NCBI RefSeq assembly: GCF_002215035.1
Contig: NZ_NKFP01000001.1
Span: forward strand, 679,501-743,500
DNA from: Leptolyngbya ohadii IS1
GTDB lineage: Bacteria > Cyanobacteriota > Cyanobacteriia > Elainellales > Elainellaceae
DNA: 64,000 bases
Direction: 5' to 3'
Shown here: piece after piece, positions 1-64,000 of the stretch
How positions within the stretch are numbered: position 1 is the stretch's first letter
Layout: every line of letters begins with the position of its first letter
Translations under genes and position numbers: made by a program
Notes under the pieces: generated by a model
Told to the model about the DNA's origin: nothing
The model's database searches: none
What the model saw: the letters and a program-made list of their open reading frames with translations, nothing else

Positions 1-77
1 CCCACAATCCCACACATGCATCTCTCCTTATTATGTGCCTGCTCATTCTCCGATCGCTCAATTCCTGGTTTGCAAAA

Positions 78-1637
78 TTAGCTTTTCTGTTCCTGCAACT
101 GCATCAGCGCCAGCTTGTTGATTTTGCCGTTTGCACTCTTTGGTAATTCTGTGCATAGCTCGATCGATCGAGGAATCATATACTCTTCCAGATGCGATCG
201 ACAATGGCGTAACAGATCGGCAACAGTCAGCGAAGCATCAGCAGTCAGAACCACAAAGGCTTTGATCGCCTGCCCCAACACTGGATCGGGAACACCCATC
301 ACAGCGGCTTCCTGCACACCTTCCAGACCGTACAAGACCTGTTCGACCTCCTTAGGGGAAACCTTTTCGCCCCGGCTTTTGATAACGTCGTCCTTACGCG
401 CTACAAAGTAGAAAAATCCGGCTTCATCGCGCCTGAATAAATCGCCTGTGTAGCAAACTCGCTCACCGGGTAATGAACTGACCCGAAAGCGGAGTGCCGT
501 CTGTTCTGGCGCATTCCAGTAGCCCCGCATGACGTGCCGACCTCGGACAACCAGTTCTCCAACCTGCCCCGCCGCAAGCCGCTGTCCCTGTTCATCTTCG
601 ATCCAGGCTTCTGTACCAGGAATTGGAATGCCTACTGAACCTGGTCGCAGGTCTAGCTGCTCTGGCGGCAAATAGAGCGTGCGCTTTGTCTCCGTGAGTC
701 CGTACATCGAGAACAGAGTTGCCCAGGGAAATCGATCGCGAATGGCAGCAATATGGGCAGGAGGTAGCGCAGCAGCAGTATTGGTGAGATAGCGGAGGCT
801 GGACAGATCATACTGGCTCAGATCCATCTGAAGCAGCAGAGTAAAGACTGTGGGAACGCCTGGAAATCCAGTTACTTGCTCTGCTTCGATCCGTTTCAGA
901 ATCATTGCAGGGTAGGTAAATCCCTTTTCTAAAACCAGCGTGCCGCCAAATTGAAATACCATCAGCAGCTGATACAACCCGTAATCGAACGATAACGGCA
1001 GCAGCCCAATCACAATATCAGATTCGATATTGCCTAAATATTGAGTAATAGAACTTGCCGCAAACACCACATTGCTGTGGTCGCACATGACACCCTTCGG
1101 TTCTCCGGTACTGCCAGAGGTATAAATCAGACAGGCAAGATCGACATCAATGTTAATCGAATCGGGGCGAGTTTCAGCATAATCTGCCTGAATGGCATCA
1201 TAGCCAACACAAGAGCTGGGGCAGGAATCATCTAGAAGCGGTTTCGGCAGCGAAGTCAACACCGCCATTTTTAGCGATGGAACGAGCCGCATGAACTGAT
1301 GAACTGCCGCAATTTGCTGACCGCTCGTGATCAAAACCCGTGCCCCGCAATCCTTGAGAATATAGGCGCATTTGTCAAATTTCGTACTGGCGTTAATTGG
1401 GACAAAAACACCGCCCGCCTTCAGCGTTGCAAAAATGCCGATCGCTAGCTCTATACAGTTCGGGAGATACAGCGCCACGCGATCGCCACGCTGCAAGCCT
1501 TGTGACCTGAGGGCATTGGCAAGTCGATTGGCTTGAGCTTCAATATCGGCATAGGTGAGCCTTTGTCCATCGCAGATGAGAGCAACTTTGTGTGGCAATC
1601 GATCGGCGCTTTTCTCAAGAAACTGGTGTACCAGCAT
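78..1637 (-). CDS. Acyl-CoA ligase (AMP-forming), exosortase-A-system type
   Basis: Predicted to activate a carboxylic acid as acyl-adenylate and pass it to CoA or to the adjacent carrier protein. The 519-residue protein has the ANL-superfamily layout: N-terminal opening MLVHQFLEKSADRLPHKVAL, the P-loop-like YTSGSTGEPKGV near residue 172, an MYGLTET adenine motif near 313, YTGDLFR near 400 and the C-terminal catalytic lysine in SANGKINK near 507. The N-terminus and length resemble ligases found in exosortase-A / PEP-CTERM polysaccharide loci (family knowledge). The ATG is preceded by GGAG at 7 nt. It is the last gene of a leftward operon that begins with a priming sugar transferase and lies just downstream of an acyl carrier protein gene, so it probably loads that carrier. 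The substrate is unknown; a D-alanine-ligase-like (DltA) role is an alternative. Confidence 0.87.
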   Translation of the reverse strand: MLVHQFLEKSADRLPHKVALICDGQRLTYADIEAQANRLANALRSQGLQRGDRVALYLPNCIELAIGIFATLKAGGVFVPINASTKFDKCAYILKDCGARVLITSGQQIAAVHQFMRLVPSLKMAVLTSLPKPLLDDSCPSSCVGYDAIQADYAETRPDSINIDVDLACLIYTSGSTGEPKGVMCDHSNVVFAASSITQYLGNIESDIVIGLLPLSFDYGLYQLLMVFQFGGTLVLEKGFTYPAMILKRIEAEQVTGFPGVPTVFTLLLQMDLSQYDLSSLRYLTNTAAALPPAHIAAIRDRFPWATLFSMYGLTETKRTLYLPPEQLDLRPGSVGIPIPGTEAWIEDEQGQRLAAGQVGELVVRGRHVMRGYWNAPEQTALRFRVSSLPGERVCYTGDLFRRDEAGFFYFVARKDDVIKSRGEKVSPKEVEQVLYGLEGVQEAAVMGVPDPVLGQAIKAFVVLTADASLTVADLLRHCRSHLEEYMIPRSIELCTELPKSANGKINKLALMQLQEQKS

Positions 1638-1692
1638 AGAACGGCTCCAGGCAATTTCTGCTAACGGTGCAATTCCAATTCAATCTCGAAAT

Positions 1693-1956
1693 TCAGGCAG
1701 CAATCTGTTGCTTACTCTGAACAAAATCAGACATCTGACGAATCGAGTCGAAGTGCTCTGGAATAATTTCGTGATCGGCAACCTGGATTCCAAATCGCTG
1801 TTCCAGAAATACGACGAGTTCCATCACATTCATAGAGTCGAGAACACCATTTTCCATAAAGGAATCTGTGTCTTCATAGGGATAGCTTGTGCTGAACAGA
1901 ATTGTTTCTGCGATATGCTGCCGCAGGATTTCTGCAACTGGTTTCTCTACTGGCAT
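1693..1956 (-). CDS. Acyl carrier protein
   Basis: An 87-residue phosphopantetheine carrier. The attachment serine lies in GVLDSMNVMEL, the classic DSM/DSL context at the start of helix II, followed by an acidic helix VVFLEQRFGIQV. The start at 1956 is chosen because a strong Shine-Dalgarno (AAGGAGAT, 1965-1972 on the reverse strand) lies just upstream and overlaps the stop of the preceding gene; an upstream in-frame ATG at 2004 would overlap that gene. It is sandwiched between an uncharacterised protein and an AMP-forming ligase in an exopolysaccharide operon, so it most likely carries an acyl group for that pathway and is not the fatty-acid-synthesis ACP. A DltC-like function is possible. 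Confidence 0.88.
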   Translation of the reverse strand: MPVEKPVAEILRQHIAETILFSTSYPYEDTDSFMENGVLDSMNVMELVVFLEQRFGIQVADHEIIPEHFDSIRQMSDFVQSKQQIAA

Positions 1957-1960
1957 TTGC

Positions 1961-2965
1961 TTAAATCTCCTTGATTCTAATTGAGTAAAAGGATTGAGGA
2001 GCATTGGCTGCCCATTGGATTAAATCCTGTCTTGACCAGATGAAAATATAGCTGGTAGGAACATACTTGCCTTGCTCATATAATTGCTTTCTCCTGGCTG
2101 ATTTGCAGGTTGCATTCTCAACGTCCATCGGGCTATTGCCCCATTTGAAAGTTTTTGCGCCTCCCAGTTCTGGTATCTTTCGGAGGTATAGCAATCCTGG
2201 ACTAATCGTTTCCAGGTGGGGATCGTAAAACCAGCTTGAACCAAATACACCTTTTACCTCAGGATTTCTCCTCAGCATTTCAGCCATAATTTTAAAGAAG
2301 CGATGCCAGCCCCCCTGGTTAAATTCACTGAGCCATCTAGGGTCAAGGTGAACGTGATAGAAAGGCGAATTGCTTCCCATCTTTGTTAGATAAAAAAAGC
2401 TGGACTGAAGAAACTGGCTTAAACCCTGATTCAGGATAAATCTTCTGGAAATGCCCAACAGTTCGACAACCTGCGCTCCCACTGGAAATACTCTCAGGCT
2501 GCAAATTCCCAGATCCTTGAGAAACAGATCATTACTATAATCATAATAATCAATATTTTGATAGGAAACATCCTTAGAAGTCTGAGCAATGAGATTCTCA
2601 AATACCCAGCTAAAATGTCTCTTGTAAAACCAAATTACCTCTTCCGGATAATTTGCCTTCGGTAGCAGCCTGACTGATCTTTGAATGAGAACAGCTAACG
2701 CTAATCTTTGGTAAAGCGCTACTGCTTCCTGACCATAGTTTGACTGAATGAAACTCACTCGATCGCTCAATTCTTGAGGTATGCAGTAATAGCCAGACGT
2801 GCGCGGCAAGGACTGAATACTTTCCTGATAAAGCGTTTCCGGACAATTGATCAGTATTTCTCGATCAATCCGGTTTATAGCTTGCCTGAGTGTCCCAACT
2901 TCGTAGGAAAGTGCTTCCTGATTGGTTATCTCATTCTCTTGCTGCTTCATTCCCAAATCGTTCAT
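1961..2965 (-). CDS. Unknown protein of the acyl ligase/ACP cassette, possible acyltransferase
   Basis: I do not recognise a named family with certainty. The 334-residue protein is soluble, without signal peptide or membrane segments. Its second half has a dense block of conserved-looking residues: FYHVHLDPR near 215, GGWHRFF, GVFGSSWFYDP near 250, SPGLLYLR and a C-terminal LYEQGKYVPTSY. Proteins with this FGxxWFYDP...SPxLxYLR signature occur, as far as I recall, near exosortase/PEP-CTERM polysaccharide loci in proteobacteria. Its stop lies 5 bp before the ACP start, so the two are translationally coupled. By context it may take an acyl group from the ACP, in the manner of a GNAT-like N-acyltransferase; that is inference. 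The start at 2965 is an ATG; a TTG lies two codons upstream. Confidence 0.6.
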   Translation of the reverse strand: MNDLGMKQQENEITNQEALSYEVGTLRQAINRIDREILINCPETLYQESIQSLPRTSGYYCIPQELSDRVSFIQSNYGQEAVALYQRLALAVLIQRSVRLLPKANYPEEVIWFYKRHFSWVFENLIAQTSKDVSYQNIDYYDYSNDLFLKDLGICSLRVFPVGAQVVELLGISRRFILNQGLSQFLQSSFFYLTKMGSNSPFYHVHLDPRWLSEFNQGGWHRFFKIMAEMLRRNPEVKGVFGSSWFYDPHLETISPGLLYLRKIPELGGAKTFKWGNSPMDVENATCKSARRKQLYEQGKYVPTSYIFIWSRQDLIQWAANAPQSFYSIRIKEI

Positions 2966-3015
2966 ACTCAATTTCTGTTTTATGCTAAAACGATCGTTAC
3001 AGTAGCCGAGTATTT

Positions 3016-3921
3016 TTAATTCCTTAAGGGGCGAAAATGCCAGCTAGGTTTTCCCTTCGCATCCACACAGGCAAGCCACCGATCAGAATCAATTGGATGC
3101 AAATCAACATGATGCATTCCTACAGCATTCCACCCAGAATCGCTTGCGCTCAGCATCGGTTCTCCTTCAAACATTTGTCGCTCAGCATAGTGAGTTGGTG
3201 TGAGCGATGTAATTTCAAAGGCGTAAACCTGACGACCGTAGATTGACTGATCATCCTGGGCGAAACGAATCAATCGCTGACCCAGTTCCAAAAGCCGACC
3301 TGCGGGTCTAGCAAAACGAGCGTTGCCTTCAATAATTGGACTATCAGGATGCTCCTGCCACTCGCCTAGAAGGTCTTCGGCATAGTACAAACGCAGAACA
3401 TCATTTGACGTAGTTGAGGAAAATAGCCACCAAAAATGATTGGAGCGAATCAGGCTGGAATCGACATGATCCATTCCTTTTAATAGTGTCTTTTCAAATA
3501 CCCATCGATCGGGAAAGGGATCGGCTTTGTACAACCGTGCTTCGTTGATCTGATAGGTTTCTGGAACCATGTAATATTCATTATTCCAGTGAAAAACATA
3601 GGGATAGGAAAGGTGAAACGGCTCATCTAGAACGATCTGGTGATAAGTCCAGTGAAATCCGTCTAGACTGCTTGCCAGCGCAATTTTGCCTAACCCGTCG
3701 ATCGCGTTCAATGCCTCAAAAAACATATACCATCGATCGTCTTTTCGGAGCATAAACGGGTCTGCGACGAATTCGGCGCTAATATCGGTAACGTTTCTGG
3801 CAGTGAGAACTGGATTTCGCGCCTGAGCAGGTGGCTTTAGCACAAGCAAATCATTGGCTTCATAAACGCCGATCGACCAGCTTTCACTTTTACGAATGAA
3901 CCTTTTAATGAACTGCTTCAT
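3016..3921 (-). CDS. GINT1-type beta-propeller glycosyltransferase-associated protein
   Basis: A 301-residue protein resembling the N-terminal five-bladed propeller domain of glucosamine inositolphosphorylceramide transferase 1-like proteins. Visible signatures are the repeated propeller strands FVADPFMLRKDDRWYMFFEA, ASSLDGFHW, LSYPYVFHWNNEYYMVPET, DHVDSSLIRSNHFWWLFSS, and the closing MHHVDLHPID. The family is related to GH43/GH68-like folds and in bacteria is found in polysaccharide loci, sometimes fused to formyltransferase or glycosyltransferase domains. Here it stands alone between galE and the acyl cassette. It probably binds or modifies a sugar chain on the cytoplasmic side, since no signal peptide is seen. 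The precise reaction is not known. Confidence 0.7.
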   Translation of the reverse strand: MKQFIKRFIRKSESWSIGVYEANDLLVLKPPAQARNPVLTARNVTDISAEFVADPFMLRKDDRWYMFFEALNAIDGLGKIALASSLDGFHWTYHQIVLDEPFHLSYPYVFHWNNEYYMVPETYQINEARLYKADPFPDRWVFEKTLLKGMDHVDSSLIRSNHFWWLFSSTTSNDVLRLYYAEDLLGEWQEHPDSPIIEGNARFARPAGRLLELGQRLIRFAQDDQSIYGRQVYAFEITSLTPTHYAERQMFEGEPMLSASDSGWNAVGMHHVDLHPIDSDRWLACVDAKGKPSWHFRPLRN

Positions 3922-3968
3922 AAGAACAATCTCTTCGGGCGAGCGGTAGGCTTCATAGCGGTAGATTG

Positions 3969-4028
3969 AAGCTTTATGAATTCAAGCTTTATGGATTGAG
4001 GCTTTATAAATTCAAGCTTTATGAATTG
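3969..4028. repeat. Four tandem copies of a 15-bp unit
   Basis: AAGCTTTATGAATTC-like units follow each other without gaps at 3969, 3984, 3999 and 4014, differing at one to three positions. They lie in the gap between galE and the GINT1-type gene, are non-coding, and belong to a wider class of short tandem duplications seen in gaps of this window. Confidence 0.9.
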
Positions 4029-4049
4029 AGAATTTACGGATTAAGGCTC

Positions 4050-5087
4050 TTATGAGGCAGCGGACATTGCTAGAGAAAGGCTGCGTTGCTGGTTGAGTGA
4101 TTCGGTTTTGCGCCGCATTTCCCACTCCAAAGTCGATCGAATAATCGTATCTAGATCATCGTATAGGGGTCTCCAGCCTAGAATGGACTGAATCCGATCG
4201 GCACAGGCAACCACAGATGCCGGATCTCCCGGTCGGCGATCGGTTTTGATCACTGGAAAATCGACCTGAGCGATTGCCCTGACGCGATCAATGACCTGCT
4301 GCACGCTGTGCCCCCGTCCATAGCCACAATTCAAAACCTGGCTCTCGCCCCCCTGTTTCAGATAGCGCAGAGCCGCTACATGGGCAGAAGCCAGATCTTC
4401 AACGTGGATGTAATCGCGAATCGCAGTGCCATCGGGCGTAGGAAAATCGGTACCAAAAATGTTGAGCTTCGATCGCCGACGGAGTGCTGCATCACAGGCA
4501 AGCCGAATCAGCTGCGTTGCATCCTCCACCATCGACCCTAAATTGCCGCGTGGGTCAGCACCTGCGACATTAAAATAGCGCAGAATGACATAGCGCAGCG
4601 ACGAAATTGCCCCCTGATCGCGAAGCAGCCACTCGCTCATCAGCTTCGAGCGTCCATAGGGATTAATCGGCGCAGTTTCTGCGGTTTCTCGCACTGGATT
4701 TTCTTTCGGTTCCCCATACACCGCTGCCGTACTCGAAAAGATCAGCTGGTTTACCCCCATAGCGCTACAGCAGCGTAGCAGGTTCAGGGTGTTGCGCGTG
4801 TTGTTGGCATAATACTCCAGTGGGCGAGAGACTGACTCTGGCGCGATTAAACTTGCTGCAAAATGAAGCACTGTATCAAAGTGGTGCTGAGCAAATACCT
4901 GATATAGCTTATCGATATCTGCCAGATCCCCTCTAATTAATTCCCCGTAGAGCACAGCGGTCGGAGAGCCAGTCGAACAGTTATCGTAAACTACAACGTC
5001 ATACCCCGCTTCACCCAACTGCTGCACCACATGAGAACCAATGTATCCGGCACCACCCGTCACTAAAACTTTTTTTCGATCCATCAT
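4050..5087 (-). CDS. galE: UDP-glucose 4-epimerase
   Basis: Interconverts UDP-glucose and UDP-galactose in the cytoplasm, supplying precursors for the exopolysaccharide locus. The 345-residue protein is an extended short-chain dehydrogenase: NAD-binding VTGGAGYIGSHVV at residues 8-20, the catalytic Tyr/Lys in NPYGRSKLMSE near 148-158, the FSSTAAVYG serine/threonine segment, YFNVAGADPRG and GTAIRDYIHVEDLA. Length is normal for GalE. The ATGATG start overlaps the end of the upstream sugar-transferase gene by 4 bp, indicating translational coupling. Some close homologues act on other UDP-sugars (UDP-GlcNAc or UDP-xylose), and substrate range cannot be told from the sequence. Confidence 0.93.
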   Translation of the reverse strand: MMDRKKVLVTGGAGYIGSHVVQQLGEAGYDVVVYDNCSTGSPTAVLYGELIRGDLADIDKLYQVFAQHHFDTVLHFAASLIAPESVSRPLEYYANNTRNTLNLLRCCSAMGVNQLIFSSTAAVYGEPKENPVRETAETAPINPYGRSKLMSEWLLRDQGAISSLRYVILRYFNVAGADPRGNLGSMVEDATQLIRLACDAALRRRSKLNIFGTDFPTPDGTAIRDYIHVEDLASAHVAALRYLKQGGESQVLNCGYGRGHSVQQVIDRVRAIAQVDFPVIKTDRRPGDPASVVACADRIQSILGWRPLYDDLDTIIRSTLEWEMRRKTESLNQQRSLSLAMSAAS

Positions 5088-6526
5088 CTTCCCTTACCCA
5101 AAAAAACGACTCGGATTGTTTTAAACAGAATTTGCAGATCGAGCCAGAGCGAATAATTCTTGATGTAATAAAGGTCGTAGGATAACTTTTCGTAAGCATC
5201 TTCGATCGATGCACCATAGGGATACAAAACCTGCGCCCAACCTGTAATCCCTGGCTTTACTAGATAGCGCAGATTGTAGTAAGGAATTTGAGCGGCTAGC
5301 TTTGCATCAAACTCTGGACGCTCTGGACGGGGACCAATCAAACTCATATCCCCTCGCAGCACATTCCAAAGCTGAGGCAGTTCATCAATTCGCATCAACC
5401 GCAGCCAATAACCCACTCGCGTTACGCGGGGATCGCGCTTCTGTGCCCACTGAACTCCTCCTTTTTCAGCATCCTGGCGCATGGAGCGAAATTTATAAAC
5501 GCGGAAAGGAATTCCGTTCTGTCCAGTGCGTAGCTGAGAATAGAAAATCGATCCTGGAGTTTCACAGCGTATCGCGATCGCCGTAATCAGTAAAATGGGC
5601 GATAGAAGGAGCAGAAGAAACGTGGCTGCCAACACATCAATGATGCGTTTCAGCTTAAAATTCGTGCGATTGGTCACTAGCTCAAACCCTTTACTAAAGG
5701 CAAGCCAGTTGTCCCGGAGAAACGCTGAAGGAAGCTTTTGCCAGAAAGTTTCGTAGAATTCTGGTAACTGATAAATCGGTATACCGTTGAAGCGAATTTG
5801 CATGAGTTCCTTTGCCTCCTGATTGCCCAGTTTCAGGCTGGGCGAGACAATGATTCCCGACCAGGAAAGCGAACTCCAGAAAGGCAAATCGCTCAACACG
5901 CCAACCAGAGATTGATCGTAATTGTTGGATGGACGATCGGCTGGCTGGGCGGCAGTTTCAGGGACATCCTCTAAGATGACGAGTTTGCTGTGCGGATTCC
6001 ATTTAGCGAAATCCTGTTCAAATTGTGCAGTGTCATGATCGGCTCCTAACAGTAGGCAAGAGCTATGCCTGGCGTAGGATTTGGCGATCGCTCCCGCCAG
6101 GATTCGCAGCACGGCTGACCAGATTGCAAAAATTGCTAATCCTGGTAACAGGACACTTCGCCAACTCAGGTAAGTCAAAGCAGTGGCTTGGAGCAGGTAG
6201 CTCAGGGATGTCAGCAATAGTCCTCCGACAACACAACAAATTAAAGTTCGTGCAGGAGACCATAGACCTGCGATCTGTAAATCTGGGCGATAGGCATCTC
6301 CAATGTAAAAAATTATGAGCATTACAGCCGTAATACCCAATAGGGCAATGCTGAATGTTCCTGGAACGTATCCAAACCGCAGAAAATGAGCTAGATGTAA
6401 GCTAAAAAATAGGCTGAACAGGTCACTGACCAGGAGAAAAATTGCCAGGCGTCTTGGTGTCATTAAAGAGGATGCCGGCGCTGCATACTGACGCTGCTGA
6501 AGAGAGACGGCAGGATGAGAGTTCAT
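5084..6526 (-). CDS. Undecaprenyl-phosphate sugar phosphotransferase (priming enzyme)
   Basis: Transfers a sugar-1-phosphate from a nucleotide sugar to undecaprenyl phosphate, the first membrane step of exopolysaccharide assembly. The 480-residue protein has about four N-terminal membrane segments (residues 27-150), a CoA-binding-like cytoplasmic region, and a C-terminal bacterial sugar-transferase domain beginning KRIIDVLAATFLLLLLSPIL (residue 295 on). The catalytic-type motifs FYSQLRTGQNG, VYKFRSMR, LRRIDELPQLWNV-like MRIDELPQLW, SLIGPRPERPEF and KPGITGWAQV are all present. This is the WbaP/WcaJ/CpsE family. It is the first gene of the leftward operon and overlaps galE by 4 bp. Preference for glucose- or galactose-phosphate is not decidable, though galE linkage makes galactose possible. 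Confidence 0.93.
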   Translation of the reverse strand: MNSHPAVSLQQRQYAAPASSLMTPRRLAIFLLVSDLFSLFFSLHLAHFLRFGYVPGTFSIALLGITAVMLIIFYIGDAYRPDLQIAGLWSPARTLICCVVGGLLLTSLSYLLQATALTYLSWRSVLLPGLAIFAIWSAVLRILAGAIAKSYARHSSCLLLGADHDTAQFEQDFAKWNPHSKLVILEDVPETAAQPADRPSNNYDQSLVGVLSDLPFWSSLSWSGIIVSPSLKLGNQEAKELMQIRFNGIPIYQLPEFYETFWQKLPSAFLRDNWLAFSKGFELVTNRTNFKLKRIIDVLAATFLLLLLSPILLITAIAIRCETPGSIFYSQLRTGQNGIPFRVYKFRSMRQDAEKGGVQWAQKRDPRVTRVGYWLRLMRIDELPQLWNVLRGDMSLIGPRPERPEFDAKLAAQIPYYNLRYLVKPGITGWAQVLYPYGASIEDAYEKLSYDLYYIKNYSLWLDLQILFKTIRVVFLGKGR

Positions 6527-7425
6527 AGCGATACCTTCTGTTGAAATTTCTAATATTGAAATCTCTAATCAGGTTGTTATAGACGTAGTCGCTGAGCGTT
6601 CCTGGAAGCTGTTTGAAAATGTTTCAGGTTTTACATCACCTCAAAAATTTTCCAATCCCATTTGCTGCTCCTGAGGAGCCAAGGAAGAACTTTGACACCG
6701 AAATTTTGCCTGGCTCCGCTGAGAGTAGAAGAGAAGGCAGATTAGACTAGAGGCAATAACGTCTCTAACAAATTTTTAGAGTTGTTTTATTTCAAAGCAG
6801 GGATTCTTTTCAGAAATTCTTTTCAGAAATTCTTGCGCTTTTATTGTTTCTACTTTCCAAAGCTTCAGCCAATTAATTTGGAAAGTCAAGATGTAACGAG
6901 CAGTTGTTCAGCCAAAACCAAGATAAATATGTCCTAATCCTAAATTCGCGTATTCATTCTGCTGGGCAGGTTCTAGACGACAGTAGACGACGGACAGCCT
7001 GGGTGATTTACCGATGTGTGGGCGTAGAATCCCTACACTTCTTGATCAGTTTCCGGACGAGGCTGCTATATTAGGTTAAATTTGATGCGTATACAGCGTT
7101 CACAAGTAGGTTGTGAACAAGGGGGGTGGGGGCTGCGCCCCCAGGCATGGGAACCCCTGCACCCCGTTCAAATCCTGCAAAGGATTGCTGTAGATCACGC
7201 TACGGCTTCCGAATCGTCATAAAGCAGCGGTTGCAAGAGTATAGATTTGATGCAACTTTTGATGCAACTTAAGCAACGTTAGTCAGCTAGTAATGGGATC
7301 ATTCTGCCTTTGTCGCTGTCATGCAGGCATCTTGTTCACGTGAGTAAGCCGATCGAATTCGATACATAAAAATGGGATACTCCCAACAGCAACCGGATTG
7401 AAGTTAGGTTATTAAACTTCATAGT
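6527..7425. other. Long divergent intergenic region of the exopolysaccharide locus
   Basis: About 0.9 kb without a supportable gene separates the leftward priming-transferase operon from the rightward wzc-like gene. It must contain both promoters. It holds a near-tandem triplicate of ATTCTTTTCAGAA around 6801-6835, a perfect 8-bp dyad at 7098-7118, a GC-rich hairpin at 7128-7142, and a small dyad GAAGTT/AACTTC just before the wzc start. No coding frame looked protein-like. Confidence 0.6.
7098..7142. promoter_or_regulatory. Perfect dyad followed by a GC-rich hairpin
   Basis: GTTCACAA (7098-7105) and TTGTGAAC (7111-7118) form a perfect 8-bp inverted repeat with a 5-nt spacer, the shape of an operator for a dimeric regulator. 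It is followed directly by a G run and GGGGGC-TGC-GCCCCC (7128-7142), a 6-bp stem with a 3-nt loop. It lies about 300 bp before the wzc-like start, between two divergent operons. Whether it acts as operator, attenuator or only a dispersed repeat cannot be told here. Confidence 0.45.
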
Positions 7426-9597
7426 ATGGAGTTAAGTACCGTGGCTACTGAAAACCACTCTTTATCTCAGCAGTACTGGCTAATTCTAAAGCGGCGTTGG
7501 TGGATTGGAACAGGTGTTTTTGTGATTCTTCTGTCTCTGCTATTGCTGCTTGCGTCCTCCAGACGATCGAGCTATAAAGCAGAAGGAATTCTCAGGTTTG
7601 AGCGAACCAGCCCCACCTCTTCTCTGACGGGTGTGGGTCAGGAGATCTATAACTTGGAGCCGATCGTAGAAAGAAATAATCCTCTGTCCACGGAAGCTGA
7701 AGTCATTCGCTCTACGCCGATCGTCAAAAGCGTCATCAGTCATCTGCATTTAGAGGACGCTAAAGGATTACCGCTTAAAACAGAAGACTTCTTGAGCCAA
7801 TTGAGAGTAACGGAGGTGCGCGGAACCGACATCCTGAAACTTTCCTACACCGACGCGAATCCTCAGCAGGCAGCAGCCGTTGTGAATGCGCTGATGGACA
7901 GTTACATCAGATATAATATTCAGTCCCGCCGATCGCAGGCGCAGAAAGCTCGCGAATTTGCTGAAGAGAATTTACCCAAGACTGAAATGGCAGTCCAGCA
8001 GGCAGAAGATACGCTGCGCCAGTTTGAGGAAAAGAATAGAATCGTCGCTTTAGAGAATCAGGCATCTGCAACGGTTTCTCGACTTACAAGTTTACAGGAA
8101 CAGGCAACGAACCTTCAGTCTCAAATTTCGGATGTCGATGCTCAGATTGTAGAGTTACAGAATAGTCTAGGAACGAATTTGCAGCAGGCGATCTCATCTA
8201 CTGCTCTCAGTCAGTCTGCCGGAGTGCAGAGGGCACTGGAGGAACTCCAGCAAATTCAGGCTCAACTAGCCCTTCAACGCAGCCGCTTTACTGAAAATAG
8301 CCCTATGGTCATGAGCCTACGCAACCGGGAAGCTGCATTAGAAAGCCTCCTCCAGCAGAGAATTGGCACAGTCACGGGCAATTCAACCCTTACAGTTCCA
8401 ACCAATCTTCAGCTCGGCGAACTTCAACAGGATATTACGCGCGAAATAGTGCTTCTCAGAGCCAGACGACAGGGACTTGTGCGGCAATTTGCTACGGTAA
8501 TAAAGGCACAGGATACCTACAGGCAGCAGGCAGATGCAATTCCCCAACTCAAGAAAACGCAGCGTGAGCTGGAGCGTCGCTTACAGGGATCGCAGGCAAC
8601 CTATTCCCGCCTCCTGGAAAAAGTTGCGGAGCTGCGTGTGGCAGAGGGGCAGAATGTTGGAAATGCCTTCGTTCTAGCCGTGGCTGATGTTCCGGATAAA
8701 CCTATCTCTTCTAAGGCGTTAAAGCTTGTGGCAGGGTTACTCAGTCTTCTCGGAGCAGGAGCAGCGGTCTATATTATCGAACAGCGGGATCAGCGAATTA
8801 AAACGGTGGATCAAGCGAGAAAAGTATTTGGCTTGCCTCTACTGGGACTCATCCCACACTACAGCAGGATTAGGGGATTGAACGATCAGGAATTCCTGAC
8901 AAGCCAGGCAACCGACAACGCGCCCTCTTCTGCGATCGATGCAGCCTACCGAATGCTACAAGCAAATCTGCGGTTCCTGCGCTCGGATCAGAAACTCCGG
9001 ACAATTGTTATCACCAGTTCAGTTGCCCATGAAGGTAAATCAACCGTAACGGCTCATCTGGCGGCAGCGATCGCTAAAACCAATCGGCGTGTGCTGCTCA
9101 TTGATGCAGACATGCACCGTCCCTCTCAGCACGAAATTTGGGGACTGTCCAATGAAGTGGGACTCAGCCATGTTCTGGTCGAACAAACCGATCTCAAGAG
9201 CGCAATTCGATCAATCAATCCGCAGCTGCACGTTTTGACCTCAGGGGTTGTACCGCCGGACTCTTTAGGGCTATTGGACTCCCAGACCATGACAGCCCTG
9301 ATCGAGCAGTGTTCTCGCAGCTATGAGATGGTTCTGATCGATACGCCCCCCGTACCTTCTGCGGCGGATGCGCTGATCTTAGGAAGGATGACAGATGGAA
9401 TACTGCTGGTCGTTCGTCCTGGATGCGTTGACTATAGCAGTGCGATTCTTTGTATGGAGCGCCTGGAACAGTCAGAGCAAAAGATTCTAGGACAAGTCGT
9501 GAATGGTTTCGTTGCCAGTAACGAGCCTTATAACAATAGTTTTTACTTCATCAAACAGAATTTCGATCGTGGAGGAGTGAGCAAATCGAGTGTATAA
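7426..9597 (+). CDS. Polysaccharide co-polymerase with tyrosine autokinase domain (Wzc/BY-kinase)
   Basis: Controls polymer length and export in Wzy-dependent exopolysaccharide assembly at the inner membrane. The 723-residue protein carries an N-terminal Wzz domain with the first membrane segment near residues 25-46, a long periplasmic coiled coil (about 180-420), a second membrane segment near 430-448, and a cytoplasmic BY-kinase domain. The kinase has Walker A SSVAHEGKST near 530-540, Walker A' VLLIDADMHRPS near 560 and Walker B VLIDTPPVPSAADA near 640. The C-terminus has only a few tyrosines (EPYNNSFYF), fewer than the tyrosine cluster of classical Wzc. It is divergent from the priming-transferase operon. 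The gene is preceded by a weak Shine-Dalgarno but the start fits the family. Confidence 0.92.
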   Translation: MELSTVATENHSLSQQYWLILKRRWWIGTGVFVILLSLLLLLASSRRSSYKAEGILRFERTSPTSSLTGVGQEIYNLEPIVERNNPLSTEAEVIRSTPIVKSVISHLHLEDAKGLPLKTEDFLSQLRVTEVRGTDILKLSYTDANPQQAAAVVNALMDSYIRYNIQSRRSQAQKAREFAEENLPKTEMAVQQAEDTLRQFEEKNRIVALENQASATVSRLTSLQEQATNLQSQISDVDAQIVELQNSLGTNLQQAISSTALSQSAGVQRALEELQQIQAQLALQRSRFTENSPMVMSLRNREAALESLLQQRIGTVTGNSTLTVPTNLQLGELQQDITREIVLLRARRQGLVRQFATVIKAQDTYRQQADAIPQLKKTQRELERRLQGSQATYSRLLEKVAELRVAEGQNVGNAFVLAVADVPDKPISSKALKLVAGLLSLLGAGAAVYIIEQRDQRIKTVDQARKVFGLPLLGLIPHYSRIRGLNDQEFLTSQATDNAPSSAIDAAYRMLQANLRFLRSDQKLRTIVITSSVAHEGKSTVTAHLAAAIAKTNRRVLLIDADMHRPSQHEIWGLSNEVGLSHVLVEQTDLKSAIRSINPQLHVLTSGVVPPDSLGLLDSQTMTALIEQCSRSYEMVLIDTPPVPSAADALILGRMTDGILLVVRPGCVDYSSAILCMERLEQSEQKILGQVVNGFVASNEPYNNSFYFIKQNFDRGGVSKSSV

Positions 9598-10157
9598 AGA
9601 ATTTTTCAAACTATACACTTGCTGTCCCGGTCTTGCTGCCCCAGTCTTGCTGCCCTGATAACCAGCCAGTTTTTCCCCAGATTGTCTCCTGCCCGTTCTG
9701 CGGCAGTTAGAATTCAGCGTCTAATTCCAGTATCCAGTGGACGAGGATGGCGATCGCCTGACGGATTGCCTGCGGCGTCATTTTATTGACTGTTCTTATT
9801 GACTGTTCAAGCCGTTGCCTGGTGGGGCGGTGCTCTGTTTACCAGTCTGTTTGTCAGAATGAGGCATACAATTCCCTGTTCTGGAGGTCTAGTAACTCAC
9901 TCTATGCCTGAGAGCTGGTAATCAACTCTAGGATAGACGCTGCTTTTCTGGGAATGTGATAGAACTCAATTTAATCTCTGGAGAATATGCATTTTGACAA
10001 ATCGGCTTGATTCCAACCACCCACGGAAAGATGATTAATCCCACGACTGTAGAAGCCAGAACCCAGTTGGATAACCTGATCCATACCGACCTGAACAACC
10101 GGGTCGCCGACGCCAAAGAGCAGGGAATTCCCACTCGTTGCAGAGGACGGCTTTAAG
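9598..10157. other. Intergenic stretch with short duplications, no clear gene
   Basis: Between wzc and the kinase remnant I see only short doublets: GTCTTGCTGCCCCA-like twice near 9631-9656 and TTATTGACTGTTC twice near 9783-9809. A 24-codon reverse-strand frame (9707-9781) and a 41-codon forward frame (10031-10156) are open but too short to support as genes. Confidence 0.5.
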
Positions 10158-10395
10158 TTGGGACCATTCAACGAACTGGAATTGATACAGGCAGCGACGG
10201 CTCAGGTGGCAGCAGCCTCAGAACGATCGCGTCTCCTAACCGAACTCCTAACCGAACTACAGGTATGTGCCGAAGCCCTGACTCAGGTGAGCCGCCTCAA
10301 AGACGAATTTTTTGCCCTGCTGTCCCACGAACTCCGATCGCCCTTTAACCCTATTCTGGGCTGGACTTGTCTCTTGCGAAACGGCAAGCTAGATC
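10158..10395 (+). pseudogene. Truncated histidine-kinase remnant
   Basis: The translation gives a helical linker followed by RLKDEFFALLSHELRSPFNP and ILGWTCLLRNGKLD, a HisKA dimerisation/phosphoacceptor segment with the H-box histidine. Homology stops at about 10395, immediately before the next kinase gene, and no ATPase domain follows. Upstream sensor domains are missing and there is no good start codon. The segment is similar to the second HisKA of the downstream hybrid kinase, so it is the stump of a related kinase that was deleted or displaced. An alternative is a partial gene duplication. Confidence 0.7.
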
Positions 10396-10428
10396 AAGAT
10401 CGGCATGGAAGGAACGTGGAGAGGTCAG

Positions 10429-13400
10429 ATGAGGCAGAGTGATCAGGCATCTGAACAGGTGCTGACGGGCAACAGTGAGATGGCGAAAAGAATGCGGCAG
10501 ATGGACTGGTCGCAAACTTCCCTGGGTGCAGTCGAAACGTGGTCTCAAAGTCTGCGTTCAGCCTTGAGTATCTGCCTCAATTCTCGCTTTCCGATCGCGC
10601 TTTATTGGGGAAAAGACTTTACGCTGCTCTACAACGATGCCTGGCGACCCATTGTGGGAGACAAACACCCCTGGGCATTAGGGCGTCCGGGGCAGGAAGT
10701 CTGGTCGGAAATTTGGGACAGTATTGGTCCAGAGCTTGTCAAAGTCGTCGCAATGGGTGAGGGAACGTTTCATCACGACGAACTTCTTGCGATGCATCGA
10801 TTTGGCTACACCGAAGAGTGCTTTTTTGAGTACACCTTCAATCCGGTGCAGGGACAGGGTGGCAGGGTGGATGGGGTGATCAACATTGTGACCGAAACGA
10901 CATATCGGGTGTTGAACGATCGCCGCGCCCAGCTGTTGCGAGAGGTGAGTGCCAGAACTGGAGCCACTCAAACTACAGAGGAAGCCTGTGCAGCAATCAT
11001 GGCAGCCCTCCGCACGAATCCCGCAGATGTTCCGGCTGCGTTTCTCTACCTTGCAGATTCAGAGGGTAAACAGGCGGATCGATTTCACGATGCTGCGGTT
11101 GATGGTTCCGGGTGTCCTGAGAGCGTCAATCTAGAGAATCCAGATGCTGATCCCTGGCTGATTGCTCGCGCCGCTCAAACAAATCAACCGCAGATTATTG
11201 ACGACCTTCCCCGACTAGGGCAGTTTCCGGGTACGCCCTGGTCTGAGCCACCTCAGCAAGCGATCGTATTGCCGATTGCCACCACGGGACAAGGAAAAAT
11301 TAGCGGACTACTGGTTGCAATTGTCAGCCCTCGCCGTAGGCTTGATGAATTCTACTGCAACTTCTTCAGTCAGCTTGCGGGACAAATAGCAATGGCGATC
11401 GCAAATGCCCGTGCCTATGAAGAAGAACGTAAACGCGCTGAGGCACTGGCGGAAATCGATCGCGCTAAAACAGTCTTCTTTAGCAACGTGTCCCACGAAT
11501 TTCGCACGCCCCTGACTTTAATGCTGGGACCGACCGAGGACGCACTCAATGATTCCAACGAACCCCTACCGACAAACCAGCGAGAGCGCATTCAAACGGT
11601 GCAGCGAAACGGCATCCGGCTGCTCAAGCTCGTCAACACGCTGCTAGACTTTTCCCGGATTGAAGCGGGACGGGTCGAGGCGGTTTATGAACCTGTCAAT
11701 CTCTCAGCTTTTACCGCAGAACTGGCATCGGTTTTTCAATCGGCGATCGATCGAGCTGGAATGTATCTGTTGATTGACTGTCCGCCCCTGCCGGAACCGG
11801 TGTATGTCGATCGGGAGATGTGGGAAAAGATTGTTTTTAATCTGCTTTCTAATGCCTTTAAGTTCACATTTGCAGGCGAAATCTGCGTTCGTTTAAGGTG
11901 GCAGCACGATCACGTTGAGCTATCGGTACGGGATACGGGCATTGGCATTCCGGCTACCGAACTACCTCATTTGTTTGAGCGGTTTCATCGAGTCAAAGGC
12001 GCACAGGGACGCAGCTTTGAGGGGTCGGGCATCGGACTTTCGCTGGTGCAGGAATTGGTGAAGCTACACGGAGGAGCGATCGATGTTACGAGCACTGAAG
12101 GGCAAGGAACCTGCTTTACAATCTCGATTCCCACTGGCACAGCCCATCTTGCACCAGAGCGCATCGGCTCGGCTCGAAAGCTAGCTTCTACGGCACTAAA
12201 CTCAAATTCCTACCTGGAGGAAGCCCTGCGGTGGTTGCCGGAAGAGAATGGGGAGGTGGGGAGTCGGGAGTGGGGAGTTGGGAATGGGGCGCAGGGGCGC
12301 AGGGGAGCAGGAGAGCAGGAGAGCAGAGAATTCACCCCCTCATCCACCTATGCACCCATCCACCCATCCACCCATCCACTCACTTCCCCATCCCCCCCGC
12401 TTGCCCGGATTCTGCTTGCCGATGACAACGCCGATATGCGCGATTATGTGGGGCGGCTGTTGAGTCAGCAGTACCAGGTTGAAGCTGTATCCGATGGGGC
12501 GGCGGCTCTGGAAGCAATTCGTCAGCAGGCTCCTGACCTGATTTTAACGGATGTGATGATGCCGAATCTGGATGGGTTTGGCTTGCTGCAAGCCCTTCGC
12601 GCCGACCCTCAGACGCGGGAAGTCCCGATTATTCTGCTGTCTGCTCGTGCCGGAGAAGAAGCACGGGTTGAAGGATTGGCAGCCGGAGCTGATGATTACC
12701 TCACGAAACCTTTTTCTGCCCGCGAACTGCTGGCACGGGTCGAGGCAACCCTGAAGCTGGCGCAAATGCGGCGTGAGGCAAGCATTGCTATCCGCGAGTC
12801 AGAAGCAAAATATCGCCTGTTGTTTGAATCGATGGATCAGGGCTTCTGCATTGTTGAAACGGTGTTTGGCGCAAACTATCAGCCTCTCGACTACCGTTTT
12901 TTGCTCACCAATCCCGCCTTTGATCGGCAGACAGACACAGAAGATGTTGTGGGAAAAACGATGCGTGAGATTGCTCCCCAGCACGAAGACTATTGGTTTG
13001 AAATCTACGGCAGGGTAGCTTTAACAGGTGAAGCAATCCGCTTTGAGAATTTCGCTCAGGCGTTTCATCGCTGGTATGAGGTTCACGCTTTTCGAGTGGG
13101 GGAACCAGGGCTGAATCGAGTGGGTATCCTGTTCAATGACATTACCGATCGCAAGCAAGCCGAACGTGAACGCGAACAGCTTTTGGCACGGGAGCAGGCA
13201 GCACGGGAAGAAGCTCAGGCGGCAAACCGAATTAAAGATGAATTTCTAGCGGTTTTATCGCACGAACTGCGATCGCCCCTGAATCCCATTCTCGGTTGGG
13301 CAAAGCTATTAAAGACAGGTAAGCTAGACGCTGCTAAAACGGCTCAGGCACTCACGACGATCGAACGCAATGCCAAACTTCAGTCGGAGCTGATCGAAGA

Positions 13401-14337
13401 CCTGCTGGATGTCTCTCGTATTCTGCAAGGCAAACTGAGCCTGAACGTGGGTTCAGTCGATCTAAAATCGACGGTTCAATCCGCGATCGAAACGGTGCGT
13501 CTGGCGGCGGAAGCCAGGTCTATCGCGCTAGAATTCCATCTGGATTCGAGCGTCGGACAGGTTTCTGGTGATGCGACCCGTCTTCAGCAGGTGGTCTGGA
13601 ACCTACTCTCAAACGCTGTCAAATTCACTCCTGCGGGAGGGCACGTAGTGGTGCGGTTAGCGCAGGTGGATGGGCAAGCGCAGATTACGGTCAGCGATAG
13701 CGGCAAGGGCATTGCGGCAAAATTCTTGCCCTTTGTGTTTGACTATTTCCGGCAGGAGGATGGTGCCACGACGCGTAAGTTTGGCGGATTGGGGCTGGGG
13801 CTGGCGATCGTGCGTCATCTGGTGGAGCTACACGGCGGCACGGTTAAGGCAGAAAGTCCGGGAGAAGGGCTGGGTGCCACGTTTACGGTAAAACTACCGC
13901 TGATGCCGATCGAGTCTACACCAAAGCACGATCGCCCCTACACTGAATCCTCGCTTGATCTGAAGGGTATCCGGGTGTTAGTGATCGATGACGAGATCGA
14001 TTCCCGCGAGTTTGTTGCCTTTGTGCTGGAGCAGGCAGGGGCGATCGTCACTCCAGCTTCCACTGCCAGCGAGGGATTTCTGGCATTCACGCAATCTCCG
14101 CCGGATGTTCTGTTAAGTGACATTGGGATGCCGGATATGGATGGTTACATGCTGATGCGACAGATTCGATTGCTGTCGTCAGAGCAGGGTGGAGCAGTTC
14201 CGGCAATTGCCCTGACCGCTTACGCTGGGGATTTTAATCAGCAACAGGCATTGCAGGCAGGGTTTCAAACCCATTTAGCAAAGCCGATCGAACCAAACCA
14301 CCTCATTGAGGCGATCGTATCTGTGATGAGCCAATGA
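10429..14337 (+). CDS. Giant hybrid histidine kinase with two kinase cores and two receivers
   Basis: A 1302-residue soluble sensor. Domain order: N-terminal PAS-like domain (TSLGAVETWSQSLRSALSIC type), GAF (about 185-340), first HisKA with SHEFRTPLTLMLGP near 355 and its HATPase, a low-complexity linker, receiver 1 (ADDNADMRDYV, phospho-Asp in LILTDVMMPNLDG), a PAS domain, second HisKA with SHELRSPLNPILGW near 943 and HATPase (DSGKGIAAK, GLGLGLAIVRHL), and receiver 2 (VIDDEIDSREF, LLSDIGMPDMDG). No membrane segment is seen, so it should sense a cytoplasmic or diffusible cue. The start at 10429 has GGAGAGG 4 nt upstream; an ATG 8 codons earlier is less well placed. No separate response regulator is adjacent. 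The linker is odd: see the repeat entry at 12244-12410. Confidence 0.92.
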   Translation: MRQSDQASEQVLTGNSEMAKRMRQMDWSQTSLGAVETWSQSLRSALSICLNSRFPIALYWGKDFTLLYNDAWRPIVGDKHPWALGRPGQEVWSEIWDSIGPELVKVVAMGEGTFHHDELLAMHRFGYTEECFFEYTFNPVQGQGGRVDGVINIVTETTYRVLNDRRAQLLREVSARTGATQTTEEACAAIMAALRTNPADVPAAFLYLADSEGKQADRFHDAAVDGSGCPESVNLENPDADPWLIARAAQTNQPQIIDDLPRLGQFPGTPWSEPPQQAIVLPIATTGQGKISGLLVAIVSPRRRLDEFYCNFFSQLAGQIAMAIANARAYEEERKRAEALAEIDRAKTVFFSNVSHEFRTPLTLMLGPTEDALNDSNEPLPTNQRERIQTVQRNGIRLLKLVNTLLDFSRIEAGRVEAVYEPVNLSAFTAELASVFQSAIDRAGMYLLIDCPPLPEPVYVDREMWEKIVFNLLSNAFKFTFAGEICVRLRWQHDHVELSVRDTGIGIPATELPHLFERFHRVKGAQGRSFEGSGIGLSLVQELVKLHGGAIDVTSTEGQGTCFTISIPTGTAHLAPERIGSARKLASTALNSNSYLEEALRWLPEENGEVGSREWGVGNGAQGRRGAGEQESREFTPSSTYAPIHPSTHPLTSPSPPLARILLADDNADMRDYVGRLLSQQYQVEAVSDGAAALEAIRQQAPDLILTDVMMPNLDGFGLLQALRADPQTREVPIILLSARAGEEARVEGLAAGADDYLTKPFSARELLARVEATLKLAQMRREASIAIRESEAKYRLLFESMDQGFCIVETVFGANYQPLDYRFLLTNPAFDRQTDTEDVVGKTMREIAPQHEDYWFEIYGRVALTGEAIRFENFAQAFHRWYEVHAFRVGEPGLNRVGILFNDITDRKQAEREREQLLAREQAAREEAQAANRIKDEFLAVLSHELRSPLNPILGWAKLLKTGKLDAAKTAQALTTIERNAKLQSELIEDLLDVSRILQGKLSLNVGSVDLKSTVQSAIETVRLAAEARSIALEFHLDSSVGQVSGDATRLQQVVWNLLSNAVKFTPAGGHVVVRLAQVDGQAQITVSDSGKGIAAKFLPFVFDYFRQEDGATTRKFGGLGLGLAIVRHLVELHGGTVKAESPGEGLGATFTVKLPLMPIESTPKHDRPYTESSLDLKGIRVLVIDDEIDSREFVAFVLEQAGAIVTPASTASEGFLAFTQSPPDVLLSDIGMPDMDGYMLMRQIRLLSSEQGGAVPAIALTAYAGDFNQQQALQAGFQTHLAKPIEPNHLIEAIVSVMSQ
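12244..12410 (+). repeat. Low-complexity insertion inside the hybrid kinase gene
   Basis: A purine-rich run of GGGGAGT/GGGAATGGGG-type units (12248-12330) is followed by repeated CACCCATC units (12345-12400). Both are typical of cyanobacterial intergenic minisatellite sequence, yet here they stay in frame and encode a Gly/Glu/Arg-rich then Pro/Ser/Thr/His-rich linker between the first ATPase and the first receiver. Confidence 0.8.
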
Positions 14338-14350
14338 GAATTAAACATTA

Positions 14351-14415
14351 GATTAGCTCAAAAGATTAGCTCAAAAGATTAGCTCAAAAGATTAGCTCAA
14401 AAGATTAGCTCAAAG
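14351..14415. repeat. Five tandem copies of a 13-bp unit downstream of the kinase
   Basis: The unit GATTAGCTCAAAA repeats five times, the last copy ending in AAAGAC. It starts within 15 bp of the kinase stop codon and ends just before a putative small reading frame. Copies are virtually identical, which suggests recent slippage. Confidence 0.92.
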
Positions 14416-14429
14416 ACAAGGAGATTTAC

Positions 14430-14567
14430 ATAACGGCTGCGATCGATGAAGCGAACTATGAACCGGATAATCGTGAGTTTGCAAAAGAGCGGGTTTTGCG
14501 ATCTCCGATCTCGGCAGCAATCGGAGCGGCAGCAATAGGAATTGGTGAACAGAAGAAAAGCTATTGA
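14430..14567 (+). CDS. Possible 45-residue small protein with non-ATG start
   Basis: An open frame reads AIDEANYEPDNREFAKERVL followed by a Gly/Ala-rich hydrophobic patch (PISAAIGAAAIGIGEQKKSY). Composition is protein-like. A Shine-Dalgarno AAGGAG (14418-14423) lies 6 nt before an ATA codon at 14430; no ATG, GTG or TTG is available after the preceding in-frame stop. It may be a small gene whose ATG mutated to ATA, one using an unusual start, or chance. No family is recognised. Confidence 0.3.
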   Translation: MTAAIDEANYEPDNREFAKERVLRSPISAAIGAAAIGIGEQKKSY

Positions 14568-15002
14568 AAGTTATTACTAATAGTCATACGCCTGTAAGCT
14601 TTTTTCTCAGACTAACTGCGAGGGAACTGGCAGGCGATGATCGGTGAGATTGATATTCTAGAACTCAGCTAACTTACTAACGTTCAAACCCTTCAGGCGT
14701 TTTGAATACAATAGCTTCAGCTTTAAGTGAATGATCTTAAATTTTTCAACATAGCTTCTCTCAAGCTAGAAGTCCAGCAGCTTCAGGCATTGTGCTTAAC
14801 AATACTTAACCTCAGCTTGTTGAGAATAATTCTAAACTAGCGTTCGTTGGACTTGTTGAGAAAGATAGTCAATAAGAGACCAGCAGGTACGCTCGTTCTC
14901 TCTTCTTCAACCTATGCAGGCTTACGATATTTCAACGGTTAAGTACGACTGGGGGGCTGGAAATGCCCGTTTCGCCACTCTTTCTGGCTTATTGATTTGC
15001 CT
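14568..15002. other. Leader region before the zinc-ribbon and flavodoxin genes
   Basis: No supportable gene. It contains a Fur-box-like dyad at 14817-14837 and a second half-similar TTGTTGAGAAAGATAGTCAA at 14853-14872, consistent with an iron-responsive promoter for the downstream genes. A forward reading frame from 14914 overlaps the real zinc-ribbon gene and looks spurious. Confidence 0.5.
14817..14837. promoter_or_regulatory. Fur-box-like dyad upstream of the zinc-ribbon/isiB genes
   Basis: TTGTTGAGAATAATTCTAAAC contains AGAAT-A-ATTCT, a perfect 5-bp dyad, extended imperfectly to TTGAGAATAATTCTAAA. The same TTGAGAA/TTCTCAA theme recurs at 18652 and 23999 before other iron genes, which supports a shared iron regulator such as FurA. 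Confidence 0.5.
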
Positions 15003-15221
15003 ATGCATTGTTTTTGCTGTTCTGGAAAATTGCTGCGGCACATTGGTCGAGATGGTCTGTACTGGTACTGCACCACCTGTAGACAATCAATGCCGATTGC
15101 GCCAAAACTCGATGTGGCAGTTTGTTGCAGAAAACAGCTGCCTCAAAACGATCGCTCTGCTCACGACAATTTCTGCTGGATTTATATTCCACTGAAGCCA
15201 GAACAGCGCAACGTCGCTTGA
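15003..15221 (+). CDS. Small zinc-ribbon protein
   Basis: A 72-residue protein with two CxxC-type knuckles: MHCFCCSGKLLRHIGRDGLY and then WYCTTCRQSMPI. The CxCC...LLRHI...YWxCxxCxxxMP pattern is shared by short cyanobacterial proteins of unknown function that I recall as frequent in filamentous species. Four to five cysteines likely bind zinc or iron. The ATG at 15003 is used; a TTG two codons upstream is possible. The C-terminal third contains further cysteines and His (VCCRKQLPQ, AHDNFCW). It sits downstream of a Fur-like dyad and upstream of flavodoxin, which hints at an iron-linked role. An overlapping frame (14914-15195) is rejected. Confidence 0.65.
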   Translation: MHCFCCSGKLLRHIGRDGLYWYCTTCRQSMPIAPKLDVAVCCRKQLPQNDRSAHDNFCWIYIPLKPEQRNVA

Positions 15222-15246
15222 GTCGTTCAATCTCTATTAGAACGTC

Positions 15247-15355
15247 TTGGGGCTGAATATTTTTGAGCCGAATATCTTGGGGCTTAATATCTTTAAGCCG
15301 AACATCTTTGAGCCGGATATTTTTGAGCCGGATATCTTTGGGCTGAACATTCTTG
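15247..15355. repeat. Tandem 15-bp repeats upstream of flavodoxin
   Basis: About seven degenerate units of the form AATATCTTTGAGCCG run from 15247 to 15355. The unit length is a multiple of three, so the forward strand encodes a five-residue pattern (NIFEP) and the reverse strand a five-residue pattern (LKDIR). They occupy the flavodoxin leader, ending about 57 bp before its start codon. Confidence 0.88.
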
Positions 15356-15411
15356 AGAGAAGAGAACAAGATGCAAATTCAACATTCGATGGAACAAAAT
15401 CAAGAAGAACT

Positions 15412-15924
15412 ATGGCAAAGATTGGTTTGTTTTACGGAACTCAAACGGGAAATACTCAGACGATCGCAGAGTTGATTCAAAAGGAACTGGGCGGTGATAG
15501 CATCGTTGATTTATACGATATTGCAACCGCAGATACCAGTGATTTTGAATCCTACCCCTGTTTGATTGTGGGTTGCCCGACCTGGAATGTGGGTGATCTG
15601 CAAAGCGACTGGGAAGGCTTTTACGATGAGCTGGACAAGATTACCTTCCAGGGTAAAAAGGTTGCTTACTTTGGTGCAGGCGATCAGGTAGGCTACGCGG
15701 ACAACTTCCAGGACGCAATGGGCATTTTAGAGGAAAAAATTGCTTCCCTGGGGGGCACAACCGTAGGCTACTGGTCTGCCGACGGCTATGATTTCAGCGA
15801 CTCGAAGGCACTGCGTAACGGTAAGTTCGTTGGACTGGCGATCGATGAAGATAATCAGTCCGATCTGACCGATAGCCGCATTAAATCCTGGGTAGCACAG
15901 TTAAAGCGTGAATTCGGCATCTAA
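15412..15924 (+). CDS. isiB: Flavodoxin
   Basis: A 170-residue long-chain flavodoxin that replaces ferredoxin as electron carrier under iron limitation. FMN-binding features: phosphate loop FYGTQTGNTQT at residues 7-17, the tryptophan loop CPTWNVGDLQSDW near 55, and the tyrosine loop GAGDQVGYADNF near 90-101. Length matches cyanobacterial IsiB. The ATG at 15412 is chosen because the protein then begins MAKIGLFYGTQTG as in the family; an in-frame upstream extension only translates the tandem repeats. An IsiC-like hydrolase follows 121 bp downstream and TonB/Fec genes lie next to it. The iron-stress chlorophyll protein gene isiA is not in the window. Confidence 0.96.
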   Translation: MAKIGLFYGTQTGNTQTIAELIQKELGGDSIVDLYDIATADTSDFESYPCLIVGCPTWNVGDLQSDWEGFYDELDKITFQGKKVAYFGAGDQVGYADNFQDAMGILEEKIASLGGTTVGYWSADGYDFSDSKALRNGKFVGLAIDEDNQSDLTDSRIKSWVAQLKREFGI

Positions 15925-16045
15925 CCCGCTCTGGCTCTTTAATTGACTCTTTAATTTGTAAAACATGGCAAGGCAGTGAGACAGACGCTCCCCTTTTCAC
16001 TGCCGCTCTGCTCCCTCACCTCGCAACGACACAAGGAAATTTCTC

Positions 16046-16843
16046 ATGCTTCTCTTCCCGGATGCGCTTTGGCTTAACGTCAGTCCTGCCCTGAAAGGAT
16101 TCGATCGTCCCTTATTAAATCAGCTCTCTCAATTCAGCACGATCGCTCAGTGGGAATATACGCAAGAGCTGGATGAGCCTGCTTCGCTCGACGTTGCGCT
16201 GGTGCTATTGCACGATTATTTGAAACATCAAAATCGACCAATTCATCTACTAGGACACGGTACAGGTGGGCTGCTAGGACTGCTTTACGCCCGTCAGCAC
16301 CCAGAGCGAGTTCGATCGCTAACGTTGCTCTCTGTTGGGGTGAATCCAGCGATCGATTGGCAGGCACAATATTACGCCCAGCGGCGGCTTTTGCCCTGCG
16401 ATCAGCACACGATTTTACGGCAGATGGTTTATGGGTTGCTGGGCTGTCCACCCAAAGATACGACAGAGACGCTGGTAAAAATTCTGGAGCAAGATCTCTA
16501 TCAGTCCCTTTCACCCCATAGTCTGGTGCGATCGATGGAGCTATTGCCGATCGCCGTTGAGGTGCCGCTTCTGGTGTGCGGTAGTGTAGATGACGTTGTG
16601 ATTGATCCGAATCAGCTTCGCGGCTGGGAATCGCATTTTCATCACTCCACTTCACGGCTCTGGGTTTGTCCCGGTGGAAGATATTTTTTCCATTACTTTT
16701 ATCCCCAACAAACGGGGATACGGATTGAGCGATTTTGGAATGCGGTTTGTGCTTCTCGTCTCACTTTAATCAACGCTAAAATTTCCGAGCCGTTGGACAA
16801 TGCGCAATATGAGGTATCTGGAGAACATAGCGCATTCAATTGA
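16046..16843 (+). CDS. isiC: Alpha/beta-hydrolase-fold protein (IsiC-like)
   Basis: A 265-residue protein with the order of an alpha/beta hydrolase: HLLGHGTGGLLGLLYARQHP at about residues 69-88, PLLVCGSVDDVVIDP near 172-186 carrying the acid region, and a late GGRYFFHYFYP histidine segment. It follows flavodoxin, matching the isiB-isiC order described in iron-stress operons of some cyanobacteria. The nucleophile elbow is unusual: G-H-G-T-G places Gly where Ser/Asp/Cys is expected, so it may be non-hydrolytic or use the neighbouring Thr. AAGGA 8 nt upstream supports the start. The reaction is unknown. It ends about 16 bp before the convergent tonB gene. Confidence 0.75.
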   Translation: MLLFPDALWLNVSPALKGFDRPLLNQLSQFSTIAQWEYTQELDEPASLDVALVLLHDYLKHQNRPIHLLGHGTGGLLGLLYARQHPERVRSLTLLSVGVNPAIDWQAQYYAQRRLLPCDQHTILRQMVYGLLGCPPKDTTETLVKILEQDLYQSLSPHSLVRSMELLPIAVEVPLLVCGSVDDVVIDPNQLRGWESHFHHSTSRLWVCPGGRYFFHYFYPQQTGIRIERFWNAVCASRLTLINAKISEPLDNAQYEVSGEHSAFN

Positions 16844-16859
16844 AATATCACTAAACTCC

Positions 16860-18404
16860 TCAGGGAGTTGGTTCAGGAGAAACTGGTTCAGGCTCTGAAG
16901 GGGCAGCTAGTTCTGGTGCTGCTACAGGTTCGGGTTCAGGCTCCGGGATGGGTTCAGGGGCAGGCGGTAATTCTGGTGCTGCTACGGGTTCGGGTTCAGG
17001 CTCAGCAGCCGGGCTACTCGGTGGTTCAGGACTCGTTGAATTGGAAGGAGTCACTTCAGGTGCAGGAACGATTCCTCCTTCGGGGATCTGCGGAGTCGCT
17101 TCGGGTTCGGGGCTGGCAGTCGCTTCAGGAGTCGCTTCAGGAGTCGCTTCAGGAGTCGCTTCAGTGGTTGGTTCAGGAGTTGCTTCAGAAGCAGGAGATG
17201 GAGACTGCTCAGTGGGCGAGACGGATGCAGGATCAGGCGTAGTGGCGGCGGGTGCAGGGGTTTCAATCACAGGGTCGGGATCAGAAACCGTAATACTGCG
17301 GCGATCGCCCCTTTCCCTAGTGCGTCGCTCTGCCTCGGAATTGGGCTGAACAAAATCAACATCGATCGGATAGCTTTCCCCGGCTCTGGCATTATTTAAC
17401 CGAACGCGCCGTCTTGCCTGCTCTAGAGCTGCTTGATCCAGTGCAGCATTACCGCTGGAACGAGAAAGCGTTACCGATACCACGCGTCCCTCACTATCTG
17501 TTTCCACGATTACCTGGGCTGTGCCTTCTGCACCATCGGCTTCGTCAGGATAGTCAAAATCACAGCCGCGACAGGAGATTTCCCGCGATCGGCTTCCCTG
17601 GTTTGTGGGAGGGCTAACGGGTTCGGGACGGGTTGGCGCAGCAGCAGTCGTTGTTCCATTCCCAGAGCTATTCCCGGAGCTATTTCCAGAACTATTACCA
17701 GAACTATTCCCAGAATTATTCTCAGTCTCATTCCCGGAACTGTTTCCAGCTGAGGCAGGATTTCCAGAAGTCAAGTTCTCAGCGCTGCCTGAACCAGTCC
17801 GATTTGCAGTTGCAGATTCGCTGATTTGCTGTCGCTGCCGTCGAATTTCCTCCAACAAATCCCCTAAGCTGCGAGGAGGGGTTTCTGGGCTGGGCGTTGC
17901 TGTAGGTTCTTCTGTCGGTTCCGTCGGGGATTCTTCTGCGGTTTCGGTTGGCTCTGGTGTCAGATCTTCAGTCAGTGGTGCTGGAACAGGTTCTTCTGGC
18001 GGTTCTTCGGTGGGCGGTTCTTCTAGGGATGGTTCAACGGGAGCAGGTTCGATCGCCGGGGCAGGGATAGCGGCAACAGGTTCGTTAATCAGTTCGCTAG
18101 CAGTTTCGTTAGCAGAGGCAGGTTCGCTAAACTGTGCAGCAGACCCCGGCAGAGACGATTCTGATTCAGCAGTTGGTTCAGTCTGCAATTCTTCAGGGAC
18201 GATCGGGGGTTCCGGCTCATCCTCGGTCACAATAATGGTGATCTCCTCTGACTCTGGCTCACCGGGTTTCCAGAGATCGCTCGTTTTGAGGAACAAGCCA
18301 GCTCCGTGTAAGGCGATCGATCCTGCAAGGCTAGCCATAACGAATCGCTTGAGGGCTTTTGCCTGTTTTTCTCGCTGCTGAGCGACTGTATCTGAGAACG
18401 TCAT
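16860..18404 (-). CDS. tonB: TonB-type energy transducer with proline-rich tail
   Basis: Couples the ExbB/ExbD proton motive complex to outer-membrane receptors. The 514-residue protein has one N-terminal membrane anchor (about 22-41), a Glu/Pro-rich spacer (50-185), a Gly/Ser/Asn low-complexity run of NSSG units (220-250), and a TonB C-terminal domain at about 275-365 with GTAQVIVETDSEGRVVSVTL and SSGNAALDQAALEQARR. A Cys pair, ISCRGCDFDYPD, opens this domain. Unusually the domain is not terminal: about 150 residues of PEATPEATPE- and PEPEPV-type repeats follow. It is divergent from exbB-exbD and next to a Fur-like dyad. Symbol reflects function, not orthology to E. coli tonB. Confidence 0.85.
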   Translation of the reverse strand: MTFSDTVAQQREKQAKALKRFVMASLAGSIALHGAGLFLKTSDLWKPGEPESEEITIIVTEDEPEPPIVPEELQTEPTAESESSLPGSAAQFSEPASANETASELINEPVAAIPAPAIEPAPVEPSLEEPPTEEPPEEPVPAPLTEDLTPEPTETAEESPTEPTEEPTATPSPETPPRSLGDLLEEIRRQRQQISESATANRTGSGSAENLTSGNPASAGNSSGNETENNSGNSSGNSSGNSSGNSSGNGTTTAAAPTRPEPVSPPTNQGSRSREISCRGCDFDYPDEADGAEGTAQVIVETDSEGRVVSVTLSRSSGNAALDQAALEQARRRVRLNNARAGESYPIDVDFVQPNSEAERRTRERGDRRSITVSDPDPVIETPAPAATTPDPASVSPTEQSPSPASEATPEPTTEATPEATPEATPEATASPEPEATPQIPEGGIVPAPEVTPSNSTSPEPPSSPAAEPEPEPVAAPELPPAPEPIPEPEPEPVAAPELAAPSEPEPVSPEPTP

Positions 18405-18758
18405 TCGTTCTACCTGTTACTTGTTGAGAATATTTGCTATAACCTGCTCATCCTAAAATCTGCCCGTCACCCTGTCAATCCGATTGATGGCGCGATCGCA
18501 TGAGCTTTTTGTAGTCCTGAAGACGTTATCTAGCCTTAAGTTAGGGATCACATACAATTTTCAGCCTTGCCAGAGGTGCAAACTCAAACCGAGGTCGCTG
18601 CACTGATAACGAAAATAGTTGACATCAGCAATAGTATCTTATACTTTCTTTTTGAGAGTAGTTCTCAATAAATAACGCTTAGCCTGCCAGCTTTGTGAAT
18701 TGCCAGCTTAATGAGTTGCTGGCTTTACGAGCTGGCTGTACCGCAGTGGAAACCTGAA
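18405..18758. promoter_or_regulatory. Divergent tonB / exbB promoter region with Fur-box-like dyad
   Basis: A 354-bp gap. TTGAGA (18652-18657) and TCTCAA (18663-18668) form a perfect 6-bp dyad with a 5-nt spacer, followed by TAAAT. A second partial site, TTGTTGAGAATATTTGC, lies at 18421-18437, 17 bp before the tonB start. One site could serve each direction. This fits iron-repressed transcription of both units. Confidence 0.55.
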
Positions 18759-19421
18759 ATGTTAATCATCGAGTTATTTTGGGCGGGTGGGATCGTCATG
18801 ATTCCCCTATTGGCATTTTCGATCGTGGCGATTGCCCTGATTATCGAACGTCTGGTGTTCTGGGCACGAATTAATCGTCGTCAAAAGCCTGTTGTACGCG
18901 ACGTCTTACGAACCTATCCCTACGATTTGCAGACTGCCTTGCAGAAGTTAAAACAGAATGCAGATTTGCCGATCGCCCGCATTTTTCTGGAGGGTCTGGA
19001 GGTCAATCATTTTCCGCCCCACGCTTTTCGTCTGACGCTGGAGGGTGCAACCCAGGCGGAATTGCCCACGCTGCGACGCTTCAACACGGTCTTTGATACG
19101 ATCGTCACCCTATCTCCTTTGCTGGGCTTGCTTGGAACGGTGACAGGACTGATCCGATCGTTTGCTTCCCTCAATTTAGGCAGTGTGGGTGGGGAAAGTG
19201 CGCTGCAAGTGACAGGCGGGATCAGCGAAGCATTAGTTTCGACCGCTGCCGGACTGATTGTGGCAGTCTTTACTCTGCTGTTTGCCAATGTGTTTCGCGG
19301 CTTGTACCGCAGACAGATTTCAGCAATTCAGGAATACGGTAGCCAGCTTGAAGTGCTGCATCTCAGCCAGCATGAAGGATTTGAAGGATACAAGGCACTA
19401 GTCGCAGCAGAGCAATTATGA
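18759..19421 (+). CDS. exbB: ExbB/TolQ-type proton channel
   Basis: Inner-membrane proton channel energising TonB. The 220-residue protein has three membrane segments: LIIELFWAGGIVMIPLLAFS at the N-terminus, a central one around GLLGTVTGLIRSF and a third around LVSTAAGLIVAVFTLLFANV. The MotA/TolQ/ExbB signature LSPLLGLLGTVTGLI and the ISEALVSTAAGL segment are intact. The start at 18759 begins right at the first membrane segment as in homologues; an ATG 16 codons upstream (18711) is in frame but adds unconserved sequence. It overlaps exbD by 4 bp. Confidence 0.92.
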   Translation: MLIIELFWAGGIVMIPLLAFSIVAIALIIERLVFWARINRRQKPVVRDVLRTYPYDLQTALQKLKQNADLPIARIFLEGLEVNHFPPHAFRLTLEGATQAELPTLRRFNTVFDTIVTLSPLLGLLGTVTGLIRSFASLNLGSVGGESALQVTGGISEALVSTAAGLIVAVFTLLFANVFRGLYRRQISAIQEYGSQLEVLHLSQHEGFEGYKALVAAEQL

Positions 19422-19816
19422 GGATTTCAGACGATATCGAAGATTCACCGCAGATTAACATTGTGCCGATGATTGATGTCATCTTCGCAATTTTGACATT
19501 TTTCATCATGGCATCACTGTTTTTAAGTCGTTCCGAAGGATTGCCCGTTAATTTACCCCAGGCACAGACCGCTCAATCTCAGAATCAAAGCAAGATTACC
19601 GTTACGGTGAATCAGCAGGGAGATGTATTTCTCGATCGCCAGCCTATCCAGGTTGATGATTTAGCCGATCGCGTAAGAACTCTCATTGGTAATCAGGAAA
19701 GATTAGTCGTGATCAATGCCGATGAGAAGGTGGAATACAGTCGCGTTGTTGCAGTGATGGATCAGCTGCGATCGGTTGAAGGGGTAAAGCTGGGGATTTC
19801 GACTCGTCGCCCCTGA
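19418..19816 (+). CDS. exbD: ExbD-type biopolymer transport protein
   Basis: Partner of ExbB. The 132-residue protein has the ExbD form: a short cytoplasmic N-terminus ending in PQINIVPMIDVIFAILTFF, where the conserved Asp of the membrane helix (MIDV) carries protons, and a periplasmic domain with VTVNQQGDVFLDRQPI and LVVINADEKVEYSRVVAVMD. Translationally coupled to exbB by an ATGA overlap. Length and motifs are normal. Confidence 0.94.
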   Translation: MRISDDIEDSPQINIVPMIDVIFAILTFFIMASLFLSRSEGLPVNLPQAQTAQSQNQSKITVTVNQQGDVFLDRQPIQVDDLADRVRTLIGNQERLVVINADEKVEYSRVVAVMDQLRSVEGVKLGISTRRP

Positions 19817-19818
19817 AG

Positions 19819-19866
19819 GAATGGGGAGTGGGGAATGGGGAATCGGAAGTGAAGGGTGAGGGGATG
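19819..19866 (+). repeat. G-rich minisatellite between exbD and the permease gene
   Basis: Units of GGGGAGT/GGGGAAT follow the exbD stop codon. Because no stop falls in the frame, an upstream ATG at 19828 could extend the permease by 12 residues (Gly/Glu/Lys-rich), which is unlikely to be real. The same sequence type sits inside the hybrid kinase gene. Confidence 0.7.
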
Positions 19867-20862
19867 GGAAGAGTGGCTGTAATGCGGCTGGCGGGGTTAG
19901 GGATCAGCGTTTTTTTATTGCTTGGGTGTCTGGTTATTAGCGTAACTTTGGGCGCGGCGGATATTGATGTGGGAACGGTTTGGCGATCGCTGACTGCGTT
20001 TGATGGTTCAACGAATCACCTGATTATTACAACCGTGCGGCTGCCCAGAGTACTAATTGCGCTGGTTGTGGGAGCGGCTTTAGGCGTTGCGGGATCGTTG
20101 ATGCAGGGAATTACTCGCAATGCGCTGGCAGATCCGGGAATTTTAGGCATCAGTGCGGGAGCTGCTTTTGCAGTGGTCGCAACAACCTTCTTCACAGGAA
20201 CGGGATCGATTCAGGCTTATACCTGGGCTGCTTTTGCAGGAGGAGCGATCGCTGCCATTGCCGTTTATGCGCTGGGATCAGTGGGAAGAAGCGGCACAAC
20301 GCCCCTGAAGCTCATTTTGGCGGGAGCCGTTTTAACCTATCTGCTGTCCGCCCTCACCACGGGGATTCTGATTCTGAATCAGCGTACCCTCGACGAAGTC
20401 CGCTTCTGGCTCGCGGGATCAGTTGCCGGACGAGATATGAGCGTTTTACTGCCCGTTCTTCCCTATCTTGGTGTTGGGCTGGTAATTGCTTTCGGGATAG
20501 GTAGACAAATTACGGCTCTGACCCTGGGTGACGAGGTTGCCAAAGGACTGGGACTGAGAACCGGATGGATTAAGGCGATCGCTTCTATCGTCGTCGTTCT
20601 CCTGGCGGGTAGCGCAGTGGCACTGGCAGGACCGATCAGCTTTATCGGATTAGTGATCCCCCATGTCGTTCGCTTCTGGGTGGGGGTTGATTATCGGTGG
20701 ATACTGCCCTATGCAGCAATCTGGGGGGCTGCGCTTTTAACGATCGCGGATTTGGTTGGGCGAATTATTATCAAGCCGCAAGAGTTACCTGTGGGAATCA
20801 TGATGGCACTGATCGGTGCGCCCTTTTTTGTATATCTGGCACGACGCAACGTTAAGCAGTAA
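19864..20862 (+). CDS. fecC: FecCD-family iron-siderophore ABC permease, first
   Basis: Membrane subunit of a BtuC/FecCD-type importer for ferric siderophores. About ten membrane helices over 332 residues. Family hallmarks: LPRVLIALVVGAALGVAGSL with MQGITRNALADPGILGISAG after it, FWLAGSVAGRDMS in the middle, and the coupling-helix region GPISFIGLVIPHVVRF near the C-terminus. The start at 19864 skips repeat-derived sequence. It is followed by a second permease and an ATPase, so the importer is a heterodimeric permease plus FecE-like ATPase; the binding protein is encoded further downstream. Confidence 0.93.
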   Translation: MGRVAVMRLAGLGISVFLLLGCLVISVTLGAADIDVGTVWRSLTAFDGSTNHLIITTVRLPRVLIALVVGAALGVAGSLMQGITRNALADPGILGISAGAAFAVVATTFFTGTGSIQAYTWAAFAGGAIAAIAVYALGSVGRSGTTPLKLILAGAVLTYLLSALTTGILILNQRTLDEVRFWLAGSVAGRDMSVLLPVLPYLGVGLVIAFGIGRQITALTLGDEVAKGLGLRTGWIKAIASIVVVLLAGSAVALAGPISFIGLVIPHVVRFWVGVDYRWILPYAAIWGAALLTIADLVGRIIIKPQELPVGIMMALIGAPFFVYLARRNVKQ

Positions 20863-20901
20863 CAAAACCTCAAAACAGAACTTTGAAATATTTTGAAACC
20901 C

Positions 20902-21948
20902 ATGCCTTCATCCTGGCTCGTGCTTCGCTCAAAACAACTGCCCCTGTCGCTTCGGGTCGATCGAAGAACACCCGCGATCGTGCTGGGACTGGCAGTTCTG
21001 TCGCTGGTTGTGCTGGTTCTTAGTGTGGGCTATGGGGAATACCCAATTTCGCCACTGGACGTAATCAGGACGCTTTTGGGAATAGAAACAAATAATCCTG
21101 ACTATGCTTTTGTGATTTACACGCTCCGCCTGCCGCGAGTCGTTGCTGCCTTTTTGGTGGGAATGGGGTTGGCGATCGCCGGAACGATTTTGCAGGGACT
21201 CACACGCAATCCTCTGGCGGCTCCTGAAATTGTTGGAGTCGAAGCTGGAGCAGGATTAGCAGCCGTCTCGCTGATTGTTCTCTTTCCATCCCTACCCATT
21301 TTCCTTTTGCCGATCGCTGCTTTTACCGGAGCGTTCATTGCGGCGTTGCTAGTTTATACGCTGGCATGGAAGAACGGCAGTTCCCCAATTCGTTTAATCC
21401 TGATTGGGGTTGGAGTGGGGACGATCGCCTCTGCCTTCACCAGTTTGATGATTACCTTTGGCAATATTTACGATGTGAGTCAGGCGTTGGTGTGGTTAGC
21501 TGGAAGCGTGTACGGACGAACCTGGGAACATATTCAGGCACTCTTGCCCTGGCTGATTCTGTTTGTTCCTCTATCTCTGGTTTTTGCGCGTGAACTCAAT
21601 ACGTTAAATCTGGGTGATAGTGTCGCTCGCGGGTTAGGCAGTCGAGTGGAATGGCAGCGGGGGCTGTTACTGCTGATTAGTGTGGCTTTAGCGGGGGCAA
21701 GTGTGGCAACCGCAGGAACGATCGGCTTTGTTGGACTGATGGCTCCCCATCTAGCGCGTCAACTTGTCGGCACACCCCACGAAGGCTTGATCCCCACGGC
21801 GGCACTGCTGGGCGGATTACTGGTGGCACTGGCAGACTTCCTGGGACGATCGCTGTTCGCGCCGATCGAATTGCCCTGCGGCGTAGTGACGGCTGCGATT
21901 GGTGCGCCCTATTTCCTGTATCTGCTCTACCGCAATCGAAATGTCTAA
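20902..21948 (+). CDS. fecD: FecCD-family iron-siderophore ABC permease, second
   Basis: Second permease of the same importer, 348 residues from the ATG at 20902 (a TTG lies three codons upstream). It carries [54 protein letters not shown] and [19 protein letters not shown], with about ten membrane helices. Its last 8 bp overlap the ATPase gene, consistent with coupled translation. An N-terminal extension of about 25 residues before the first helix is rich in basic residues and fits the positive-inside rule. Confidence 0.93.
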
Positions 21949-22759
21949 TCATCCTATGGAAATCGCACTTGCTACCCGTCAACTCACCCTCTCCTACGAT
22001 CGCACGACCATCATTCGAGATCTCAACGTTGAGATTCCACTTCATCGAGTTACAGCCCTGGTCGGGGCAAACGGCTGCGGCAAATCGACCCTGCTGAAAG
22101 GATTAGCCCGTTTGCTGAAACCTCAGAGCGGCATGGTTTATCTGGATGGAACGGCGATCGCCAAACTGCAAACCAAAGACATTGCTAAGAAGCTAGGAAT
22201 GCTGCCCCAAAGTCCGCTCGCGCCCGAAGGGTTGACGGTGCGGGAACTGGTGGCGCAGGGACGCTATCCGCATCAAAGCTGGTTTCAGCAGTGGTCGAAG
22301 GAGGATGAGCAGTTGACCGAGCAGGCATTAGTCATGACCGACATGGTGGAGTTTGGCGATCGTCCAATGGATAGCCTCTCCGGGGGGCAGCGGCAGCGAG
22401 CTTGGATTGCAATGGCTCTGGCGCAGAATACTCCGATCCTCCTGCTGGATGAACCGACGACGTTTCTGGATCTGGCACATCAGATCGAAATATTAGATTT
22501 GCTGTACGACCTGAACCAAACCAGAGGACAAACGATCGTGATGGTGCTGCATGACTTAAATCAAGCTTGCCGCTACGCCGATTACTTGGTGGCAATGCAT
22601 CAGGGAGCGATCTATGCTCAGGGTTCTCCTATTGAAGTGATGACCGAGGAAATGGTGCGGGAGGTCTTTAGGCTAGAGAGCCGCATTATGGCTGATCCGG
22701 TGACGGGAACGCCAATGTGTATTCCGATCAGCCAGAGAACACTAGTCAAAGAGAAATAA
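21941..22759 (+). CDS. fecE: FecE/FepC-type ABC transporter ATPase
   Basis: ATP-hydrolysing subunit of the ferric-siderophore importer. 272 residues with Walker [16 protein letters not shown]-loop [10 protein letters not shown], signature [17 protein letters not shown], Walker [13 protein letters not shown] and the switch histidine in VLHDLNQA. The ATG at 21941 overlaps the permease stop; an in-frame upstream codon at 21899 lies deep inside the permease and is rejected. Followed by 183 bp of AT-rich sequence before the AraC-type regulator. Confidence 0.94.
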
Positions 22760-22942
22760 TATTACTTCGACAGCATTTACTCATATTAATACTGATACTG
22801 ATGTTGATCAGGATACACGATCGCTTTCTGATAACGTAACACATAATTCACAAGGTTATTTTTCAATTAAAAGACCTTTAAACAGAATTTAACTATAAAA
22901 CTCAGAGTTAGACTTCTGACATTCTTCTGGGACAGGGTAAAT

Positions 22943-23932
22943 ATGGCGATCGTACTTTCACAGTCAGACTATTGGGAACTGTTCAACGAGAGTGAGCCTA
23001 TCGAGCAGTCCCCTGATTTAGAATACTTTGAAACCAATCTGTCCTATCCGAAACTGCTGGGGCAGGGCTATCGACGTGAGATTGAATTGCGGGACGGGTT
23101 AGACCTGTCGATCGCTCACTATCAGCTGCATGATGCGATCATCGTACGATTACCAGAGCGGGAGCATCCCTTAGAGTATAGCTTTCACCTTGCTGGGGGA
23201 TTTGGCAGCTCCCAGGACGCAACCTGTGCCGGACAATATTGCCTGTGGGGCAGTGGTTTAGCGCCCGTTGAAATCACAGAATGGCATCACACCGAACAGC
23301 TAGAAATTAATGTTCACCTTGATCCCTCGCTATTTACAACCTGGCTAAATCAATCTCCAGATTCCCTGCCGCCAGAACTTCAGTCGCTCGTTCAGCGATC
23401 GCCCCAGCCCTACTCTGTTCGCCCTGGAGTCACAACCCCTGCGATGTACAGCGTGTTGCAGCAAATTTTGCACTGCCCGTTTCGCGGCGTGACCAAGCGA
23501 ATGTATCTGGAAAGCAAAGTCTGGGAACTGATGGCACTGCTGATTGCCCAGGAATTAGAGCAGCATTCCGATCAGCAGCCTGCTCGCCGGTTAAAACCCG
23601 ATGATGTCGAGCGCATCCATCAAGCAAAAATAATTCTATTTCAGCGTCTCGACAATCCCCCATCATTAATCGAATTGGCGCGACAGGTGGGATTAAATGA
23701 CTGCACGCTGAAGCGGGGATTCCGTCAGGTGTTCGGTCAAACGGCGTTTGGGCTGCTGCACGACTATCGCTTAGAACAAGCCCGACAGCTTTTAGAGGAA
23801 CGTCGATTAAACGTATCGGAAATTGCTCAGGCGATCGGGTTTGCCAATCGCAGCTATTTTGCGGCTGCTTTTCGCAAGAAGTTTGGCGTATCCCCCAGGG
23901 AATATCTGTCCAGCGACAAGAATTCCGCCTAG
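22943..23932 (+). CDS. AraC-family regulator, PchR-like
   Basis: Transcriptional activator expected to bind a ferric siderophore and switch on its uptake genes. The 329-residue protein has a PchR-like N-terminal half (opening MAIVLSQSDYWELFNESE) and a C-terminal AraC DNA-binding domain with two helix-turn-helix motifs: LIELARQVGLNDCTLKRGFR and VSEIAQAIGFANRSYFAAAF. The ending KKFGVSPREYL is typical. It lies between the importer operon and the TonB-dependent receptor gene, the standard place for such a regulator in cyanobacterial siderophore-uptake islands. Confidence 0.92.
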   Translation: MAIVLSQSDYWELFNESEPIEQSPDLEYFETNLSYPKLLGQGYRREIELRDGLDLSIAHYQLHDAIIVRLPEREHPLEYSFHLAGGFGSSQDATCAGQYCLWGSGLAPVEITEWHHTEQLEINVHLDPSLFTTWLNQSPDSLPPELQSLVQRSPQPYSVRPGVTTPAMYSVLQQILHCPFRGVTKRMYLESKVWELMALLIAQELEQHSDQQPARRLKPDDVERIHQAKIILFQRLDNPPSLIELARQVGLNDCTLKRGFRQVFGQTAFGLLHDYRLEQARQLLEERRLNVSEIAQAIGFANRSYFAAAFRKKFGVSPREYLSSDKNSA

Positions 23933-23998
23933 CGTTCAAAAAGTTCCCTGCTGGAGTCAATCGGATTCCCTATCACGGCTGGTTTGCCAGTATCTTGT

Positions 23999-24013
23999 TG
24001 AGAAGTATTCTCA
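23999..24013. promoter_or_regulatory. Perfect Fur-box-like palindrome before the receptor gene
   Basis: TGAGAA-GTA-TTCTCA is a perfect 6-bp dyad with a 3-nt spacer, flanked by TTG and TTTG. It is only 10 bp before the first candidate start of the TonB-dependent receptor, so the true translation start may lie a little further downstream, or the site is a repressor block over the promoter. Confidence 0.6.
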
Positions 24014-24022
24014 TTTGTAGTT

Positions 24023-26626
24023 TTGATTCTGGTGTGTAGTGCAGTGTTGAATCCAATCCAGCGATCGGTGTTCCTGGCGTTCGTTCTGTTTCTTGTTGCT
24101 TCTCCTGCTTCTGCCAATGCGGGTGTTCCTGATGAAGCGATCGAGCGATTGGAACAAACGGAAACGTCAATCCAGGAAGAACCCGCCGCAAGTATTCCTC
24201 ATCTGAGTGAACTGGAACGTCCGGCGACAACGGTAGCAGACTGGCTGGCACAATCTCCTGCCCCTGTGCAAATTACGGGAGTGCAGTTGGATTCTACGCC
24301 GCAGGGTATTGCGTTAAGGTTAGAAACTGCCGGAGAATCTGTTCAGCCTGCTGGAACTTCCGTGGTTGGCAATGCTCTGATTGTTAATATCGATAATGCA
24401 ACGCTCGCTTTACCAGAGGGGGAAGAATTTCAAGCCATAAATCCGGCTGAGGGTATTGCTTTAGTCTCGGTTACAACTTTACCCAATAATCGGGTGCGAG
24501 TGGCGGTTACAGGCTCAGAAGCGCCGCCGACAGCCGAGATCGGAACAGAAGCACCAGGGGTATTGCTGAGTATTACGCCGGGAGCAGCAGGAACCGCAGG
24601 CACAGCGGACGAATCAATTCAGATTGTTGCCACGGGGGAGCAGGAAGAGGATTATGCAGTTGATGATGCGACGACTGCAACCCGAACCGATACGCCACTG
24701 CGCGATATTCCGCAGTCCATTCAAATTGTGCCGCGTCAGATAATTGAGGATCAGCAGGTTAATCGGGTCAGCGAAGCCCTGCGGAACGTCAGCGGAGTAC
24801 AGACTGATGATAGCTTTGGCGGAACCCTCGATCGCATCAACATTCGTGGCTTTCAGGCAGATGTGTTTCTGGAAAACGGGTTTCGGCGCAGTGCTTTCAG
24901 TTCTCGTGGAACGCTGGATACGGCTTTGATCGATCGCATCGAAGTTTTGAAAGGTCCGGCTTCTGTGCTGTTTGGCAACCTGGAGCCGGGGGGCGTGGTC
25001 AACATCATTACTGAAAGCCCTCTGCCGTTTCCCCAGTACAGTCTGGAGGGATCGGTGGGCAGTTTTGGCTTCCTTCAGCCCAGTATTGATTTAACTGGAC
25101 CGTTGAACGAGGAAGGGACGGTACTCTATCGTATCAATGCACTGTATGAGAGAAACGACGGCTTCCGGGACTACGATCGCGATGTGAGCCGTGTGATTGT
25201 GGCTCCTTCTTTACTGTGGAATATTAACGATCGCACCAGCCTTGCCTTTGATATTGCCTATGGAGATGATGAACGTCCCTTCGATCGGGGTATTCCGGCA
25301 ATTGGAGATGGCGTTGCCGATATTCCGCGTGAACGTATTTTGCAGGATCGGACTTCTGTTTCAACCACGAATGAGTTAGCAGCGAGCTACCGTTTTCAAC
25401 ATCGCTTCAGCGAAAACTGGACGTTGAATCACGGTTTTCGATTTGTCGGTGTGGACACGTTTGATTTTCGTCTGGATTCTGCTGAGATTAACGATTCTGG
25501 TGTTCTTCAACGCACCTGGCGATCGAACGATGATTATGCTGAAAACTATTCGCTCCAAACTAATATTGTTGGCGAATTTTCGACCGGAAGCATTGAACAT
25601 ACCCTGCTGTTTGGCGTTGACTTCGATCGTGCAACCAGCGCCGGATCTCAGCGACGACTGCCCGGAAACCCTAGCTTCCCGATTAACATTTTTACTGGAG
25701 AGTCCGATACGGCTTCTCGCCCTGAGTTGTCGGATTTAACTTTGCTGGTGCGGAATGGGAATCAACGGCAGGATAGCGTTGGTTTCTACTTGCAGGATCA
25801 GATTGCGTTCACTGATAACCTCAAATTGTTGCTGGGTGGACGGTTTGATCTCTATAGTCTTCGATCGTTTGATGCCTTGAGTAACACTACCACTGAAGAT
25901 AACTTGAGTCGGTTTACTCCGCGAATTGGCATTGTGTATCAGCCCATTGAAGAGATTTCGCTTTACACGAGCTATAGCCAGGCTTTTAACCCCAATACCT
26001 TTGATCAAACTGTGGACGGTGAACTGCTGGAACCAGAGACGAGTGAGCAGTTTGAGGTTGGTGTTCGAGGTGAGTTTTTGGATGGGCGGTTAATCGCAAA
26101 TTTAGCAGCCTACGAAATCACCAAACAAAATATTGCTGCACCTGATCCCGCCGATTCTAGTTTTTCGATCGGGGTAGGTGAAATTAGAAGCCGTGGGATT
26201 GAACTGGATGTAGCAGGCGAAATTCTTCCTGGATGGAATGTGATTGCGTCCTATGCTTACACGGATGCTGAAGTGACCGAAGCAAGCTTCTTTGAGGAAG
26301 GCAACCGTCCTGATAATGTGGCTGAGCATAGCGGCAGTTTCTGGACGACCTACGAGATTCAGCAGGGCAGTCTGGAAGGATTAGGGTTTGGTCTGGGATT
26401 GTTTTTGGTAGGCGATCGCTTTGGTGATTTTGAAAATACCTATACCCTCCCCGGCTATGTTCGCGCCGATGCTGCAATTTACTATCGCCGTAATAACTGG
26501 CGTGCTGCCTTAAACTTCCAGAATCTGCTTGACGAGGATTACATTCGCTATAGCGAGGGATATCGGGAAGCGAACACCCCCGGTGATCCTTTCACCGTCG
26601 TTGGCTCAATTGCGATTACCTTCTAA
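24023..26626 (+). CDS. TonB-dependent siderophore receptor with AMIN domain
   Basis: Outer-membrane receptor for a ferric siderophore. The up-to-867-residue protein has a signal peptide (hydrophobic FLAFVLFLVASPASANA around residues 17-33), an AMIN domain near 75-175 (ITGVQLDSTPQGIALRLETA), a plug domain near 215-330 (TPLRDIPQSIQIVPRQIIED, GFQADVFLENGFRR, VLKGPASVLFGNLEPGGVVN) and a 22-strand barrel ending in NFQNLLDEDYIRYSEGY and a terminal aromatic, ITF. AMIN plus plug is a cyanobacterial arrangement. No ATG is available near the N-terminus: TTG at 24023 or GTG codons at 24032 and 24044 must serve, and the exact start is uncertain. Confidence 0.93.
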   Translation: MILVCSAVLNPIQRSVFLAFVLFLVASPASANAGVPDEAIERLEQTETSIQEEPAASIPHLSELERPATTVADWLAQSPAPVQITGVQLDSTPQGIALRLETAGESVQPAGTSVVGNALIVNIDNATLALPEGEEFQAINPAEGIALVSVTTLPNNRVRVAVTGSEAPPTAEIGTEAPGVLLSITPGAAGTAGTADESIQIVATGEQEEDYAVDDATTATRTDTPLRDIPQSIQIVPRQIIEDQQVNRVSEALRNVSGVQTDDSFGGTLDRINIRGFQADVFLENGFRRSAFSSRGTLDTALIDRIEVLKGPASVLFGNLEPGGVVNIITESPLPFPQYSLEGSVGSFGFLQPSIDLTGPLNEEGTVLYRINALYERNDGFRDYDRDVSRVIVAPSLLWNINDRTSLAFDIAYGDDERPFDRGIPAIGDGVADIPRERILQDRTSVSTTNELAASYRFQHRFSENWTLNHGFRFVGVDTFDFRLDSAEINDSGVLQRTWRSNDDYAENYSLQTNIVGEFSTGSIEHTLLFGVDFDRATSAGSQRRLPGNPSFPINIFTGESDTASRPELSDLTLLVRNGNQRQDSVGFYLQDQIAFTDNLKLLLGGRFDLYSLRSFDALSNTTTEDNLSRFTPRIGIVYQPIEEISLYTSYSQAFNPNTFDQTVDGELLEPETSEQFEVGVRGEFLDGRLIANLAAYEITKQNIAAPDPADSSFSIGVGEIRSRGIELDVAGEILPGWNVIASYAYTDAEVTEASFFEEGNRPDNVAEHSGSFWTTYEIQQGSLEGLGFGLGLFLVGDRFGDFENTYTLPGYVRADAAIYYRRNNWRAALNFQNLLDEDYIRYSEGYREANTPGDPFTVVGSIAITF

Positions 26627-26654
26627 GTTGTAAAACCAAACCTGCACAAACTCT

Positions 26655-27662
26655 ATGCTTCGTAAGATCTATCGCCACATTCGCTTTGGGTTATTGATGC
26701 TGCTGACGATCGCCCTAATCGCTGCCTGTAACGGGGTTTCCTCAAACTCGAATTCAGGAACGACAGCAGCCGATCGTTCTCAAGATTGCCGAGTTGTGCA
26801 GCACGCAGGCGGAGAAACCTGTGTACCGCTTCAGCCGGAGCGCGTTGTGGCGTTAGATTCTATCTCTCTGGAGCATCTTCTTGCGCTAGGTATTAAACCG
26901 ATCGGTGCCACGCTTTCAGACTCATTTGCCGCGCAGCTTCAGCAGGATTTGCAGGGGGTTGCGGACATTGGTAATGCAGGAGAGCCAAGCCTCGAAAAGG
27001 TTTTGGCACTGCAACCAGATCTGATTCTGGGAGGCGATTATTACCAGCCGATTTATGCGCAATCTTCTCGAATTGCACCGACAATTCTGTTCACAATGGA
27101 GCATAGCGGACAATGGAAGGATGTTTTTCTAAGCGTTGCTCAAATGCTGGACAAAAAAGAAGTTGCTGAACAGGTGATGAATGCTTACTATAAGCGACTG
27201 GATGAGTTCAAACAGCAAATGGGCGATCGCATACAGCAAACTAAAGTTTCTGTGGTTCGCATCTATCCAGACACAATTAATCTTTATCTTAAAGATTCTT
27301 TCTGCGGCACAGTTTTACAGGATGCAGGATTGCCTCGTCCCGAAGCTCAAAATGTTTCTGCATCTGAGGCAAAAAAGCGATTTGACAATGAAATTCAAAC
27401 TTCAATCAGTCGTGAACTGTTGCAGCAGGCAGACGGCGATGTGATGTTTGTCTGGACAGGAGAAAACACACCTGAAGCGAACCAGCAAGCTCAAAAGAAG
27501 CTCGTAGAACTCAAGTCCGATTCACTCTGGCAGCGATTAAACGTTGTTCAGCAAGACAAAATTTATCAGGTTCCCAGCTATTGGATCGGTAGTGCCCCGA
27601 TCGCCGCTAACTTAGTCATCGATGATTTGTTCAAATATCTTGTAGGAACTCCTTCGCCATGA
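26655..27662 (+). CDS. fecB: Iron-siderophore ABC transporter substrate-binding lipoprotein
   Basis: Periplasmic binding protein delivering ferric siderophore to the FecCD/FecE importer. 335 residues. Lipoprotein signal with lipobox LIAAC, Cys at residue 25. The FecB/FhuD-type fold is evident from VQHAGGETCVPLQPERVVAL, ALGIKPIGATLS, NAGEPSLEKVLALQPDLILG and KLVELKSDSLWQRLNVVQQD. It overlaps the DUF1636 gene by 4 bp. It lies downstream of the receptor and apart from the permeases, so the transport system is split around the regulator and receptor. Confidence 0.93.
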   Translation: MLRKIYRHIRFGLLMLLTIALIAACNGVSSNSNSGTTAADRSQDCRVVQHAGGETCVPLQPERVVALDSISLEHLLALGIKPIGATLSDSFAAQLQQDLQGVADIGNAGEPSLEKVLALQPDLILGGDYYQPIYAQSSRIAPTILFTMEHSGQWKDVFLSVAQMLDKKEVAEQVMNAYYKRLDEFKQQMGDRIQQTKVSVVRIYPDTINLYLKDSFCGTVLQDAGLPRPEAQNVSASEAKKRFDNEIQTSISRELLQQADGDVMFVWTGENTPEANQQAQKKLVELKSDSLWQRLNVVQQDKIYQVPSYWIGSAPIAANLVIDDLFKYLVGTPSP

Positions 27663-28054
27663 AGAAACATACTTTATTTGTCTGCAAATCCTGTAGCGCA
27701 ACGATCGCCCACGATGATGTGACAGATGACACGATTACAGAGGGTGTTTTGTTGCTGAACCAGATTCAGGAACTCCAGAAAAATCATTCCATTTCTGATG
27801 AAATAACCATTGAGGCAGTAGGGTGTTTGTGGACATGCGATCGCCCCTGTTCTGTTACGTTTGCCTGTCCTGACAAGTACACCTATCACTTTGTGGATCT
27901 AAACTACGCTGATAGTATCTCTGAGTTGCAGCAGTTTGGCAGGCTTTACCTTGAAAGTACGGATGGCTATGTTAAACCTCCCAAAATGCCAGGAGATTTA
28001 CGATCGCGCTTACTGGTCAGAGTGCCGCCTCTTCCAGATCAAGCTTCCGAATAG
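27659..28054 (+). CDS. DUF1636 family cysteine-rich protein
   Basis: A 131-residue cytoplasmic protein related to thioredoxin-like ferredoxins. Cysteines occur as FVCKSCSA near the N-terminus, VGCLWTCDRPCSVTFACPDK in the middle: a spacing suited to a 2Fe-2S or other metal site. DUF1636 genes commonly accompany siderophore or metal ABC importers, but no biochemical role is known to me. It overlaps the lipoprotein gene by 4 bp and precedes two ABC half-transporters, so it is co-translated with the uptake system. It may handle reductive iron release or act as a metal-sensing partner; both ideas are inference. Confidence 0.85.
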   Translation: MKKHTLFVCKSCSATIAHDDVTDDTITEGVLLLNQIQELQKNHSISDEITIEAVGCLWTCDRPCSVTFACPDKYTYHFVDLNYADSISELQQFGRLYLESTDGYVKPPKMPGDLRSRLLVRVPPLPDQASE

Positions 28055-28090
28055 ATGGTTCTAGAATTCCATAGCTAGTTTCATAGTTTC

Positions 28091-29854
28091 ATGCAAGTTC
28101 CTCTCAAGGAATATATATTTTTTCTAAGACGCTACCTTACGCTCCAGCCAAAACATACTCTTGGTTTAGCGATCGCTCTTCTGGGCAGCATTGGCTTACA
28201 AATTCTCAATCCTCAAATCTTAGGCTACTTTATTGATGCAGCCATATCTGGCAGTTCACAACAGCGACTATCCATAGCAGCCTTCCTCTTCATTGGTTTA
28301 GCGATACTGACACAGATTTTGACAGTCACAGCCACTTACCTGGGTGAAACGGTCGCCTGGACTGCAACGAATGCCCTGCGTCTCGATTTAGCCAAGCATT
28401 GTTTAGGGTTAGATCTTTCCTTTCATAAATCCCACACACCGGGAGAACTGCTGGAGCGAGTGGATGGTGATGTTAACCTGCTGTCCCGCTTCTTTTCTCA
28501 GCTTGTCATTCATGTTTTAGGCAACTGCATTCTGTTGCTAGGCATTCTAATTATTTTGTTCGCTGAAGATGTATTAGCGGGTGCTAGCCTTTCCTTATTC
28601 GCATTCATCGCGTTGTCGTTCCTTCTAAAACTACAGTCCTTTGCGGCTGTTCCCTGGACGGCTTACCGCCAAATAAGCGCAGAATTTTTCGGGTTTTTAG
28701 GAGAATCTCTAGCAGGGCGAGAAGACATTCGTGCAAATGGAGCCGTTAACTATGTGATGCGTCGTTTTTATGCAATTCTTCAGCAATGGTTGCCCCTTTA
28801 CCAGCGAGCCAGATTTGCCAGTACAACTCTCTGGGGGACGAGCGTGGGACTGTTCACGGTGGGGAATGCGATCGCCCTCGCTGTTTCTGCCTACCTGTGG
28901 AATCAAAATGCTATCACCATCGGCACTGCCTACCTTATTTTTCACTACACAAACCTGCTGAGCCAGCCGATCGAACGCATTCGCGAAGAACTGGAAGAAC
29001 TCCAGCAAGTTGAAGCCAGCATTCATCGTATTCGAGAATTATTAAATGTGCGATCGCTGCTGAAAGATACGGGTCATTCCTATCTCCCAACCGAAGCCTT
29101 GTGCGTATCCTTCAATAACGTTTGCTTCAGTTACCCCTCTACCCATCCACCCATCCACTCATCCACCTATTCACCCATTCTCCAAAACCTCACCTTCCAC
29201 CTCTCCCCCGGTCAAACTCTGGGGCTTCTGGGACACACAGGCAGCGGTAAAAGTACGATCGCCCGCCTGCTTTTGCGACTTTATGACATTCAATCTGGGG
29301 AGATTCAGCTAGGGGGTGCGCCGATCGCTCAAATTCCGTTGGCTGTACTAAGACAGCGGGTTGGGTTAGTCACTCAGGATGTGCAGCTATTTCAAGCCAG
29401 TGTGCGAGATAACTTAACCTTTTTCGATCGGCGAATTCGAGATAGCGACATTTTAGAAACGCTGCATGATTTGGAGCTAACAGAATGGATTAAATCCCTC
29501 CCTGACGGTCTAGAAACTCAACTGGGGGCAGGTCATGTTGGACTCTCCGCCGGGCAGTCACAGCTTCTAGCCTTTGCTCGCGTGTTTCTCAAAAATCCAG
29601 GACTGGTCATTCTTGATGAAGCTTCATCGCGGCTTGATCCGGTGACAGAAAAGCAGCTTGAACGGGCGATCGATCGACTTTTAGAAAACCGCACAGGAAT
29701 TATTATTGCCCATCGTTTAGCAACTGTTCAGAGAGTAGATCAGATTTTGATTCTGGAGCATGGACAGGTGATAGAGTATGGCGATCGTCAAGTCCTGGCT
29801 GAAGATTTTGACTCTCGCTTTTCCCGGCTCCTAAAAACTGTTAATTACTGTTAA
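28091..29854 (+). CDS. ABC half-transporter (membrane + ATPase), first of a pair
   Basis: 587 residues: six-helix membrane domain (about 20-310) and a C-terminal ATPase. Walker A GHTGSGKSTIARLL near 380, Q-loop VTQDVQLFQ, signature LSAGQSQLLAFAR near 486 (Ala in place of the first Gly of LSGGQ), Walker B LVILDEASSRLD and the switch His in IIAHRLATVQ. The membrane domain and gene position match the exporter-type pair often found next to siderophore receptors in cyanobacteria. The segment at 29134-29187, between domains, encodes a Pro/Ser/His repeat (STHPPIHSSTYSP) derived from a CACCCATC minisatellite. Siderophore export or an IrtAB-like import role cannot be told apart here. Confidence 0.9.
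   Translation: MQVPLKEYIFFLRRYLTLQPKHTLGLAIALLGSIGLQILNPQILGYFIDAAISGSSQQRLSIAAFLFIGLAILTQILTVTATYLGETVAWTATNALRLDLAKHCLGLDLSFHKSHTPGELLERVDGDVNLLSRFFSQLVIHVLGNCILLLGILIILFAEDVLAGASLSLFAFIALSFLLKLQSFAAVPWTAYRQISAEFFGFLGESLAGREDIRANGAVNYVMRRFYAILQQWLPLYQRARFASTTLWGTSVGLFTVGNAIALAVSAYLWNQNAITIGTAYLIFHYTNLLSQPIERIREELEELQQVEASIHRIRELLNVRSLLKDTGHSYLPTEALCVSFNNVCFSYPSTHPPIHSSTYSPILQNLTFHLSPGQTLGLLGHTGSGKSTIARLLLRLYDIQSGEIQLGGAPIAQIPLAVLRQRVGLVTQDVQLFQASVRDNLTFFDRRIRDSDILETLHDLELTEWIKSLPDGLETQLGAGHVGLSAGQSQLLAFARVFLKNPGLVILDEASSRLDPVTEKQLERAIDRLLENRTGIIIAHRLATVQRVDQILILEHGQVIEYGDRQVLAEDFDSRFSRLLKTVNYC
29134..29187 (+). repeat. CACCCATC-type minisatellite inside the ABC transporter gene
   Basis: Units of ACCCATCC/ACTCATCC/ACCTATTC repeat in frame at the junction between membrane and ATPase domains, interrupting the usual first beta strand region (FNNVCFSYPS...ILQNLTF). 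Same sequence class as in the hybrid kinase at 12345-12400. Confidence 0.75.
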
Positions 29855-29867
29855 TTAATGATGATTC

Positions 29868-31709
29868 ATGATGGGTAATCGAGCGTCTATTGGATATCTT
29901 CTGTGGCGAATGGTTCGCTATGCCTTCGGGCTGTACCTGCTCGATACCTTCCTGTGGATGTTCATCATGGGACTGCCTGCTGTTCCAGGTCTAATTATTC
30001 GTGAGTTTTTTAATACGCTGACCAATGAAGGGGGCAATCGATCGTTCCTGTTTCAGTCTCCGCTGGTGTGGATAGCGCTGCTGTTAGCCGTTGGCGCTGC
30101 CCGTATCGGTGCAATCTTCCTCGGACGCATTACTAAAACACAGCATCGGTTTACGATGAGTTCTCTTCTGCAACGCAATTTGCTGGCGCAGCTGTTTCAG
30201 CGTCCGGGAGCAGAACCCTTTACAGTGGAAGGTAAAACCGTTTCTCCGGGGGAAGTGATCAGTTTCTTTCGAGACGATGCGGCGCAGGTTGAAGATAATG
30301 TGGTGGGAACGAATGAAATCTTTGGAGCCGGAGTTTTTGCGATCGTTTCCCTTGTGATTCTGTTTACTGTTAACTCCAGATTTACCCTGCTGGTATTTTT
30401 ACCATTAGTCGCGATCGCCCTCGCCATTCAATTTGTGGAGACTCGAATTAAACGGTATCGTACTGCCAGTCGTCGAGCAACTCAGCAAGTCACCGGACTA
30501 ATGGGTGAGATGTTTGCTTCAGTTCAGGCAATTCAGGTGGCGGGAGCCGAGACTGCGATTCTCAACCATCTTCATCGCTTGAGTGAACGTCGTCGTCAGA
30601 GCATGGTGCAGGATCAGGTCTTTACGGCAGTTGTCCAATCCAGCCTGGAAAATTTGGTTAGTTTGGGGACGGGACTAATTTTGCTGGTTGCCGCTCAGTC
30701 TGGTGTTGCAGGCGGTAGCTTTGCTGTTGCAGGCGATCGCCCCCTCAGCGTCGGTGACTTTGCTTTATTTGTCTATTACCTGGCATTTGTCACAGACTTC
30801 TTGTGGTTTCTGGGCAGTTTTTTGACGCTGACGAAGCAAACTGAAGTGTCATTTGAACGAATGGAAACACTGGTTGACAAACGCGAAGATCTGGTTAAAC
30901 ATACACCGCTTTATCTGCCCAATCTAAGAGGACGGATCGCTGAATTGCCTACAATTGCCCAACCCGATCGGCATACTGCCCTTGAGGAGCTAAAAGCAAT
31001 CAACCTGACCTATCAATATCCTGGCAGCGATCGGGGAATTGCCCAAATCAATCTAATCTTAAAGCGGGGCAGTTTGACGGTTGTTACGGGGCGAGTTGGG
31101 TCTGGAAAAACGACGCTGCTGCAAGTTCTGCTCGGATTACTGCCCATGCAGTTTGGCGAGATCTACTGGAACGGCTTGCGTATCAATTCTCCTGACCAGT
31201 TTTTTGTGCCGCCTCACAGTGCTTATACGCCGCAAATCCCGCAGTTATTCAGCACGACTCTACAGGAGAATTTGCTGCTGGAATACCAGGCACACGGAAA
31301 CCAGATACAGGAGGCAATCGATCGGGCTGTGCTGGATCGCGATCTGGCCAGGATGCCCGAAGGACTCAATACGCTCATTGGCTCTCAGGGAATGCGTCTT
31401 TCGGGAGGACAACAGCAGCGCATTGCCGCCGCTCGAATGCTGATTCGGCAGCCCGAACTTTTTGTCATCGATGATCTTTCCAGTGCGCTCGATGTTGAAA
31501 CCGAGCAGAAGCTTTGGTCCCGTCTGTTTGCGCTGAAGGATTCCGCTTCATCCCTCGATTTATCAGGCGATCGATCGAAGTTCTATACACCAACCTTCCT
31601 TGTCGTTTCTCATCGCCCCTTTGTTTTGCGTCAAGCCGACCACATCATCGTTCTGGAAAATGGCTGCATTGAGGCAGAGGGGGAACCTCAGGATCTTAAC
31701 TTTCATTAA
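29868..31709 (+). CDS. ABC half-transporter (membrane + ATPase), second of a pair
   Basis: 613 residues with a six-helix membrane domain (about 15-310) and an ATPase. Walker A GRVGSGKTTLLQVL, Q-loop YTPQIPQLFS, signature LSGGQQQRIAAARML, Walker B LFVIDDLSSALD and switch His in VVSHRPF. The residue after the Walker B Asp is Asp where catalytic Glu is usual. Together with LSAGQ in the first partner this is the pattern of a heterodimeric exporter with one degenerate ATP site. It starts 13 bp after the first half-transporter, probably in one operon with fecB and DUF1636. No siderophore synthesis genes are nearby. Confidence 0.9.
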   Translation: MMGNRASIGYLLWRMVRYAFGLYLLDTFLWMFIMGLPAVPGLIIREFFNTLTNEGGNRSFLFQSPLVWIALLLAVGAARIGAIFLGRITKTQHRFTMSSLLQRNLLAQLFQRPGAEPFTVEGKTVSPGEVISFFRDDAAQVEDNVVGTNEIFGAGVFAIVSLVILFTVNSRFTLLVFLPLVAIALAIQFVETRIKRYRTASRRATQQVTGLMGEMFASVQAIQVAGAETAILNHLHRLSERRRQSMVQDQVFTAVVQSSLENLVSLGTGLILLVAAQSGVAGGSFAVAGDRPLSVGDFALFVYYLAFVTDFLWFLGSFLTLTKQTEVSFERMETLVDKREDLVKHTPLYLPNLRGRIAELPTIAQPDRHTALEELKAINLTYQYPGSDRGIAQINLILKRGSLTVVTGRVGSGKTTLLQVLLGLLPMQFGEIYWNGLRINSPDQFFVPPHSAYTPQIPQLFSTTLQENLLLEYQAHGNQIQEAIDRAVLDRDLARMPEGLNTLIGSQGMRLSGGQQQRIAAARMLIRQPELFVIDDLSSALDVETEQKLWSRLFALKDSASSLDLSGDRSKFYTPTFLVVSHRPFVLRQADHIIVLENGCIEAEGEPQDLNFH

Positions 31710-31924
31710 GGGTGCTGGCTCCTGTCTCAGACATTTCAGCTTTGCTGCTCAAACATCCTCCCAAGATTAATTTCAGTTGCAAGATAAATCGACCGACCCG
31801 TTCTCCTCCTTATAATCAAAATATGCAATAAAAAAGTTCTATTTATAACAGTCAGCAGGGTGAACGATCGACGCTACACCCGTCTATCCTTCTGGCTGCT
31901 TTACATCAATGGGGAAATGCAGCT

Positions 31925-33340
31925 ATGGCAATTCTTTCATTTCATCCGCTAGATGGGGAATCCATAAGTCTTTCCGAACTTGCTCCATCTGACTCTGTCA
32001 GAGAGGGGCGCTCGCGAATGGTGATCATGGGCGCGGCTGGACGGGATTTTCATAACTTTAATCAGGTTTACCGGAGTGATCCAACCGTCGAAGTGGTTGC
32101 CTTTACAGCTGCCCAAATTACCGGCATTAGCAATCGCCGCTATCCCCCTTCTTTGTCCGGATCGCTGTATCCTGAGGGCATTCCGATTGTCGATGAATCC
32201 CAGCTCGAATCGCTTTGTCGATCGCATCGGGTAAACCAGGTGGTGTTTGCCTATAGTGATGTGCCCCATGCCCATGTGATGCATCTGGCTTCTAGAGCCT
32301 TGGCAACCGGGGCAGATTTTGTGCTGCTAGGACCTGAGCGCACCATGATTCAGGCGACGGTTCCCGTCATTGCAGTCTCAGCCGTGCGAACGGGATGCGG
32401 CAAGTCTCAGGTAACGCGCTGGCTGTCAAAACTGCTGCGGAAACGGGGCTTTCGCACTGCCGTAATTCGACATCCGATGCCCTATGGCGATCTGGAGCAG
32501 CAGCGAGTCCAGCGATTTGCCAGCCGTGCCGATCTGGATGCGGCGCACTGCACGATCGAAGAACGCGAGGAATATGAACCCCATCTGGCGATCGGCAATA
32601 TTGTTTATGCCGGGGTGGACTATGGGGCGATCGCAGCGCAGGCAGCATCGGAAGCTGATTTGATTTTGTGGGACGGTGGCAACAACGATTTTCCATTCCT
32701 GCGACCCGATCTGCACATTGTCCTGGTCGATCCGCTGCGTCCTGGACATGAAACCAGCCACCACCCCGGTGAGGCAGCACTGCGGATGGCGGATGGGGTT
32801 GTCGTTGCGAAGGTCAATGCGGCAGCCACGGCAGATGTGCAGCGGGTGATGGAAACGGTGCGATCGATTAATCCAAACGCAGTCCTGGTGCGCGGGGCTT
32901 CACCGATTGTTCTGGAACAGGCTGAACAGGTTAAAGGCAAGCGAGTCCTTGTCGTGGAGGATGGTCCGACGACAACGCATGGCGGAATGCCCTACGGAGC
33001 GGGATATGTGGCTGCAACCCGTGCCCAGGTAGGCGCGATCGTCGATCCCAGAGCCTTTGCCGTGCCCGAAATTGCAGAGGTCTATGCCCGCTATCCCCAC
33101 ATCAGTAAGATTCTTCCGGCAATGGGCTACTCTGCCGCTCAACTTGAGGGATTGCAGCAAACCATTAATCGGGCTGACGTGGATGCGATCGTCTCTGGAA
33201 CCCCGATCGATCTGGCAGCGTTAATTCAGGTGAACAAACCGATCCTGCGTGCCCGCTATGAGTTTGCTGAACTGGAGGAGCCAGGATTGGCGGCAGTCGT
33301 AGAGCAGTTTTTGCAGCGTCGGGGTTTGATTCGAGAATGA
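31925..33340 (+). CDS. Cyclic 2,3-diphosphoglycerate synthetase-like P-loop protein
   Basis: 471 residues, similar to COG2403 proteins (archaeal cyclic 2,3-diphosphoglycerate synthetase and bacterial relatives). After a Rossmann-like N-terminal part (MVIMGAAGRDFHNFNQVY near residue 32) comes a P-loop, AVSAVRTGCGKSQVTRWL near 149-166, then VIRHPMPYGDL, LILWDGGNNDFPFLRPDLHI, VVAKVNAA and a C-terminal LPAMGYSAAQLEGLQ...VDAIVSGTP segment. The archaeal enzyme closes an intramolecular phosphoanhydride using ATP. In bacteria the product is unknown. The 31 residues before MVIMG may be an extension or a wrong start. It is the first gene of a co-directional cluster with argF and arcC (15 bp gap), suggesting a role tied to carbamoyl phosphate. 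Confidence 0.82.
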   Translation: MAILSFHPLDGESISLSELAPSDSVREGRSRMVIMGAAGRDFHNFNQVYRSDPTVEVVAFTAAQITGISNRRYPPSLSGSLYPEGIPIVDESQLESLCRSHRVNQVVFAYSDVPHAHVMHLASRALATGADFVLLGPERTMIQATVPVIAVSAVRTGCGKSQVTRWLSKLLRKRGFRTAVIRHPMPYGDLEQQRVQRFASRADLDAAHCTIEEREEYEPHLAIGNIVYAGVDYGAIAAQAASEADLILWDGGNNDFPFLRPDLHIVLVDPLRPGHETSHHPGEAALRMADGVVVAKVNAAATADVQRVMETVRSINPNAVLVRGASPIVLEQAEQVKGKRVLVVEDGPTTTHGGMPYGAGYVAATRAQVGAIVDPRAFAVPEIAEVYARYPHISKILPAMGYSAAQLEGLQQTINRADVDAIVSGTPIDLAALIQVNKPILRARYEFAELEEPGLAAVVEQFLQRRGLIRE

Positions 33341-33355
33341 TTCAGGAGATGATTC

Positions 33356-34357
33356 ATGCCATTCAATCTTCGCAATCGCAGTTTGTTGAAAGTCGAAGAC
33401 CTTAGCCGACGGGAACTCCTGTACCTGCTGGATTTGGCGCGAGATTTGAAGCGGTCAAAATATTCTCGAACTGAACAGCAGCATTTGAAAGGAAAGACCA
33501 TTGCGCTGATCTTTGAAAAAGCCTCAACCCGGACTCGCTGCGCCTTTGAGGTTGCCTGCTTCGATCAGGGGGCAAATGTTTCCTATCTTGATCCCTCTGG
33601 TTCGCAAATTGGACACAAAGAAACGATTAAAGATACAGCTCGCGTCCTGGGTCGCCTGTACGACGGCATCGAATATCGAGGTTTTAACCAATCGATCGTC
33701 GAAGAACTGGCACGCTATGCAGGCGTTCCTGTCTACAACGGCTTAACCGATGAATCGCATCCGACTCAAATTCTGGCGGATTTCCTGACCATGCAGGAAC
33801 ATAGCGATAAACCCCTGCACGATATTTCATTCTGCTTTGTGGGCGATTGCCGATTTAATATGGCAAATTCCCTTATGATTGGCGGCTGTTTACTGGGAAT
33901 GGATGTGCGATTGGCAAGTCCCTCAACTTTCGCGCCTCATGCAGAAATGGTGACGATCGCTCAACAGCGTGCTGAAAAGTCGGGTGCAAAGCTAACCATT
34001 ACAGATGATATTCAAGCTGCGGTGAAAGGCGTGGACTACATTTACACCGATGTTTGGGTATCGATGGGAGAACCGGATGAAGTCTGGAAGGAACGCATCG
34101 GGTTACTTAAACCCTATCAGGTGAATCAAACACTCATGAACGCGACAGGGAATCCCCGCACCCAGTTTTTGCACTGCCTGCCCTCATTCCACAATACCGA
34201 AACCAAAGTCGGTAAACGGATCTTCGAGAAATACGGCATTGCAGAACTGGAAGTGACCGATGAAGTGTTTGAGTCCGAAGCCTCGATCGTATTTGACCAG
34301 GCAGAGAATCGAATGCACACCATTAAGGCTGTCTTAGTCGCAACCTTGGGCGATTGA
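33356..34357 (+). CDS. argF: Ornithine carbamoyltransferase
   Basis: Catalyses ornithine + carbamoyl phosphate to citrulline + phosphate, or the reverse in catabolic versions. 333 residues with all landmarks: carbamoyl-phosphate loop [15 protein letters not shown] near 54-68, [12 protein letters not shown] near 140, the ornithine-specific DVWVSMG near 231-237, and HCLPSFH near 271. AGGAG lies just upstream. It is followed 11 bp later by carbamate kinase, so it may work catabolically (arcB-like), feeding carbamoyl phosphate from citrulline. No arginine deiminase gene is present in the window, and it may not be the sole biosynthetic OTC of the genome. Confidence 0.93.
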
Positions 34358-34368
34358 GGAGGTAAACC

Positions 34369-35292
34369 ATGCGAGTTGTAATTGCGCTGGGGGGAAACGC
34401 TCTACTTCGTCGGGATGAACCGATGACCGCAGAACGTCAGCGACGGAATGTTCGCATTGCTGCCCAGGCTCTGGCAGAAGTTGCCCAAAAGCACCAGATT
34501 ATTATTTCCCACGGCAATGGACCGCAAGTGGGTTTATTGGCACTTCAGGCAGCCGCCTATATGCCCAGCAGTCCCTATCCTCTGGACGTACTGGGTGCTG
34601 AAACCGAGGGCATGATTGGCTATTTGCTGGAACAGGAATTGGGCAATCTTCTGCCGCCTGAGCAGCCCCTAGCAACAATTTTGACGATGGTTGAAGTCGA
34701 TGCTCAAGATCCAGCCTTTCAGCATCCCAGTAAACCGATCGGTCCTGTCTACTCGCAGGCAGAAGCCGAACAGCTTGCCGCAGAGCGAGGATGGACGATC
34801 GCCCTGGACGGCAACAAGTTCCGCCGTGTGGTTCCTTCCCCGTTGCCCAAACGCATTTTTGAACTGCGCCCGATTCGATGGCTATTAGAAAAGGGAACGA
34901 TCGTGATTTGTGCTGGAGGTGGCGGCATTCCCACAATGTTTGATGCTGCGGGTAATCTTCAGGGGGTCGAAGCGGTAATCGACAAAGATCGGGCAAGTGC
35001 TTTACTGGCGCAGGAGCTAGCAGCCGACTTTTTTATTATGGCAACCGATGTTGATGCGGTTTATCTCCATTGGGGACAGCCTAACGCAAAGGCAATTCGC
35101 TGTACTTCTCCTGAAGCAATCGCGCAGTTTGAGTTTGCAGAGGGTTCAATGGCTCCCAAGGTGGAAGCGGCGATCGAGTTTGCCTCGAAAACTGGAAAAA
35201 CGGCAGCGATTGGGGCGCTGAGCGATCTGTCCAAAATGATTGCAGGTGAAGCAGGAACCCAGGTAACGGTAGATTCTACGGCGATCGAATGA
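34369..35292 (+). CDS. arcC: Carbamate kinase
   Basis: Reversibly makes ATP from ADP and carbamoyl phosphate, releasing NH3 and CO2. 307 residues, typical length. Motifs: [12 protein letters not shown] at the N-terminus, [15 protein letters not shown] near 44, KPIGPVYS near 122, [13 protein letters not shown] near 152, [10 protein letters not shown] near 184 and [12 protein letters not shown] near 203. A strong GAGGAGG precedes the ATG. Carbamate kinase is uncommon in cyanobacteria as far as I know; linkage with OTC and the cPGS-like gene suggests substrate-level phosphorylation from citrulline or supply of carbamoyl phosphate to another reaction. Confidence 0.94.
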
Positions 35293-35359
35293 GAGTGAGG
35301 TAGTTAAGGTTTGCTGTCCCTTCAAGTCCATATCAAACAAATTGCTGAGGAGATAGATC

Positions 35360-36934
35360 ATGGAAAATTTTGATTTTGTGATTCTCGGAGCAGGGTTAGG
35401 AGGGCTGTCTGCCGCTGCCTGTCTCAGCCGTCAGGGATATCAGGTTGCAGTACTGGAAAAACATTATCTGCCGGGTGGGTGCTGCCATACCTTTGACTAT
35501 GGGGAGTATCATTTCTGTGCAGATGTTCACTACATTTCCCAATGCAGGGAAGATCAGGCGATCGGGCAATTCCTCAGATATATCGATCGGGAGGTCTCCT
35601 TTAACAGCCTTGACCCCGACTGTATCGATCGCGTGATTACACCCGAAGTTGACTTTAAGATTCCCTTAGCCTGGGATCGATTTCGCGATCGGCTACTCGC
35701 TACCTTCCCAGAAGAAGTGGTTCCAATTAACCGCTACTGTGACGAAATTCAGAGGCTCCATGAAGACATCCGTCGTTTGGGACAAGAGCTGCGGTGGTAT
35801 GACCAGAAGTGGTTAGACTGGCTGAAGTTACCCAAGTATTGGAATCTGTTCTCGAAGCGCACTTGGACTCTGCAAGATCTCTACGATGACGTGGGACTCT
35901 CGCCCAAGCTCCAGGCATTGCTGGCGGGACAGAGCGGAGATTATGCCCTGCCTCCCAATGAAATTTCCCTGATTACTCATACTGCCCTGGTCTGGGATTA
36001 CTCAGAAGGCGCATACTATCCCAAACATCACTTCAAATATTTTGTAGAGACGATCGTGGATACCATTACTGCAAATGGTGGAGTGGTTCACTACGAAACT
36101 CCAGTTGAACATCTTCAGGTTACGGATCACAAAATCGAGAATGTGATCGCAGGCGGTAAAGTGTATAAAGCCAGGAACGCCTATATCAGCGATCTTGATC
36201 CGAAATTAACCGTTCAGCTCATGCATGATTCCAGCAGCCTGAGTCGATCGGAACAGCGGCGGCTCACACAGTACGAATACTCTGCCAGTGCTTTTAATAT
36301 CTATCTGGGACTGAATCAGCAGTTCAAGCCCGAAAATTATGGGATTGGCAACTGGAACATCTGGTATTATCCCACCGGCGATCTTAATCAGGAATATCAA
36401 CAGCAGCTTCAGGGCAATCTACAGCATCCCTGGATTTTCCTCTCCTGCCCCACTATGAAATCTCAGGAAGCGGGAATGGCGCCTCCCGGTCATCATGTTC
36501 TGGAGATTGCTACCGTTTGCCCTTACGAATCGTTCAAACAGCCACATGACACCGATCCAAAGGCTTATAAAGCGAAAAAACGGCAGGTTTACCAAGAGGT
36601 GATGACCAGCGTGCGGGATCTAATTCCTGATGTGGATACCTACACCCGAATGAAGATTTACGGCACACCAACCACCAGCGAACACTATTTAGGACAGCCC
36701 CAGGGCAATATTTACGGTGCAAAACTCATCCCTCGTCAGGTTGGACTCAATCGGCTCGGATATGTCACCGAGCTTCCGAATCTGTTCTTGGTGGGTGCAA
36801 GCGCAGGCTATCCCAGTGTTCCGGGTGTGATTGGCAATGGGATGGATGTGGTCGAAATGATTACCGGAGAATCTGTTCGACATGCCAGAAAATCACCGGA
36901 GTTATCGCTTCCACTCCTGGGACGATCGGCGTAG
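35360..36934 (+). CDS. FAD-dependent oxidoreductase, RetSat/CrtISO-like
   Basis: 524 residues. N-terminal FAD/NAD(P) Rossmann motif DFVILGAGLGGLSAAACLSR, followed by EKHYLPGGCCHTF, and C-terminal FAD-binding VGASAGYPSVPGVIGNGMDV. The layout is that of phytoene-desaturase-related enzymes, closest in feel to all-trans-retinol 13,14-reductases and carotenoid isomerases. No carotenoid genes lie nearby. A GAGGAGATAGATC leader supports the start. It sits 67 bp after arcC and before the split dikinase on the same strand, so it probably serves the cluster's pathway: saturating or desaturating a hydrophobic or polyketide-like substrate. The substrate is unknown. Confidence 0.82.
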   Translation: MENFDFVILGAGLGGLSAAACLSRQGYQVAVLEKHYLPGGCCHTFDYGEYHFCADVHYISQCREDQAIGQFLRYIDREVSFNSLDPDCIDRVITPEVDFKIPLAWDRFRDRLLATFPEEVVPINRYCDEIQRLHEDIRRLGQELRWYDQKWLDWLKLPKYWNLFSKRTWTLQDLYDDVGLSPKLQALLAGQSGDYALPPNEISLITHTALVWDYSEGAYYPKHHFKYFVETIVDTITANGGVVHYETPVEHLQVTDHKIENVIAGGKVYKARNAYISDLDPKLTVQLMHDSSSLSRSEQRRLTQYEYSASAFNIYLGLNQQFKPENYGIGNWNIWYYPTGDLNQEYQQQLQGNLQHPWIFLSCPTMKSQEAGMAPPGHHVLEIATVCPYESFKQPHDTDPKAYKAKKRQVYQEVMTSVRDLIPDVDTYTRMKIYGTPTTSEHYLGQPQGNIYGAKLIPRQVGLNRLGYVTELPNLFLVGASAGYPSVPGVIGNGMDVVEMITGESVRHARKSPELSLPLLGRSA

Positions 36935-37260
36935 GAAACCCTCCTGGGCAGCATAACGCTTGATGCGGCTGCCCTAGTCTCGTTGTTGGCGACGACACCA
37001 CCGTTTATCCAGTCGAGGCTTCTGCCCTCCAGTCGAGTCCCTGGTTCTGACAGTTTCCTTGAAACTCGCTCATTCATAAATATTTCCTGAGGAATGTTTA
37101 AGTTCTGGTGCATTTTCTTGTTTTGGTGCATTTTCTTGTTTAAAGAATGGTTAACTTTAGGTTAAACATCTGGAAATTTTGTAGAAGCTGGAGAAGCTCA
37201 GATAAAGCAATCTCAGGCAGCTGAGTAACTTTTACAACTTCTCTTAATAGCTTCATTGAT
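36935..37260. other. Leader region of the split dikinase genes
   Basis: 326 bp without a supportable gene. It contains a direct doublet of a GGTGCATTTTCTTGTTTT-like unit near 37107-37140 and an AT-rich TTAACTTTAGGTTAAAC dyad-like stretch at 37151-37167. An internal promoter for the dikinase/MFS genes is likely here, as this is the only long gap in the cluster. Confidence 0.5.
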
Positions 37261-38955
37261 ATGTCTGTGTACGTAGAAGAATTTGCACCTCCAGGACCTG
37301 GCTCCTGGATATTAGAAACAACCCATTGGTCACGCCCGATGACCCGCTATGGAATGAATATCTTTCCTTCAGCATTCAAGCGAGGGTTTCAAGAAGGCAC
37401 TGCCCGATATGGGATGATGCTGGACTACATCGAATATGCCGCAGTAAACGGTTTTGCCTACAACTGCGCTCACGTCGTCGGGGCACCGCCAGAAGCCACA
37501 GCACCGCCCCCCAAGTGGATCTTTAAGCTGCTGACTCGGTTTCATCCCCAGGTACGTCAGCGCGTTCAAGCTGCTAAAGCCGCATTTGAGCAAAAGCTGT
37601 GGCGGGCAGACCTGAAGCAATGGGATGAAAGCTGGAAGCCTGCTCTGGCACGCACCTATCAAGCCCTGCAAAGCGTTGATCCAACCCAGTTGTCTCTGGA
37701 GGACTTAATTGCCCACCTGAATGCCTGTCGAGATGCACTGGCAGAGGCTATTTATTATCATCATCGGCTGAATCCCTGTGCGCTGGTGCCGCTGGGCGAT
37801 TTCCTGGTGCAGGCTCAGGGCTGGACTGGACTGGAACCGCAGATCCTATTGCAATTGCTGCAAGGGGCAACCCCCGTATCGATCGGAGCGATCGGCGAAA
37901 TTCAACAGCTCGCGCAAACTATTCATCAGCATCCCGAAGCCGCCTCACTCTTAAACAGTCAGCAGCCTGCCGCCGAGATTTTGCAGCAGATCCAGGCAAT
38001 ACCGGGTGCAGTGGGTGAAGCCATGAACGCCTATCTCAACGTGGTCGGGCTTCGCGTTTTAACCGGGTATGACGTGGGGGATTTGTATGCCCTCGATACC
38101 CCCGAACTGCTCGTAGAGACGATTCGTGCAGCCCTCGATACCCCTGTGCATCAGAGCGTCACAGACCGCTTGGCAGAGCAAACCGAAAAGGTGCGATCGG
38201 CAGTCCCAGAGGAACATCGGGCTGAATTTGATGCGCTGCTGGCAGAGGCTCGTTTAACCTATCGCATTCGGGATGAGCGGGGCTATCTCAACGATGCCTG
38301 GGCAACCGGAATTGCCAGACGAGCCCTCTTAGCAGCAGGCGATCGGCTCACCGCAGCAGGCAAACTCGAAAAGCCGGAACATGCCGTTGAGCTGACCCAC
38401 GACGAACTAATTGCCCTGCTCCAGGGACAGCCCGGACCTTCTGCCCACGAACTCGCCGAATATTTCCATTACCGCACCAGCAAAACGATCGCCGATGCCC
38501 CTGTTCACCTCGGTACACCGCCTGGCTCACCGCCCCCAGACGATTGGCTGCCGCCTGCTTCCGCTCGTATGAGTCGCGCGATGAATGTTGTGCTGGGACA
38601 TCTGTTTGCCGCACCGGGTAAGCAAATCGAGCCGAAAACTATTCAGGGGGTTCCTGCGAGTCCGGGAGAGTATGAGGGCATCGCCAGACTGGTGCTGGAT
38701 CTGGAGGATATGGCGCAGGTGAAGGAAGGCGATATTCTGGTCGCCCGGATGACGGCTCCTTCCTACAATGCGCTGCTGCCGATGCTGGGCGGCATTGTCA
38801 CCGATCGCGGTGGGCTACTTTCCCATGCGGCGATCGTGGCTCGTGAGTATGGTTTACCCGCCGTGGTGGGCTGTATGGAAGCGACTCAGGCGATTCCCAA
38901 TGGCAGTCGTATTCGGGTCAATGGAACTTCTGGAGAGGTCAAGATTCTGGCATGA
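37261..38955 (+). CDS. PEP-utilising dikinase subunit: acceptor-type domain plus phosphohistidine domain
   Basis: 564 residues. The C-terminal 100 residues form a PEP-utilising-enzyme mobile domain: GVPASPGEYEGIARLVLD, GDILVARMTAPSYNALLPML and the phosphohistidine motif GGLLSHAAIVAREYGLPAVV. The first ~450 residues, beginning near GPGSWILETTHWSRPMTRY, resemble the middle substrate-binding region of rifampin-phosphotransferase-like and PEP-synthase-like proteins. The N-terminal ATP-grasp domain normally found in these enzymes is missing here and is encoded by the next, overlapping gene. The pair should transfer the beta-phosphate of ATP through His to an unknown acceptor. Strand, spacing and content tie it to the cPGS-like/arcC cluster. 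Confidence 0.83.
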   Translation: MSVYVEEFAPPGPGSWILETTHWSRPMTRYGMNIFPSAFKRGFQEGTARYGMMLDYIEYAAVNGFAYNCAHVVGAPPEATAPPPKWIFKLLTRFHPQVRQRVQAAKAAFEQKLWRADLKQWDESWKPALARTYQALQSVDPTQLSLEDLIAHLNACRDALAEAIYYHHRLNPCALVPLGDFLVQAQGWTGLEPQILLQLLQGATPVSIGAIGEIQQLAQTIHQHPEAASLLNSQQPAAEILQQIQAIPGAVGEAMNAYLNVVGLRVLTGYDVGDLYALDTPELLVETIRAALDTPVHQSVTDRLAEQTEKVRSAVPEEHRAEFDALLAEARLTYRIRDERGYLNDAWATGIARRALLAAGDRLTAAGKLEKPEHAVELTHDELIALLQGQPGPSAHELAEYFHYRTSKTIADAPVHLGTPPGSPPPDDWLPPASARMSRAMNVVLGHLFAAPGKQIEPKTIQGVPASPGEYEGIARLVLDLEDMAQVKEGDILVARMTAPSYNALLPMLGGIVTDRGGLLSHAAIVAREYGLPAVVGCMEATQAIPNGSRIRVNGTSGEVKILA

Positions 38956-39797
38956 CCCCAATCAACTTACTGATGCATCCCCTTAACTTAACCGAAGCGT
39001 TGGATGAGGCAGTCTGCGGTGGCAAAGCCGTGCAGCTAGGCGCAGCGATCCGGGCAGGACTTCCTGTGCCGTCGGGATTTGTGCTGACCGCTCCTCTGGT
39101 CAATGCGATTGCCGCTCAGGAGGCAGAGCCGATCGATCGGGCTGTGCAGGCTTTTACTCAGCTCCAGGGCGCGGTGGCGGTGCGATCGTCCGCAGTCGGA
39201 GAAGATTCCAGTCAGGCAAGTTTTGCGGGTCAACACCTCACCTGCCTGAATATTTGCTCGCCCAGCGGACTGATCGAAGCCGTACAGCAGGTCTGGCAGT
39301 CGGGTCAAAGTGCGGCTGCCCAAAGCTATCGTCAGCGGTTAGGCATTACCCAGGTGCCTGAGGTGGCAGTGGTGGTGCAGCGTTTCATTCCGGCAACGCA
39401 ATCGGGAGTGCTGTTCACCCGTAATCCGATCAGCGGTAAAGACGAACGGGTAATAGAAGCGTCCTGGGGATTGGGAGAAGCGATCGTGTCTGGTTTCGTG
39501 ACGCCGGACTGCTATCGGCTTCAGCGGCAGGGTCAGGTGATAGAACAAACCCCTGGTGTCAAAGACATCGCCATTGTCCCGATCGCCGAGGGGCAAACGC
39601 AGCAGGTTGCTGTAGAACCGCATCGTGTCAGGGCTTTGTGCTTAGAGGATTGGCATCTGGAGCAGTTAAACTGCCTGGCAACCCTGTGCGAGCAGCACTT
39701 TCAGCAGCCTCTGGATCTGGAATGGTGCTTTGAGGGTTCGACGCTGTATTTACTTCAGTGCCGCGCTATTACTCGCATTGCATCGCATCCTGTTTAA
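38952..39797 (+). CDS. Split dikinase subunit: ATP-grasp (PPDK N-terminal) domain
   Basis: 281 residues equal to the pyruvate-phosphate-dikinase / PEP-synthase ATP-binding domain alone. Motifs: GGKAVQLGAAIRAGLPVPSG near the N-terminus, VAVRSSAVGEDSSQASFAGQ near 75-95, VVVQRFIPATQSGVLFTRNP, EASWGLGEAIVSGFVTPD and a final LDLEWCFEGSTLYLLQCRAI. It has no phosphohistidine domain of its own. An ATGA overlap of 4 bp with the preceding gene strongly suggests a 1:1 complex. In single-chain relatives this domain comes first; here the gene order is reversed, so it is not a simple split of a one-gene ancestor by a stop codon. Confidence 0.88.
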   Translation: MTPINLLMHPLNLTEALDEAVCGGKAVQLGAAIRAGLPVPSGFVLTAPLVNAIAAQEAEPIDRAVQAFTQLQGAVAVRSSAVGEDSSQASFAGQHLTCLNICSPSGLIEAVQQVWQSGQSAAAQSYRQRLGITQVPEVAVVVQRFIPATQSGVLFTRNPISGKDERVIEASWGLGEAIVSGFVTPDCYRLQRQGQVIEQTPGVKDIAIVPIAEGQTQQVAVEPHRVRALCLEDWHLEQLNCLATLCEQHFQQPLDLEWCFEGSTLYLLQCRAITRIASHPV

Positions 39798-39888
39798 GCC
39801 TTTGCCTGTCTATTTGCCTGTCTAATTATCTAAGCCTCGATTTTATCTAAGCCGCGATTGCTTAAGCCTCTGCTTGAGCCTAGATCTC

Positions 39889-41250
39889 ATGAACGATTCG
39901 ACCTCCCAATCGGTTTGGCGCGATCGTGCCTTGCTGATAGCGATCATGCTCAGTTCGATGCTGGCACCGCTCAACTCAACCATGATTGCGGTTGCCCTGC
40001 CGCGCCTGATTACTGAGTTTCAGACCGATGTTGCCCATGCAAGCTGGCTGGTGACAAGCTATTTGATTGCGATGGCAACCTTGCAGCCGATCGCTGGAAA
40101 ACTGGGCGATCGTTGGGGGCGGCGTTCTCTGATTCTGGGCGGGTTAGTCTGCTTTGGCGTGGCTTCCTTAGCGGCAACATGGGCACCCAATTTGTCTTTG
40201 CTGATTGGATTTCGGCTGCTGCAAGCGGTTTCTGGGGCGATCGCCATTCCGAATGGGATTGCTTTAGTCCGAGAAGCCGTGCCTGACCATCAGCGGGCAA
40301 CCCAGTTTGGGTTAGTGAGCAGTGCGACCTCCTTAGCAGCGGCGATCGGTCCTCCCATTGGTGGGGTGTTAACCAGTTTGGCAGGGTGGCGAGCCATCTT
40401 TTTTGTGAATGTGCTGCTGATTCTGCCTGCTTTGCTGCTGGGCGCATGGGCAATTCCTCGACGCAGTCGGAAGGCAGCCTCTCGTCCGTTTGATTGGGGC
40501 GGATCGCTCTTGCTGGCGGCGGTGCTGGCAAGCCTGGCAGGGCTGTTGTCCCAAATGCGGCAGGGAGGACTGGCAATTTCTCCCGGACTGGCTGTGGGAA
40601 GTGTGGTGGCTCTGGGGGTCGCATTCTTTGCCTACGAAGCGCGGCATCCTGACCCGATTATTCAACTCCGCTTTTTTCGTAAACGTGCCTTTGCTGCGGC
40701 CAATGGGGCGATCGCGCTCAGTAACTTAGCCATGTATGTCACCCTGCTCAGCTTGCCTATCCTGCTGTCAGAGCGGGCGGGCTGGACGGACTCGCAAATT
40801 GGGTTTGTCCTTGCCGCCTTTTCTGGATTAATGATTATTGGCTCTCCCTTAGGCGGACGCTGGGCAGATCGCTGGGGTCGTCGCCTGCCAACGGTCATAG
40901 GATTAACCCTATTCACACTGGGGTTACTGCCGCTGGTGATTCGGGCAGAGACGGTTCCACTCCTGTTGCTATTGCCTGGACTGGCGATCGCTGGCAGCGG
41001 GATGGGAGCTTCGATGGCAGGGCTACAAACGTCTGCGCTGGAATCTTTGAAGCCTGAAGAAGCCGGAGTCGCAGCAGGAGTATTTTCAACCAGTCGCTAT
41101 CTGGGCAGTATTGTGGGTTCCAGTATTCTGGCAGGGATACTCAGTTCCAGCGGTAACTTTCATCTGGTGTTTTGGATGGTGGGCATTACCGCTTTCCTTT
41201 CAGTTCTGGTCAGTCTGGGTTTGCGCGATCGTCCTTTGAGCGAGGCGTAG
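39889..41250 (+). CDS. MFS transporter, DHA2 (EmrB/QacA-like) drug/metabolite exporter
   Basis: 453 residues with about 14 membrane helices. Signatures: PLNSTMIAVALPRLITEF in helix 1, the loop 2-3 motif GKLGDRWGRRSLILGG, motif C AIGPPIGGVLTSLAGWR, and a second RWGRRLPT repeat in the C-terminal half. ATG at 39889 is chosen over a TTG five codons upstream. It follows the split dikinase by 91 bp on the same strand. The simplest reading is a proton-driven exporter for the product of the preceding genes. The gap before it carries repeated TAAGCC-containing short units. Confidence 0.9.
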   Translation: MNDSTSQSVWRDRALLIAIMLSSMLAPLNSTMIAVALPRLITEFQTDVAHASWLVTSYLIAMATLQPIAGKLGDRWGRRSLILGGLVCFGVASLAATWAPNLSLLIGFRLLQAVSGAIAIPNGIALVREAVPDHQRATQFGLVSSATSLAAAIGPPIGGVLTSLAGWRAIFFVNVLLILPALLLGAWAIPRRSRKAASRPFDWGGSLLLAAVLASLAGLLSQMRQGGLAISPGLAVGSVVALGVAFFAYEARHPDPIIQLRFFRKRAFAAANGAIALSNLAMYVTLLSLPILLSERAGWTDSQIGFVLAAFSGLMIIGSPLGGRWADRWGRRLPTVIGLTLFTLGLLPLVIRAETVPLLLLLPGLAIAGSGMGASMAGLQTSALESLKPEEAGVAAGVFSTSRYLGSIVGSSILAGILSSSGNFHLVFWMVGITAFLSVLVSLGLRDRPLSEA

Positions 41251-41370
41251 CAGTCCTTTGGTTCGTGAGGTCATTGCCAATCACGATCACAGCTCCAGAG
41301 TTCATTCCGGGAATTAATCCCTGTGCTAACCAAGTTCCAAACAGATTGCGATTACAGGAACCTGCGTAGG

Positions 41371-42648
41371 TCAGGGGGCAAACCCAACGAGTGTATCGAT
41401 CGCCTGCTGCTTCTGCGGGTCGTTTCCTGCGGCATACTCCAGCGGAAAATCAACTGTGAGATCGGGAATGATACCTTTACCTTCTAATCGTTGATTTCCA
41501 TTTACCAGCACGTCTGCCACTGCAACGTAGAGCAAACTGCCATCCTGCACCACAAATGCCCGTCCTGCGACAACTGCACCTGCGGTTTTTGCGCCTATAG
41601 ATACGCCAATCTTTGCCTGCTGAAAGCCAAACGCTACAATTTCTTTACTGCTGCGGCTGCCTTCATTAATCAACAGCACCACGGGCTTTCTCCAGCGGTA
41701 GTTGGGGCTGAAGGTTTTTCCGTCTCGCCCAATAGTGGTCACGGTTGGGCTGTCTCCCGTAAAAAAGTTGAGATAATCGATCGACCCGCCCCCCCAGCCA
41801 TCTCGGAGATCCAGCACTAAACCGTCCACCGCTGCAAGTTTACCAAACATCAGGTCTTCAATCATTTGCTGCTGGTGCAAGTCAGCCGCGTTCGACCAGA
41901 TGTGAATATACCCAATGCGTTTGCCCTGCTGCTCTATGACCTGTGTACTTGCCCGCTGTGCGTCTTTAAATACAGTTACCGCATTTAATTTTTGAGGGGT
42001 AACGTGAATCGCCTGCTGGCTCTGCGGGTCGCTCGTTCGCTGGATTAGCAGTGTTACTGGCTGTCCTGCTTTACCTGCAAAGGACGCGATCGATTGATAC
42101 GGTTTGTTATCGACAGTAATTAACTGATCTCCAACCTTTAGCTCCGCGCTAGCTGCTGGGCTTCCTTCTAAAATTCCGCTGATAAAGACTTTCTCACCAA
42201 TCGTTTTCGTAAAAATGCCAATGCCCGTATATTCATACTTGTTGCCGGGGAATAGGGCTTTTGCAGCAGGCGGAAGATCCTTCATCTCAGGCTGGAAAAT
42301 GCCCAGGAGTTGATAGTAAGCTGTTTCCTCAGGCGTATAAAAATGAGTATGGGAGGTTTGCAGTTCAGCAAGCATTTGATTAATTGTTCCCGCAAGCTGC
42401 TGCCGACCGTTCAGTGTTGCAATCTGCGGCTTATACCTATCGCGTACAGCAGTCCAATCAATCCCATTAAATTTTTGGTCATAAAAATTCTCGTTTACCG
42501 TCTGCCAGACTTCGTTAAAAACCTTTTCCTCGATCGATTCCTGCGATAGGACAGGAGTGATAAACCAAAGCAGAAATAGGGCTACAAAGCTAATCCCTGC
42601 GATCGCAGAAAACTTTGTTGCTCTGGATGAACTGAAGAAGCGAATCAT
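41371..42648 (-). CDS. S41 (C-terminal-processing-type) peptidase with PDZ domain
   Basis: 425 residues from the ATG at 42648 (an in-frame TTG lies 16 codons upstream). N-terminal membrane anchor or signal around FSAIAGISFVALFLLWFI, an N-terminal helical region (FNEVWQTVNENFYDQKFNGI), a PDZ domain near 130-215 (GIGIFTKTIGEKVFISGIL, GSPAASAELKVGDQLITVD) and the protease core with LVLDLRDGWGGGSIDYLNFF and the catalytic-type serine in LINEGSRSSKEIVAFGF. The family cleaves near C-termini; CtpA relatives mature photosystem II D1, but this divergent protein may do other envelope work. It is monocistronic and convergent with the MFS gene. Confidence 0.88.
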   Translation of the reverse strand: MIRFFSSSRATKFSAIAGISFVALFLLWFITPVLSQESIEEKVFNEVWQTVNENFYDQKFNGIDWTAVRDRYKPQIATLNGRQQLAGTINQMLAELQTSHTHFYTPEETAYYQLLGIFQPEMKDLPPAAKALFPGNKYEYTGIGIFTKTIGEKVFISGILEGSPAASAELKVGDQLITVDNKPYQSIASFAGKAGQPVTLLIQRTSDPQSQQAIHVTPQKLNAVTVFKDAQRASTQVIEQQGKRIGYIHIWSNAADLHQQQMIEDLMFGKLAAVDGLVLDLRDGWGGGSIDYLNFFTGDSPTVTTIGRDGKTFSPNYRWRKPVVLLINEGSRSSKEIVAFGFQQAKIGVSIGAKTAGAVVAGRAFVVQDGSLLYVAVADVLVNGNQRLEGKGIIPDLTVDFPLEYAAGNDPQKQQAIDTLVGFAP

Positions 42649-42785
42649 TGTTCTGTACAGTTTTATGGTCTGAGCGGTAGGCTTCCAGGAAATCAAACCA
42701 GAATAAAGCGATCTATTTTGAAAGATTTCTACCCTTTCACACAGGTAGATCTCACAGGGAGTGTTTCCGTTTAAGCGTTAGCTCC

Positions 42786-42827
42786 ATTTCAGCAAACATA
42801 TTTCAGCGGACATATTTCAGCGAACAT
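42786..42827. repeat. Three tandem copies of a 14-bp unit
   Basis: ATTTCAGC(A/G)(A/G)ACAT occurs three times back to back at 42786, 42800 and 42814 in the gap between the S41 protease and the GH31 gene. Confidence 0.92.
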
Positions 42828-42932
42828 AAAGCTCAGGTCGGGGTTTCTTTGGGAACACTGCATTACTCTCGGAAAGAAACTAGCCTTCCAACCGTTCGAT
42901 TCCTTAATCTCATCAATCTGGAAAGATTTTCA

Positions 42933-45434
42933 CTATGAAGATTCTACCGATGCAAATACCCCCCTGAAGGTAATTTTCCGGAATAGAGGGTTGCAGTCAC
43001 AGCAATTGTCCTGGTAGAAGACGGATTCCTCATCGATCTGAACTTGCTCAAGTGCCATTCCGTGAATTTGAATGCGGCAGCGATCGTAGGCAAAAGCAAA
43101 TTCACCCTGCCCCTCGCGTATCAGTTCCAGACTATTCTCATTTCGGATCAGACGGAAGCAATCGGATCGGGACTCGCCATAGCCATCCCCTGCATCGCTG
43201 TAGAGAACACTTTCGGAACTGTCTGCCAGAGGTGGGTACAGGTGTAGCGTGAGTTGCTTGTCCTCTTCCATTGGCAACACGGTTCCCGCCTTCACCAAAA
43301 TTGGAATTTGTTCTAGCGGAGCAGGTAGCTCGACTTCAGATAAACCATTCAGCAGTTGATCGTCCCAGAAGTGGTACCAGTGCCCTTTGGGTAATGTTAC
43401 CGATCGCGATCGTTCCCCTTCTGCCAGTGCCGGACAGATTAGCAGGTTGTCACCCAGCAAAAAGGTATCGTCGATTCCCCACAGGTTAGCATCTGTTGGA
43501 TCAGCCCAAAACAGGGGACGCAGCAGCGGATAGCCTTTCTGACTCGATTCCCACGACAATGTATAGAAATAAGGCAACAGCTTGTAGCGCAGCTTGAGGA
43601 ACTGCCGCAGGATACTCAGATATGGTTCGCCGTAAGTCCAGGGGGCACGGTATTCGACATTGTTGGAGCAGTGCGATCGATAAAACGGAACAAACGTGGC
43701 AAGCTGAAACCAGCGCAAATAGAGTTCTGCACTGGGATTGCCCTGAAAACCGCCAATGTCTGGACCGGAATAGGGAATGCCCGATAATCCCAAATTCAGA
43801 ATCATTGGAATGGTGATTTTTAAGCAGTCCCAGGTGCACTGAATATCGCCCGTCCAGGTCCAGGCATATCGCTGAAGCCCAGCCCAGCCCGCCCGCGACA
43901 CAATAAACGGACGCAGATGGGGACGATAGCCGCACAGACTCTCATACGCCGCCTTCGCCTGAAGATAGCCATACACATTATGCGCTTCCCGATGATCACC
44001 GCCCCGCCCTTCCATCTCATGCAGGGTTGCCTTCGGCGGCAGAGATCGATCGCCCCAGGCAATAAAGGCGGCAGGCTCGTTCATATCATGCCAGAAGCCA
44101 GATACCCCTAAGTCAAGCAAATACTCATACTGACGACTCCACCAGTGACGCGCCTTTGGACTGGTAAAGTCCGGAAAAACACACCAGCCGGGCCACACCG
44201 GAGCCACCATTAACTTGCCATCGCGTCGCCGACAAAACAGGTTCAATAACTGCCCTTCTAGAAACAGATTGCTGTCTCGGCTATATCTAATACCAGGATT
44301 CAGGATAGTGATAAAGTGTACACCCTTGTCCAGCAGCGATCGCATAAAGCCCTGTGTGTTGGGAAACCGCTCTGGATCGATCGTAAAGGCGCGATTGCCC
44401 ACCTGCACGTCGATGTCCATGTGAACAGCACTCAGCGGCAAATCCAGTTCTTCAAATTGCTGAACCGTCTCCATCACAGCAGCTTCGGTGCGGTAGCCCC
44501 AGCGCGACTGGTGATAGCCCATTGCCCACTTTGGCGGAATCGGCGATCGTCCCGTCAGTTCCGTATAGCGTTCAATCATCTGCGCTGGTGTGCCCGCCGT
44601 GAAGTAGTAGCGCAATGCCCCTCCCTCAAAGGAAATCGTCGCAGTTTCCGCATACTTGAAGGTGGCATCAAAGGAATTCTCGTAGAAGACTAGATAGCAG
44701 CCTTCCCCATGCAAACTCATCTGTAAAGGAATGCAGAGATACATTGGGTCAGACCCCACGCCATACATCCCTGCCGCATCGTAGTTCCACATCCGGTAGG
44801 TGGGCGGCTCTAGCGTCATATCCTGCTGCTGTGTGCGTTCATCCTTCTTGTTTACTGGCTTGGGCGTGCGAAGATTCAGGGGAGCCGATCGCTCTCCCAG
44901 CCCATAGATATGCTCTTCCGGGCGCAGCTTGATTTGATGGCTCCAGCCCTCGCCCAAATGCTGGGGCGGCATTTCCTCCCGTAATACCTGTCCTGCTGCA
45001 TTGCTAAATTGAATGCTGCCATCGATCGCGACCTGCACGGTCAAATTGTCGCTGGCAATTATCCAACTTGACTCCGTTTGTTCTAGCTTGGTAGGAATGG
45101 TTTCCCAGTCCTGTTTGTGGATGGCGTAGGGAATTGGCAACAGACCCGGCTGCCAGGTCAAACGGACAAAATCAGCGGTGAGAAAATCTACTTCCAGGTC
45201 TGCCTGCTCGAAAAAAATCCTTGCACCTTGCTCCGTGGCTTCTGCCCGAATCAGCTTGCCGGGATGCTGGAAGGTCTCAGTGACCGGGGGAAGCGTCACT
45301 TCCTGTTCGAGCCGATCGCGCCGTCTGGAATAAAGATAGGCTTTAGGGGCATAGGTGAGATAGAACAGCGAACCGAGGAAGAACTTCCACCTGAGCGAGA
45401 GCTGCTTGAAAAAGGAGGGGTTCGCAAGAGACAT
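42933..45434 (-). CDS. Glycoside hydrolase family 31 (alpha-glucosidase-type)
   Basis: Hydrolyses or transfers alpha-glycosidic bonds at chain ends. 833 residues. Catalytic nucleophile Asp in GFWHDMNEPAAF near 448; acid/base Asp in WTWTGDIQCTWD near 528; family-typical HMDIDVQVGNRAFTIDPERF, PFYRSHCSNN and the C-terminal beta sheet domains with LLICPALAEGERSRSVTLP. No clear signal peptide, only a short hydrophobic stretch (FFLGSLFYLTYAP) near residues 18-30 that could be a membrane anchor. Substrate could be maltodextrin, glucosylglycerol-type or glycan trimmings; not decidable. It stands alone between repeats-rich gaps. Confidence 0.94.
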   Translation of the reverse strand: MSLANPSFFKQLSLRWKFFLGSLFYLTYAPKAYLYSRRRDRLEQEVTLPPVTETFQHPGKLIRAEATEQGARIFFEQADLEVDFLTADFVRLTWQPGLLPIPYAIHKQDWETIPTKLEQTESSWIIASDNLTVQVAIDGSIQFSNAAGQVLREEMPPQHLGEGWSHQIKLRPEEHIYGLGERSAPLNLRTPKPVNKKDERTQQQDMTLEPPTYRMWNYDAAGMYGVGSDPMYLCIPLQMSLHGEGCYLVFYENSFDATFKYAETATISFEGGALRYYFTAGTPAQMIERYTELTGRSPIPPKWAMGYHQSRWGYRTEAAVMETVQQFEELDLPLSAVHMDIDVQVGNRAFTIDPERFPNTQGFMRSLLDKGVHFITILNPGIRYSRDSNLFLEGQLLNLFCRRRDGKLMVAPVWPGWCVFPDFTSPKARHWWSRQYEYLLDLGVSGFWHDMNEPAAFIAWGDRSLPPKATLHEMEGRGGDHREAHNVYGYLQAKAAYESLCGYRPHLRPFIVSRAGWAGLQRYAWTWTGDIQCTWDCLKITIPMILNLGLSGIPYSGPDIGGFQGNPSAELYLRWFQLATFVPFYRSHCSNNVEYRAPWTYGEPYLSILRQFLKLRYKLLPYFYTLSWESSQKGYPLLRPLFWADPTDANLWGIDDTFLLGDNLLICPALAEGERSRSVTLPKGHWYHFWDDQLLNGLSEVELPAPLEQIPILVKAGTVLPMEEDKQLTLHLYPPLADSSESVLYSDAGDGYGESRSDCFRLIRNENSLELIREGQGEFAFAYDRCRIQIHGMALEQVQIDEESVFYQDNCCDCNPLFRKITFRGVFASVESS

Positions 45435-45752
45435 AGGAAAAGCCCTGGGAATCCTGGGAGGGTAGCTGAACTGAGCAATGGTAGTTCAAGGAACACTCAA
45501 TTTACCTAGATTTTGGCTTCTATCGGCATCAGTCCTGAGAAAGACCTAGCGGTAGCAAAAGAATTTTCCGCCTAATTTTCCGCCTAATTTTCCGCCTAAA
45601 TTCCCACTAAATTTTCACCGCGAGAATTAGACACTGGGCAATTGCTGCTTACCCAACCAGGCAGGCAGCAGTCTTTCTCACACCATGCCAATCTGCCTAG
45701 GAAAACAGCATGGAGCCAAAACGGATGGGGCGAGAGAGGAAGTTAAAGAAGT
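45435..45752. other. Intergenic gap with triple 12-bp repeat
   Basis: 318 bp upstream of the GH31 gene. It holds AATTTTCCGCCT three times in tandem at 45562-45597 and a degenerate fourth copy, plus a pair of inverted CAGGCAG / CTGCCTG words near 45658-45700 that might form a terminator for the small gene downstream. No coding frame is supported. Confidence 0.6.
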
Positions 45753-46010
45753 TCACCCGTCTACATATTCGGAGCGGCAGTCCGCAAACGTGATTGCCTC
45801 ACTGTCTAGAAAACCTGCGACTCCTTGCGGGTAACGCGAAGCGATCGCTATTTCCAAAACCATTTCGATCGGGTACTGCGTTTCCTGAGAGTGTGCCAGC
45901 AATGCTCGCTGGATGTGTTCCGGGAGAGCAGTCTGGAACATCTTGGCAGCAATCGGGCTAAGATGCTCGTCGCTTTGCTCAGGGGGTAGGGGTGTGCCAA
46001 CAGTTTGCAT
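45753..46010 (-). CDS. Small conserved protein of unknown function
   Basis: 85 residues, acidic, no membrane segment. The central part ALPEHIQRALLAHSQETQYP and IEMVLEIAIASRY, then GFLDSEAITFADCRSE, resembles short cyanobacterial proteins that I recall as conserved hypotheticals with a YPxExVLExAIAxFLDxEAxxFADC pattern. Predicted mostly helical. No partner gene is evident; the neighbour to the right is a transposase remnant. Confidence 0.6.
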   Translation of the reverse strand: MQTVGTPLPPEQSDEHLSPIAAKMFQTALPEHIQRALLAHSQETQYPIEMVLEIAIASRYPQGVAGFLDSEAITFADCRSEYVDG

Positions 46011-46166
46011 TAGTCCCCCGCAGGATATCTAGCGTTATAGGGTGGCTGCGCCGACTAACGGTACGCCTGGAGCAGAGTCGATGCGGGTCGTCACCCCAGT
46101 CCTTCCGAAGCCGTTCTGGACTCATAAAGTGTCAAAAGCGCCGCTGGAGTGCAATAAAGCTTCGAG

Positions 46167-46418
46167 GTGCGGGACAAATTTGCCCTTTCCCAGATGTACG
46201 GGCTGATTGCCTTGACGATGCTGTTTCTCGTCCTGCAAGGAGCGAATGTGGTGGCATCGGGTCAGCGGCGGCAAGTCGATGTGCACTGGAATCGCGGCAT
46301 GAGTTATCTCAAGCTCGGCTGGAATTGGATTCGCCTTGCCAGCACCCAGCAGTGGAAGATTCAGGTTTATCCGTTTAAAAACCTATTAAATAAAGCTCTA
46401 AGTCTTAATAACAAGTAG
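46167..46418 (+). pseudogene. Probable C-terminal remnant of a transposase
   Basis: The frame encodes LIALTMLFLVLQGANVVASG then QRRQVDVHWNRGMSYLKLGW and NWIRLA. The pattern GxRRxVDxHWxRGxSYxxxGWxW matches the C-terminal end of IS4-like transposases as I remember them. No catalytic domain precedes it in any frame, so this would be a relic. A genuine small membrane protein is the alternative. Confidence 0.45.
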
Positions 46419-46431
46419 ACCTGTACGCACC

Positions 46432-46473
46432 AAAAATCAGTCTCCCTACCTCTCTCTGGGGAAACTGATTTTT
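46432..46473. terminator. Strong A/T-flanked hairpin, probable bidirectional terminator
   Basis: AAAAATCAGTCTCCC (46432-46446) pairs with GGGAAACTGATTTTT (46459-46473) with one mismatch, leaving a 12-nt loop. The A and T runs at the two ends serve as U tracts in either direction. It sits between the transposase remnant and the convergent SSB-like gene, so it should stop transcription from both sides. Confidence 0.8.
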
Positions 46474-46502
46474 CGGTTCAAGAATTTCCCGTAAGAACTG
46501 AT

Positions 46503-47045
46503 CTAAATCGGAGAGGTTGCAGATGCAGCAGACTTAGCCGCTCTTGCAGATCGAGAAGCAGCTCGAGGCGCAGCAAGTGCAGCAGGCGCTACAAGTTCAG
46601 GGGCAGCTTCAGGCGCAGGTTCAGCTACCGCTGTATCGGTTACGGTACCCTCTTCTGCTGGCAAAGCCGTCACTGTCTCAACTGAAGCTGCAAGATCTGA
46701 CGAAGATGTGCCGATCGCCGCCTGATGCTCGCTTAATGTTGTGACCTGAGAAACCAGAATTTCAACGGCACGCTCTTTGTACTTCCCCCCTTCTTTCTCA
46801 ACGGTATGGGTGGAGAGCGTACCCACCACAAAAATGCCTTCGCCCTTTCTGACGTTTGCCAGGGCTTCAAATGTGCCGCCCTCGCGCTCAGCGCTGCCCC
46901 ATGCCAGCAGGGGAACGATACCCATTGCTTTTCCCTCGGCATCAAAGATCTGCATCCAGGCTTTTGATAACTTCTTGCTGGGGTCTTCTAGACGTTCAAC
47001 TCGCCCTTCTGCGTAAACCTGCCCAGACAATGTAATCGAGTTCAT
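46503..47045 (-). CDS. OB-fold single-stranded-DNA-binding-like protein with Ala-rich tail
   Basis: 180 residues. The first ~105 residues look like an SSB OB fold: MNSITLSGQVYAEGRVERLE, AWMQIFDAEGKAMGIVPLLA, WGSAEREGG, VRKGEGIFVVGTLSTH and KYKERAVEILVSQV. The rest is an Ala/Pro/Glu-rich tail ending RAAKSAASATSPI, without the acidic DDDIPF-type tip of bacterial SSBs. It lies 98 bp downstream of a second SSB on the same strand. It could be a specialised paralogue (cyanobacteria carry more than one SSB-like gene). Function in replication or repair is inferred only from the fold. Confidence 0.72.
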   Translation of the reverse strand: MNSITLSGQVYAEGRVERLEDPSKKLSKAWMQIFDAEGKAMGIVPLLAWGSAEREGGTFEALANVRKGEGIFVVGTLSTHTVEKEGGKYKERAVEILVSQVTTLSEHQAAIGTSSSDLAASVETVTALPAEEGTVTDTAVAEPAPEAAPELVAPAALAAPRAASRSARAAKSAASATSPI

Positions 47046-47143
47046 AAAATAAGTCCTTGCACAGTGAATCCATACTCAAATCGCGATCCGACAATCCATT
47101 CGTTAACTTAATGCTTTGGTTAACCGCTAACCAAAAACTTTGG

Positions 47144-47503
47144 TTAAAACTCTTCGTCTACTGGACTGCTTGATCCATCGTTGTCACGCTTAGCGCCCAG
47201 CAGTTCCAGGCGAGCGGCTCGAATAACGGGAGCAGAGCGATCAGCACCTGTTGCCCGGTCGTTCCATCGGTCAAACCGCAATGCCCCCTGAATTCCAACC
47301 TGCGAACCTTTCCGCACATAATTCGCAGCCACTTCAGCCGTCTTGCCCCAGATCTCGATCGTGAACCAATCGGGTTCATCCTCCCGTCGCCGCCGGTTCA
47401 CAGCTAGCGAAAACTTCGTTACTACACTACCTGACTCGAAGTACTTGACCTCTGGGTCACGTCCAACGCGACCGACTAAATTAACCACATTGAGAGAAGT
47501 CAT
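47144..47503 (-). CDS. ssb: Single-stranded DNA-binding protein
   Basis: 119 residues, matching the short SSB of cyanobacteria. Motifs: MTSLNVVNLVGRVGRDPEVK at the start, VVTKFSLAVNRRRRED, PDWFTIEIWGKTAEVAANYV and KGSQVGIQGALRFDRW. The C-terminus SSPVDEEF is acidic with a terminal Phe, as needed to recruit partner proteins. It binds ssDNA in replication, repair and recombination. Upstream of the SSB-like paralogue and possibly co-transcribed. Confidence 0.93.
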   Translation of the reverse strand: MTSLNVVNLVGRVGRDPEVKYFESGSVVTKFSLAVNRRRREDEPDWFTIEIWGKTAEVAANYVRKGSQVGIQGALRFDRWNDRATGADRSAPVIRAARLELLGAKRDNDGSSSPVDEEF

Positions 47504-47580
47504 TTTTTACCCGCACTGCCTTGAATGTTAAGGGTTAGAAACACAGTACGTCGGTATTAAAAAGCTCTGCAATGAGAAAC

Positions 47581-48044
47581 TTACGGAACCCGTGTCGTTT
47601 TGCATATATGCAGGTACGAGTATTCCGCAAGAGACATCATCAGCCAATGGCTCACAATCACGGATGAAAGTGGTAGGGTCACAGAAGCTGGTTTAGAGGT
47701 CTCATTGGAATTAGTGCCCATAGCCTGAGCAGGAGACTGACCGCACCCGCCCTTGAGACAACTCTCTGTGTCAAATCTTAAGGAGCAGATCGTAACGCTG
47801 GTTTTACTCCGGTGTCTAACTAAGACAGACCATCCACTGGCTGTTTCTTCTGTGTCTATTTCGTCAACTGCCTGTTCTGTAAAATAGTTCAGTAAGCGTT
47901 CAGACCAAATTTGAAGTTGCCGCTGAAGCATCTTTCCTTCTCGGCGCAATTGCTTCAGGTCTGGAGAGGCTAGCTCATCTAAAACTGATTTGAGGTACTC
48001 TAAAATTTCTTCAAGCTGAGTACATCATTGTAGGGTGAAGACAT
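47581..48044 (-). pseudogene. Frameshifted small coiled-coil gene
   Basis: An ATG at 48044 with GAGAGG 6 nt upstream starts MSSPYNDV, then the frame runs into a stop. One base later the next frame continues without interruption as TQLEEILEYLKSVLDELASP, DLKQLRREGKMLQRQLQIWS, ERLLNYFTEQ and on to 47581. Inserting one A after GATGT would join MSSPYNDV to TQLEE. The joined product would be about 150 residues, with an N-terminal coiled coil and a C-terminal Ser/Thr-rich part. Either a recent frameshift, a sequencing error, or translation from an internal TTG at 47949. No family recognised. Confidence 0.55.
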
Positions 48045-48187
48045 GGCAAACCTCTCAGATTGGACTGGCTTACTCCCTATCCTACGTCCTAACCAAACCT
48101 TCACTTGCTATAATCCAGTTTTTTGAAGATTATAGTTTCCGTGGCTACCTAAACCCGTTAGTGCATCCTCTCACATTTCCTTGACCT

Positions 48188-49222
48188 ATGGCATCGTCTC
48201 GGTCATCTACTCCCCCGCTTATGGGGATTCACGAAGTCGGTATCGGTGTACCTGATTTAGATGCTGCGATCGAATATTGGCAGCAGTTTGGATATCGGGT
48301 GGGGAAAGCTGGGAGGCTTGCCGCAGAAGCTGCTCAAGCACTGTATCAGGTTGATTCGGATCTGCTCTCCGTTCGGCTTTTGCATCAAACTGCCGATCAT
48401 GGATTAATTCGTCTCATGCAGTGGGAGCAGCCCCGTAATGAAGGGCTAGGCATCGGCTCGATGAAGGTGAGGGGAAACCGCTGGGCAACAACCATGACAG
48501 CGGATATTTTAACAATCCTCAATCAGGCGGAAGAAGCCGATCGAGCGGGATTGCCCGTTCGCTACACTATGCCGCACTGGGAAATTATCTACAACAAAGA
48601 GCGCAAGATGCGTCCGTTTATCGATCCGGCGATCGGTGTGCGGGAAATGCTGTTGCTTCAGCCTTTTGCGAGGCAGGTGCTCTTTCAGCGCTTCGGATAT
48701 ACCCTGCCGCACTACGGAGACATTAACGACCAGGGAACCTTTAAGGCGAGCCAAATTACCCACATGGGAATGGTGGTTCAGGACGACAGTAAGAAAACCC
48801 TCGAATTCTATGAAGAGGTCCTGGGACTACTGCGTGTGCGGGATGACGTGGAAACCACCTATGAGTCATCACAGGCAGGACGGCAGATATTTGATTTGCA
48901 GCCGGGTGAGAAGTTTTTTGTGACTGCCTTTGATGATCCGCGATCGTCCGTGACGGATTGGCAGGCGGCGCGGTCGGGCAGACTGTACATCGTACGATTT
49001 CCAGAGGCGCAAACGGTACCCGCCCAGTTCGACAGGACGCAGCCCGGATGCCTAGGAATCTCCCTCTACACTTATCAGGTGAGCGACCTTACCGCGTATC
49101 GCGATCGAATTCAGTCGAGTTCTGCTCAAGCGATCACAGAGATTGGTGTGAATGAGTTTGGCGATCGAAGTTTTTCGTTCACCGCTCCGGATGGCTATTT
49201 TTGGACGCTGATTGAAGGTTAG
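48188..49222 (+). CDS. VOC-superfamily protein with two glyoxalase/dioxygenase domains
   Basis: 344 residues in two similar halves. First half opens GIHEVGIGVPDLDAAIEYWQ near 15-34; second half opens QITHMGMVVQDDSKKTLEFY near 190-209 and ends FGDRSFSFTAPDGYFWTLIE. His in the first position of each half and a late Glu (LIEG) fit metal-ligand positions of the VOC fold. Members include glyoxalases, ring-cleaving dioxygenases and binding proteins; the reaction cannot be assigned. Flanked by the frameshifted gene and by repeat-bearing sequence; no operon partner. Confidence 0.8.
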   Translation: MASSRSSTPPLMGIHEVGIGVPDLDAAIEYWQQFGYRVGKAGRLAAEAAQALYQVDSDLLSVRLLHQTADHGLIRLMQWEQPRNEGLGIGSMKVRGNRWATTMTADILTILNQAEEADRAGLPVRYTMPHWEIIYNKERKMRPFIDPAIGVREMLLLQPFARQVLFQRFGYTLPHYGDINDQGTFKASQITHMGMVVQDDSKKTLEFYEEVLGLLRVRDDVETTYESSQAGRQIFDLQPGEKFFVTAFDDPRSSVTDWQAARSGRLYIVRFPEAQTVPAQFDRTQPGCLGISLYTYQVSDLTAYRDRIQSSSAQAITEIGVNEFGDRSFSFTAPDGYFWTLIEG

Positions 49223-49357
49223 GAAGAGGGTTAAAAATCGGTGCCGGAATGGGAAAGGTTTCTCCCGCCAGGTTAAGCGTCAAAATGCTCCTGAAAGTAG
49301 AGCCAGGAGGTCATATCTTCGCCATCCAGGGGCGCGTCTGGTGCCTGACGATAGAGC

Positions 49358-49443
49358 TAGAATGTATTAGACGGTATGCCGTAACGCTATCAAAGTGAAG
49401 CCTCAGAAAATTCATGCGTTATGCTTTGCTAGCGCATCCTACG
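49358..49443. repeat. Palindromic repeat remnants
   Basis: TGCGTTA-TGCTTTGC-TAGCGCA (49415-49436) forms an imperfect hairpin, followed by TCCTACG. The text resembles dispersed palindromic repeats of cyanobacterial intergenic regions with the GCGTTA...TAACGC theme. A second piece, GTATGCCGTAACGCTATC, lies at 49374-49391. Confidence 0.4.
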
Positions 49444-49458
49444 AAGATAACTCTTTAA

Positions 49459-49676
49459 TGCTGCCGAAGAACTTAAAGAGGAAAAACGTTTTTCTCAAGT
49501 TTTACAACGCTGACATCAATGTCACTCCATCTAATGCTAGAATTCACAGTCAATCTTCTCAGCAACCTTCTCGGAATTCTCCTGAAATCAAGTTTTTAGA
49601 CGGTCGAGCAATGTTGTTGCAATTCCTTTTACAGAATCAAGAATTGAATCAAACACTCACTCCAGTAACTTCATAA
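49459..49676 (+). CDS. Doubtful short hypothetical protein
   Basis: An ATG at 49459 opens 72 codons (MLPKNLKRKNVFLKFYNADI ... LNQTLTPVTS). Composition is not excluded for a protein but there is no clear Shine-Dalgarno, no recognised motif, and the frame begins upstream inside the palindromic repeat. Listed because the 49223-49730 gap holds nothing better. Confidence 0.2.
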
Positions 49677-49730
49677 GGATGATTCTAAAGAAATTGAATG
49701 TTCAGAAGCGCCAACATTGCTTAAATTAAT

Positions 49731-50786
49731 ATGAAAAATTCTGACGAGAAGAGGACTGATCCAGAGCTATCTTACAAAGTGTTAGCACTGCAAGTCACCT
49801 GTCATGCTGTCAATCAGAGTTCCGATCGGCAGGAAGCCCGATTACTTATGCAGGGCGCGATCGATCGGCTAGGACAGCAAATTGCTGCGAGTCTTGCCTT
49901 TATTGGGTCTGGCTGTCGTTTAGTTCTGCTGCCAGAGTATTTTTTGACGGGATTTCCGATGGGCGAGGCTCTAGAGGATTGGGCAGAAAAAGCCTGTTTG
50001 GAGATGGCAGGCGCAGAATATGAGGCACTGGGAGCAATTGCCCAAAAGCATCGAATTTTTCTGGCGGGTAATGCCTATGAAGTTGATCCCCATTTCCCAG
50101 GACTGTACTTTCAAGCCTGTTTTGCGATCGATCCTGCGGGGTCAATAGTTTTGCGCTACCGTCGGCTCAATTCCCTCTTTGCCCCAACGCCTCACGATGT
50201 TTGGGATCGATACCTTGAGCATTATGGGCTGGATGGTATTTTTCCGGTTGCCAGAACTGAAATTGGGAATTTGGCAGCGGTTGCGTCGGATGAAATTTTG
50301 TTCCCGGAGGTGGCTCGCTGTTTAGCCATGCGGGGGGCGGAGGTGCTGCTCCATCCAACTTCGGAGGTGTACGGGCAACCGCGATCGCCCAAGGACGCCG
50401 CTAAAATCAGCCGTGCCGTTGAGAATATGATGTATGTGGTTTCAGCAAATACGGCGGGAATTGCGAATAGTGCGATTCCGATCGCCTCGGTGGATGGGGG
50501 GTCAAAAATTGTGGATTACCGGGGATTGGTGCTAGCCGAAACGGGAGCCGGGGAAAGCATGGCAGCCTTTGCAGAGGTTGATCTGGCTGCGCTGCGGCGA
50601 TACCGTCGGCAACCGGGATTAATGAACACACTTTCGCGTCAACGATTTGATGCCTATGCGGAAAGCTATCGCGATTCTCAGTTCTATCCTCGCAATACGA
50701 TGCTGAACGGTTCAATTGAGCGTAAACATTTTATTCACACTCAGCTTGCTACGATTGAGCGTTTAGCGCAGCAGGGAATTATCTAA
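49731..50786 (+). CDS. Nitrilase-fold (carbon-nitrogen hydrolase-like) protein lacking the catalytic Cys
   Basis: 351 residues with a nitrilase-superfamily frame: catalytic-type Glu in VLLPEYFLTGFPMGEALE near 67, GAIAQKHRIFLAGNAYEVD, and LFPEVARCLAMRGAEVLLHP near 190-209. Two triad positions are changed: the usual Lys segment reads RYRRLNSLF, and the Cys elbow (normally xCxE/xCYD before FPE) reads VASDEILFPE, giving Ser. So it may be inactive, use Ser, or be a binding protein. It begins the 49.7-57.6 kb metabolic cluster and is 55 bp before an aldehyde dehydrogenase gene. A hydantoinase-type amidohydrolase downstream would make an N-carbamoylase partner sensible, if active. Confidence 0.82.
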   Translation: MKNSDEKRTDPELSYKVLALQVTCHAVNQSSDRQEARLLMQGAIDRLGQQIAASLAFIGSGCRLVLLPEYFLTGFPMGEALEDWAEKACLEMAGAEYEALGAIAQKHRIFLAGNAYEVDPHFPGLYFQACFAIDPAGSIVLRYRRLNSLFAPTPHDVWDRYLEHYGLDGIFPVARTEIGNLAAVASDEILFPEVARCLAMRGAEVLLHPTSEVYGQPRSPKDAAKISRAVENMMYVVSANTAGIANSAIPIASVDGGSKIVDYRGLVLAETGAGESMAAFAEVDLAALRRYRRQPGLMNTLSRQRFDAYAESYRDSQFYPRNTMLNGSIERKHFIHTQLATIERLAQQGII

Positions 50787-50841
50787 ATTGAACGTGGATT
50801 GAACGGCAGGCACTTGAATTTCCCGCTGGAGGACTTGCATC

Positions 50842-52254
50842 ATGTCAAAAATTCCGGTTCGGAATCCCCGTACGGGTGCGATCGACTACTGGATTGCTCC
50901 CTCCACCTCGGACCAGCTTGCTGCCCAATGCGATCGGCTTCGGATCGCTCAAACTGCTTGGCAAGCAGTGGATTTAGCACAGCGAATTGCCACCCTTCAG
51001 CAGTGGAAACAAGCCATTCAAGACCACCGCGAGGCGTTGATTCAGGCATTGGTTGAGGATACAGGGCGATTGGATGTTTCGGTGTTAGAGGTTAATTCTG
51101 TGCTGTCGAGCCTCGATCGCTGGTGTCGGCTTGCGCCGGAACTGCTGCAAGACCTTGAGAATCCGACTGCCATTCCGTTTATTCATTTACGCCAGGATGC
51201 AGTTCCCTATCCGCTCGTAGGAGTGATCAGTCCGTGGAATTTTCCACTGCTGCTGGCGATGATTGATACGATTCCGGCTCTCTTGGCGGGCTGTGCAGTG
51301 ATTGTGAAACCGAGTGAAATTGCCCCTCGATTCATTAATCCGCTCCTGCAAATGTTGGAGCAAGTTCCAATGCTGCGGGATGTCTTCACCTTAATTGAAG
51401 GGGCGGGAGAGACGGGAGCAGCTTTAGTAGATCAGGTGGATCTGGTTTGCTTTACGGGCAGCGTTAAAACGGGGCGACAGGTCGCAGAAGCCGCTGCAAA
51501 GCGATTTATTCCTGCGTTCTTGGAATTGGGCGGCAAAGATCCAGCGATCGTTCTGGAGTCCGCGAATCTGAATCTGGCAACCTCTGCAATTCTATGGGGT
51601 TCGGTCGTGAACACAGGGCAGTCCTGCCTTTCCATCGAGCGGATTTATGTGGCGCAAGCGATCGCCAAACCCTTCACCGAACAGCTTGTCGCGAAGGCAA
51701 CCCAACTCAAGCTGGCTTACCCGACCGTGAACAGCGGTGAAATCGGTCCCATTATTGCCAATCGACAAGCCGCTATCATTGAGGATCAGTTGCAGGATGC
51801 GATCGAGAAAGGGGCGATCGTCCAGTGTGGCGGAAAGGTTGAAGTTCTGGATGGCGGTCTGTGGTGCGCTCCAACGGTTTTAACCCAGGTCAATCATAGG
51901 ATGAGAATCATGACGGAGGAAACGTTTGGACCCGTCATGCCGATAATGTCCTTTACAGCCGTAGAAGAAGCAATTCAACTGGCAAACGATACGATTTATG
52001 GCTTAAGTGCCGCTGTTTTCGCAGGGTCGCAGGCAGAGGCATTAGCCGTAGGCGATCGGCTTCAGGCAGGTGCCATTAGCATTAACGATGCCGCACTGAC
52101 CGCATTGATTCATGAGGGAGAAAAGAATGCATTCAACTATTCTGGCATGGGGGGGTCGCGCATGGGACCTGCCGCCCTGAAACGATTTATGCGAAAGAAA
52201 GCGTATTTAATTAAAACAAACCCTGTCCCTGATCCGTGGTGGTTCAAATCATAA
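50842..52254 (+). CDS. Aldehyde dehydrogenase
   Basis: Oxidises an aldehyde to the acid with NAD(P). 470 residues. Motifs: GVISPWNFPLLLAMIDTIPA near 130, KPSEIAPRF, FTGSVKTGRQVAEAAAKRF, the general-base Glu in FLELGGKDPAIVL near 230 and the catalytic Cys in NTGQSCLSIERIYV near 264. EETFGPVMPIM and SINDAALTALIHEGEKNAF follow. GGAGG precedes the ATG. It groups with succinate-semialdehyde/benzaldehyde-type ALDHs by feel. Short spacing to the nitrilase-like and calycin-like genes suggests one operon. Confidence 0.93.
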   Translation: MSKIPVRNPRTGAIDYWIAPSTSDQLAAQCDRLRIAQTAWQAVDLAQRIATLQQWKQAIQDHREALIQALVEDTGRLDVSVLEVNSVLSSLDRWCRLAPELLQDLENPTAIPFIHLRQDAVPYPLVGVISPWNFPLLLAMIDTIPALLAGCAVIVKPSEIAPRFINPLLQMLEQVPMLRDVFTLIEGAGETGAALVDQVDLVCFTGSVKTGRQVAEAAAKRFIPAFLELGGKDPAIVLESANLNLATSAILWGSVVNTGQSCLSIERIYVAQAIAKPFTEQLVAKATQLKLAYPTVNSGEIGPIIANRQAAIIEDQLQDAIEKGAIVQCGGKVEVLDGGLWCAPTVLTQVNHRMRIMTEETFGPVMPIMSFTAVEEAIQLANDTIYGLSAAVFAGSQAEALAVGDRLQAGAISINDAALTALIHEGEKNAFNYSGMGGSRMGPAALKRFMRKKAYLIKTNPVPDPWWFKS

Positions 52255-52275
52255 CTGACTTCTTGGGAGGCAATC

Positions 52276-52722
52276 ATGGCAAATATCCGCGACGAAATGC
52301 CCGTTCTTGCACGACACGAAGGTGATTGGACTGGAACCTATACCCTGATCGATTGCAGCGGCAAGATTCTAGATCAGCATCGATCGCATTTAACCTGTCA
52401 ATTTCCAGCTGATGATCCAGCGGCGTACTATCAAATCAACCGCTATACCTGGACAGACGGCAAGCAGGAAGAACATCGCTTTCCCGGCACCTATCATGAC
52501 AAAAAGCTGTGGTTTGATACCGATCGGATTAAAGGTCATGCCTGGGAAGTTGATGATTCCACAGTAATTCTCTGGTTTTCCTACAAAACCGTGCCAGATT
52601 TCTATCTCTATGAAATGATTCAAGTTAGTCCCTGCAACAATCATCGCGCTCGTACCTGGCATTGGTTTAAGAATAACCAGATTTTTCAACGCACTCTCAT
52701 TCAGGAGGAGCGACAGGGTTAG
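52276..52722 (+). CDS. Calycin-like protein (DUF3598-like)
   Basis: 148 residues, beta-rich. Opens with MPVLARHEGDWTGTYTLIDC and continues HLTCQFPADDPAAYYQINRY, FPGTYHDKKLWFDTDRIKGH and ARTWHWFKNNQIFQRTLIQE. The short up-and-down strands and Trp content fit a lipocalin/calycin barrel, and similarity to DUF3598 is likely but not certain. GGGAGG precedes the ATG, 21 bp after the aldehyde dehydrogenase stop. It may bind a small hydrophobic ligand used by the pathway. No catalytic motif recognised. Confidence 0.62.
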   Translation: MANIRDEMPVLARHEGDWTGTYTLIDCSGKILDQHRSHLTCQFPADDPAAYYQINRYTWTDGKQEEHRFPGTYHDKKLWFDTDRIKGHAWEVDDSTVILWFSYKTVPDFYLYEMIQVSPCNNHRARTWHWFKNNQIFQRTLIQEERQG

Positions 52723-52741
52723 AGGCAAAATTTTTCAAGTA

Positions 52742-53638
52742 TCAATGAGCGTAAGACAACACAGCTCCAGCCTGAGATAAATCCCGATCGACTCGGACAA
52801 AAAATAAACTGCCGTCTTCTGAAATGTGTCTGGGAAGTGTACTGAAGCTAGGACAATAGCAAAAATGCTCCTTGGCAAATGGGTAGTCTCCAATATTGCA
52901 GCATCCCGCCAAGCCGTATGCCTCTTCGTTATAGGACTGAATCATCATCTGCTTCCCGTCATAGTGGGGCAGAAGGGTGATTAGCCACACTCCACCGCCG
53001 TTTGCTGCTTTTCTTAACCATTTCTTGTTTGCTTGAATAAATTGCGTCGTATCGGTCTTGCCCCAAGGCAGCAGTTTGCTGTCTAACACGGGAATAAACC
53101 CACCGATTCTCGCTTCTGAGTGGTTCTGTAGGTCTTGATACTGGAGACGATCGTTTTCCATCCATAAAATTTCTGCTGCCTCACCGTTCAGGACTTTCCA
53201 CGACCCTACTCTGACTCCTGCTGGAATAAAGGAGTAGCAGTGCTTACCAAGCTTCCACTCTCCCACTTGAACCGCACCACTCAGCACAAAAATCTCCAAA
53301 TCTGCTGTAAATCTACCTGCGGGAATTTCAAATTGGGAGGGGAGCAAAACCTTAGCAGTGGATGCGCCGTTGTCATGCCAGGAGAGCAACTGGCGGGTTG
53401 CACCCATAGGCTGTTTTGGTATTCCACGAATCTGCCATGCGTGTCGAGGGAGGCTACGCGTGTCGAAAAACTGATATTCACGAGGAAGATACTCTGGAGC
53501 AATTGCAGTGCGGCGTCCAGATAAGTTCATTCGACTTTGACCATTTCCCCCCCAATCTTCTGGAGTTGGAACTGTCCCTAAAAAATCATCTGTTGCTTCT
53601 GAAGATGGAGATGGAGAGGACTGCTTGTATTCGTCCAT
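52742..53638 (-). CDS. Cupin-domain protein
   Basis: 298 residues on the strand opposite its neighbours. The cupin core includes FEIPAGRFTADLEIFVLSGA, VQVGEWKLGKHCYSFIPAGV and WKVLNGEAAEILWMEND, with the GEWKLGKHCYSFIPAG segment as cupin motif edges; a second half-cupin is suggested near the C-terminus. Metal-binding His set is incomplete: motif 1 reads AGRFTADLE without the paired His. Start ATG at 53638 with AAAGG upstream; a TTG six codons before is unlikely. Could be a sugar- or acid-binding cupin or inactive dioxygenase. Divergent from the MDR gene. Confidence 0.62.
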   Translation of the reverse strand: MDEYKQSSPSPSSEATDDFLGTVPTPEDWGGNGQSRMNLSGRRTAIAPEYLPREYQFFDTRSLPRHAWQIRGIPKQPMGATRQLLSWHDNGASTAKVLLPSQFEIPAGRFTADLEIFVLSGAVQVGEWKLGKHCYSFIPAGVRVGSWKVLNGEAAEILWMENDRLQYQDLQNHSEARIGGFIPVLDSKLLPWGKTDTTQFIQANKKWLRKAANGGGVWLITLLPHYDGKQMMIQSYNEEAYGLAGCCNIGDYPFAKEHFCYCPSFSTLPRHISEDGSLFFVRVDRDLSQAGAVLSYAH

Positions 53639-53742
53639 ACTTTTATAACCTTTCAATCAATCTAATGCTATACCCTCATCGCCCGATCGACTCATGGTTC
53701 AATGGGTAGATGAACGTTCTACTGCAAAGAGGATGCGCTGCC

Positions 53743-54750
53743 ATGCCCTCTGGAACCTACAAAAAGCTTGTTGCTCAGCAATTCAGCGATAGTTTTCGCT
53801 CAGCGATCGCCATTGAGGAACTGCCGATTCCCGCCCCCAGGGCTGACGAAATTCTGATTCGCAACAGGTTTGCTGGCATCAATGCCGGATTTGACACCCT
53901 GCTTTGTCAGGGGAAAGTTCCCTACGTCAATCTGACACCGCCGATTGATCTGGGCGTTGAAGCGGTGGGAGAAGTGGTGGCGATTGGGCAGGACGTTCAG
54001 ACGCTGCAAGTGGGCGATGCTGTGGCAACAACGCTTCGGGGTGGGGGCTATCGGGAATATCAGTTGATTGCGGCAAACCTGGCCGTTAAGATCTGCGATG
54101 CCAAGCCGGAAATTCTGACGCTGATGCCCACAGGGGTCTCGGCGCTCGTGGCTTTGGAACAGGTGGGAGAAATGAGAAGCGGAGAAGTCATCTTAGTCAC
54201 CGCAGCCGCCGGCGGAACCGGGCATATCGCAGTGCAGCTTGCGAAGCTGGCGGGAAATCATGTGATTGGAATCTGTGGTTCTGACCCGAAGGCTACGCTA
54301 CTCAAAAAGCTAGGATGCGATCGCATTATCAATTATCGAAGCGAATCACTCGACACTGTTCTTCAGCAGGAATATCCGAACGGAGTTAATTTAGTATTTG
54401 ACTGTGTGGGAAGACAGGTTTTTGATACCTGCGTGAATCATTTAGCGATCCGGGGACGCCTGGTGGTCGTCGGTTTTATTTCCGAATACAAGAACGATTT
54501 TGAGACTGTCATCCAACCTCGAATCTATCAAAAGCTATTCTGGAAAGCGGCTTCCGTGCGCGGGTTTTTAATGCCTCACTTTTCCGAATATGCCGAAGAG
54601 GGACGCGATCGCCTGCTTAATTTATTCTACACTGGCAAAATTCAGGTTGCGGTTGATCCGACTGTGTTTCCAGGGGTTGAGTCGATCGCCGATGCCGTGG
54701 ACTATCTGCTGAGCGGTAAGAATTGCGGTAAGGTGGTTGTACAGTTCTAG
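53743..54750 (+). CDS. MDR-family NADPH:quinone oxidoreductase/alcohol dehydrogenase-like
   Basis: 335 residues of the zinc-independent medium-chain dehydrogenase family (QOR/PTGR3/ZADH2-like). Cofactor motif VTAAAGGTGHIAVQLAKLAG near 155, preceded by LMPTGVSALVALEQVGEMRS and followed by GICGSDPKATLLKKLGCDRI. No structural or catalytic zinc cysteines are seen, which argues for an enone or quinone reductase. ATG at 53743 (AGAGG upstream) is preferred to the ATG 11 codons earlier. It shares direction and spacing with the NTF2-like gene after it (41 bp). Confidence 0.88.
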   Translation: MPSGTYKKLVAQQFSDSFRSAIAIEELPIPAPRADEILIRNRFAGINAGFDTLLCQGKVPYVNLTPPIDLGVEAVGEVVAIGQDVQTLQVGDAVATTLRGGGYREYQLIAANLAVKICDAKPEILTLMPTGVSALVALEQVGEMRSGEVILVTAAAGGTGHIAVQLAKLAGNHVIGICGSDPKATLLKKLGCDRIINYRSESLDTVLQQEYPNGVNLVFDCVGRQVFDTCVNHLAIRGRLVVVGFISEYKNDFETVIQPRIYQKLFWKAASVRGFLMPHFSEYAEEGRDRLLNLFYTGKIQVAVDPTVFPGVESIADAVDYLLSGKNCGKVVVQF

Positions 54751-54791
54751 TCGTAACGTTCTAATCAATCTCAATCTCATAAACCTTAAAG

Positions 54792-55187
54792 ATGACGACA
54801 GAATCTTCCAATACATTAGCCGTTGCTCGACAAGCCTTTGCTCATTTTGAACAGGGATTAGCAACCGGAGACTGGCAAGCTTTTCTGGAGATGCTAACGG
54901 ATGACTTTTCATTCTGGTTTCCGATCGGTCAGTTCCACGGATTAAATGTTGGCAAAGAGCGGGCGCAGCAGTTCTTCAGCTATGTTTCTGAGGTGTACAG
55001 CGAGGGGCTAACCTTAACCCTCGATCGCGTTACCAGCAACGAAACAACGGTTGTCTTCGAGTTCTGCGATGAGGGACTTATGTGGGGAAACCCCTATAAA
55101 AACCGGGTAGCGGTTTCGTTTGATGTGCGCGGCAATAAAATCTGTGGCTACCGCGAGTATCTAGGCAGCGATGGGAAATCCAATTAA
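54792..55187 (+). CDS. NTF2-like (SnoaL-type) protein
   Basis: 131 residues with the cone-shaped NTF2 fold: an N-terminal helix LAVARQAFAHFEQGLATGDW, then QAFLEMLTDDFSFWFPIG, FHGLNVGKERAQQFFSYVSE and a beta-rich C-terminus with VVFEFCDEGLMWGNPYKNRV. Such proteins act as small isomerases, dehydratases or binding proteins. It follows the MDR oxidoreductase and is convergent with the hydroxylase-like gene. No specific function can be set. Confidence 0.8.
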   Translation: MTTESSNTLAVARQAFAHFEQGLATGDWQAFLEMLTDDFSFWFPIGQFHGLNVGKERAQQFFSYVSEVYSEGLTLTLDRVTSNETTVVFEFCDEGLMWGNPYKNRVAVSFDVRGNKICGYREYLGSDGKSN

Positions 55188-55225
55188 ATGAAATGATTAG
55201 CTCGAATAGACAAAAAACGGGGCAA

Positions 55226-56038
55226 TCAGGCTTCTAACGCTTTGTCCCATTCCAACTGATAACTTAAACCATACTTGATAAAATCTTCAGGTTTCGCCTG
55301 GTCATTCTTTCCAAAAACCCCCAGACTGTAGGGATTTTCAGCCATGCGCTGTTTCGCTAATTCCTGCTCAAATCGCTCCACTTCTGCTCTGGGTTGATCG
55401 GTCTTAAAAAAATCGACCACCAGTACGGTTCTTTCCTTGTCCGTATAGTTGTGCGGACAGTGGGGATAGCTATGATCTAAAACCATAAATTCGCCTTCGT
55501 GCCAGTAAAGCTTGTCATGGCATATTTTCATAGCGATATCCCCCTCCGGCACAATCAGTCCCAAATAGCCACGATTCATGTGCGGGTTATAGTTCACATG
55601 CAGCTTCACATCCAGTCCGGGCAGGAAAGTTCCAAAATAAACGTTTCTCAGAATGCCGTTGCTACTCAAATTGGTTTTCTCGATCGCCCTCGCCAGTCCT
55701 GGGAAATATCGCTTTCTTAACTCAAGGACTGTTTCTGCAACATTCTGTAATCCATCTTGTAATTCATATTGAGGATATTCAATATAATGCGCCTGAATGT
55801 ATTGTTCAATAAACATTCCTTGAAATAGCACACCAAAAGCACTATATTTCGACTTACCTTTAGTCTTGATCGTTTTGCTTTTAGGTCCCATCACATCAAG
55901 GGCAAACTGCATTTCTTCCTGAGAAGCATTCTGCCGAAATGTTGTAAACTCATCGCGGATAATTTGCCAGTCTTCTTGAAGGATATTCAAAAAAGGAAAC
56001 TGTTGGGGGTCTAAATGATATTCAGTAAACGCTTCCAT
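55226..56038 (-). CDS. Aspartyl/asparaginyl beta-hydroxylase-like protein
   Basis: 270 residues with the Asp_Arg_Hydrox double-stranded beta-helix: LPGLDVKLHVNYNPHMNRGY, LGLIVPEGDIAMKICHDKLY and the second half GEFMVLDHSYPHCPHNYTDK followed by ERTVLVVDFF. The late His of SYPHCPH and Arg of ERTVLVVDF match iron- and 2-oxoglutarate-binding positions. The early iron-binding His of AspH (in xHLGL) reads Tyr here (GYLGL), unless NYNPH or ICHD supplies it. AGGAG 5 nt before the ATG supports the start. Opposite strand to the flanking hydantoinase-like gene, with 52 bp between start codons, so a shared divergent promoter is likely. Confidence 0.75.
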   Translation of the reverse strand: MEAFTEYHLDPQQFPFLNILQEDWQIIRDEFTTFRQNASQEEMQFALDVMGPKSKTIKTKGKSKYSAFGVLFQGMFIEQYIQAHYIEYPQYELQDGLQNVAETVLELRKRYFPGLARAIEKTNLSSNGILRNVYFGTFLPGLDVKLHVNYNPHMNRGYLGLIVPEGDIAMKICHDKLYWHEGEFMVLDHSYPHCPHNYTDKERTVLVVDFFKTDQPRAEVERFEQELAKQRMAENPYSLGVFGKNDQAKPEDFIKYGLSYQLEWDKALEA

Positions 56039-56090
56039 TTTTTTCTCCTAAACAGAATTAAGTTTAACTCGCTATGATTTTATTCTAGCT

Positions 56091-57560
56091 ATGACTCCAG
56101 TTCTGGATAGGTTAGTCAAAAATGTCCGTGTGGTTCGCCCCAATCAATCCGGCGTGGAGCGCTTAGATTTGGGCATCAGAGACGGTAAGTTCGTCCAGAT
56201 TGAGCCTGAAATTGATGCAGAGCGGGCGAAAGTAGTGGTCGATGCTCAAAATCTGCTCGGCTTTCCAGGCGTCGTCGATGCCCACATGCACATCGGCATC
56301 TATCAACCCCTCGACCAGGATGCGATCGCCGAAAGCAAAGCTGCCGCAATGGGAGGCGTAACAACTAGCCTGAACTATATCCGCACGGGTCAGTACTACC
56401 TCAATAAAGGCGGCTCCTATCGAGAGTTTTTTCCAGAGGTGCTTGCCCTATCGGAGGGTAACTTTTTTGTCGATTATGGCTATCATATTGCGCCGATCAG
56501 CGCCCAGCATATTGACGAAATGCATTGGCTATTCGAGCAGCACGGCGTCGCTTCGTTCAAAATTTTCATGTTTTATGGCGGGTATGGTCTGCACGGTCTC
56601 TCGAATCAACAGAATCTATTTCTAATGATCAACAAAGAAGAGCGCTATGACTTTGCCCACTTTGAATTCATCATGCGCAGCCTGTCCCAACTGCGAGAGC
56701 GTTATCCCGGTTTGCAGGACAGCATTAGCCTCAGTCTCCATTGCGAAGTCGCAGACATTCTGAATGCCTATACTAAAATTGTGCAGCAGGATACGACCCT
56801 TACCGGACTCAGTGCCTATAGTGCCGCCCGTCCTCCCCACTCAGAAGGGCTGGCGATCTGTATCGCCTCCTATCTGGCGCACGAAACAAACTGCGGCAAT
56901 ATCAATTTGCTCCATCTCAGTTCCCGCAAAGCAGTCGAAGCAGCTCTGATGATGCAGTCTACCTTTCCCCACATTAATTTTAGACGGGAAGTTACCGTGG
57001 GTCATCTGCTGCTGGATGTCGAAGCTCCCACCGGGAAATGGGCAAAAGTCAATCCGCCGATCCGACCGCGATCGGATGTGGAATATCTCTGGAATGCGGT
57101 GCTTCAGAATCAGGTGGATTGGATTGTAAGCGACCATGCCTGCTGTTCTGCCGAACAAAAAGCGAATCCTCAAGATCCAGAAAATATCTGGTTGGCGAAG
57201 TCCGGTTTTGGCGGCACAGAATATTTACTCTCCGGTATTGTTAGCGAGGGCAGCAAGCGGGGAATGCCCTACAACCAGATGGCAAAGTTACTATGCTGGA
57301 ATCCGGCGCAGCGGTTTGGTTTGCCCCAAAAAGGGGACGTTGCGATCGGCTATGATGCTGACCTAGTGTTACTCGACCCCAATGAAACGTTCGTGGTGCG
57401 GGCGGCTGAGTCTGAGTCTAAACAAGGGTACACCCCCTTTGAAGGCATGGAGCTGACGGGACGGGTCAAGCAGACCCTCCTGCGCGGAAATCTAATTTAC
57501 GATCGGGGGCAGGTCGTTGGTTCTCCTCAGGGACGTTATTTAAGGCGATCGGTTTTCTAA
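56091..57560 (+). CDS. Hydantoinase/dihydropyrimidinase-type amidohydrolase
   Basis: Hydrolyses cyclic amides such as hydantoins or dihydropyrimidines to N-carbamoyl amino acids. 489 residues. Metal-site motifs: GFPGVVDAHMHIGIYQ near 58-73, the carboxylated-Lys region GVASFKIFMFYGGYG near 155, SLSLHCEVADILN near 217, NLLHLSSRKAVEA near 275 and DWIVSDHACCSAEQ near 345. Length is normal. It may also be an allantoinase-like or dihydroorotase-like enzyme. An N-carbamoylase would be expected next: the only candidate here is the nitrilase-fold protein that lacks its Cys. The end of the gene overlaps the stub of a convergent broken gene. Confidence 0.88.
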   Translation: MTPVLDRLVKNVRVVRPNQSGVERLDLGIRDGKFVQIEPEIDAERAKVVVDAQNLLGFPGVVDAHMHIGIYQPLDQDAIAESKAAAMGGVTTSLNYIRTGQYYLNKGGSYREFFPEVLALSEGNFFVDYGYHIAPISAQHIDEMHWLFEQHGVASFKIFMFYGGYGLHGLSNQQNLFLMINKEERYDFAHFEFIMRSLSQLRERYPGLQDSISLSLHCEVADILNAYTKIVQQDTTLTGLSAYSAARPPHSEGLAICIASYLAHETNCGNINLLHLSSRKAVEAALMMQSTFPHINFRREVTVGHLLLDVEAPTGKWAKVNPPIRPRSDVEYLWNAVLQNQVDWIVSDHACCSAEQKANPQDPENIWLAKSGFGGTEYLLSGIVSEGSKRGMPYNQMAKLLCWNPAQRFGLPQKGDVAIGYDADLVLLDPNETFVVRAAESESKQGYTPFEGMELTGRVKQTLLRGNLIYDRGQVVGSPQGRYLRRSVF

Positions 57561-57562
57561 AA

Positions 57563-58068
57563 CCCTCTACGGGAATCAGATTAATTGCTCGTAAACTATC
57601 TCGATGAGGGGTAATGCCAAGTTGCCCCAGTTCATACCGTTGCAGTACCAGTTCCGTAAATTGCAAGGGGGTACTAAAGGGATATTCATCTAGCTGATCA
57701 CACGCTTGATCGAGTAAGCTCTGAAACGCCTGCTTGAATTCTGGATAGGGTCCCTTGTGCGGGAACTGCTTACAGGCACTATAGGCTATATAGGTGCGGC
57801 GCAAATATTGTTGTGTCTGTTACAGGGCAGCCTGAACCACTGGGTGAACGGCATATTGTTCCCTTTCATAGTGTAGTCGTTGATTCAAGCTTATAACGAA
57901 GAACAGCAGCAATAGCATAGTTGTGCTGTATTCAACCAGGGGAAATCTATCAAAAGAAGCAGGATGTCTTAAAGCTCCTATCCTAAACTGAATGGCACTG
58001 CTTAATTGAGGATATTGTGATAACTCAATGCGATATTGAGAGAAATTGCTGTAGACGAACTGCTTCAA
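57563..58068 (-). pseudogene. Broken 2-oxoglutarate/Fe(II) oxygenase-like gene
   Basis: From ATG 58068 the frame reads MKQFVYSNFSQYRIELSQYP ... HPVVQAAL, meets TAA at 57820-57822, and continues in the same frame as QTQQYLRRTYIAYSACKQFP and LQFTELVLQRYELGQLGITP, then HRDSLRAINLI. The HRD after QRYELGQLGITP matches the iron-binding HxD of the oxygenase family. Homology fails soon after INLI, where the gene runs into the hydantoinase 3' end, so the C-terminal half with the second His and Arg is missing. One in-frame stop and a truncation make it non-functional unless the stop is read through. Confidence 0.7.
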
Positions 58069-58118
58069 TCGCTGTAGATAGCTATCGCAATTAGAATGAA
58101 GCTTATTGAGAATGGATT

Positions 58119-59075
58119 ATGCCTACTTCAGAAATGATTTATCGCGAACTTGGCAATACTGGAGAGCAGGTTTCTGCGATCGGATTGGGCGGGTGGCATC
58201 TTGCGTTAAAGCATGTAGATGAACCGCTAGCAATTCGCCTAGTTCGCACAGCGATCGATCGCGGTATTACCTTCATGGATAACTGCTGGGACTACCTGGA
58301 AGGGAAAGCTGAAATTCGTATGGGCAAAGCACTGCGAGATGGTTATCGCGATAAAGTGTTTTTGATGACCAAGATTGACGGACGATCGAAGCAAGAGGCT
58401 GCCAAGCAGATTGATGAATCGCTCCGCCGCTTGCAGGTTGATTATGTAGATCTGTTGCAGTTTCATGAAATTCTGCGCTTTGAAGACCCCCACCGAATTT
58501 TTGACCCTGAAGGAGCACTGCAAGCGTTTCTGGAAGCAAAGCAAGTGGGGAAAGTCCGTTACATTGGCTTCACAGGACATAAAGACCCTGAAATTCATTT
58601 GCATATGCTGGAGGTAGCAGACCAGAACGGCTTCAAGTTTGACACCGCCCAGATGCCGCTTAACGTGATGGATGCCCACTATCGCAGTTTCGCCAAGACT
58701 GTTGTGCCGGAACTGGTGAAGCGACAGATTGGCATTCTGGGCATGAAGAGTCTGGCAAATGGAATTTTGCTTCGATCGAACACCGTGACAGCGATCGAAT
58801 GTTTGCACTATGCGCTCAATTTACCCACGTCGGTTGTAATTACGGGCATGGACAGTATGGAAACCCTAGACCAGGCATTTGAAGCCGTCAAAACCTTTCA
58901 GCCGATGAGCGACGAACAGGTGCAGGCACTTCTAACAAAAACCGCAAAAGCAGGGTCACGCGGTGAGTTTGAACCGTTCAAAACCTCATCGATTTTTGAC
59001 GGCACGGCTCAGAATCCTGATTGGCTGGGTAAGGAACCGCAGCGTCTTCAGCAGCTAATGTCCGCTGCACAGTAG
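58119..59075 (+). CDS. Aldo/keto reductase
   Basis: 318 residues, NADPH-dependent TIM-barrel reductase. Visible: MIYRELGNTGEQVSAIGLGG at the N-terminus, the catalytic Tyr in FMDNCWDYLEGKAE near 53-66, Lys in VFLMTKIDGRSK near 85 and His in VDLLQFHEILRF near 115. ILGMKSLANGILL and VVITGMDSMETLDQAFEAV close the barrel and cofactor site. Begins 51 bp after the broken oxygenase gene on the opposite strand and ends 155 bp before ilvD. Might serve the preceding carbonyl-chemistry cluster but could be independent. Confidence 0.92.
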   Translation: MPTSEMIYRELGNTGEQVSAIGLGGWHLALKHVDEPLAIRLVRTAIDRGITFMDNCWDYLEGKAEIRMGKALRDGYRDKVFLMTKIDGRSKQEAAKQIDESLRRLQVDYVDLLQFHEILRFEDPHRIFDPEGALQAFLEAKQVGKVRYIGFTGHKDPEIHLHMLEVADQNGFKFDTAQMPLNVMDAHYRSFAKTVVPELVKRQIGILGMKSLANGILLRSNTVTAIECLHYALNLPTSVVITGMDSMETLDQAFEAVKTFQPMSDEQVQALLTKTAKAGSRGEFEPFKTSSIFDGTAQNPDWLGKEPQRLQQLMSAAQ

Positions 59076-59229
59076 CACCTATTCACTTGAGGAGCCGGGT
59101 TCGCTTTAACGTTGCTGTATCCTGTTTGAGATTGATCCGGTTTAGAATCCTCAAACACTCGACTTTCTACATCGCATTAGACTACGCACATCTGCAACAG
59201 GTGCAGCGACAGCAGCGCAATAGCTTTAC

Positions 59230-60909
59230 CTAGTTCAAATCAGTCACTGCCCCCAAACTGCTCGTCGAGACCAACTTGGCATACTTGGCGAGTACACCTC
59301 TTGTGTAGCGTGGCGAAAGCGGTCTCCAAGCAGCACGGCGCTGTTCGAGTTCCGTCTCTGACACGTGTAGGTGCAGCGATCGGGCTGGAGCATCAATGGT
59401 AATTTCGTCGCCTTCTTGAACCAGTGCAATCGTCCCGCCTACAAATGCCTCCGGTGCAATGTGACCGACCACCATGCCATAGGTTCCACCCGAAAACCGT
59501 CCATCAGTAATCAGTCCCACGGAATCGCCCAGACCTGCACCAATCACGGCTGAAGTTGGAGCCAGCATTTCTCGCATCCCCGGTCCGCCCTTGGGTCCTT
59601 CGTAGCGAATCACAAGGATATCGCCTGCCTTGATCTTGCCCGAAAGAATGGCATCCAAACAGGTTTCTTCAGAGTCAAATACTCGTGCGGGTCCAGTCAT
59701 TTTGGGATGTTTAACCCCTGTGAGCTTGGCAACCGCTCCTTCAGATGCCAAATTCCCTTTGAGAATTGCTAGGTGTCCTTGAGCATAGATTGGATTATGC
59801 CAGGGACGAATGACATCCTGGTTGCCAGACGGTTCTTCAGGAATGTCTTTGAGGCGTTCAGCAATTGTATCTCCTGTAATTGTTAAGCAGTCCCCATGCA
59901 ATAAACCTTTTGCCAGCAGCATTTTCATCACCTGGGGAATGCCACCTGAGGCATGGAGATCAGTTGCAACATAGCGCCCGGATGGTTTGAGGTCACACAG
60001 CACCGGGACTCGCTTGCGAATGGTTTCAAAGTCATCAATCGTCCACGGGACTTCAGCCGCATGAGCGATCGCCAGGAAGTGCAAAACCGCATTGGTCGAG
60101 CCGCCGACTGCCATGACGATCGAAACAGCATTCTCGATCGATTTCCGCGTAATAATGTCGCGTGGCAAAATCTGTTTGCGAATCGCTTCGACCAAAACCT
60201 TCCCTGCTAACGCGGTGTTTTCTGCCTTCTCTGGATCGATTGTGGACATGGTAGACGAATCCATCAAACTCATGCCCATCGCTTCAAAGGCAGCCGCCAT
60301 CGTATTGGCTGTAAACATTCCGCCGCAGGAACCCGCTCCGGGACAGGCATTCCGTTCGACTGCATACAGCATCGCCTCATCAATTCTGCCCGTACTGTAT
60401 TGCCCAACGGCTTCAAAGGAACTGACTAGCGTTAAATCTTGACCGTTGAGATGTCCAGGCTTGATCGTGCCACCGTAGACAAAAATGGCTGGAATGTTCA
60501 TTCGTGCCATTGCGATCATGGCACCGGGCATATTTTTGTCGCACCCGCCGATCGCTAGTACTCCATCCATACTTTGAGCATTGCAAGCTGTTTCAATCGA
60601 GTCTGCAATCACATCGCGGGAGACCAGGGAATATTTCATCCCCTCTGTACCCATCGAAATGCCATCGCTGACGGTGATGGTTCCAAACAGTTGGGGCATA
60701 CCCCCCGCTGCACGAATGCCTGCTTCGGCTTCGGTTGCTAAGGGTGCAATTCCCATGTTGCAGGGCGTAATCGTACTGTGAGCGCTAGCAATTCCCACAA
60801 TCGGTTTGGTAAAGTCGGCGTCTTGGAATCCAACGGCACGCAGCAGAGCACGGTTGGGCGATCGCTGCCAACCCTTTGTGATATTCTGGCTTCTCAAATT
60901 CTCCTGCAT
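59230..60909 (-). CDS. ilvD: Dihydroxy-acid dehydratase
   Basis: Iron-sulfur enzyme of valine, isoleucine and pantothenate synthesis: 2,3-dihydroxy-acid to 2-oxo acid. 559 residues. Cluster cysteines: TITPCNMG near 50, GGCDKNMPG near 122 and [16 protein letters not shown] near 190. Also [24 protein letters not shown] and [15 protein letters not shown]. The ATG at 60909 with GGAG upstream is used because family members begin at NLRSQ; a frame extension of 36 codons to 61017 would overlap the divergent LysR gene. The 106-bp gap to lysR suggests control by that regulator. Confidence 0.95.
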
Positions 60910-61015
60910 TGTTTCTCCGGGTTGAATACTGATGATTGTTATTGGAGTATAGGAAGCGCTTTTAGGGATGTCCAATATATGATTTGATGGATTTAAGACG
61001 GAAAACCTATCAAAC

Positions 61016-61912
61016 ATGGAACTGCGTCATCTGCGCTACTTTGTAGCGGTCGCCGAAGAACTGCACTTTAATCGCGCTGCCGAGCGTTTACATATTGCTC
61101 AACCACCACTGAGTCAGCAAATTAAGCAACTAGAAGCGGAATTAGGAGTCGAACTGTTTTACCGCCGCACAAAGCGACAGGTGCAGTTAACTGAGGCAGG
61201 GCAGGTGTTCTTGCAGGCAACTTACCGGATTCTGGCTCAAGTAGAACAGGCAACCAGCGATACGCAACGAGCAGGTAGAGGGGAAGTTGGAACTCTTGCG
61301 GTTGGATTTACCAGCACTGTTGTTTACGATATTCTGCCTGCAATTTTGTCTCAATACCGCGAACAATTTCCAAATGTGCATCTTGTTTTGCAGGAATTAA
61401 CGACAACGCAACAAGAGGAAGCATTACAAAATCACCAGATTGAAGTTGGCTTTTGTCATCCACCCCTCAAGGATAATCGTTTGAAATTGGAATCTATTTT
61501 GCAGGAGTCATTGGTGGTCGCATTACCTGAGACCCATCCATTGGTTCAGGAAACCACAATTTCGATTTGTTCACTTGCCAATGAGTCTTTTGTTTTGTTT
61601 CCGCGCCATCTGGGTCCCGGTCTTTATGACCAAATCGTAAGTTTCTGTCAACAAGCAAACTTTAGTCCGAAAGTCGTGCAGGAAGCAGTTCAACTGCAAA
61701 CGATTATTGGATTAGTATCGGCAAACATGGGAGTTGCATTAGTTCCAGCTTCACTCCAAAATTTGCAGCGAGCAGGGGTTGTCTACAAACCATTAGCAGG
61801 AGCAACACCACACGTTGAAGTAGCGATTGCTTGGCACTTAGACAATATTACGCCCGTTCTACGCGAATTCTTATTGGTTGTCAAACGGTATATCAAGGAA
61901 AGAGGTCATTAG
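61016..61912 (+). CDS. LysR-family transcriptional regulator
   Basis: 298 residues. N-terminal winged helix: [20 protein letters not shown] with [20 protein letters not shown], then the effector domain [20 protein letters not shown] and [12 protein letters not shown]. It resembles BenM/CatM- and IlvY-type regulators of the group starting MELRHLRYF. Divergent from ilvD with 106 bp between the starts, the classical arrangement for a LysR protein that regulates its neighbour, so an acetolactate-responsive (IlvY-like) role is possible. It ends near the left edge of an insertion sequence. Confidence 0.93.
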
Positions 61913-62100
61913 CTTGCTTAACCCTCTTTAATCACTCTGAGTGTAGGATACTAGACTGGAAATTGGAGAGTTTGTGAATTCTGCCTGCCAATGTCTAAGG
62001 TGTACCCCATTGTCTAGACAGTCCTGATAAAACTTTAAGATAGAATCCCTTCTTGGTTCATTTGTTCTTATCTTGTTTCTTTTAATATATTTCAATCACC

Positions 62101-62559
62101 TCACTTACTGAAATGCACTGCGGCTGGCACTTGATAATCCAACGCTTGGTGTAACCGTTGATGGTTGTAAAACTCGAAGTAATTCCCCAATTCCTCAATC
62201 GCGACTGCGACCGTTGAATAATCCTTGAGATACACCTCCTCATATTTGACACTGCGCCAGAGCCGTTCGATAAAGATGTTGTCAAACGCTCGTCCTTTGC
62301 CATCGTGCGAAATCCGAATGTCCCTGCTTTCCAGGTAACTCGTGAACGCTTGGCTTGTAAACTGACTGCCCTGGTCGGAGTTAAAAATTTGAGGTTGTCC
62401 AATTTGTAACGCTTGTTCCAGTGCCACCAGACAGAAGTGGACATCCATCGTGTTGGACAATTGCCATGACAGGACATAGCGACTGTACCAATCAATGATC
62501 GCAACCAGATACACAAACCCTTTGGCAAGGCGGATGTAAGTAATGTCGGTACTCCAAAC
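62101..62559 (-). pseudogene. IS3-family transposase OrfB, C-terminal part
   Basis: Continues from WSTDITY with FVYLVAIIDWYSRYVLSWQL, the second Asp in IFNSDQGSQFTSQAF and the Glu in FIERLWRSVKYEEV: the DDE triad of the rve domain is intact. It ends ALDYQVPAAVHFSK. Separated from its N-terminal half (63773-64000) by the inserted element, so it cannot be made as one chain. Confidence 0.9.
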
Positions 62560-62569
62560 TAGTGTTTAG

Positions 62570-63273
62570 TCAATCAATGATTGACGGGTAAAGTCGATGT
62601 AATTTGACCCTGGCATCCGCCGTCGTAAAGCGCCAATCAATCCAGGTTTCTGCGTGATTGCGGTTGTCTTGCCAAGCTGCAACCTCCGTTTTGAGTGTCT
62701 CTAAATTCTCAATGCGACGATCTAGACATTGACGGCTGAGAATACTCAATTCGATTTCTGCCATGTTTAACCCACTACCATGCTTGGGCGTATGGCAAAA
62801 TTCCAGCCGACTCAAAATTCGCTGCGCTTCCTGTGGCTCAAACGCTTTGTAAAGCGATGCAGGGGAATGGGTGTTGAGGTTATCTTGAATCACAATCAGC
62901 TTGTCTGCCTGGGCATAATCCGCATCAACTAACGTTTTGAGCAAGTGGGCATAATCTAATGCGGTGCGTCGCTGCGTCACCTCTACCCGCCGCCATCCCA
63001 CCATTGGTTCACACACCATAAACAGATTGGCTGTGCCATTGCGTTCATATTCATAATCGACTCGCTCCGGTTGCCCAGGTTCAGCAGGAATCGGCACCCG
63101 TGTTTCTTTGACTAACTGCTTGGTGGCTTCATCAATGCAAATCACTGGAATCTTCGAGTTGTAAGCACTGTGATACACCTCCAATACCGCTTCCATCCGC
63201 CAGACAAACTCCGCTGATTGCTCCGGCGGAATTACCCAACACTGTTGTCGCCACGGTTGCAGTTCGTTTTTTT
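62570..63273 (-). CDS. IS630 transposase, DDE catalytic part (OrfB)
   Basis: Visible DDE residues: first Asp in VICIDEATKQLV, second in LIVIQDNLNTHSPASLYKAF and the final Glu in GSGLNMAEIELSILSRQ. The frame is open upstream of its first ATG (63196) through WRQQCWVIPPEQSAEFVWRM to a run of seven T (A on the coding strand) at 63267-63273, where it can be reached from OrfA by a -1 shift. A full transposase therefore probably needs frameshifting. Confidence 0.9.
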
Positions 63274-63702
63274 CAGCACCTGTCGTACGCTTTCATGACT
63301 CATCTGTTCGACATACCCCAACTCAACCATCTGATCTGCCAGCAATCGCAACGTCCATCGTCCCTTGCCATCCGGTGCCTTGCTACAACGCAAGGCAACC
63401 AAGTGCGCTTCGACTTCGCCCGTGAGTTTCGGTTTTCGTCCCCCACCTGGACGGCATTTAAGCGCAGCTTCCAGCCCTTCCTCGACAAATCGTTGCCGCA
63501 CCCGCTCTATGGTTCTCAGGCTGATGTCGAGAGCTTCCTTGATATCCTGATCACGCCAACTTCCATTGGGCTGATTACGATCTGCCTTGAGCAGAATCCG
63601 CGCATGATTGATCGTGTACGCCGCCCGTTTCCCGGTCGTGACGATTTGTTCAAGCGACTGTCGTTCTGACTCGCTCAAGCTCACCACGTACTTCTTCACC
63701 AT
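63232..63702 (-). CDS. IS630 transposase, helix-turn-helix part (OrfA)
   Basis: 156 residues: MVKKYVVSLSESERQSLEQI, ALDISLRTIERVRQRFVEEG and a proline/glycine-rich CRPGGGRKPKLTGEVEAHLV linker, then LLADQMVELGYVEQMSHESV. Two helix-turn-helix units recognise the terminal repeats. It stops shortly after the AAAAAAA slip site at 63267-63273; a -1 shift there continues into OrfB as NELQPWRQQC. Confidence 0.9.
   Translation of the reverse strand: MVKKYVVSLSESERQSLEQIVTTGKRAAYTINHARILLKADRNQPNGSWRDQDIKEALDISLRTIERVRQRFVEEGLEAALKCRPGGGRKPKLTGEVEAHLVALRCSKAPDGKGRWTLRLLADQMVELGYVEQMSHESVRQVLKKTNCNRGDNSVG
63267..63273 (-). promoter_or_regulatory. A7 slippery heptamer, probable programmed -1 frameshift
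   Basis: On the coding strand GTGCTG is followed by seven A and CG. In frame 0 the ribosome reads AAA AAA ACG and reaches a stop soon after; slipping back one base gives AAC GAA CTG and joins OrfB. Polymerase slippage on the same run is an alternative way to fuse the frames. Confidence 0.65.
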
Positions 63703-63772
63703 GCCAGCACCTGGAACGCACTGACTTTATCTTACTCCACCTACTCGTCATCCTTTCGTTGACTGAACACTA

Positions 63773-64000
63773 GGTTTGGTGCATCAATCGTCAGTCCTCG
63801 CAGCAGGTAGGGATAACGGCGTACATTATCAGCAGGGACGGTCGTGCGCGGACAGGGATAGATTGCCTCAATGCCCATCTGCCGCATTAACCTTTGCACT
63901 CGCTTGTGATTGACCACTTCTCCTTGTGTTCTGAGCCATGCCGTCATCCGACGAATGCCATAAAACGGAGTCTTCGTGTACTGAGCATCAATCAGATTCA
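63773..64000 (-). pseudogene. IS3-family transposase OrfB, N-terminal part (runs off the window)
   Basis: Reads AQYTKTPFYGIRRMTAWLRT, VNHKRVQRLMRQMGIEAIYP and YPYLLRGLTIDAPNLV, the HTH_21 helix-turn-helix domain that precedes the rve core. It ends at the inserted element; the continuation is at 62101-62559. The gene extends beyond the right edge. Confidence 0.88.

What the first reader, a model, noticed from the sequence alone, without database searches (positions are those of the whole stretch)
31925..41250. Candidate undescribed pathway: cPGS-like protein, OTC, carbamate kinase, RetSat-like flavoprotein, split dikinase and exporter
Seven co-directional genes with short gaps (15, 11, 67, 326, -4, 91 bp) combine three phosphoryl-transfer enzymes that do not normally occur together: a cyclic-2,3-diphosphoglycerate-synthetase-like P-loop protein, carbamate kinase with OTC, and an ATP/phosphohistidine dikinase. 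A flavoprotein and a DHA2-type exporter follow. I know of no described cyanobacterial pathway with this set. It could make and export a phosphorylated or carbamoylated metabolite, or recycle carbamoyl phosphate energy for such a synthesis. Co-function is inference from gene order; the enzyme families are clear from motifs.
Basis: partly seen in the sequence, partly recalled or inferred. Interest (0 to 1): 0.85.

Follow-up and report, generated by a model that had tools for sequence, protein, structure and literature searches.

The report
Arginine-fermentation operon beside unrelated genes
The first three of the seven genes very probably form a recently described pathway that breaks arginine down to make ATP, and the other four are separate genes that lie next to it, so this is a cyanobacterial example of known biochemistry rather than a new pathway.

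Summary

(1) The cPGS-like gene (31925-33340), OTC and carbamate kinase (to 35292) are a real module. Carbamate kinase occurs in 9 of 290 cyanobacterial genomes searched; 8 of the 9 also carry the cPGS-like gene, always within 3 kb. The ninth has antiporter-ADI-OTC-CK. Arginine deiminase was not detected in the eight, so the cPGS-like protein stands in for it. A published pathway has exactly this exchange: arginine synthetase (ArcE) replaces arginine deiminase and, with OTC and carbamate kinase, gives two ATP per arginine (PMC13260591). I infer that the cPGS-like protein is ArcE; I could not compare it with TK2200, the characterised enzyme.

(2) The flavoprotein occurs in 55 of 290 cyanobacteria; none of 20 neighbourhoods examined holds the module.

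(3) The split dikinase and exporter form their own triad in two other cyanobacteria; a Streptomyces plasmid has the dikinase pair behind a TetR gene. It resembles phenylphosphate synthase or rifampin phosphotransferase.

The 'cPGS' label misleads: the fold matches, the 2,3-DPG-binding residues do not.

The parts
31925..33340 (+). cPGS-like P-loop protein, 471 aa; proposed arginine synthetase (ArcE)
   Evidence: Linked to carbamate kinase and/or OTC in many genomes; takes the place of ADI; cPGS fold. ArcE identity inferred.
33356..34357 (+). Ornithine carbamoyltransferase, extra catabolic-type copy (arcB)
   Evidence: TIGR00658 over cut-off, PRK04284 best; STRTR, DVWVSMG and HCLP motifs; third transcarbamylase of the genome; 75% identical to arcB of the G197 ADI operon
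34369..35292 (+). Carbamate kinase (arcC)
   Evidence: TIGR00746 400 bits over 358; the only one in the genome; 60% identical to arcC of the G197 ADI operon
35360..36934 (+). FAD oxidoreductase of the carotenoid isomerase/phytoene desaturase superfamily; independent neighbour
   Evidence: in 55 of 290 cyanobacteria, unlinked in 20 contexts
37261..38955 (+). Split dikinase, acceptor part plus phosphohistidine domain (His522)
   Evidence: PF00391; GGLLSHAAIV motif; full-length orthologues in G035 and G084
38952..39797 (+). Split dikinase, ATP-grasp part
   Evidence: PF01326 215 bits; motifs; 53% identical to the partner gene on a Streptomyces plasmid
39874..41250 (+). DHA2-type efflux MFS transporter (start TTG 39874 or ATG 39889)
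   Evidence: TIGR00711 over cut-off; 87-90% identical third gene of the triad in G035 and G084

Best explanation
The region holds two unrelated modules with an independent flavoprotein between them. Module 1 (31925-35292) is an arginine synthetase pathway operon, arcE-arcB-arcC. The cPGS-like P-loop protein would convert arginine, ADP and phosphate to citrulline, ammonia and ATP; the extra catabolic-type OTC would split citrulline with phosphate into ornithine and carbamoyl phosphate; carbamate kinase would use carbamoyl phosphate to make a second ATP. Module 2 (37261-41250) is a split ATP/phosphohistidine dikinase that would phosphorylate a small acceptor, with a DHA2 efflux pump beside it; detoxification or resistance is my guess. 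Shown here: gene families, linkage, exchange with ADI, fold, conserved motifs. Inferred: the ArcE identity, the direction of catalysis, the operon status (no transcript data), and the role of module 2.
For: Carbamate kinase and the cPGS-like gene co-occur in 8 of 290 cyanobacteria (9 with CK, 21 with the cPGS-like gene), 30-2808 bp apart. The ninth CK genome has antiporter-ADI-OTC-CK; window OTC and CK are 75% and 60% identical to its genes. ADI not detected in the eight. Of the 80 best of 586 relatives, 29 have CK or OTC in the fetched stretch, and in L017 and L057 ornithine-degradation genes as well. [quoted passage not shown] Module 2: triad conserved in G035 and G084 without genes 1-4; dikinase pair with a TetR gene on a Streptomyces plasmid.
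Against: TK2200 itself was not compared. 12 of the 20 other cyanobacteria with the cPGS-like gene showed no carbamate kinase and 51 of 80 wider loci show neither CK nor OTC, so the protein also works without them (or the contigs are short). Four cyanobacteria without CK carry both ADI and the cPGS-like gene. The window's genome lacks a match to the relatives' antiporter. The 67-bp gap leaves room for co-transcription with the flavoprotein, which is enriched in genomes with the cPGS-like gene (p 0.005).
Confidence: 0.8

Rival explanations
1. The cPGS-like protein is not ArcE but another, uncharacterised P-loop enzyme of arginine, ornithine or carbamoyl-phosphate metabolism; citrulline for OTC is imported or made otherwise.
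For: No direct comparison with TK2200; related operons carry a basic amino-acid antiporter (388 bits to the arginine/agmatine antiporter model, cut-off 574) that could import citrulline; in 10 of 79 loci, all annotated or listed as Chloroflexota-type MAGs, an arginyl-tRNA-synthetase-like gene precedes it instead (gene named by eye).
Against: Mutual exclusion with ADI among CK-bearing cyanobacteria is what is reported for ArcE (PMC13260591).
Confidence: 0.13
2. All seven genes form one undescribed pathway.
For: Same strand, short gaps except 326 bp; the flavoprotein is enriched in genomes with the cPGS-like gene (9 of 20 against 45 of 269, p 0.005) and lies 11-13 kb away on the same contig in G007 and G262.
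Against: Flavoprotein unlinked in 20 contexts; dikinase triad separate in both other genomes that have it, neither of which carries the cPGS-like gene or the flavoprotein.
Confidence: 0.04
3. The first gene is a true cyclic-2,3-diphosphoglycerate synthetase.
For: Closest solved fold (Foldseek 1.2e-16; VIA Z 21.6, rmsd 12.9 over 379 residues) and weak sequence homology (1.6e-10). A haloarchaeal relative is annotated so.
Against: cPGS Lys145 and Arg146, which bind 2,3-DPG (PMC10690619), fall in the P-loop register on Thr156 and Gly157, invariant in 47 of 47 aligned relatives. cDPG is reported only from hyperthermophilic methanogens (abstract of PMC10690619 as listed). The neighbours are arginine genes.
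Confidence: 0.02

Closest known systems
Arginine synthetase pathway (ArcE-ArcB-ArcC) of Thermococcus kodakarensis (PMC13260591, read in part; the 2024 original is not held)
   Same: OTC and carbamate kinase; a third protein in place of arginine deiminase; the same complementarity with ADI among carbamate-kinase genomes
   Different: Here the three genes are adjacent and in a cyanobacterium (in T. kodakarensis they are TK2200, TK0871, TK2158); sequence relation to TK2200 not tested
Arginine deiminase (arcDABC) pathway
   Same: Homologous OTC and carbamate kinase, and in relatives the same antiporter (75%, 60%, 76% to the G197 operon)
   Different: No arginine deiminase detected in this genome; the cPGS-like gene is there instead
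Cyclic-2,3-diphosphoglycerate synthetase (M. fervidus)
   Same: Fold and P-loop
   Different: 2,3-DPG-binding Lys-Arg replaced by invariant Thr-Gly; arginine-gene context
Phenylphosphate/phenylphosphoamidate synthase alpha and beta (PMC7500099, passages) and rifampin phosphotransferase (PDB 5hv1, 5fbs; enzyme name recalled, the PDB table calls them phosphoenolpyruvate synthase)
   Same: ATP-grasp part and phosphohistidine part; in phenylphosphate synthase on separate subunits with a conserved catalytic His
   Different: Acceptor unknown; paired with an efflux pump; outside the mobile domain only distant similarity to fused enzymes (28-35% over 216-369 residues)

Membership tests
Arginine synthetase pathway | Arginine synthetase homologous to TK2200 | not testable with these tools
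Arginine synthetase pathway | OTC (ArcB) present | tested here: met
   TIGR00658 418 bits over 281
Arginine synthetase pathway | Carbamate kinase (ArcC) present | tested here: met
   TIGR00746 400 bits over 358
Arginine synthetase pathway | Arginine deiminase absent and complementary among carbamate-kinase genomes | tested here: met
   0 of the 8 cyanobacteria with CK and the cPGS-like gene show PF02274; the 1 with CK alone has ADI next to it
Arginine synthetase pathway | ATP formed from arginine, ADP and phosphate | not testable with these tools
   Needs an enzyme assay
Arginine deiminase pathway | Arginine deiminase gene in cluster or genome | tested here: not met
   No PF02274 match in G000
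Cyclic-2,3-DPG synthetase | Overall fold | tested here: met
   VIA Z 21.6 to 8oru, rmsd 12.9, 379 residues
Cyclic-2,3-DPG synthetase | 2,3-DPG-binding Lys145-Arg146 in the P-loop | tested here: not met
   Thr156-Gly157, invariant in 47 rows; the register rests on the shared GK[ST], as this stretch scores only 4.9 and -0.5 bits
Split ATP/phosphohistidine dikinase | ATP-grasp domain and catalytic His on two proteins | tested here: met
   PF01326 and PF00391 on separate genes, His522 and ATP-grasp motifs present
Phenylphosphate synthase or rifampin phosphotransferase | Known acceptor (phenol, aniline or rifampin) | not testable with these tools
   Needs an enzyme assay

The most novel reading that the evidence does not exclude
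The cPGS-like family is not the Thermococcus type of arginine synthetase but a third, undescribed way to start arginine or ornithine breakdown in place of arginine deiminase, with its own ATP-linked chemistry, spread over bacteria and archaea under the wrong name.
Probability: 0.1. Interest if true: 0.75.

Novelty: new member of a known kind. Interest (0 to 1): 0.38.

Why it matters
If the cPGS-like gene is arginine synthetase, some cyanobacteria carry a compact operon that yields two ATP per arginine. Many cyanobacteria store arginine in cyanophycin (recalled), so this would be a testable energy source in dark, anoxic mats. It would also correct a misleading public label, 'cyclic 2,3-diphosphoglycerate synthase' (seen), on a family with at least 586 relatives in one capped collection scan. 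The split dikinase with efflux pump is a separate small lead for a phosphorylating detoxification system.

Tried and rejected
One seven-gene pathway: rejected on linkage.

Cyclic-2,3-DPG synthesis: rejected on active-site residues and context.

Putrescine carbamoyltransferase instead of OTC: TIGR04384 282 bits, cut-off 500; the SMG motif is intact. Agmatine deiminase (PF04371) was not detected in this genome.

Universal stress genes as constant partners of the cPGS-like gene: found in 8 of 24 cyanobacterial contexts, but also in 4 of 20 flavoprotein contexts, and in 1 of 80 of the wider set, so not shown.

Promoter and terminator scan: no more sites than in shuffled sequence (1 against 6.9; 9 against 10.1).

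Low-ranking fold matches (DUF1611 proteins, dethiobiotin synthetase) suggested carbamate chemistry; not pursued once the ArcE paper was found.

A viral-contig scan with the cPGS-like profile found no relative.

Literature: one search found 0 papers that hold two of 'COG2403', 'carbamate kinase', 'predicted GTPase', 'diphosphoglycerate synthetase'. One search also gave 0, but its phrase with '2 3-' probably cannot match '2,3-', so it counts for little. Of 254 papers only 12 are listed, none with a diphosphoglycerate term. One search lists 15 of 227 papers; the only one with 'arginine synthetase' is PMC13260591. I therefore do not claim that cyanobacterial arcE is unpublished.
Full report
Observation. 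Seven co-directional ORFs lie at 31925-41250. They encode a 471-aa P-loop protein with no family above cut-off, an OTC, a carbamate kinase (CK), an FAD oxidoreductase, a protein ending in a phosphohistidine mobile domain, an ATP-grasp protein, and a DHA2 exporter. Gaps are 15, 11, 67, 326, -4 and 76 bp (91 bp from the ATG of the exporter). Two ABC-transporter ORFs precede the set; an S41 peptidase on the other strand follows.

Genes 1-3 belong together. In 290 cyanobacterial genomes of at least 90% completeness (drawn from a larger group), the cPGS-like gene occurs in 21 (E<=1e-60) and CK in 9 (E<=1e-50, 8 of them over the curated cut-off). Eight genomes have both, always on one contig and 30-2808 bp apart. 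Fisher p is 1.6e-9, and 1.9e-8 without the window's own genome; kinship is not corrected for. Arrangements: cPGS-like-OTC-CK (window); cPGS-like-antiporter-OTC-CK (G007, G018, G028; also G022, less complete and outside the 290, with interrupted antiporter frames; the G018 antiporter match holds one stop codon); cPGS-like-CK (G262, G179, G249, G220). Of the 80 best, 24 have CK and 13 OTC in the fetched stretch, 29 at least one, in Proteobacteria, Acidobacteria, Caldiserica, an archaeon and others. L016 among them is the same contig as G007's. 51 of 80 show neither; many of those contigs are short.

The cPGS-like gene takes the place of arginine deiminase. The only genome of the 290 with CK but no cPGS-like match, G197, has antiporter-ADI-OTC-CK; its ADI passes arcA (500 bits over 489), and its antiporter reading frame is broken in two. 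Window OTC and CK are 75% and 60% identical to that operon's genes, and the antiporter of G007 is 76% identical to its antiporter over 293 residues. ADI (PF02274) was searched in 22 genomes and found in 5: G024, G163, G203 and G292 strongly, G284 barely (23.1 bits, cut-off 22.8). None of these 5 is among the eight with CK and the cPGS-like gene. So among the CK-bearing genomes the two genes exclude each other, 8 to 1, whereas four cyanobacteria without CK carry both.

Further context. In the gammaproteobacterial locus L017 the cPGS-like gene lies beside OraE, OrtB and Ord (NCBIfam over cut-off), an ornithine-racemase-like gene (414 bits, cut-off 480), OraS (PF16552), CK and OTC. In L057 (Symbiobacterium) it follows an oraE-like gene, a MutL-type gene (PF13941), an orr-like gene and OTC, with a second copy further on. 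In L050 and L068 it overlaps OTC by one base. On a haloarchaeal plasmid it diverges from arcC. In one cyanobacterium (G017) it neighbours an AIR-synthase-type gene (HypE by eye), HypD, a dihydroorotate-dehydrogenase-type gene and pyruvate:ferredoxin oxidoreductase.

Match with a published pathway. PMC13260591 (abstract, Introduction, sections 2.5 and 4.5, and passages read) states that arginine synthetase (ArcE, TK2200) replaces ADI in T. kodakarensis and makes ATP while arginine is deiminated; that with OTC and CK the pathway yields two ATP per arginine; that ArcE is widespread in archaea and bacteria; [quoted passage not shown] The pattern above is the same and was obtained before the paper turned up. 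The original 2024 paper is not held, and TK2200's sequence could not be reached, so ArcE identity is an inference. The name arcE is also used for an exchanger (PMC5300872, search listing only).

Structure. The model (pLDDT 91, pTM 0.89; 47-row alignment) matches cPGS best (Foldseek 1.2e-16; VIA Z 21.6, rmsd 12.9 over 379 residues), then LpxK (Z 19.1, rmsd 3.3 over 281). The large rmsd with cPGS may reflect domain movement. In cPGS, Lys145 and Arg146 of the P-loop hold 2,3-DPG (PMC10690619, passages). The aligned positions here are Thr156 and Gly157, invariant in 47 of 47 rows; WDGGNND and DGPT.TH are invariant too. The register rests on the shared GK[ST], since that stretch scores only 4.9 and -0.5 bits. 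So this is a cPGS-fold enzyme with, most likely, another substrate.

Own genome. It has three OTCace-domain genes, so the cluster OTC is additional to two others on contig C6; one CK; no detected agmatine deiminase; no match to the relatives' antiporter at 1e-20; and a gene 74% identical to a 715-aa protein of G220 that I take to be an arginine dihydrolase (label recalled, PF19420 match of the G220 gene). Schriek et al. (PMC2242806, passages) found carbamate kinase in 1 of 24 cyanobacteria, with its transcript raised on arginine.

Flavoprotein. In 55 of 290 genomes at E<=1e-110, one match each. For 20 of the 54 other carriers I took neighbourhoods of 8-20 kb: none holds the cPGS-like gene or CK, one holds an OTC-family gene, and no neighbour recurs in more than 3. 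It is enriched in genomes with the cPGS-like gene (9 of 20 against 45 of 269 without the own genome, p 0.005) and lies 11-13 kb away on the same contig in G007 and G262. A loose functional tie is not excluded.

Split dikinase. Only G035 and G084 of 290 show full-length orthologues (83% and 79%; at most four candidates per genome were scored). In both, the two halves and the exporter stand together and none of the first four genes is in the fetched 18-20 kb. In L127 (G084) transposase-like ORFs precede it (by eye). A Streptomyces plasmid, the 1 of 234 matching plasmid records with a match over 80% or more of the query, has a TetR gene and both halves (44% and 53%) with the same 4-bp overlap and no annotated exporter in the stretch. 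His522 and the ATP-grasp motifs are intact. Separate alpha and beta subunits of this kind are known from phenylphosphate and phenylphosphoamidate synthases (PMC7500099, passages). A phosphorylating detoxification enzyme with its pump is my best guess, not shown.

Verdict. The first three genes are very probably a new cyanobacterial instance of a known pathway; the other genes are neighbours. Interest is moderate, because the ArcE assignment gives a simple test of arginine (cyanophycin) fermentation in cyanobacteria.

Noticed in passing
L057:6686-11398 (Symbiobacterium MAG): Two copies of the cPGS-like gene (52% and 57% identical to the window's) in one ornithine-degradation cluster, separated by one gene.
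   Followed up: partly
L136:305-8843 (G017): cPGS-like gene beside HypD, an AIR-synthase-type (HypE-like) gene and pyruvate:ferredoxin oxidoreductase. Carbamoyl phosphate from the ArcE pathway feeds hydrogenase maturation in T. kodakarensis (PMC13260591).
   Followed up: partly
L132:6743-10262 and L134:7382-7684: Apparently decaying arc clusters: one short ORF with pieces of both OTC and CK in G022, and a 100-aa CK remnant in G024.
   Followed up: no
L193:7610-14686 (G197): The complete ADI operon of this cyanobacterium is flanked on both sides by transposase-like ORFs (by eye), and its antiporter frame is broken in two.
   Followed up: no
L047, L051, L052, L055 and six more loci: In 10 of 79 wider loci an arginyl-tRNA-synthetase-like gene (named by eye) directly precedes the cPGS-like gene.
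   Followed up: no
window:35360-36934: The flavoprotein family is well conserved (68-79% identity in full-length matches), patchy (55 of 290 cyanobacteria) and without a fixed neighbour, yet enriched in genomes with the cPGS-like gene.
   Followed up: partly
window:24023-31709: TonB-dependent receptor, periplasmic binding protein (PF01497), DUF1636 protein and two ABC transporter ORFs upstream; looks like a metal or siderophore island.
   Followed up: no
L183:1821-9584 (Salinirubellus plasmid): Four universal stress protein genes around the divergent arcC and cPGS-like pair.
   Followed up: partly
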